Both the position numbers and the translations under genes were made by a program. A stretch of DNA of 23,964 nucleotides from a virus, in IMG/VR virus record IMGVR_UViG_3300036670_000087, positions 1 through 23,964 of that record. One strand, written 5' to 3'. The notes under the pieces are model-generated. The model saw only the letters and a program-made list of their open reading frames with translations. It was not told where the DNA came from and did not search any database. Shown here piece after piece: positions 1-23,964 of this stretch (position 1 is the first letter of the stretch; each line of letters starts with the position of its first letter).

Positions 1-107
1 TATTGAATTTCAAATTCTTCGCCTACTTCTATTTTTGAATAGTTTTCAAAATCAGAATCATACATTGGGCGCAATCCAGTTTGAGTTTTTTTTACTAATA
101 TCTTCAT
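1..107 (-). CDS. Partial DUF1367-like phage protein (N-terminus only)
   Basis: The first 35 codons of a minus-strand gene are present; the rest lies beyond the left edge. The protein starts MKILVKKTQTGLRPMYDSDF and continues with a lysine/glutamate-rich stretch ending IEVGEEFEIQ. This opening (K-x-x-x-G-L-x-P-x-x-x-x-D followed by a 'KVGE' type turn) resembles DUF1367 proteins, which are common in phage replication regions and have no firmly known function. The ATG at 105-107 overlaps the stop of the upstream gene in an ATGA arrangement, so it is probably translationally coupled. The family call rests only on the N-terminus and could be wrong. Confidence 0.6.
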   Translation of the reverse strand, partial: MKILVKKTQTGLRPMYDSDFENYSKIEVGEEFEIQ

Positions 108-421
108 AGTATTTCTCTGAATTTAACTTGTATTTCATTATCTGTTGCGTAGTTAAGAGCATATTGCATCCCGTTACTAATTCCATAGTCGATATAAAAA
201 ACGTGGTAATCAGCAACTTGTTTCCACGCTAATCCTGCATCTATTCCCCACATTCTCTCTTGTTCTATATCGTCGTTTAAAATGCCTTCTTGAGTATAAA
301 GCAAATGACTTGCTATTGGTGATTCTCCTAAACTTAAAGAATGTCTTACGCATTTTCTTGCATAATCAATATTTCTTTCAACATCTCCAGCAAATGGACT
401 TTCTAAAATGACTCTTTTCAT
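104..421 (-). CDS. DUF7768-type protein (nucleoside deoxyribosyltransferase-like fold)
   Basis: A 105-residue protein beginning MKRVILESPFAGDVERNIDY. The pattern 'ESPFAGD...N..YA..C...SL..GE.P.ASHLLYTQ' followed by 'GI.AGL.W...AD...FY.D.GIS.GM' is typical of the small DUF7768 proteins found in phage and bacterial mobile regions. These resemble nucleoside 2-deoxyribosyltransferases, but the biochemical role is not established. The length is that of a complete domain. It is the penultimate visible gene of the early minus-strand operon, 10 bases after the ATPase gene, and it overlaps the next gene by four bases (ATGA). Confidence 0.8.
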   Translation of the reverse strand: MKRVILESPFAGDVERNIDYARKCVRHSLSLGESPIASHLLYTQEGILNDDIEQERMWGIDAGLAWKQVADYHVFYIDYGISNGMQYALNYATDNEIQVKFREIL

Positions 422-431
422 ACTGTTTAAT

Positions 432-1325
432 TTAAAAGTTAGCTGTTTTTTTTATTTTACTTATTAATTCCAATTCTTCTTGCGGTACGTAATATTCTAA
501 AGCATAAGGTAACCAATCGCTAGTAACTCCAACCGCAAAGGTATCGAATTTTTTACCCCTACCACGTTTACAAGTTACCTCTGAATGATTACCTACGTCT
601 TTTATAATAACTACAGATTCACATTTTTGTGCTAATATAGTACCAAAGTGACCCCTACCCTTATCGCTATTTGGGTTTACGTGTAAAATTCCTGTTATGT
701 GAGCCTTACTAATACTGCTCCATTTCATTAGTTTTTGAGTAAACTCGCTACTTTCTATTTGGTTGTTAAAGTCATTTATGCAATCTACAAAGCCATCTAT
801 ACAAACTAAGCCTAATTTATCTTTATATTCGCTTTCCATAAATAGCCATTCAATTAGCTGCGACCTTTCGTTAGGTGTTTTTTCTCTCAGTCCTAACGCT
901 AGATAGTTATCGGGTATTTTACCTACCATCTTTGGGACTCGAGATGCTACCATCCAATTATCATACGCTCCCTGTTCAGTGTCTAAGTCAATTATGTACT
1001 TATCTTGTAAGTTGTGACCAACAATTTCACTCGAATAGGTATTACTATTCCCTCCTTGTATGCATGCTAATATTAAAGATTTTAACCAGGTTTTACGGCT
1101 CTTTTCCTCTCCCATAATCATACTTATGTTTCCTGCTGTTCCGAAGCGTAAAGGGTAATATACACCATTGTAAGCAACAGTATCATACCCTATTGAAACA
1201 ACTAAAGGCGACATTGCAGGCTTTGTATTTAAGTCTATAATTGATTTTTTAAACACGTCTTTAAAATCCATAACAGGACTTTCATCTATTATGTTTTTGT
1301 CTAATTCATTAAAATTAAAATCCAT
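432..1325 (-). CDS. RepA/AAA_25-like ATPase, probable replicative helicase
   Basis: A 297-residue RecA-fold ATPase. A Walker A-type loop sits at residues 71-80 (MGEEKSRKTW), an acidic strand follows at about 110-119 (YIIDLDTEQG), a Walker B strand at 171-178 (LGLVCIDG), and a sensor-like strand at 210-219 (ITGILHVNPN) followed by KGRGHFGT at 222-229. This order matches RepA-type hexameric helicases and AAA_25 proteins that phages and plasmids use for replication. The P-loop is unusual (GEEKSRKT rather than GxxGxGKT), which is typical of this subgroup. The replication-initiator-like protein encoded about 2 kb upstream in the same operon supports the role. It may instead be a helicase loader or a recombination ATPase. 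Confidence 0.75.
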   Translation of the reverse strand: MDFNFNELDKNIIDESPVMDFKDVFKKSIIDLNTKPAMSPLVVSIGYDTVAYNGVYYPLRFGTAGNISMIMGEEKSRKTWLKSLILACIQGGNSNTYSSEIVGHNLQDKYIIDLDTEQGAYDNWMVASRVPKMVGKIPDNYLALGLREKTPNERSQLIEWLFMESEYKDKLGLVCIDGFVDCINDFNNQIESSEFTQKLMKWSSISKAHITGILHVNPNSDKGRGHFGTILAQKCESVVIIKDVGNHSEVTCKRGRGKKFDTFAVGVTSDWLPYALEYYVPQEELELISKIKKTANF

Positions 1326-1348
1326 AGTTATTTATTTATAATTTATAT

Positions 1349-1394
1349 TAACAGTCGTATAGGCGCAGTTTTAATTCCGCCTATACGACTGTTA
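1349..1394. repeat. Palindromic dispersed element, copy 1
   Basis: A perfect 17-bp inverted repeat at 1349-1365 and 1378-1394 (left arm TAACAGTCGTATAGGCG) with a 12-base loop. It lies between the ATPase gene and the unknown gene upstream of it in transcription. Two relatives occur at 2349-2391 and 9135-9177. All three share a loop with AATTAAAA; here that loop motif reads on the minus strand. It could act as a transcript-end hairpin, although no clear T-run follows. Confidence 0.8.
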
Positions 1395-1403
1395 GCAAAC
1401 AAT

Positions 1404-1793
1404 CTAAATGACGTTTTCGTTATAAAGTTCGTTTACAATAGCTATCGTTTCATTTGTAGATTCAATTCTACTTTTATATTTTCCAGAAATCCATTCACCG
1501 TTTACTTTAGTGTCAACATAATCGGATTCTTTAGAAATAGATATAAAATAACCTTTAGTATCAAACCACTCTAAAATAACCGCATTTTGACAAGTAATAG
1601 ACATTGCTAAGAAACATACTTTAATTGCGTTACCGTTTGAGTATTTAAACTGTGATGATAATTTATGATGAGATAGAGTATCAGGCAATAAATACCACTC
1701 CCAAAAGTCTTTTTGTGCTTTTCCGTGAAGAAATCTCGATTTGCTAACAGCGGTTTGCACGCATTGCTCGTTTTTGTTTATATCGTTTTTCAT
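1404..1793 (-). CDS. Hypothetical protein, 129 aa
   Basis: No family recognised. The protein is soluble, mixed alpha/beta by eye, with an aromatic-rich patch (KDFWEWYLLPDT) near residues 28-39 and a hydrophobic core segment (VCFLAMSITCQNAVILEW) around 59-76. There is no signal peptide or membrane segment. Together with the next upstream gene it forms a two-gene block bracketed by palindromic elements at 1349-1394 and 2349-2391, which may mark a cargo insertion in the early operon. An 11-base sequence near its 5' end (TTTGCTAACAG, 1741-1751) is the reverse complement of the outer edge of copy 1. Confidence 0.65.
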   Translation of the reverse strand: MKNDINKNEQCVQTAVSKSRFLHGKAQKDFWEWYLLPDTLSHHKLSSQFKYSNGNAIKVCFLAMSITCQNAVILEWFDTKGYFISISKESDYVDTKVNGEWISGKYKSRIESTNETIAIVNELYNENVI

Positions 1794-1859
1794 TTATTTT
1801 TATTTTTTAATAATTAATATTATTTTTCATAAGTCGCAACGATGTGCAAGCCGCATCTG

Positions 1860-2312
1860 TTACTTATAATTTTCAACGTCCTTTATAAAATCATTACAGC
1901 TATTGTAAAGGCTGTTTTCAACTACTTTATAACTCCATTCCTTATTTAATTTTTCCAATACATCAGGGTCGTTAAACTCCTCAACTTTTAAATTATTTAC
2001 ATAATTATTTACTTCTACATAATTTAAAGAAATTCTAAGTTTCTCGATATGATGATTTAAAGGTTGGTTTAATAGTTTTCCACACTCCTTAACCGCACCC
2101 TTAATATTGCCATAATAATCTAAATTTTGCAATAAATGTATAGACAATAGTTTTAAGAAAAGAATATTATCTATAGACATCTGTTTTTTGCCCTCCTGTA
2201 TGTGATTTAAGACACCTTTTAATGATTCTATCTCATAAGTATATATATTATTTTTTAATCGCTTAAATGCATTATATATAACCTTGCTTTCGTTTTCAGT
2301 TTTCCAACTCAT
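1860..2312 (-). CDS. Hypothetical helical protein, 150 aa
   Basis: No family recognised. The sequence is almost entirely helix-favouring, rich in K, E, N and L, with heptad-like stretches (IYNAFKRLKNNIYTYEIESL; LKLLSIHLLQNLDYYG) suggesting a helical bundle. There are no membrane segments. It starts at an ATG just downstream of the palindromic element at 2349-2391 and is followed by 66 bases without a gene before the 129-aa gene. Its position between two copies of a dispersed palindrome is the only contextual clue. Confidence 0.65.
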   Translation of the reverse strand: MSWKTENESKVIYNAFKRLKNNIYTYEIESLKGVLNHIQEGKKQMSIDNILFLKLLSIHLLQNLDYYGNIKGAVKECGKLLNQPLNHHIEKLRISLNYVEVNNYVNNLKVEEFNDPDVLEKLNKEWSYKVVENSLYNSCNDFIKDVENYK

Positions 2313-2348
2313 CTGTTATAGTTTTTTAGTTAATTATTTTTTACTTTT

Positions 2349-2391
2349 AACAAAGTATAAGCGCAATTAAAAATACGCTTATACGAGTGTT
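2349..2391. repeat. Palindromic dispersed element, copy 2
   Basis: Arms AACA (2349-2352) and TATAAGCG (2356-2363) pair with CGCTTATA (2376-2383) and TGTT (2388-2391). The short AAG and CGAG segments between the paired parts are unmatched. The loop contains AATTAAAA on the plus strand, opposite in orientation to copies 1 and 3. A-T pairs replace the G-C pair of copy 1 at the same stem position, a compensatory change. Confidence 0.75.
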
Positions 2392-2434
2392 GTAGGTAAG
2401 TTTAACTTCACTTTGTATCAAAAGTTACCCTTAA

Positions 2435-2584
2435 CTACTTTTTACGCTTTTTCTTTTTTGGTGTTAAATGCTTCATTTTGTTTTTCGATTTAGTAAAAAT
2501 TTTATGTTCGTTAAATTCATTTACTTCTACAAACTCAATTGCTCCATTGTACATACCGAAATCTTTTGTTCTTGCATTTGACAT
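2435..2584 (-). CDS. Small basic protein, 49 aa
   Basis: A 49-codon reading frame starting MSNARTKDFGMYNGAIEFVE and ending in a lysine/arginine tail (TPKKKKRKK). The ATG is preceded by the A/T-rich context (CTAAAATT) seen before most starts in this window, and it fills the gap between the Mom-like gene and the 150-aa gene in the same orientation. The basic tail suggests nucleic-acid or ribosome contact, but no family is recognised. A frame this short could be chance; the start context and position favour a real gene. Confidence 0.5.
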   Translation of the reverse strand: MSNARTKDFGMYNGAIEFVEVNEFNEHKIFTKSKNKMKHLTPKKKKRKK

Positions 2585-2680
2585 AATTTTAGTTTTTAAG
2601 ATTTATATTATTTTTTTGTTGGTTTATGTTTTAAAGCATCTGTTGCGTATTTCTCCATCTTATCGCTTCGGCTTATAAAT

Positions 2681-3298
2681 TCAAGTGTTAAATAGTGTTT
2701 TGTTAATATCTTTAATTATTTTATTTTTCCTTTTTAGTTTGTTACTTATCTCATAAATCCAAATTATTTTAGGCAATCCAGTTTTTACTATTGCTCTTCC
2801 TTCCTTAACGGCTTTTCTTAATTCGTGAGAATAAGGTCTATCAATACTAAGACTTCTTGGATGATATGTTTTATATCCGTACTCTACAAATTTAGTTGGT
2901 GTTGTTTCTCCTATGTTTTTAAAATTAGCAGCTTTGTAGATAGTACCGTTATGCCCTACCGTCTTATCACTGTAAGATAAAACATAATTATACTCTGTAT
3001 TGCTTCCGCACCATTTTATTATCTGAGACAAAAACCAGCTTTCACTATTGCAAGGTGCATCATCTAAACAAGCCATGCGCCTAATATCAATGCAGTTTTT
3101 ATATTTCTTTTCGTGTCTTGGTTTTCCCATTACACTACCACCTACTAAAACATCATTAATAAACATAGCAAAACAAACGCTTATTCCTCCACCCATTGCA
3201 CCTTTTTTATAATGGTATTCCTCAAATATGTGCCGTATATCACTAAACTTACACGTTTTGATATGGCATTTTGTTTTATCTAATTTTTCCTTTTTCAT
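2681..3298 (-). CDS. Mom-like adenine modification protein (GNAT fold)
   Basis: A 205-residue protein matching the phage Mu Mom family by eye. Landmarks are HY at residues 29-30 followed by a glycine run (GAMGGG, 33-38), the central strand FINDVLVGGSVMGKPR (46-61), IRRMACLDDAPCNSESWFLS (72-91), then SYSD at 108-111 and GHNGTIYKAANF at 115-126. In Mu, Mom is a GNAT-related enzyme that changes adenine to an N6-carbamoylmethyl form and protects phage DNA from host restriction. The ATG overlaps the end of the replication-initiator-like gene (ATGA), so it is made early with the replication proteins. No obvious com-like translational activator is next to it. The alternative is a related GNAT of other specificity. 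Confidence 0.75.
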   Translation of the reverse strand: MKKEKLDKTKCHIKTCKFSDIRHIFEEYHYKKGAMGGGISVCFAMFINDVLVGGSVMGKPRHEKKYKNCIDIRRMACLDDAPCNSESWFLSQIIKWCGSNTEYNYVLSYSDKTVGHNGTIYKAANFKNIGETTPTKFVEYGYKTYHPRSLSIDRPYSHELRKAVKEGRAIVKTGLPKIIWIYEISNKLKRKNKIIKDINKTLFNT

Positions 3299-4140
3299 TT
3301 TAATAAAGGTTTTTTAACTGGTTTGGTTTCTCTGGCAGACATCAGCAATGTTAATATCTGTTTTCTAAGTTTAGCAGTAGACAAAATATTTGCTTTCCAA
3401 AACTCTCCTCGCTCATCCGCTAGGTAAGCATATACATCCCTCAAATCTTGAACGCTTGCTTCTTGGTTTTGTATCATTAATCTAATTGGGTCGACATAGT
3501 TTTTAAACGTTGCTTTTTGTTGGTTAACAATCGAAGCATTTTTCTCCGTTAAATTATCTATAAATAGCTGTTGAAAGTCTTTAGCTATTTTAAAATAATC
3601 AATCATAGATTCTTCGACGTCTGAAATTTTTATTTCAGATATAAGACTATTATTTATATTATATTCTCTTGTCTTATCTTCTCTTATCTTATCTGCGATG
3701 TTTTGCGATTGGTTATCAATCGGTATGCTATCGGTATGCGATACTTTTGCGATACTTTTAGACATTAAAACTGCCATATCTAAAGATATTTCTTTGTCAA
3801 TAAATTTCTTGTAAATATCATTGTGCCAGCGTTTTAAGTTTCCAACTATACCGCTTTTGCTCTTATCTTGTTTACTTTCCTTTATTGTTAAGTTTTGCTC
3901 ATCTAAAAAAGAAATATAAATATCTGTTTCATCTGTAGTAATAATTTTCTTTGATTTTAATATATCAAAATGCTCTTGTTCAATTTCAATTATAGCGTCT
4001 TCAATTGTAGTTTCGCAATCTCTATTCCAATATAAACAACATAGCCTTAAAAAGCGTGCCTGTGTTACTTCTGGACATCTTTGTATCTTACCCATTACCC
4101 AATCAGTAGGGGTAAATTTAAACCATTGTAGCTTATCCAT
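3295..4140 (-). CDS. Replication-initiator-like protein
   Basis: A 281-residue protein. The N-terminal part (about 1-75, LQWFKFTPTDWVMGKIQRCP, then a patch of W, C and R residues) looks like the winged-helix-type N-terminus of phage replisome organisers. A polar linker with KSGIVGNLKRWHND follows. The C-terminal part (about 185-270) has the motif GEFWKANILSTAKLRKQI, close to the end of DnaD/replication-protein-type C-terminal domains in Bacteroidetes phages. It likely binds the phage origin and recruits the ATPase encoded at 432-1325. It overlaps its neighbours on both sides (8 and 4 bases). No repeated iteron array is visible inside the gene, so the origin is not located. Confidence 0.65.
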   Translation of the reverse strand: MDKLQWFKFTPTDWVMGKIQRCPEVTQARFLRLCCLYWNRDCETTIEDAIIEIEQEHFDILKSKKIITTDETDIYISFLDEQNLTIKESKQDKSKSGIVGNLKRWHNDIYKKFIDKEISLDMAVLMSKSIAKVSHTDSIPIDNQSQNIADKIREDKTREYNINNSLISEIKISDVEESMIDYFKIAKDFQQLFIDNLTEKNASIVNQQKATFKNYVDPIRLMIQNQEASVQDLRDVYAYLADERGEFWKANILSTAKLRKQILTLLMSARETKPVKKPLLK

Positions 4141-4369
4141 TTAAACCCTCACTTTCTTTAATATATCCAATTTGTTTTTTTAATTCTCTAACTAATCTAA
4201 TAGCTGATAATTTACTTAAACAGATAATTTGAGATTCAAAGTCGTGATTACAATCTGAGTTTTTAATCTTAATAAAAATAGAATTAAGGCTATTTGCATA
4301 AGCTACTAACTCCTGACCATTAGTTTCTGATTCTTCAGTACCATAAAATACTAATTTTACATTTTCCAT
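4133..4369 (-). CDS. Hypothetical protein, 78 aa
   Basis: Small soluble protein beginning MENVKLVFYGTEESETNGQE, with alternating strand-like segments and a C-terminal helix (SAIRLVRELKKQIGYIKESE). No family recognised. It is the first gene downstream of the internal promoter and structured leader at 4419-4541, and its stop overlaps the replication-initiator gene by 8 bases, so its translation is probably coupled to that gene. Confidence 0.65.
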   Translation of the reverse strand: MENVKLVFYGTEESETNGQELVAYANSLNSIFIKIKNSDCNHDFESQIICLSKLSAIRLVRELKKQIGYIKESEGLNG

Positions 4370-4418
4370 AATTTTAACGGTTTAAAGATTACCGATAACT
4401 ATTTAGTTAAACGAGAAA

Positions 4419-4498
4419 ATCCCATCAGTTTGGTAGTAGAGTACCTCCCTGATAGGATAATAAAAATATTTTTCATCGTATTGAACTCTCTACCGAAC
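4419..4498 (-). promoter_or_regulatory. Structured 5' leader RNA with two interleaved stems
   Basis: In the longest uninterrupted gap of the early operon (4370-4547), two inverted repeats interleave. Stem A pairs 4419-4428 with 4449-4458 (ATCCCATCAG / CTGATAGGAT); the one non-Watson-Crick position is G-U in the minus-strand RNA. Stem B pairs 4428-4442 with 4485-4498 (GTTTGGTAGTAGAGT / ACTCTCTACCGAAC, one bulge, one mismatch in minus-strand RNA). The 3' strand of B lies in the loop of A, so the stems either exclude each other or form a pseudoknot. Hairpin A is followed on the minus strand by TTTTC, a weak terminator-like tail. A TAnnTTTG promoter lies just upstream at 4509-4516. Attenuator or riboswitch-like control of the replication genes is an inference. 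Confidence 0.45.
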
Positions 4499-4508
4499 AA
4501 TACTAAAG

Positions 4509-4541
4509 CAAATATACAAAATAATTCGATATAAAAAACAA
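4509..4541 (-). promoter_or_regulatory. Internal early promoter
   Basis: On the minus strand, TATATTTG (4509-4516) matches the Bacteroidetes -7 box TAnnTTTG, and a TTG (4539-4541) lies 22 bases upstream, within the accepted 17-23 range. It sits just after the stop of the 41-aa gene and points into the structured leader before the 78-aa gene. Confidence 0.5.
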
Positions 4542-4547
4542 TTATAA

Positions 4548-4673
4548 TTAAATTTTTAACTTTTCTTTTTCTTGTTGTTTAGCGAGTTCTAATACTCTAA
4601 TTGCTTGACTGCGATAGTCGTTTTTCCAATCTTTAGATTGAAGTCTTTGCTCGATGGGTTTTTTACTGTTCAT
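4548..4673 (-). CDS. Small hypothetical protein, 41 aa
   Basis: A 41-codon frame starting MNSKKPIEQRLQSKDWKNDY and ending in a charged helix (LELAKQQEKEKLKI). It starts seven bases after the 92-aa gene ends and is followed at once by the internal promoter. Start context (CTAATT before ATG) and same-strand packing support it. No family recognised. Confidence 0.5.
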   Translation of the reverse strand: MNSKKPIEQRLQSKDWKNDYRSQAIRVLELAKQQEKEKLKI

Positions 4674-4680
4674 AATTAGT

Positions 4681-4959
4681 TTATAAAAATTGTTCTATCT
4701 CGTGAGTATCTAATCCTGTGTATGTGTGGATCAATCTTCGTAAATCATTACCGCACTCAATAGCCATTTGACTTCTGTTTTTAATATCCATTTTATCATA
4801 GTCCTGATTGTCGTACATTTTATCCATTAATGCTGTTTGAAATATTAGTATAGTATTCATAAAATCACGCTTACTGTAATTTGGCTTTTCCGCACCGCTT
4901 GCGTTTTGGTCTAAAAGATCACTCGCTATAAATTCTAATTCTTTACTGTATTTTCTCAT
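4681..4959 (-). CDS. Hypothetical protein, 92 aa
   Basis: All-helical looking protein (MRKYSKELEFIASDLLDQNA at the start, then NYSKRDFMNTILIFQTALMDKMY). No family recognised. It lies in the run of small accessory genes of the early operon with the usual A/T-rich start context (AGCTAAAATT before ATG). Confidence 0.65.
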   Translation of the reverse strand: MRKYSKELEFIASDLLDQNASGAEKPNYSKRDFMNTILIFQTALMDKMYDNQDYDKMDIKNRSQMAIECGNDLRRLIHTYTGLDTHEIEQFL

Positions 4960-5014
4960 AATTTTAGCTTTTAGTTGTTATTTATTTAAAAAGTATAGGT
5001 AATTAAAATACAAT

Positions 5015-5302
5015 TTATATGCAAATTGGTTTAGACGGCAATTCCATCCAATGAGTAATCTTCCCACCTACTTGTTTTGTATAAAAATCATCTTTATCCT
5101 CATTGTCCCAGCATTTATGGTATTCGTTATATGGTCTAACTAATATCTCTTTATGCCATTTATCATAAACAAGGCACATTATTTGACTATCACCATCTTT
5201 AAATGGTAACTTTTCGTCTACTGATATCCATTCTAATATATCCATTTTTTGAATATCTTTTTGACTATTTTTATTCATAGCTATACAATCTCTATTATCC
5301 AT
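5015..5302 (-). CDS. DUF551 domain protein
   Basis: A 95-residue protein with the DUF551 signature: WISVDEKLP at residues 25-33 near the start of the domain, a central strand region (SQIMCLVYDKWHKEILVRPY) and the closing ITHWMELPSKP at 82-92. DUF551 proteins are very common in phage accessory regions; their function is unknown. Two more in-frame methionines (residues 9 and 20) could serve as starts; the first is chosen because it abuts the upstream gene by one base and has an A/T-rich leader. Confidence 0.85.
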   Translation of the reverse strand: MDNRDCIAMNKNSQKDIQKMDILEWISVDEKLPFKDGDSQIMCLVYDKWHKEILVRPYNEYHKCWDNEDKDDFYTKQVGGKITHWMELPSKPICI

Positions 5303-5303
5303 A

Positions 5304-5546
5304 TTATTTTATTTTTTTATTTTTTATCATTTTATCGTAACATCTTTGCTTTAGCAGTATCTTTTCTTTATTATTTTGGTAATAAATATCTATAGCTATT
5401 TTCTTTTCTTCGGGTGTATGTTTCTCTCGTTTTTCAATTGGCGCAATAGTTTCTGTATCTATTTTAGCAAATGATGAGCAGCATCTTATCGCATTTCTCT
5501 CGTAGCCATAAGGCTCATTGCATTTATTACAGTAGTGTAGTATCAT
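5304..5546 (-). CDS. Zinc-ribbon-like small protein, 80 aa
   Basis: The N-terminus carries CNKC (residues 6-9) and a CC pair (22-23), a likely metal-binding knuckle, followed by a charged helix (TPEEKKIAIDIYYQNNKEKI) and a lysine-rich tail (CYDKMIKNKKIK). This resembles small phage zinc-finger proteins that bind nucleic acid. It ends one base before the DUF551 start. Confidence 0.6.
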   Translation of the reverse strand: MILHYCNKCNEPYGYERNAIRCCSSFAKIDTETIAPIEKREKHTPEEKKIAIDIYYQNNKEKILLKQRCYDKMIKNKKIK

Positions 5547-5549
5547 AAT

Positions 5550-5732
5550 TTATTTTTTATTAATTAAAAGATTAATACCTAGTAAAAATAACAATACTAA
5601 AAATAATATTATTATCATTGAAAATATAAAATACCATCCAGTCATATAAATATTATAAATAAAAGCGGAAATTACTAATAAAACAATAAATAACATAATT
5701 ATATACCCAATAATTTTTTTAAATACTTTCAT
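5550..5732 (-). CDS. Small membrane protein, 60 aa
   Basis: Two hydrophobic spans fill nearly the whole protein: IIGYIIMLFIVLLVISAFIY (about 7-26) and WYFIFSMIIILFLVLLFLLG (about 33-52), with lysines at both ends. It is placed in the early region rather than beside the lysozyme, so a holin role is unlikely; superinfection exclusion or membrane anchoring are possibilities without direct evidence. Its start overlaps the upstream gene by 14 bases. Confidence 0.6.
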   Translation of the reverse strand: MKVFKKIIGYIIMLFIVLLVISAFIYNIYMTGWYFIFSMIIILFLVLLFLLGINLLINKK

Positions 5733-5997
5733 AATTCATTTTTGATTCGTAAATATAATAGTTTTCAATAATAACTTCTTTATGCATTTCTTTTTTTTCT
5801 TCTTTTAAATTCAAGAAATTACCTAATTTTATAAGGTCAGATTCATAATAATAATTTCTTCTATCTAAAGGCTTTTTTTTAGCTTTTAACTTTAGATACC
5901 CTATTTTTAAAATAACACAAGATTCCGACCTATTTAGTCTAATAGCTATATCTTTATAAGACAACAAACTATTTATTTTTTCATTTACTTTCGTCAT
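5719..5997 (-). CDS. Putative HTH DNA-binding protein, 92 aa
   Basis: The segment LLSYKDIAIRLNRSESCVILKIGYLKLK (about residues 11-38) reads as a helix-turn-helix of the Myb/sigma-region-4-like kind found in small phage regulators, followed by YYYESDLIKLGNFLNLKEEKKE. The start is set at the ATG 5995-5997 (MTKVNEKIN); extending upstream would need a TTG. It overlaps the DUF3310-like gene by 17 bases and the membrane protein gene by 14 bases, so translation is probably coupled. Confidence 0.55.
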   Translation of the reverse strand: MTKVNEKINSLLSYKDIAIRLNRSESCVILKIGYLKLKAKKKPLDRRNYYYESDLIKLGNFLNLKEEKKEMHKEVIIENYYIYESKMNYESI

Positions 5998-6538
5998 ATT
6001 CTTTAATGTATAAATCAATTAGTACTTTAGTTTTTTCTAAATCTTCAAGAAACAAACCTTTTTTTCTACATCTCATAACTCTTTTGATTATATCAAATTC
6101 GTAGCTATTAAGTTGTTTATCTTCGCAGAATTTATAGAGAGAGCCGTTAGTATTGTCATAATGTTTTTGAGTTGTTGAAGTTAATAATTCATAGAAATAA
6201 TCTTCTTCTCCTGTCATGTTATGACATTTAGAAAGTAAACTGTGTAAATAACCATTTTTAACGCAATCGTAACTTTTATTTTTTTTAAAAGCTAAAATAT
6301 TATCATCCATTAAATAGTCTTCTCTACTTACATATTTTTTTCCTTTTTCAAATTTCATAATGTTTATTTTTTCTTTATTTAATAATTCAAAATCGTTGAA
6401 ATGGTTTCTAATTAACTCGCTTCTATCACTGTCATTCATTAAACAGCCATCTTTATCGCATAAATAAATATTCCCTTTTGTAAAATTAACCCACGCTCTA
6501 CTTGTGCATTTGTAATCTTCTCCTTTTATAAATTCCAT
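5981..6538 (-). CDS. DUF3310-like protein with duplicated N-terminal module
   Basis: The C-terminal 60 residues (KHYDNTNGSLYKFCEDKQLN, then FDIIKRVMRCRKKGLFLEDLEKTKVLIDLYI) match the DUF3310 pattern: HY at the start, an IK-x-x-x-R-x-R-K-K-G core and a final EDLEKxxxLID helix. DUF3310 is frequent in phages and is sometimes fused to nucleotide kinases. The first 118 residues look like two copies of one module: 2-53 (FIKGEDYKC ... FNDFELL) and 61-118 (MKFEKGKKYV ... EDYFYELL), each with F-x-K-G-x-x-Y and an ending of F/Y-x-x-x-LL. It is the first gene after the tRNA-like element. Confidence 0.6.
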   Translation of the reverse strand: MEFIKGEDYKCTSRAWVNFTKGNIYLCDKDGCLMNDSDRSELIRNHFNDFELLNKEKINIMKFEKGKKYVSREDYLMDDNILAFKKNKSYDCVKNGYLHSLLSKCHNMTGEEDYFYELLTSTTQKHYDNTNGSLYKFCEDKQLNSYEFDIIKRVMRCRKKGLFLEDLEKTKVLIDLYIKEYDESK

Positions 6539-6557
6539 AATATTTATTTTAAAATTA

Positions 6558-6629
6558 GGTGAGTATCAGGAATCGAACCTGAACAATAGCCACGAAATAC
6601 TTATTTCCTATTGCAAACCAATTACCCAT
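6558..6629 (-). tRNA. tRNA-like element (T arm and acceptor clear, rest non-canonical)
   Basis: On the minus strand a perfect T arm (TCAGG TTCGATT CCTGA, 6566-6582) is followed by TACTCAC (6559-6565), which pairs six of seven bases with ATGGGTA (6623-6629); total length is 72 nt, right for a tRNA. The inside does not make a standard cloverleaf: CAATAG pairs with CTATTG across 18 bases, and GAAATA/TATTTC forms a tight hairpin in between. It may be a decayed or unusual phage tRNA, or the 3' end of a tRNA carried as an attachment site. The anticodon cannot be assigned. The rest of the 6539-6721 gap holds only a 5-bp hairpin (6652-6671) and A/T-rich DNA. Confidence 0.45.
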
Positions 6630-6721
6630 ATTTTTACCAGCCTATGTATTGTAGGGAAATCAAAACCCCTAGGCAATTTTTTACTATTTCATATAATTAT
6701 TTTTAGTTTAGTTTATTGGTT

Positions 6722-7069
6722 TTAAAAAGGTAAATCATCATCTTCTACTCCTAGAGTTGTAGGATGTTCTTGAACTTTAGCTTGTCCACTAGCTTTTACT
6801 GTATCATCTGTTTTGTTAATATTCCAACCGTTTAAAGAAACGTAGTACTTTCCGTTGTATTCGTTACCTCTAATGTTAATTCCTATTTTAACATTGTCGC
6901 CTACTTTATAAGCGTTAAGAATTTCACATTTATCTTGCACAAAGTCTACAGGAATAGTTTGTTTATACTGCTCATCAGTTTCTACTACTAAAGTTCTTTT
7001 TCTAAATGTTCCTGCAGCACCTACTGTTTGAGTTTCTCCTAATACGATAACCTTACCTAAAATCTCCAT
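6722..7069 (-). CDS. DUF3127/SSB-like single-stranded DNA-binding protein
   Basis: A 115-residue OB-fold-type protein. It starts MEILGKVIVLGETQTVG and continues with RKRTLVVETDEQYKQTIPVDF, then IRGNEYNGKYYVSLNGWNI (67-85), the pattern of DUF3127 proteins that stand in for SSB in Bacteroidetes phages. The C-terminal tail GVEDDDLPF is a classic acidic SSB tip ending in hydrophobic Pro-Phe, used to dock partner proteins. It lies two genes downstream of the ERF annealing protein, making a replication/recombination module. Confidence 0.85.
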   Translation of the reverse strand: MEILGKVIVLGETQTVGAAGTFRKRTLVVETDEQYKQTIPVDFVQDKCEILNAYKVGDNVKIGINIRGNEYNGKYYVSLNGWNINKTDDTVKASGQAKVQEHPTTLGVEDDDLPF

Positions 7070-7072
7070 AAT

Positions 7073-7240
7073 TTATTTATTTTTTGTTTTTAATTGTTCT
7101 TTCAATTCCGTAATTTCCTCAAGAGATGAGCGCCACCACTTTCTGTAATTTTCAGAGTCTACTTTTTGCATTTCAAATTCTCTTTTAATCTTCCCCATTT
7201 CTGCTAGTAAAAACAAAACTCCTGTTCCTAAATTTTCCAT
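7073..7240 (-). CDS. Small coiled-coil protein, 55 aa
   Basis: A 55-codon frame beginning MENLGTGVLFLLAEMGKIKR, with a central KWWRSSLEEITELKEQLK heptad-like helix, probably a short coiled coil. It fits exactly between the ERF gene (7-base gap) and the SSB-like gene (3-base gap) on the same strand with the same start context. No family recognised. Confidence 0.6.
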   Translation of the reverse strand: MENLGTGVLFLLAEMGKIKREFEMQKVDSENYRKWWRSSLEEITELKEQLKTKNK

Positions 7241-7247
7241 AATTTAT

Positions 7248-7793
7248 TTATTTAATTGTTGTTAATTCTGTTTTTTTATCTGTTGTTAACTTGTTTAATC
7301 TTTTCTGCTCATCTTCACTAAAAGACTTGTAAATTGATTTTAAACTTTCTTCGTTTTCTGCATTTATAATTAACATTTCGTTGTCTTTTTGAAATTTAGT
7401 TAACTCTACTTTTTTTGGTTCTTGACTTGCTTTATTTCCATCGTCGTCATCTGCTCCAATACTTAGAAAACTAGCTAATCCGTATCTCCTAGCATATGTA
7501 ACCCCACTACCGTATGTTTGAGGGTCGTTTTGCGACTTGCAAATAATCTTAGTGTAACTTTCTAACGATTCTCCGCTTTCGTGCATTAAAATAGTCTTAA
7601 CGTATTCGTTACCGTCAACTGTACACATAGGTTGCAATACTACTATACCATTTGCATTAAGCAACGGAGTAACCGCTTCTCTAACGCTATTTAAGTCCGC
7701 ATATTTTGACTTAAAAAATGGATTTACATTATCTTTTGTTGCATTACCCATTGATTTTTGAGCGTTTAATAATGCACTTATAATTTGTTTCAT
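7248..7793 (-). CDS. ERF-family single-strand annealing protein
   Basis: A 181-residue protein with the ERF-superfamily pattern: a helical N-terminus (ISALLNAQKSMGNATKD), NPFFKSKYADLNSVREAV at 24-41, a strand region with NANGIVVLQP (47-55), and the hallmark GSGVTYARRYGLASFLSIGADDDDG at 95-119. ERF proteins anneal complementary single strands in phage recombination and genome circularisation. The C-terminal 60 residues are charged and probably contact the SSB-like partner encoded next to it. The length is slightly short for the family but covers the whole core. Confidence 0.9.
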   Translation of the reverse strand: MKQIISALLNAQKSMGNATKDNVNPFFKSKYADLNSVREAVTPLLNANGIVVLQPMCTVDGNEYVKTILMHESGESLESYTKIICKSQNDPQTYGSGVTYARRYGLASFLSIGADDDDGNKASQEPKKVELTKFQKDNEMLIINAENEESLKSIYKSFSEDEQKRLNKLTTDKKTELTTIK

Positions 7794-7795
7794 AA

Positions 7796-8035
7796 CTATT
7801 TATTTTTAATTAGTCTTAATTCTCTTAATTGGTACTGCCTTTCTTCAAGTTGCTTTGTAACCTCTTTTTTTCTTTTGTAAAGCATTTCAAATAACAAGTC
7901 GTTCATGTTTTCCTTCCAGTCGTGAGTATCGCTATCTATTCTTTTTGACGTTAAAAACATCTCTCTAGTGAGCGAGGGTATCTCCATATAATGCTCCTCG
8001 CTCATTTTTAAAAATACTTCTCTATTGCTTTCCAT
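7796..8035 (-). CDS. Hypothetical protein, 79 aa
   Basis: Second gene of the early transcript. The C-terminal half (LLFEMLYKRKKEVTKQLEER continuing QYQLRELRLIKNK) is a charged helix likely to form a coiled coil; the N-terminus (MESNREVFLKMSEEHYMEIP) is acidic. No family recognised. The two-base spacing to both neighbours suggests tight co-translation. Confidence 0.6.
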   Translation of the reverse strand: MESNREVFLKMSEEHYMEIPSLTREMFLTSKRIDSDTHDWKENMNDLLFEMLYKRKKEVTKQLEERQYQLRELRLIKNK

Positions 8036-8036
8036 A

Positions 8037-8240
8037 TTAATATTCGGTTAGTTTTTCAATCGCTAGGTTTTTCATTTGTTCTATTTTACTATCTGTGATA
8101 AAATCAATTATATTATCGCATCCGTTGTAAACCTCCATAATATCAAACTGAGGACCAAAGTTAGTATCTCTCTCTTCTTTTTCGTAATAGCCCCAAACTG
8201 TCCAGTTAATGTCATCTAAAATAATCTCTACTTGTTCCAT
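8037..8240 (-). CDS. First gene of the early operon, hypothetical, 67 aa
   Basis: Acidic small protein beginning MEQVEIILDDINWTVWGYYE. The ATG at 8238-8240 is chosen: a longer version would start at TTG inside the promoter -7 box. It lies about 20 bases downstream of the expected transcription start of the leftward promoter. No family recognised; first genes of early phage operons are often host-takeover or anti-repressor proteins, but nothing here shows that. Confidence 0.65.
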   Translation of the reverse strand: MEQVEIILDDINWTVWGYYEKEERDTNFGPQFDIMEVYNGCDNIIDFITDSKIEQMKNLAIEKLTEY

Positions 8241-8261
8241 AATTAAAGTTTTTTGTTTTGA

Positions 8262-8291
8262 CAAAGATAGTTTTATTAATTATATATCAAA
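8262..8291 (-). promoter_or_regulatory. Leftward early promoter
   Basis: Minus-strand TTTG (8288-8291), an 18-base spacer, then TATCTTTG (8262-8269), an exact fit to the Bacteroidetes TTG/TAnnTTTG promoter. Its -33 half lies inside the left arm of the 36-bp inverted repeat. It drives the whole early operon toward position 1. Confidence 0.8.
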
Positions 8292-8375
8292 CTATTTTAT
8301 TGTTTTATTTTAAATAATTTAATAAAAATAAATAAAACGAAAATAAAACAATAAAATAGTTTGTTATATAATTAA
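8276..8375. promoter_or_regulatory. Large inverted repeat, divergent operator region
   Basis: Arms of 36 bases at 8276-8311 and 8340-8375 match at 35 positions when one is reversed and complemented; the spacer is 28 bases of A/T-rich DNA. Both arms carry AATAAAATAGTTTG ending in the -33 element of a promoter, so the two divergent promoters have identical upstream sequences. This is a natural place for repressor binding and looping. It is the centre of the lysis/early control region. Confidence 0.75.
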
Positions 8376-8389
8376 ATGTTGTATTTTTG
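8360..8389 (+). promoter_or_regulatory. Rightward promoter for the small plus-strand genes
   Basis: TTTG (8360-8363), an 18-base spacer, then TATTTTTG (8382-8389), matching the Bacteroidetes consensus with exactly the same spacing as the leftward promoter. The first gene starts 31 bases further on. Confidence 0.8.
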
Positions 8390-8420
8390 CTAAAGAAACA
8401 AACACTAAAAAATAGAAATT

Positions 8421-8597
8421 ATGTTATACGTAAAAATTACAAAAGAAGAATCAATAATTTTAGGTTCAAGAAAAACTGGCATTACATCAGGTAAAAGAGA
8501 TAAACAAACAGGTAAAAGAGAGTCAATTTATTTCTGTTCAAATTTAGACTTTATAGGATTGTGTCTACAAAGAGAAAAGGAATTTATTAAAATATAA
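8421..8597 (+). CDS. Small basic protein, 58 aa
   Basis: Begins MLYVKITKEESIILGSRKTG and is rich in K, R, S and T (SGKRDKQTGKRES), ending with a hydrophobic, cysteine-containing part (YFCSNLDFIGLCLQ). It is the first gene after the rightward promoter and precedes the repressor candidate. The start context (AATAGAAATT before ATG) is good. No family recognised; a small DNA-binding or regulatory role would fit the place but is unproven. Confidence 0.55.
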   Translation: MLYVKITKEESIILGSRKTGITSGKRDKQTGKRESIYFCSNLDFIGLCLQREKEFIKI

Positions 8598-8650
8598 CTT
8601 AATACGGGGTGCAATACCCCATATTTGTACAATAATTAAAAATAAAAAAC

Positions 8651-8863
8651 ATGAATGTATTAAAAACATTAATAGAATTAACGGGTAAAAACGCTAGTCA
8701 ATTTGCTGAAATAGTAGGTAAGCATCCGCAGCAAATCACTAAGAATATACGTGATGGCGGTGATATGAAATTAAGCACTTTAAAGGAGTTTTCCGATAAA
8801 GTAGATACTAAAGTAAATATAGAGATAATAAGCGGTAATAGTAGGGTCATGTTTAAGTTATAA
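8651..8863 (+). CDS. Small XRE-like HTH protein, candidate repressor
   Basis: A 70-residue protein. Residues 14-35 (NASQFAEIVGKHPQQITKNI plus RD) read as a helix-turn-helix of the Cro/CI type: a first helix ending in the small Gly of VGK, then the recognition helix HPQQITKNIRD. It is shorter than usual repressors and has no dimerisation or cleavage domain, so it would behave as a Cro-like or small immunity protein. Its gene is the second on the rightward transcript, next to the large inverted repeat. A GGGGT-GCAAT-ACCCC hairpin (8606-8620) in the gap before it may modulate expression. Confidence 0.65.
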   Translation: MNVLKTLIELTGKNASQFAEIVGKHPQQITKNIRDGGDMKLSTLKEFSDKVDTKVNIEIISGNSRVMFKL

Positions 8864-8934
8864 CTGATTGCGGCTTGGCAAAGTTACCGAACACAAAACT
8901 TCATTAGAATTACAAATGTTTAAATTAAGATAAA

Positions 8935-9132
8935 GTGTCAAACGAAGAACAAAACGGCAATTTAGCCAAACCGATGTTATCTACTGTGCAATATAAGTTT
9001 TTTTACAAAGATAAATTTGGTAGAATGAATAACAAGTTTGTTGAAGTAAAAATAAAAGATAATGAATTAGCAATAGCGATGTTTGAAAAAGAAAATCCTG
9101 ATATTACTTGGAGGTCTTTCACAGCATTGTAG
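8935..9132 (+). CDS. Hypothetical protein, 65 aa (GTG start)
   Basis: Frame of 65 codons beginning at GTG (translated MSNEEQNGNLAKPMLSTVQY), with TVQYKFFYKDKFGRMNNKFV and ending NPDITWRSFTAL. Strand-rich and polar; no family recognised. No ATG is available before codon 14 (MLSTVQY, 8974), which could be the true start. It directly follows the repressor candidate after 71 bases and is followed by the palindromic element and the terminator, so it ends the rightward unit. Confidence 0.5.
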   Translation: MSNEEQNGNLAKPMLSTVQYKFFYKDKFGRMNNKFVEVKIKDNELAIAMFEKENPDITWRSFTAL

Positions 9133-9134
9133 CT

Positions 9135-9177
9135 AACAGTCGTATAAGTGCGGTTTTAATTGCGATTATACTTTGTT
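9135..9177. repeat. Palindromic dispersed element, copy 3
   Basis: AACAGTCGTATAAGTGC (9135-9151) faces GCGATTATACTTTGTT (9162-9177), with the AATTAAAA loop motif on the minus strand. The outer AACA/TGTT and the TATAA/TTATA stem pair; the GTCG and CTT segments between them are unmatched as in copy 2. It follows the stop codon of the preceding gene by two bases. Confidence 0.7.
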
Positions 9178-9193
9178 AAATAACATATAATTT

Positions 9194-9228
9194 AAAACCC
9201 CACTAAAATCAATTAGCGGGGTTTTTTA
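9194..9228. terminator. Bidirectional intrinsic terminator
   Basis: AAAACCCC (9194-9201) pairs with GGGGTTTT (9218-9225), then one mismatch, then CTAA/TTAG, closing a 6-base loop. A T-run follows on the plus strand (TTTTTT) and TTTT on the minus strand. It separates the rightward small genes from the converging late operon. Confidence 0.9.
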
Positions 9229-9274
9229 GGCTATGTAAATAAGGAATATTAATACGTCTATTAAATTATTGCCA

Positions 9275-9364
9275 CTATTTGCGTAAACCATTTATGCGTT
9301 GCTGGACTATTTTACTTTCGCCTAAGATAAGGCGTTTCACTCTCCTTATCGCACTGGTACGCAT
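9275..9364 (-). CDS. Possible 29-aa basic peptide coupled to the phosphoesterase gene
   Basis: The frame MRTSAIRRVKRLILGESKIV, then QQRINGLRK, starts within a TAATG overlap with the stop of the phosphoesterase gene, the usual coupling signal in this window. It is strongly basic. Codons are less AT-rich than those of neighbours. The same DNA can form the hairpin GATAAGG/CCTTATC, so an RNA-level role (3' end of the late transcript) is an alternative. It is short, so treat it as tentative. The remaining gap DNA (9229-9274) shows nothing recognisable. Confidence 0.35.
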   Translation of the reverse strand: MRTSAIRRVKRLILGESKIVQQRINGLRK

Positions 9365-10263
9365 TATAATTTCATTAATACATTAATTGCCGTTTCTCCT
9401 TTTTCCACAACTCCGCAAGCTATTGCAGGTTTACCAAAATTCTTACCATAAGCCATAGCATACGCTTTATTATCAACTCCGCATCCAACTTGCATACCAA
9501 AGATTTTAAACTTCGCACCTACAATCCAATCGGTATAACATTGGGTATGCAAATGACCTTGTACAACGCTTTGTAAATCCCTCCTTGCCCTTGTTCTTGC
9601 CGTACCTCCCTCTCCATGAATATATAGAATATCGTCGATTTCTACGCTTTCTACAAATTTCCAATTAGGGACACCTAATACTTCTGCATAGTCTTTAATC
9701 CACATTTTAGATAGCCCGCTAGTCATCGCTTTTCTCATTATTAATCTATCGTGATTTCCAATAGTTACGTGAGCATTTGGAAAAGCATTATACCACTCTT
9801 TTACTTGCTGAATGGCTAATTTAAGTTCGCTTCCCGCACTCATCCCGTCGGGGTCAGTTTCGTGATAACTACTCGCATGATTGTCAATTATATCGCCTAT
9901 AAATATTACAGTATCGCAATTGTATTTTAAATAGGTTTGTTTGCAATGCTCTAAATATCCTTCAAGGCAAAAAGGTAAATGTAAATCTCCAATAACTAAA
10001 ACATTTTTACCCTCGTTTACTACCTCATTTACCCCCTGTAATTTTAATTTATGCTCAATTCCTTTAAAAGCAGCTTGAAATACATCTCTATGCGTTAACG
10101 GTGTTCTTGTATTTATTTGCTCTTTTTGGTTAATTAAATTAAAATAGACATCTTCTTGGTCCTTACTTAGTCTGTATCTACCGCTTGAATTAGGGACTAA
10201 GTCCAATTTTTCAGCTAAATCTGAACTAATACGATAACGTCTTTGGTTGTTTTTTTCTATCAT
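9364..10263 (-). CDS. Calcineurin-like metallophosphoesterase
   Basis: A 299-residue protein with all five motifs of the metallophosphoesterase fold: GDLH (92-95), GDIID (123-127), GNHD (169-172), HGE (216-218) and GHLH (236-239), which together hold two metal ions. The 85 residues before the catalytic domain (RRYRISSDLAEKLDLVPNSS...) look like a small helical or winged DNA-binding region. Phage members of this fold act on nucleic acid ends, nucleotides or protein phosphates; the substrate cannot be told here. It is the last substantial gene of the late operon, downstream of the spanin candidate. A TATATTTG box on the minus strand (10279-10286) lacks a good partner TTG. Confidence 0.85.
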   Translation of the reverse strand: MIEKNNQRRYRISSDLAEKLDLVPNSSGRYRLSKDQEDVYFNLINQKEQINTRTPLTHRDVFQAAFKGIEHKLKLQGVNEVVNEGKNVLVIGDLHLPFCLEGYLEHCKQTYLKYNCDTVIFIGDIIDNHASSYHETDPDGMSAGSELKLAIQQVKEWYNAFPNAHVTIGNHDRLIMRKAMTSGLSKMWIKDYAEVLGVPNWKFVESVEIDDILYIHGEGGTARTRARRDLQSVVQGHLHTQCYTDWIVGAKFKIFGMQVGCGVDNKAYAMAYGKNFGKPAIACGVVEKGETAINVLMKL

Positions 10264-10295
10264 AATTTTTTAGTTTGTCAAATATAGCTATAAAA

Positions 10296-10784
10296 TCACC
10301 ATTTATCACCGAAGTAGTGGTTTAATAAGCCAAATGACACAATAGTAAGTATTATTCCAATTAATAACCAAGTACTAGCGTCTTTTCTATCTGAGTTTTT
10401 ATCCTTAATTATCTCTTTTGATTGTTCTTTTTTCACTAACGAAAACATACCTGTTTTAACCTCTTTTTTTACCGTTGTATCTACTACTATAGATTTACGT
10501 TTTTGATTGATTAAACGAGTGTTTATGTAGCTTATTCCGTTTATAACGATTGGTTTATCATTGTTTATAGGCTCATAAATAATAGTTTCTTCATCATCTG
10601 TTTTAAATATATTATTTTTAGTAGTTGTAGATGAACTATCTTTTTTTGTTTCTTTTGTTTCGGTAGTAATTTGCTTATCTATTTTATTAGATTCTACTTT
10701 TCTACTTCCGCAACTTGCGAGTGCTATAAGTATAATAATTGCTAAAATAGCCGATATTATAAGGGTGTCGTTTTCTTTTTTCAT
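10296..10784 (-). CDS. Candidate unimolecular spanin (lipoprotein with C-terminal membrane span)
   Basis: A 162-residue protein. A hydrophobic N-terminal signal (TLIISAILAIIILIALASC) ends in the lipobox L22-A23-S24-C25, so the mature protein should be lipid-anchored. A polar, lysine/threonine-rich middle follows. Near the C-terminus, residues 138-158 (TWLLIGIILTIVSFGLLNHY) form a second membrane span. A lipid anchor at one end and an inner-membrane span at the other is the plan of u-spanins such as phage T1 gp11, which fuse inner and outer membranes in the last step of lysis. It is about 2.7 kb downstream of the lysozyme gene in the late operon. It could instead be a generic phage lipoprotein. 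Confidence 0.6.
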   Translation of the reverse strand: MKKENDTLIISAILAIIILIALASCGSRKVESNKIDKQITTETKETKKDSSSTTTKNNIFKTDDEETIIYEPINNDKPIVINGISYINTRLINQKRKSIVVDTTVKKEVKTGMFSLVKKEQSKEIIKDKNSDRKDASTWLLIGIILTIVSFGLLNHYFGDKW

Positions 10785-11212
10785 TAGCTATTGTCTTGAA
10801 CTTCTAATCTATTCCCTACTGTAAATATGTCGCCTGATTGAACGCCTATTCCTAATGTACGCACGCTTCGAGATATGGTATCTGTTCCTACGGTTCCGCC
10901 ACCTGTATGCGTTCCGCCACTTCCAGCTACTTGTCTAACGCCTAATCCTTTTGCGACCCCAATAACTAATAAAAACTTATTGGTAAATTCAGTTGTACCA
11001 TCTATAGTAAAATTTGCGTCAAAAGTATTCCCGTCTACATCAACATTTGTAGTTGATTTTACTATCGTGCTAGTCGATGCGCCTGCCGGATTAATTCCCG
11101 TATGTGTGTCTAAAAAAACTGTATTGTCGTCTGCTCCCGTTACGTAAGTGACCAATGCTTTTAAAGAATCTCTTACACTTGTTTTACCCTGATTTAAAAA
11201 TGCTTTAGCCAT
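10784..11212 (-). CDS. Putative virion protein, 142 aa
   Basis: Rich in G, T, S and V with many short strands, including an SGGTHTGGGTVGTDT stretch near the C-terminus and RTLGIGVQSGDIFTVGNRLE at the end. This composition is typical of fibre-associated or decoration proteins. It lies in the run of fibre-type genes and shares one base with the spanin candidate. No specific family recognised. Confidence 0.55.
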   Translation of the reverse strand: MAKAFLNQGKTSVRDSLKALVTYVTGADDNTVFLDTHTGINPAGASTSTIVKSTTNVDVDGNTFDANFTIDGTTEFTNKFLLVIGVAKGLGVRQVAGSGGTHTGGGTVGTDTISRSVRTLGIGVQSGDIFTVGNRLEVQDNS

Positions 11213-11213
11213 G

Positions 11214-11408
11214 TTATTTTTGTGTTAAATTGTTAGTTATGCAATGTTCGATTATTGTATTTGTATTTTCTTTTCCGTCGTTAAATTCAAGTATTTGGTT
11301 GGGAGATATTACGTGAGTTTTAATCCTCATAACGTTTCCGTTTTTGTCATATTCAACAGGAATATCAATACTTACATTATTGTTTGTTTTGTTTTTAAAT
11401 ACTGTCAT
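11214..11408 (-). CDS. Small hypothetical protein, 64 aa
   Basis: Strand-rich protein: MTVFKNKTNNNVSIDIPVEY, then VMRIKTHVISPNQILEFNDG. No membrane span or signal. It is coupled by ATGA to the preceding repeat-containing gene and ends one base before the next gene. Possibly a small tail- or fibre-associated protein; not recognised. Confidence 0.55.
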   Translation of the reverse strand: MTVFKNKTNNNVSIDIPVEYDKNGNVMRIKTHVISPNQILEFNDGKENTNTIIEHCITNNLTQK

Positions 11409-12235
11409 AATATATCAATTTTACTTGCTATTATTTCAACTTCGATAGCGTCTAAGTTACAAGTCCAAGTTTCAGCAACTGCAGAATCACATACCACTTT
11501 ATTTTGCAAATTATCTAAATCACTCCAAGAAACTATTTGACTTGTAATATCATACTCGTTAGGCGTAACACTTGCATTGGTGTCTCCTGTAATTGTAGCT
11601 AATGATATATCAGCACCACCTTTATTCCATTTTAACTGAACATCTGCATTATTTAAAACCGTTCCTGCAGTTTGAAAATAAAATCTAAGTTTCACGCTGC
11701 TAATTATCAATTCACTTTTATTAATTAGATTAGCATAGTCTAGCAAAATAGTCCCATTTCTTGCTGCTAAAACATTACCTGTAAAAGTAGCGTTAATTGA
11801 ATCACGTCTACCGTTTGTTCCAGATATTGCATTATTAGGATTAGTCCATCCTTGCGTATTAGTTGTTGATAAAGTGGATAAATTTCCCCCTACCGTTCTA
11901 GTTAAATTATAGCTAACTTGTGTTAACTTAAATGCAGGTCTTTGAGTAGGTCTAAACAATCCGCTTACGCTCGTAACTACTTTTATACCCGCATTTATTA
12001 TTTCTTTTTTAGAAAATCCACTTGCAAAAGTACTTATTTTAAAAGCGGGGTTTTGCCTCATCAATAAACGAAATGGAGCTTGTGATATTTTTATCCCCGC
12101 TACATTAAATCCTATTATTGCTCTAAAAATAGTTTGTATTTTAATCCCTGCTTTGTTTTTGAATAGGTAATTAACGCCACCAATAGCTGCGACTCCTTTT
12201 TTTATTACATTAAAATATTGTACTAATTTATTCAT
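11405..12235 (-). CDS. Putative fibre-associated protein with N-terminal AGIK/PAFK repeats
   Basis: A 276-residue protein. Residues about 28-120 hold five imperfect repeats of 17-19 residues, each beginning [AP]-[GA]-[IF]-K-[IVL] (AGIKI, AGIKI, PAFKI, AGIKV, PAFKL). The C-terminal half (about 125-276) is a beta-rich domain with NATFTGNVLAARNG, KLRFYFQTAGTVLNNADVQL and NEYDITSQIVSWSDLDN, resembling DNRLRE/carbohydrate-binding jelly rolls that occur in phage fibres and cell-surface proteins. It overlaps the collagen-like fibre gene by four bases (ATGA), so the two probably act together at the host surface. The assignment to the virion is by context. Confidence 0.55.
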   Translation of the reverse strand: MNKLVQYFNVIKKGVAAIGGVNYLFKNKAGIKIQTIFRAIIGFNVAGIKISQAPFRLLMRQNPAFKISTFASGFSKKEIINAGIKVVTSVSGLFRPTQRPAFKLTQVSYNLTRTVGGNLSTLSTTNTQGWTNPNNAISGTNGRRDSINATFTGNVLAARNGTILLDYANLINKSELIISSVKLRFYFQTAGTVLNNADVQLKWNKGGADISLATITGDTNASVTPNEYDITSQIVSWSDLDNLQNKVVCDSAVAETWTCNLDAIEVEIIASKIDIL

Positions 12236-13155
12236 ATCGCTTCGGAATTTAAAGTTAAAAATCCAACTGTTAAAACCGTTATTTTAATCTTATCATATTG
12301 CGTAATAGTTGACCCTACTGTATATGGATTGTCATTTAAAAGTATAGAGTAACCCGTTGTATCTGCATCTACAATTGAGTTAATTTTAAACGTAAATGGT
12401 GCGGTGTATAGAAAAGGTTCAACATCTATAAAATTAACGTATATTTCAAAAAAATCACTTATTGTAGCATCATTTCCGTCTACTCCATCGTCACCTTTTA
12501 TACCTTGCGATCCTTGTTGACCTTCTGCTCCTGTAACTCCTTGTGCGCCTTGCTCGCCTGACTGCCCTTGTAAACCTGTATCACCTTTGTCTCCTTTGTC
12601 GCCTTTGTCGCCTTTGTCTCCCTCAACCCCTTGCGCACCATCTATTCCGTTTGAACCATTAACGCCATTTGTTCCTGTTGCCCCAGTATCGCCTTTAACT
12701 CCTTGAATACCTTGTGCGCCATCTAATCCTTGCTCTCCTCTATCTCCCTTAACACCTTTAACGCCTTGTATTCCTTGCTCTCCCTTTACGCCTTGCTCCC
12801 CCTTATCTCCCTTAACGCCTTGTGTACCATCTAGCCCATCTGTTCCATTAGTACCATTATTACCTACATCTCCTTTATCTCCCTTTACTCCTTGAATACC
12901 TAACTCCTCAGATATAACATTTACAACCTCGATAGCTTCAGTTAATCCTATTGTAACAACTTCTAAAACCTCTTGAATATTTATTAAGTTGCTTTCAATT
13001 GTTTCGGAAATATTAACCGTAACTATTTCATTTATCTCATCAACATTAATGGTCACTATATCTGTAGTTTCATCTACTAAAACCGTATTGTTCAGTATAG
13101 TTTCAACTATAGATATATTTTCCGTTAAAATATTTTCTTCGATTATTACATTCAT
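12232..13155 (-). CDS. Collagen-like tail fibre protein
   Basis: A 307-residue protein in three parts. Residues 2-85 are built from eight or so 10-12-residue repeats with a V-x-x/I-V-T-I-N core and E at the turns (DIVTINVDEIN, EIVTVNISETIE, EVVTIGLTEAI), suggesting a beta-solenoid or trimeric beta prism. Residues 86-228 are Gly-X-Y triplets (GVKGDKGEQG and similar), about 47 of them, which should fold as a collagen triple helix. The C-terminal 79 residues (ISDFFEIYVNFIDVEPFLYT...) form the likely tip. Collagen stretches are common in phage fibres. The gene contains tandem 9-bp units coding GDK near 12581-12620, prone to slippage. Confidence 0.8.
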   Translation of the reverse strand: MNVIIEENILTENISIVETILNNTVLVDETTDIVTINVDEINEIVTVNISETIESNLINIQEVLEVVTIGLTEAIEVVNVISEELGIQGVKGDKGDVGNNGTNGTDGLDGTQGVKGDKGEQGVKGEQGIQGVKGVKGDRGEQGLDGAQGIQGVKGDTGATGTNGVNGSNGIDGAQGVEGDKGDKGDKGDKGDTGLQGQSGEQGAQGVTGAEGQQGSQGIKGDDGVDGNDATISDFFEIYVNFIDVEPFLYTAPFTFKINSIVDADTTGYSILLNDNPYTVGSTITQYDKIKITVLTVGFLTLNSEAI

Positions 13156-13478
13156 AGTCTACTTACGTCTTGGAAAATTTCCAATTTATCTTGTGCGTAT
13201 GTTTTTACCGTTCCGTTGGAAAATGTTATTTGTATATCATAATAATAAATAGAAGTCGGATAACTCATTCTTCTAGGCTGAAAAAATATCTCTCCATTTG
13301 TTGGAGTTGGTACAGTAATGCTTCCATCCTCACTCTTATATTCAAAAGTAACTACATTTAATGCAGGTTTTACTTTAAATTGACAAAGAATGACTGCGCC
13401 CGTTAAATCAAATGGAAAAGTATATTTTCGTCCGTTAAAAGTATCATCTTTTCTGTAAAAATTATATTTTGATTCCAT
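13152..13478 (-). CDS. Putative baseplate/fibre adaptor (BppU N-terminal-like), 108 aa
   Basis: The opening YNFYRKDDTFNGRKYTFPFD-LTGAVILCQFK has the feature order of the N-terminal domains of baseplate upper proteins: a 'K-D-D-T' turn, then 'F-D-L-T-G-A-x-I', then a strand. The rest (GEIFFQPRRMSYPTSIYYYD) is beta-rich. Such domains dock fibres onto the tail tip. It is coupled to the collagen fibre gene by ATGA, which fits an adaptor role. Sequence similarity is weak, so the name is tentative. Confidence 0.5.
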   Translation of the reverse strand: MESKYNFYRKDDTFNGRKYTFPFDLTGAVILCQFKVKPALNVVTFEYKSEDGSITVPTPTNGEIFFQPRRMSYPTSIYYYDIQITFSNGTVKTYAQDKLEIFQDVSRL

Positions 13479-13480
13479 AT

Positions 13481-13930
13481 TTATTTTGTAAAATAGTTAG
13501 CCGATTCTTTTATTCTTCTATTTGTCAATCCTTTTAAAACTTGTCCGCCTGCTTTATTCCATCTTAAAAACTGCTTAGCTATATTTGAATCGTTTGGATT
13601 TATATTAACTAATTTTAAAAGTGTAGATTTTGAAAAGTTACCTACTCCTATATTATAAGCCAAAGATACTAAGCTATTAAATTGATTTTGTGTTAAGTCT
13701 TTTTTAACGTATTTATTTACACCATCCTCAAAATTAGTTACAATTATTTTTAATAGTAAAACTGCTCTCTCTTCGCTTATAGCAGGGTTATTCATAGCTA
13801 CCTTAGTGCCATCTTCATAATAAGTATTTCCATAACCGATAGTAGGCACTTTTGCTGAGCACAAATAAGGTTTTAATCTTAGTCCTTCAAATTCACTGAT
13901 TAACGCTAATCCTTTTCTATTTAGTTCCAT
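13481..13930 (-). CDS. Phage lysozyme, glycoside hydrolase family 24
   Basis: A 149-residue endolysin with the GH24 signature E-G-x-x-L-x-x-Y-x-C-x-x-x-x-x-T-I-G-Y-G: catalytic Glu15, Cys24 where T4 lysozyme has Asp, and Thr30, followed by the TIGYGNTYYEDG loop. The helix QNQFNSLVSLAYNIGVGNFS and the closing LRWNKAGGQVLKGLTNRRIK are standard for the family. It cleaves the MurNAc-GlcNAc bond of peptidoglycan. There is no signal peptide, so export needs the adjacent holin. It overlaps the holin-like gene by 14 bases. Confidence 0.95.
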   Translation of the reverse strand: MELNRKGLALISEFEGLRLKPYLCSAKVPTIGYGNTYYEDGTKVAMNNPAISEERAVLLLKIIVTNFEDGVNKYVKKDLTQNQFNSLVSLAYNIGVGNFSKSTLLKLVNINPNDSNIAKQFLRWNKAGGQVLKGLTNRRIKESANYFTK

Positions 13931-14159
13931 TTTCTCGTTTCATTTTAATTATTTCCTGCTTTGATTTTATTACGTAAAAAATAAGTCTACAAAGTGCATA
14001 AACCAAACCTACTAAACTAAATGCTATTTTAATCACGTTATCTACGCTCGTAAAAACATATCCCATAGAAATTGAAGGTATTAAATCAATTATAGTAACG
14101 CCCCAAACAACGGTGAAGAAACCGTCTAACCAATAAAAAACCTCCTTAATATTATTCAT
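13917..14159 (-). CDS. Holin-like membrane protein, 80 aa
   Basis: Two likely spans: FFTVVWGVTIIDLIPSISMG (about 14-33) and IAFSLVGLVYALCRLIFYVI (about 45-64), with a positively charged tail KSKQEIIKMKRENGTK. It overlaps the lysozyme gene by 14 bases and the next holin-like gene by ATGA, the classic holin-endolysin layout. Either this or the neighbour could be the holin, with the other as antiholin or partner. Confidence 0.6.
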   Translation of the reverse strand: MNNIKEVFYWLDGFFTVVWGVTIIDLIPSISMGYVFTSVDNVIKIAFSLVGLVYALCRLIFYVIKSKQEIIKMKRENGTK

Positions 14160-14350
14160 TTTTTAAATATTTTTTCAAATGCTGTAATACCCAATGCGCC
14201 TAAACTTAAAACTAAGACAGCATTAACTAAAGTATCTGTATGCCATATTAACATTGAAATAATTAGGCTTATAGAACCTAATACTCCCACAAGTCGCTTA
14301 CTACTTTCAGGTGTATCTGATTTTAATATATTTAGAATAAATTTCATCAT
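14156..14350 (-). CDS. Second holin-like membrane protein, 64 aa
   Basis: Two hydrophobic spans: VGVLGSISLIISMLIW (about 21-36) and LVNAVLVLSLGALGITAF (about 41-58), with a charged N-terminus and the tail EKIFKK. It has two adjacent ATG codons (MMKFILN), a dual-start arrangement reminiscent of holins that make a longer inhibitor and a shorter effector, though here the difference is a single residue. It precedes the other holin-like gene. Confidence 0.6.
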   Translation of the reverse strand: MMKFILNILKSDTPESSKRLVGVLGSISLIISMLIWHTDTLVNAVLVLSLGALGITAFEKIFKK

Positions 14351-14367
14351 TTTAATTATTTATTTGC

Positions 14368-14892
14368 TTAATAAACCGTGTTGTCTATATAAAAAGTAGT
14401 AAAGCGGATTCCAAAAAAAGTAGAATCTGCTTGTGTGTCGTTATTTGTATTAGGAATAGAAAAAGGAGAACCTTGTATGGTTAAAGTATCTATTCCATAG
14501 TAAATAATGGTTTTATCGCTATTTTTCCAGCTAATGGTTATTCCTTGTCCAGAAGTTCTCCCTCCATCTAATGGATATTGACCGTTAATTATGTTAGCTG
14601 TATCACCTACTGTATATCCTGCAAAACCTGAAGTCTTACAATACAATTCTGCTGTCGTTGAAAGTATGGTTACATCTTGTGTAGACAAAAAATCACTACT
14701 TACCGATGAACGGGTGTCATTTGACCACGTGGTTTTTAGAACAATTTTTACTTGAATTACACTAGGGTTAAATGTTTTTATAGAACCATCTGCCATCAAA
14801 TATTGACTAGAATTACCACCTTTTTTTATCAAAGAGTCAGCGGTTACTATTCCATCTACTTCTAAATCTGCTTTAATTTTTTGTTTTGCCAT
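14368..14892 (-). CDS. Putative tail fibre protein, 174 aa
   Basis: The N-terminus KADLEVDGIVTADSLIKKGG, followed by NSSQYLMADGSIK, is a common phage fibre motif (a repeat that fits bacterial and phage fibre shafts or adhesin heads). The remainder is beta-rich with many T, S and N residues (QGITISWKNSDKTIIYYGID). It shares one base with the upstream large fibre gene (TAATG), and the order of fibre genes suggests it is a short accessory fibre or fibre tip. Confidence 0.6.
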   Translation of the reverse strand: MAKQKIKADLEVDGIVTADSLIKKGGNSSQYLMADGSIKTFNPSVIQVKIVLKTTWSNDTRSSVSSDFLSTQDVTILSTTAELYCKTSGFAGYTVGDTANIINGQYPLDGGRTSGQGITISWKNSDKTIIYYGIDTLTIQGSPFSIPNTNNDTQADSTFFGIRFTTFYIDNTVY

Positions 14893-16331
14893 TATCCTAT
14901 GATTATAAATTTAACTGAATTAGCAGCAATTGGTGTATTAACATTAAAAGTCACTAGATTATTTGTCATGATAACTTCGCATAAAAAAACGCTATTATCG
15001 CTTACAAATCTTGCATTTGCTATTACATCTGTGCCAAAAGTATGAGCTATCGCAAAAGTAGATACAAGCGAAGTACTTGATGAAACAGATACAAGTTTGC
15101 CTGTTTTAGAATTTAACTGCCCTAAAGTAACCAACTCAGTTGATACCGTTGCTGGTGACGCTGTTAATGTACCACTAAACTTTCCATTACCTATTACGTC
15201 TAGCTTTTCTATTGGGTCGGTTGTTCCTATACCTACTTTGCCGTTGTTTTTTATAACAAGTCTATATGCTACGCTATTATCGTCAAAAACTATAAAACTT
15301 CCCTCTTCGTCGCTTCCAATTGTAGTATTTCCAAAGCCAGTACGATTAAAAGCCATTACTGATTCAGTGCCACTAATTGTTAATAGTCTATTTGGAATTA
15401 TTGTGCCTATTCCTACATTCCCATCATCAAAAATAGAACTATTCCCAACTGTACCACTAGCCGTAAATTTAGCTAAAAAGTTTGTTGTTCCTGTTCCTGA
15501 AACTTTAGCATTTATTTGACCTTGCAATTTTCCAAAAGCAACTAGAATACTATCTGCTGAAGTTATTGTAGAATTTGCACCTACTACAAATCCGACTAAA
15601 ATTGTAGTCAATACTTCAGGTATATTTTTGTTTATTAATGCCCAATGTGATAGTGTTGTAGGGTCATTTTGTTTAGCTATAACCATATCTCCAGCATCTA
15701 CTGACTCATCAAAAAAAGTACCTGCTACACTAACTACATACGTCCATCCTTTCTTAATTCCAGCAATTGGAGTGCTATCTAAATTAGGACTATTTGTATC
15801 TGCATTATACGCATCTTTAAAAACTAAAGACCCATTTGTCAACACTAAATTATCAATATATGATTTAGTGGCTTTTTGCGATGCTAATTTAGTATCTGAA
15901 TTTTCCACAAGACTTTCACTTGTGCTTAAAAAAGAAGCCGTTAAATTAGTCTGATTTGTCAATACTGCTAAGGCTATTTTTGTTTTTTCAGATGGCGATA
16001 AAAGACCCGCTTTATTCGTTCCCGCTACAAGTGTTGCTAATGGAATAGTTGCATCAGTACCTGCGCTAGAAGTAACTATTCCATTTGTATCTGAAGATGT
16101 ATAAGCTAAATCAGTAACTCCTGTCGTTCCTAAATCGAGCCAGATTCCAAAAGGTGCTGTTGATGGAACTGGAAAGTACTCCTTCCATGCATAAAGAGTC
16201 TTATCGGCTGTGTCCCAATAAATTTGACCATCTTTTGGGTTTCCTGGTGCTACCGCTAAGTTCTGAACTACTGCATTTAATAGTTGATTTTTTGTTAAAT
16301 CTAAATCGACTAAATATTTTATTCCTGCCAT
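14892..16331 (-). CDS. Large tail fibre protein
   Basis: A 479-residue fibre. The N-terminus (MAGIKYLVDLDLTKNQLLNA; then PKDGQIYWDTADKTLYAWKE) is a typical tail-binding start of Bacteroidetes phage fibres. Residues about 285-380 contain repeated shaft motifs, SGTVGNSSIFDDGNVGIGT and NNGKVGIGTTDPIEKLDVIG, which form trimeric beta shafts in fibres. The C-terminus is beta-rich (FNVNTPIAANSVKFIIIG). No chaperone/peptidase domain is visible. Probably the main host-contact fibre. Confidence 0.8.
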   Translation of the reverse strand: MAGIKYLVDLDLTKNQLLNAVVQNLAVAPGNPKDGQIYWDTADKTLYAWKEYFPVPSTAPFGIWLDLGTTGVTDLAYTSSDTNGIVTSSAGTDATIPLATLVAGTNKAGLLSPSEKTKIALAVLTNQTNLTASFLSTSESLVENSDTKLASQKATKSYIDNLVLTNGSLVFKDAYNADTNSPNLDSTPIAGIKKGWTYVVSVAGTFFDESVDAGDMVIAKQNDPTTLSHWALINKNIPEVLTTILVGFVVGANSTITSADSILVAFGKLQGQINAKVSGTGTTNFLAKFTASGTVGNSSIFDDGNVGIGTIIPNRLLTISGTESVMAFNRTGFGNTTIGSDEEGSFIVFDDNSVAYRLVIKNNGKVGIGTTDPIEKLDVIGNGKFSGTLTASPATVSTELVTLGQLNSKTGKLVSVSSSTSLVSTFAIAHTFGTDVIANARFVSDNSVFLCEVIMTNNLVTFNVNTPIAANSVKFIIIG

Positions 16332-16347
16332 TTTTGTTTTTTTTTAT

Positions 16348-16875
16348 TTAGTTAAAATATGCGTAACCGCTAAACGATGCTCCAAAAGTGATTGTCACTT
16401 CATTGTCATTTATATAATCTATTTGTCCTACAACGTGACTGCCGGCAGTATCTACGACTGTAGCTGTTGGTCTTTTTTCTAAATTATGAGTTATGCTCCA
16501 TACCGCTGAAGGATTTGTTTGATTGTAAACAAAATTTTTATCTTGTTTTATTTTACTTATAGCCTCATTAACCCCATCTACAGTTGGGTATTTATTTCCA
16601 GTTCCGTCAAAATCTAAGTTATTTTGTTTTTTTGATACGTCCTCTTTGTTTATTAGCTGAACGTTACCATTACCTTCTAATGTATTGCCTTCAATTGTTT
16701 TTAACGGTCGTTTAGTTTTTAAAGATGTATTAGTTTCTACTATTTTATTAACTTCAAACTTAAAGTCTGAACCTTGCGGACTATCCGACAAGTCATTTGG
16801 GTCTAAAATATGTATTAAAGAGTCTAATGGAAGGTTTACTTTTTCCGTTAATTCTGATAGTTTTTTATTAGCCAT
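16348..16875 (-). CDS. Fibre or receptor-binding protein, 175 aa
   Basis: The N-terminus MANKKLSELTEKVNLPLDSL and the TIEGNTLEGNGNVQLINKED motif (about 61-80) are standard in phage fibre and tip proteins. The C-terminus (VWSITHNLEKRPTATVVDTA followed by NEVTITFGASFSGYAYFN) is a small beta domain seen at the ends of phage fibres ('W.I.HNLGKRP...V.D..G' pattern). It begins in a TAATG overlap with the upstream tube-like gene. Confidence 0.7.
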   Translation of the reverse strand: MANKKLSELTEKVNLPLDSLIHILDPNDLSDSPQGSDFKFEVNKIVETNTSLKTKRPLKTIEGNTLEGNGNVQLINKEDVSKKQNNLDFDGTGNKYPTVDGVNEAISKIKQDKNFVYNQTNPSAVWSITHNLEKRPTATVVDTAGSHVVGQIDYINDNEVTITFGASFSGYAYFN

Positions 16876-17384
16876 TATCTATAAATATAAGTATCGTTAT
16901 TTTGTAATATTACCGGGTCTGAGTTTTGAAATTGAACAAATACAGGGTCGTTTGCATTAGCAGCAAAAAAAGGACGTCCAAATCCTGTCAACGTACCCGT
17001 AAATGTTATAAATTCATTAACGGCAGTACTTTCTGAAATTTCGCTAATATTGCAATATCCATAGTCTATACTTGGTACTTGTGTCCCTTGTATTTTCCAT
17101 TGCACTTTCTCTCTATTTCTTTTTATCTGTTTTAAAACATCATACGATAGTTTAGAAGTGTCACCGCCACTTATAGTTGTATTTATTTGCAATCCATTAA
17201 ATGAGATACTATACGCTTGTTTTACCGCTTGAGCCGTTGCCCATCCATTTGATTCTCTAGTCGTTGTATCTAGCATTTCAGAACTTTCACTAAACGAATT
17301 TTCGCTCAAACAACCGATAGGATAAAACACCCCGCTAATCAGTAAATATAAAATTCTATCTTCTCCTTTTATAAATGTGCTCAT
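16875..17384 (-). CDS. Tail tube-like protein, second copy
   Basis: A 169-residue protein that opens MSTFIKGEDRILYLLISGVF and shares its opening and layout with the 149-residue tube protein encoded at 22093-22542: identical MSTFIKGE, CL-x-x-NS at about 25-29, and the later GGDT-[SA]-K-x-S-[YH]-D motif. Both look like TP901-1-type major tail proteins. The position between the hub gene and the fibre genes suggests this copy builds a special ring at the tail tip. It is 20 residues longer at the C-terminus. Confidence 0.7.
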   Translation of the reverse strand: MSTFIKGEDRILYLLISGVFYPIGCLSENSFSESSEMLDTTTRESNGWATAQAVKQAYSISFNGLQINTTISGGDTSKLSYDVLKQIKRNREKVQWKIQGTQVPSIDYGYCNISEISESTAVNEFITFTGTLTGFGRPFFAANANDPVFVQFQNSDPVILQNNDTYIYR

Positions 17385-17402
17385 TTTGTAAAGATACTAA
17401 AT

Positions 17403-19238
17403 TTATTTAATTGTTGGTTTTACCGTTGTTCCGTAATCGTAGGCGAATTTATAGTCAATATCTGTCAATTCGTCACCAAATAATTCTAAACTTTTTAAAG
17501 AAGTTATATTATTTTTAGTATCAAAACTATATTCTATAGGCATAAATTTGCCCGTCACTCCATCTATATTAATTAGTGACATATAAGGTAAATATCCAAA
17601 TACATTACCACTAAATATCTTACTAGGTAACTGAGAAGCCCTTAAAGCGTCCTCTGCTGCTATTTGTAAAATCGTTAAAGATTCAGTAAAATCTCGTCTA
17701 AACCACTTTGAAGTAGTTGTTATTTTATCGTTTTTAAATATCGCACCGTCATAAATAATACTAGGATTATCTCCATTGTAAATCTCAACTGTATCTTTAG
17801 CAATTGAACTAGGTTTGCTTAATCTCTGTACTGTGTGAAATTCACCTTTTAAATTATTTGTATTTGTATTTGATAAGTTAATAACGTCTAATCTTTCGAG
17901 AGTCATAATTCCCAATTGAGTTTCTCCAAATCTAGGAGTAGGGCTATAAATTTCAATTACTAAATTTCCACTTACAGGCAATGGGTCGGCTAAAAAGGTA
18001 AATGAACTGACAGACCTAGCCAAACCCGTTATACCTCCTGTAACCCATTGACCTGATGAATTAAGAGAATAAATACCTAATTTTATATTAAAAGATATTA
18101 GATTATTAAAATTACCTGATATTTTACCGCTAATATTTATTAATTCACCTTCTAAAAGCGGTACAGCTTGACTTGTTAAAGTAAGTACTTTAGAATTACT
18201 AGCTTGCATTTTTAAACCCACGTCTATATTTGGGTCAGTAATTATATAGGTATTGTTATTTACGGTGTAAGAGTCATAAGCTAAACCAACGTGCGAAAAA
18301 TTAGGATTGTTTAATAAGCCTAATTCAAAGCCATATTTGTAATTAATACGATATGCTGATACGCTGCCTTTAATTCCTATTCTTTGATTTCCGTTACAAT
18401 GATGAGGATATTTATTATTTATTTGGCTACCTAAATTAAAAGCTAAATCCACTTCGTTATAGCCTTCTAATCTCGTTAAATTGTTTTCAAATTCGTAACG
18501 TCTAAATTTAATTAGTGAATTATTATATATTTCATTTGGTCGGTAAATAAACCATTCGCTATTATTTAAAGTCGATGTATTTTGACTAATTACCGCATTA
18601 AATAAAGACAAAACAGATTCTAATACTTCAGCGCAATTCATAATGGTATTCTCGTCATCCTTGACAAATCTTGATGTACTTAAAAAAACATTTACTAAAG
18701 GGTCTACAATATCATTTGCGCCAAATCCCTCATAAGATATATTTATTGAAGTATTAATGTTAAATATATTTTCGGTTCTTTTTAAACAGTTAGCTATTAT
18801 TTGCATAATTGATAATTTACCCGCATAAGGTATTCCATCAGCATCTACAAACGCTAAATTTTCTAATACTCCCAAGTTATCGACACAATCTAAACTTATC
18901 TCCCACCTTTCATTCACAAAATCCTGAAACAGTCCGTCAGGTTTAACAAATCCCGAAAATACACCTACTCCATTTCTATAGACAAAAACCTTAAATGTAT
19001 TTTCAACTTCGCTATATAAATCCTCAAAAGTTAAGTCTAAACTTGCTTCTAAATATAGCGTCATTCCTTTACCTCTAATAGTATCTAAATTAGTATTTAC
19101 GCTTCCATATTCAATTACCGCATAACCACCTATCAAAGTACTATCCCCATTAAAGTTTTTATCGAAAATGTCAATTTCATACTCTACATCCTGAGTGTCT
19201 TTATATTGCAAATAATATTTTCTACCGCCTATTTCCAT
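17403..19238 (-). CDS. Tail tip / baseplate hub protein
   Basis: A 611-residue beta-rich protein directly after the tape measure. The start (MEIGGRKYYLQYKDTQDVEY, then EIDIFDKNFNGDSTLIGGYAV) and the later FKVFVYRNGVGVFSGFVKPD plus WEISLDCVDNLGVLENLAFV segments are characteristic of Bacteroidetes siphovirus tail-tip proteins that combine distal-tail and hub functions. A C-terminal strand-rich domain includes GKFMPIEYSFDTKNNITSLK. By position it caps the tail tube and holds the fibres. No lysozyme or peptidase motif is visible in it. Confidence 0.7.
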   Translation of the reverse strand: MEIGGRKYYLQYKDTQDVEYEIDIFDKNFNGDSTLIGGYAVIEYGSVNTNLDTIRGKGMTLYLEASLDLTFEDLYSEVENTFKVFVYRNGVGVFSGFVKPDGLFQDFVNERWEISLDCVDNLGVLENLAFVDADGIPYAGKLSIMQIIANCLKRTENIFNINTSINISYEGFGANDIVDPLVNVFLSTSRFVKDDENTIMNCAEVLESVLSLFNAVISQNTSTLNNSEWFIYRPNEIYNNSLIKFRRYEFENNLTRLEGYNEVDLAFNLGSQINNKYPHHCNGNQRIGIKGSVSAYRINYKYGFELGLLNNPNFSHVGLAYDSYTVNNNTYIITDPNIDVGLKMQASNSKVLTLTSQAVPLLEGELINISGKISGNFNNLISFNIKLGIYSLNSSGQWVTGGITGLARSVSSFTFLADPLPVSGNLVIEIYSPTPRFGETQLGIMTLERLDVINLSNTNTNNLKGEFHTVQRLSKPSSIAKDTVEIYNGDNPSIIYDGAIFKNDKITTTSKWFRRDFTESLTILQIAAEDALRASQLPSKIFSGNVFGYLPYMSLINIDGVTGKFMPIEYSFDTKNNITSLKSLELFGDELTDIDYKFAYDYGTTVKPTIK

Positions 19239-19239
19239 A

Positions 19240-21432
19240 CTATCCTACTCTTAAATTACCGCCTAAACGTTTGTTTTTATCTAAAGCATTACCCAACACA
19301 CCTATTAAGCTATTACCGCTTATTTCAAATACAACTGAACCGTAACCACCCCCGCTAGAGAAGCCACCGCCTCCGCCTCCGCTTGCGCCTTGATATGAAT
19401 TACCGCCTGAATTAGTAGATGTTCCATTGCCACTTGAACTACCTCCGCCACCCATAGAATTACCTAGTCCGCCAGCCTTAGAAGAAAATACAGAACCTAA
19501 AGCAACTAATGCCACACCTCCAGCAATAGCAACAGCTGGATTCAATGTTTTTAACGCTAATTTTACCCCTAATATTCCGACACCTGTTGCAATAGCCATT
19601 TTTCCAAGTTCAACCATTACAGAGCCTAAACCTGCTAACAAAGCACTTCCAGCCGCTTCTAAAACATTACCTCCGTTAGCAATTGCTCCACCTATAACAC
19701 TTCCTAAATTTGCAAATGTATCTGATATATTACCGCTTATTATACTTGCAGCACCTTCATTAAACTTTTTTAAAGTTTCTTGTTGCATAGCCAAACCCTC
19801 TTGTAGCTTCATATTAGCCTCAATTGCCGCAGCGTCAACACCTAAGTCAGGTATAACTATTCCAGATGTTTTAGGTACAAAACTAATTCCAGAGTCAAAA
19901 GCAGAACTTTGATTACCTTTTGTAAAAGATTCATTGAAACTAACAAAACTTTCAGGTTTAACGAAAGGTTTTACTTCAATATCTAACGCTTTTCCTTTAG
20001 TAATTACTTCTTCTAAATCAGGCGTAGGTTCTTCTAATTCAATTTCAATAGGTTTTACAGATAATTGAGCAGCGGCTTGACTTACTTTACTAATGTTCTT
20101 TTCGTAACTATCTACGACCTTAGTTAAATCTCCAATATTTGACCTAGTTTCTTTAATTGCTAGTCCGTTATTAGCAATTGCATTTTTTAAATTAACACTA
20201 GCTCTGGAAGCTCCTCCATATCCCGCATCTATATTTTTTTTATTTTCTGCAGCAAGTTCTTGCTCCATTCTTATCTGCTCCTTTTTTTGAGCGACTAATG
20301 CAGCATTAGCTTTAAATAAGTCAATAGTAGGTTGTACAGCGTCTTTGGCTAATTTTTCAGCAACTGCCTTGCTTATTAATGCCTTAGTAATTTCATTAAC
20401 TGCAGTAGTCAAATCACCGTACATGATATGCTCCTTGCTTAAATTACCGAAATAAGCAGGGTATTTAGATTGTAAATCATTTACGGCTTGTAATCTTGCT
20501 TCACGTGATACAACTTCGCTTTGAGCAACTGAAATAAGACCTAATAAATTTCCTCTCTCTTCTAATGCGCTCTTAGCACCCTCATCAAATGCTTTTTTCA
20601 TTGAATTACCTACAGCGTCAAAATTACCTGATAATTTATCAAATATATCACCTACGGTTATACCATTCTGCGACATATAAGTTAAAGCAGAGGTAACTAA
20701 AGAAACTGCAAGTAATATACCGCCAACGCCCATCATTGAACTAGCAACCGATTTTAAAGCAGCCCCAGCACCTCCCGAACTTTTAGATAAATAAGAAAAA
20801 CTCTCAGCAGTTGCAGTAATGTTATTACCAATACCCATTATTCCAAATGGTGCATCCTGAGCGATACGGCTAAACTGCATTAACGTGTTACTACCGTTAC
20901 CCGTAGCTCTAGTCAATTTATTAGTAGATATTGCGGTTTTTTCAGCTTGTTGCCCTAGCTTATTTAAACCTTTTCCAGCCTTTTCTGTTTCATTGACTAT
21001 TTTATCTCCTAAATCTATTTTAAGCGAAGGAATAGGCTTAGCAACCTTTTCTTTTAAATTAACAACCGCTTTATCCGCTTCAACTAATGGTTTAGTATCT
21101 ACTTCAATTATGGGTTTTATTATAACATTTTTAACTTTTTTACTGGTTTTTTCAACCTTATCGGCTATATCTTCAACTTTAGCAACAACATCAGCGGGAA
21201 TTACAGCATCCACAGCTATTTTAATAGCTATGTTTTTACTCGAAACAGATTGTAAAGAAACTATTTCAGATTTAGCTATTTTAATAGCTGCCAAAGTTTC
21301 AGAAGTATCTACTTTTAAAAGCCTTTCTTCTTTTAATTTAGTTTGTAATTCTTTTAGTAATTCTTTGGCTTTTAATATCTTAGCTTCTAATTCACTAACG
21401 TCACCACCTATTTCGACTTCAATTTTTGGCAT
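19240..21432 (-). CDS. Tail tape measure protein
   Basis: A 730-residue protein with an N-terminal coiled coil (SELEAKILKAKELLKELQTK), V/A/K-rich linker, hydrophobic segments (about 225-255, GVGGILLAVSLVTSALTYMS; and about 620-655, GVGILGVKLALKTLNP...), and a C-terminal glycine/serine-rich tail (GGGGSSSGNGTSTNSGGNS). This is the standard look of a tape measure, which sets the tail length and is ejected during infection. It is the longest gene in the window, lies directly after the frameshifted chaperone pair and overlaps the chaperone frame by 14 bases. At 730 residues it fits a short-to-medium flexible tail. Confidence 0.9.
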   Translation of the reverse strand: MPKIEVEIGGDVSELEAKILKAKELLKELQTKLKEERLLKVDTSETLAAIKIAKSEIVSLQSVSSKNIAIKIAVDAVIPADVVAKVEDIADKVEKTSKKVKNVIIKPIIEVDTKPLVEADKAVVNLKEKVAKPIPSLKIDLGDKIVNETEKAGKGLNKLGQQAEKTAISTNKLTRATGNGSNTLMQFSRIAQDAPFGIMGIGNNITATAESFSYLSKSSGGAGAALKSVASSMMGVGGILLAVSLVTSALTYMSQNGITVGDIFDKLSGNFDAVGNSMKKAFDEGAKSALEERGNLLGLISVAQSEVVSREARLQAVNDLQSKYPAYFGNLSKEHIMYGDLTTAVNEITKALISKAVAEKLAKDAVQPTIDLFKANAALVAQKKEQIRMEQELAAENKKNIDAGYGGASRASVNLKNAIANNGLAIKETRSNIGDLTKVVDSYEKNISKVSQAAAQLSVKPIEIELEEPTPDLEEVITKGKALDIEVKPFVKPESFVSFNESFTKGNQSSAFDSGISFVPKTSGIVIPDLGVDAAAIEANMKLQEGLAMQQETLKKFNEGAASIISGNISDTFANLGSVIGGAIANGGNVLEAAGSALLAGLGSVMVELGKMAIATGVGILGVKLALKTLNPAVAIAGGVALVALGSVFSSKAGGLGNSMGGGGSSSGNGTSTNSGGNSYQGASGGGGGGFSSGGGYGSVVFEISGNSLIGVLGNALDKNKRLGGNLRVG

Positions 21433-21772
21433 TTGCTATCTCTGTTAAATATTGCTTTGTTGCGGATAAAAAAGCCGCCTTTTGTTCTTCTGTTATTCCT
21501 ATAGATACTGATTTATCACCGTCTAAAGGCATAAATAAATTCTTGCTTTTTGGTAGTTTTTTAGGGTCATAATGCGAACCAATCAATGATGCCCATGAAA
21601 CTTCCCTTATTTTCAACCATTCTAATTTCTCAATTCTATTGTATGCAAAAAGGCGAATCTGGAACTCAGCCCAAGTCATGTCATAAACCGCTTGCAAACT
21701 CGTTACCTTTAATTCGCCTAAAGCAAAAGACACAACGTCTTCATTCCAATTTATCTCTAAATCTTCACTATT
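21419..21772 (-). CDS. Tail assembly chaperone, frameshift extension (GT-like)
   Basis: This frame has no convincing start of its own (an in-frame GTG is at 21731-21733) but is open from the A-run at 21771-21780 to 21419. A -1 slip there yields a 223-residue fusion: 106 residues of the upstream chaperone, then NSEDLEINWNEDV and VSFALGELKVTSLQAVYDMTWAEF and on. The 'L..A..DMTW.EF..R' pattern is characteristic of the second tail chaperone in siphoviruses. The fusion binds the tape measure during tube assembly. It sits between tail tube and tape measure, exactly where lambda G/GT-type pairs are found. Confidence 0.8.
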   Translation of the reverse strand, partial: NSEDLEINWNEDVVSFALGELKVTSLQAVYDMTWAEFQIRLFAYNRIEKLEWLKIREVSWASLIGSHYDPKKLPKSKNLFMPLDGDKSVSIGITEEQKAAFLSATKQYLTEIANAKN

Positions 21773-22089
21773 TTTTTTTTAGACGCAGAAACGGGTACAT
21801 TTTTAGTCATAGACTTAACGTACCCTTCCCTAAATTCCTTTAATGCATTTGAGTGCATACCGCCATCATTTTCTAACCATTGTAACAAAGTATCGTTATC
21901 TATTTTAGGTTCGTTAACACTATTATATGAGTATAACATTGCTAAAGGAATATACTTAAACGGGTTACTATCTAGTCTATTTGATAGTTCTATAAATCCT
22001 AAATCTAACCCCTCGAGCATATCTCCCAAAAATCCTAAACCAAATCCAAACTCTCTGTCTTGTCCTTCAATATTTATTTTAGTTGTCAT
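21757..22089 (-). CDS. Tail assembly chaperone (G-like), 110 aa
   Basis: Starts MTTKINIEGQDREFGFGLGF, a pattern ('I.I.G....F.FG..FL..L') common to the first tail chaperone of Gram-negative siphoviruses, followed by helices (FIELSNRLDSNPFKYIPLAM; WLENDGGMHSNALKEFREGY). It ends just beyond the slippery site as KKKIVKI. Most ribosomes should make this short form; a fraction shift to make the fusion. It lies four bases from the tube protein gene. Confidence 0.8.
   Translation of the reverse strand: MTTKINIEGQDREFGFGLGFLGDMLEGLDLGFIELSNRLDSNPFKYIPLAMLYSYNSVNEPKIDNDTLLQWLENDGGMHSNALKEFREGYVKSMTKNVPVSASKKKIVKI
21771..21780 (-). promoter_or_regulatory. Slippery site for -1 frameshift in the tail chaperone genes
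   Basis: Ten consecutive A on the minus strand, read TCT AAA AAA AAA ATA GTG in the short frame. A -1 slip gives AAA AAT AGT GAA and enters the downstream chaperone frame. The short frame stops 12 bases after the run. Confidence 0.85.
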
Positions 22090-22092
22090 ATA

Positions 22093-22542
22093 TTATACGA
22101 TTGGGTCTGTTAATAAAATTAATCCGCTTCCATCTAATGTAAGTGAGAATGTAGCTAAGTCATCACCACTTCCGAAATCAGCGGAAAGGCTAGAAATCAC
22201 AGCACTACCAAAATACTTCACCGAAGCAGCATTAAGGTTATTTGTATCAATCCTAAAATTAGCTAATGTCTTAGTTAATTGTTTAGCAAGTAAAGAGTCG
22301 TGTGACTCCTTAGCTGTGTCGCCTCCTACTGTTGTAGTGTCAATATACTGCCCTTCAGCACTTACTGAATAGGTAAACATTCCTGGTTGTTTAATTGCAA
22401 CTCCTGGGTCGCATTTTGTCATACTTTCAATTACAGAGACATCTGTTGCTAAAGAGTTTGAAGTTAGACACGCTACAGGCTTGTAGGTTGTTCCGTCGTG
22501 GATTGAGAGGATGCATACCTCTCCTTTGATAAATGTGCTCAT
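22093..22542 (-). CDS. Major tail tube protein (TP901-1-like)
   Basis: A 149-residue protein opening MSTFIKGEVCILSIHDGTTY, then KPVACLTSNSLATDVSVIES, YSVSAEGQYIDTTTVGGDTA and the closing LATFSLTLDGSGLILLTDPI. The pattern of a metal-free beta sandwich with the 'CLTSNSL' and 'T...G.AIKQPG' segments is that of TP901-1-type major tail proteins. It is placed right before the chaperones and tape measure, as in other siphoviruses. A paralogue is encoded at 16875-17384. Confidence 0.8.
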   Translation of the reverse strand: MSTFIKGEVCILSIHDGTTYKPVACLTSNSLATDVSVIESMTKCDPGVAIKQPGMFTYSVSAEGQYIDTTTVGGDTAKESHDSLLAKQLTKTLANFRIDTNNLNAASVKYFGSAVISSLSADFGSGDDLATFSLTLDGSGLILLTDPIV

Positions 22543-22548
22543 TGTTGC

Positions 22549-22974
22549 TTAATTTAGTGTTAATGTGTATCTAATGAAATTTCTGTAAACTATTTGATTA
22601 TCGTTTATATTATCTAAGTTGTTAGGGAAATCCTCCGTTTGTTTTATTGTTGTAAAATTTTCAATTACTAGGTTTTGAGTTAACGACCTTATTTCGTTTT
22701 CTATGTCATCAATTAAAACTCTACTACCGCTATTTCCTGCACCGTTATAAATGGCTACTATATCCAAAAGTATATCTGCTTCCCAAAAGTACTCACATTT
22801 ATTTTGCTTTAAAACACGCTTACTTTGCGTAGTCATTAATACGTAAAAATTAGGGTTTTCGCTAGGTTTTACCCTTGTGTCATAGCAAGGTATAGTTAAT
22901 CCATTAACTACCATATTATTTATAGCGTTAAAAATTGACTTTCTAATATATTTACTAGGATTTATTTTTTCCAT
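22549..22974 (-). CDS. Putative tail completion / head-tail joining protein, 141 aa
   Basis: Begins MEKINPSKYIRKSIFNAINN, then GLTIPCYDTRVKPSENPNFY, VLKQNKCEYFWEADILLDIV and NRIVYRN-type C-terminal strands (NQIVYRNFIRYTLTLN). The layout (one long N-terminal helix, then a beta-alpha-beta module ending in a strand) matches tail terminator/completion proteins that sit before the tube gene. The ATG at 22972-22974 is chosen over an upstream TTG, which lies within the promoter box. First gene of the late operon. Confidence 0.65.
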   Translation of the reverse strand: MEKINPSKYIRKSIFNAINNMVVNGLTIPCYDTRVKPSENPNFYVLMTTQSKRVLKQNKCEYFWEADILLDIVAIYNGAGNSGSRVLIDDIENEIRSLTQNLVIENFTTIKQTEDFPNNLDNINDNQIVYRNFIRYTLTLN

Positions 22975-22978
22975 GTTA

Positions 22979-23017
22979 CAAATATACAAAAAAACACGTT
23001 ACAAAAGCAACGTGTTT
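22979..23017 (-). promoter_or_regulatory. Late promoter box with overlapping palindrome
   Basis: TATATTTG on the minus strand (22979-22986) is followed four bases later by the ATG of the first late gene, so the transcript may be nearly leaderless. A perfect 9-bp inverted repeat, AAACACGTT (22992-23000) / AACGTGTTT (23009-23017), covers the place of the -33 element; no TTG lies at the usual 18-base spacing (15 or 21 are available). The repeat may be an operator or activator site, or, since it is followed by TTTT on the minus strand, an intrinsic terminator. Confidence 0.5.
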
Positions 23018-23108
23018 CAAACCAACTAAAAATAATTATGAAAAGACTTTGTAAAGATAATGTTTTTTTGTATGCAAAAAATAAATTAAAAGTTTTACAA
23101 TAAAATGG

Positions 23109-23137
23109 TTGTTAATATAAATAAAGTTATATATTTG
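23109..23137 (+). promoter_or_regulatory. Rightward promoter before the structured leader
   Basis: TTG (23109-23111), 18 bases, then TATATTTG (23130-23137). Spacing and boxes equal those of the two promoters near 8.3 kb. Transcription should begin about 23141-23145. Confidence 0.75.
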
Positions 23138-23140
23138 CAA

Positions 23141-23220
23141 TGTAAAGAAGTCGGAAGCTTTACAACTAACAAAATTATTAGACTGATTAAACGTACCGAC
23201 TTACGTTTTATCGGTCTTTT
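23141..23220 (+). promoter_or_regulatory. Leader RNA with two hairpins having complementary loops and a terminator-like end
   Basis: Hairpin 1 pairs TGTAAAG (23141-23147) with CTTTACA (23158-23164). Hairpin 2 pairs AAACGTA (23189-23195) with TACGTTT (23202-23208). The loop of hairpin 1 holds AGTCGG (23149-23154) and the loop of hairpin 2 is CCGACT (23196-23201), exact complements, so a 6-bp kissing interaction or a pseudoknot can form. A further TCGGT (23211-23215) can pair with ACCGA (23195-23199) and is followed by CTTTTTT, a terminator-like end that competes with the kissing contact. The rest of the 22975-23233 gap contains the two promoters and A/T-rich DNA. Transcription attenuation is inferred; it does not match a riboswitch class I recognise. 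Confidence 0.55.
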
Positions 23221-23233
23221 TTATTTATTTATT

Positions 23234-23836
23234 ATGTTTAGAAAAGTTTTAATTGATAATCATTCTAGTTTTTGCATTGATAAAAAAGGAGAACATCCTT
23301 TTAATTACAATCAAAGGCATTTTTGCGAAGTAAATTTAGATAAAATACTATTTCAAATCGAAACTGATTTTTATTTAGTATTAATGCCTAAATGTATAAT
23401 CGATGATAAGTTTGAAAATATAGTTGATTTAGTAAAATCGTGTATTAAATCAAGAAAAACAAAAGATACTATTTACGAAAGTTATGTTAATAAAAGTATT
23501 TCGAATAAAGAATTACAAGATTTAAGAATTAGAGGATTAGAACTAAAAAAATGGATGGCTCAGGTACATTATATTTACAGTAACGCAGCTAAAAAAGTAT
23601 TTAACATAACAAGCGAAGTTTTATTTAAAGAAAATTGGTTAGGTACTTGGAACTATGATTTAAATCTTTCTTATTTAGATGCTAAAGAGTATTTAAAAAA
23701 CGATAAATATTTATTAAATCAACTTGAAGAACTTTATGAAACTAATTTAATAAAAGATTATACCTCAGAAATTGAAGTATTTAAAACAATAGATTCATTA
23801 ACAAAAAAAATAAGAAAAACAATTAAAAACAAATAA
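23234..23836 (+). CDS. Hypothetical protein, 200 aa
   Basis: No family recognised. The ATG at 23234 (MFRKVLIDNHSSFCIDKKGE) is chosen because an upstream ATG at 23105 would place the promoter and the structured leader inside the gene. The protein is charged and mostly helical in its second half (NKELQDLRIRGLELKKWMAQ; LNQLEELYETNLIKDYTSEI), with an N-terminal strand-rich part (HFCEVNLDKILFQIETDFYL). Its last residues are basic (TKKIRKTIKNK). It is the first gene on the plus-strand transcript next to the tail operon and is followed by another gene after two bases; a role in packaging initiation or regulation is only positional guesswork. Confidence 0.65.
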   Translation: MFRKVLIDNHSSFCIDKKGEHPFNYNQRHFCEVNLDKILFQIETDFYLVLMPKCIIDDKFENIVDLVKSCIKSRKTKDTIYESYVNKSISNKELQDLRIRGLELKKWMAQVHYIYSNAAKKVFNITSEVLFKENWLGTWNYDLNLSYLDAKEYLKNDKYLLNQLEELYETNLIKDYTSEIEVFKTIDSLTKKIRKTIKNK

Positions 23837-23838
23837 TT

Positions 23839-23964
23839 ATGACACCAGTAAACACAAAATCACTATTATCATTTGTATTTTCTCAAATGGAAAAACTAGA
23901 CAACAAAGAAATAGATGTAGACACAGCTAATGCACAGTCTAAATTAGTTCAACAAGCTAATAAT
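23839..23964 (+). CDS. Partial hypothetical phage protein (N-terminus)
   Basis: Forty-two codons are present before the right edge: MTPVNTKSLLSFVFSQMEKL, then DNKEIDVDTANAQSKLVQQANN. This helical opening resembles small conserved Bacteroidetes phage/prophage proteins of unknown function that tend to lie near packaging genes. It starts two bases after the preceding stop, in the same transcript. Confidence 0.6.
   Translation, partial: MTPVNTKSLLSFVFSQMEKLDNKEIDVDTANAQSKLVQQANN

Follow-up and report, generated by a model that had tools for sequence, protein, structure and literature searches.

A predicted kissing-loop leader RNA with its own terminator ahead of early genes in viruses of Bacteroidota

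Many viruses of Bacteroidota appear to start early genes with a leader RNA of about 80 bases in which two hairpin loops are predicted to kiss. Its members have a common layout, i.e., a sigma-A promoter, a 5' hairpin, a linker, a terminator with an apical loop complementary to the first loop, and a start codon. The fold is practically certain, and the leader probably sets whether the downstream gene is switched on. We describe it here in the window, by which is meant the whole 23,964-nt stretch analysed, a 24-kb IMG/VR virus record with tail genes that resemble those of Flavobacterium phage 11b, and in the family to which it belongs.

The leaders of the window and their surroundings

The original prediction held that a promoter, TTG-N18-TATATTTG, is followed at once by two hairpins with complementary loops, and promoter and hairpins are present as it described (Table 1). 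The complementarity of AGTCGG and CCGACT is real but extends over 7 nt (AAGTCGG/CCGACTT), one more than claimed, and the second hairpin, which does carry CCGACT in its loop, is merely the inner part of a longer terminator hairpin of 8 + 6 or 7 pairs with AAACGT(A)/(T)ACGTTT as its inner stem. The sigma-A box of Flavobacterium psychrophilum, TAnnTTTG, is located at positions -12 to -5 (PMC9723704), so that the RNA start in the window is predicted near 23142 and H1 would form the 5' end of the RNA. The leader fold beats its shuffles (z = -4.0) and scores 40 with the layout descriptor introduced below. From the stable hairpin at 23180-23217 and the T6 run that immediately follows it, a combination found family-wide, an intrinsic terminator is predicted upstream of the 200-aa ORF, with 11 nt between T6 and the ATG. 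This terminator sits between promoter and start codon, as expected of an attenuator leader, and in the intergenic gap between the divergent tail gene and the 200-aa ORF the sole promoter seen is the one upstream of the terminator, in agreement with the proposal that a cis-located, attenuator-like regulatory RNA lies ahead of this gene.

It had also been proposed that a rival TCGGT/ACCGA pairing makes termination and loop contact mutually exclusive, and this part was not borne out. The ACCGA/TCGGT hairpin was rejected as too weak (-3.8 kcal/mol versus -16.3 kcal/mol for the full hairpin); TCGGT belongs to the outer stem, where it pairs with upstream GACTGA, and with the terminator stem located elsewhere the loop is free to kiss. 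Given the weakness of the alternative, the stop signal and the loop contact are expected to be compatible, without competition.

Table 1. Positions of the two leaders and adjoining genes in the window
Feature	Position	Strand	Detail
sigma-A-type promoter (Bacteroidota)	23109..23137	+	TTG 23109-23111, 18 nt, TATATTTG 23130-23137
hairpin H1	23141..23164	+	stem 7 bp, TGTAAAG 23141-23147 / CTTTACA 23158-23164; loop AAGTCGGAAG
K, 5' side of kissing helix	23148..23154	+	AAGTCGG; from layout descriptor; identical in homologous L006 leader
A/T-rich linker, H1 to terminator	23165..23179	+	15 nt; from sequence
H2, predicted intrinsic terminator hairpin	23180..23217	+	outer stem AGACTGAT 23180-23187 / ATCGGTCT 23210-23217; inner stem 23189-23194/23203-23208
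K', 3' side of kissing helix	23196..23202	+	CCGACTT, apical loop of H2; from layout descriptor
terminator T-run	23217..23222	+	T6; from sequence
200-aa ORF behind leader	23234..23836	+	without family match
next module gene, start (MTPVNTKSLLSF...)	23839..23964	+	common to L006, order kept
second leader, promoter box	4509..4516	-	TATATTTG; from sequence
second leader, H1	4478..4503	-	GTATTG/CAATAC; K = GGTAGAG 4488-4494
second leader, H2 terminator hairpin	4419..4458	-	K' = CTCTACT 4435-4441
second leader, H3, third small hairpin	4378..4394	-	CGGT-AATCTTTAA-ACCG, directly 5' of ATG
replication operon gene 1, behind second leader	4133..4369	-	78-aa ORF
DnaD/O-like replication gene, next in operon	3295-4140	-	replication operon

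A second leader was found on the minus strand (4516-4370) with a covariance model of the first subfamily. Its loops differ from those of the first leader, its K/K' contact comprises six Watson-Crick pairs and one G-U, and the stem of its H3 hairpin is AGGT/ACCT in mumin-type phages. One more descriptor match (score 35, at 11864 on the minus strand) falls within a coding region and was judged a chance hit. The early operon of the window also holds a gene for a Mom-like DNA modification protein (2681-3298, minus strand; Pfam PF25680, E 3.5e-23; PHROG 1384).

No close relatives of the 200-aa protein were found in the viral contigs searched, and the sole relative found is weak, with 26% identity, from phage OP947161 (L019). 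The region upstream of that gene was rejected as a leader, having ordinary hairpins with loops that do not match by eye. The phage is recorded as 'Rhodobacteraceae phage', a host label that may be worth checking. Relatives of the window, collected via the tail terminator gene, carry other cassettes at the leader locus. In one of them (L006) the same leader, which measures 109 nt between the -7 box and the ATG and shows scattered changes, lies in the opposite orientation ahead of an unrelated gene, followed by the same third gene as in the window. Loops and most paired positions are identical between the two leaders, and an outer-stem G-C pair of the window (23185/23212) is U-A in L006, i.e., one compensatory change. 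Two other relatives have a NUMOD4/HNH endonuclease in the same place and a leader of the same layout and different sequence; these endonucleases were used to fetch further leader loci.

Between the HK97-gp10-like gene and the tail terminator gene lies an insertion hotspot (window 23000-23964, and L003-L016), with several different cassettes, in both orientations, among closely related phages. At 22991-23018 on the minus strand of the window a terminator-like hairpin (GAAACACGTT..AACGTGTTTT) runs straight into a TATATTTG box (GTGTTTTTTTGTATATTTGTAACATG); this overlap of stop signal and promoter precedes the tail terminator gene and is conserved in L003-L013. In L005 and L011, unrelated hotspot cassettes upstream of the tail terminator gene have a common 5' leader motif, CAATAACGCTAAA, after the promoter.

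Conservation and covariation of the pairings

The GGAG subfamily was collected with a pattern that combines GGAGTGGNNGCC in H1, CNNCCACC in H2 and a promoter box upstream, and 57 viral contigs were found. When the promoter box was left out, GGAGTGGNNGCC...CNNCCACC gave mostly G+C-rich chance matches, which the promoter box removed. Applied to 257 Gb of genomes from bacteria and archaea, the pattern, which covers the GGAG subfamily only, gave three matches, all in records that do not carry the name Bacteroidota; none has the architecture and two are non-complementary. Two N positions of the loops are free on both sides of the pattern and these are complementary in 44 of 45 distinct viral leaders, with four pair combinations present in similar numbers. 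An alignment of 40 distinct leaders of this type provided the compensatory changes that the original prediction had asked to be looked for: all four helices covary, 93.3% of cells are paired versus 73.1% after shuffling, and the covariation score is 0.483 versus 0.140 +/- 0.012 for shuffled alignments and at most 0.11 for slid controls. Pairing in the kissing helix reaches 99.6%, U-A/A-U as well as A-U/C-G exchanges occur there, and the helix is conserved along with the two stems. When mutual information was calculated without a supplied structure, seven pairs of the predicted helices ranked top, two of which are kissing pairs, and neither an alternative pairing above the four helices nor a conserved antiterminator pairing emerged. 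As G-U pairs are tolerated in the stems, selection acts on the RNA. A leader peptide was considered and rejected, as ATGATAAAGAC..TGA in H2 of some GGAG members is not conserved and others (L141) have CAGATA. The only GGAG-type leader with non-matching loops (L174, 1759-1832) has GTGGCAG versus CTTCCAC, a single mismatch.

A second subfamily of 12 distinct leaders was collected by the H3 hairpin alone, i.e., by a motif outside the loops. In this set the loops pair in all 12 members, over 6-10 nt, and pairing of at least 8 nt was seen in 10 of 12 leaders versus 4.7% in shuffles; between some members the K and K' sequences have traded places. The layout descriptor, in turn, calls for a promoter box, a hairpin with a 7-nt K in its loop, a terminator whose inner hairpin contains the complement of K, and an ATG behind. 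At a score of at least 36 it gave 27 matches in 24 sequences (0.41 Mb) versus none in three shuffles, and in 1.26 Mb of AT-rich loci it gave 114 matches versus none in one shuffled set, 1 in another and 1 in the reversed sequences. The 114 matches are not all independent, as many contigs came via the GGAG pattern, and many of them are leaders other than the one by which the contig was recruited.

The geometry is close to fixed. There are 26 distinct K sequences among 74 non-redundant leaders, the K-K' spacing is 45-49 nt in most of the 74, and in many members the start codon lies 11-13 nt behind the stem, a nearly constant distance. In many leaders both loops consist of one 5' nucleotide and seven paired nucleotides, a form from which a real kissing complex would be expected rather than an open-strand switch. 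An unpaired core common to the subfamilies was not found. HNH-gene leaders of another layout were seen in L021 and L022 (about 2880-3000) and in L033 (about 2880-3000, where it occurs twice), with an 8-nt apical loop (TTCACGTT, AGCGTTTA) complementary to the sequence between the T-run and the ATG.

Distribution, downstream genes and exchange of leaders

Besides phage 11b, 34 Flavobacterium phage isolates carry the leader as judged by BLAST, and three leaders were read in hattifnatt9-1; record MN812207 has leaders at 9.4, 13.3 and 14.4 kb. Descriptor matches in isolates include 11b (33643), Polaribacter phage P12002L, in which the leader precedes a replication gene, and Bacteroides fragilis phage B40-8, in which it precedes a Rha regulator gene; the descriptor gave no match in Nonlabens phage P12024S or in the first 50 kb of crAss001. 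The K sequence CCGCCAA is common to the gut Bacteroides phage B40-8 (L260, 28411) and an environmental virus contig (L198, 2882). The genes behind the leaders are mostly homing endonucleases, helicases, primases and replication genes: 59 downstream proteins comprised 22-23 of the NUMOD4/HNH type, six GIY-YIG proteins, five ResIII-type helicases and three BT4734-type primases, along with single matches to DUF3987, a DNA methylase and others. Genes of this kind would be expected to act early in infection.

Leaders are exchanged between phages. The window and L254 have 98.7% identity across 762 nt of the replication operon and 85% in the stretch that precedes the promoter, whereas the approximately 128 nt between these flanks, comprising promoter, H1 and terminator, are unrelated in sequence. 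Unrelated DNA between homologous flanks indicates that leaders are replaced as units, and in this pair the loops change, by divergence or replacement, much more quickly than the DNA on either side. Loops at one locus may be wholly different among phages, yet they are always self-complementary. Within one phage loops generally do not cross-pair; a loop common to two leaders was found in one of 11 genomes with at least two leaders, and identical loops made up one of 24 within-genome pairs versus 11.8% expected, which is not significant alone. Comparison of the loop sequences suggests that they are kept private within one phage; between its leaders the loops nearly always differ, in keeping with a need for every contact to be private.

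Known systems and possible function

The leader family is apparently undescribed. In agreement with the original prediction, which recognised no known class, Rfam 15 gave no match above the curated threshold in the window, 12 leader-bearing loci and three isolate records, and chance-level matches only at a permissive threshold; a full-text search of openly licensed papers returned no description of it. HEARO and omega RNAs are likewise structured RNAs adjoining HNH genes, but the leaders are without Rfam match, and helicases, primases and other genes are found behind them as well; instead of an Rfam match beside an IscB/IsrB-like HNH gene we found genes of the NUMOD4/HNH_3, GIY-YIG and other types. 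In purine-type riboswitch aptamers, too, a fold close to the promoter and linked to a terminator is stabilised by contact between loops. There the contact is internal to the domain that binds the ligand, whereas here one loop is that of the terminator, and any loop sequence is accepted that can still pair. Phage P4 CI RNA and P1 c4 belong to immunity leaders with internal complementary segments and premature termination of an early operon, features that the present phage leader resembles in its internal complementary segments and its predicted stop ahead of an early operon; P4, however, uses a processed trans RNA, whereas here the loops are paired in cis and one phage has several leaders. A terminator in the leader with an outcome that depends on a kissing contact between hairpin loops is known from the antisense attenuators of the pT181 type (PMC4878617), and in this the two would be alike. 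In pT181 the partner is an antisense RNA acting in trans and an antiterminator is freed or hidden, unlike the present leader in which both loops are on one RNA and no antiterminator is conserved.

We put the chances about even that the leader is a cis-acting transcription attenuator, of a phage leader family without a name, and that its terminated fold includes the kissing contact. Transcription would start at H1, which would fold at once, and about 50 nt later the emerging loop K' of the nascent terminator would be captured by the H1 loop K. The product would be a compact rod of stacked helices (H1, the 7-bp kissing helix and the inner and outer stems of H2). The outer stem of H2 would close beside the U-run and most transcripts would probably end there as RNAs of about 80 nt, while read-through would yield the mRNA, with its start codon 10-20 nt further on. 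Kissing may help a working terminator to close, and some infection condition or factor may shift the balance. Helices conserved together, the near-constant spacing and the 1 + 7 loops point to one compact state that contains the terminator rather than to a two-state switch. As an attenuator it would be of a known kind; no description was found of a terminator whose apical loop is bound by hairpin 1 of its own RNA and in which the loop keys can be exchanged. Two findings sit less easily with attenuation in cis: the fast replacement of loops is not required by a purely cis contact, and a conserved antiterminator pairing is absent from the mutual-information analysis. Moreover, H2 appears strong enough to terminate without kissing, in the window as well as in leaders of the L064 type, so the contact may serve another purpose.

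Fast loop replacement leaves room for a role in trans, like that of P4 CI RNA or the copy-number RNAs of plasmids (PMC10724649, PMC4878617). Terminated leader RNAs would accumulate, pair with a nascent leader of the same specificity and lower (or raise) read-through, by which dosage or superinfection would be sensed, and private loops would be specificity types; P4 immunity and the control of pT181 and IncI-complex plasmids are the models for this. We regard this as unlikely, even though it would account for the discrete cassette exchange between near-identical operons, for loops at one locus that differ wholly while remaining self-complementary, and for the rarity of a common loop in genomes with several leaders; in IncK plasmids single loop changes alter compatibility (PMC10724649). 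Against it, the loops are complementary within one RNA, so that pairing in cis should win, neither a separate antisense RNA nor a promoter for one was seen, known isolates such as the mumin group are virulent (PMC7077304) and not expected to have immunity, and the within-genome loop differences are suggestive only. It is tempting to speculate further that a phylum-wide code exists, in which each early gene or operon has a terminator with a private kissing-loop key, cassettes are swapped, and the terminated RNAs serve to sense the dosage of the genome or the presence of co-infecting phages with the same loop type; this is rather unlikely, and if true loop sequences would define compatibility groups among virulent phages.

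That the leader is not a regulator of read-through at all and is a separate small RNA gene that merely precedes the ORFs, or an element of 5'-end stability, we consider improbable. Promoter, compact fold and terminator alone would indeed make a stable RNA of about 80 nt, but the nearly fixed position of the start codon, the lack of any other visible promoter for the ORF in the window and the family-wide coupling to early ORFs argue against it. Quite improbable is antitermination of the kind known from HK022 putRNA, an RNA of about 70 nt with two stem-loops just downstream of PL by which termination is controlled by RNA alone (PMC9378689). The kissing fold would bind RNA polymerase and let it pass its own and later terminators, and the promoter-proximal position, the two stem-loops and the early genes are as in put; however, what that source tells of put includes no kissing loops and no internal terminator (PMC9378689), whereas the second stem of the leader is itself the terminator, and no unpaired sequence is common to all members. 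Chance, or a repeat at the DNA level such as the end of a mobile element, is very improbable: leaders do move as units between phages and orientations, but control sets with 0-1 matches versus 114, the G-U pairs, the polarity from promoter to U-run and the start-codon spacing speak against it.

The leaders add a family of structured leader RNAs in phages of Bacteroidota, cultured ones included, at genes that decide early infection, in a group in which control of early transcription is little studied. Being small, with parts that can be changed independently and with natural sets of differing loops, the element makes the role of the loop-loop contact in termination directly testable, and the leader could also serve as a tool for Bacteroidota genetics.
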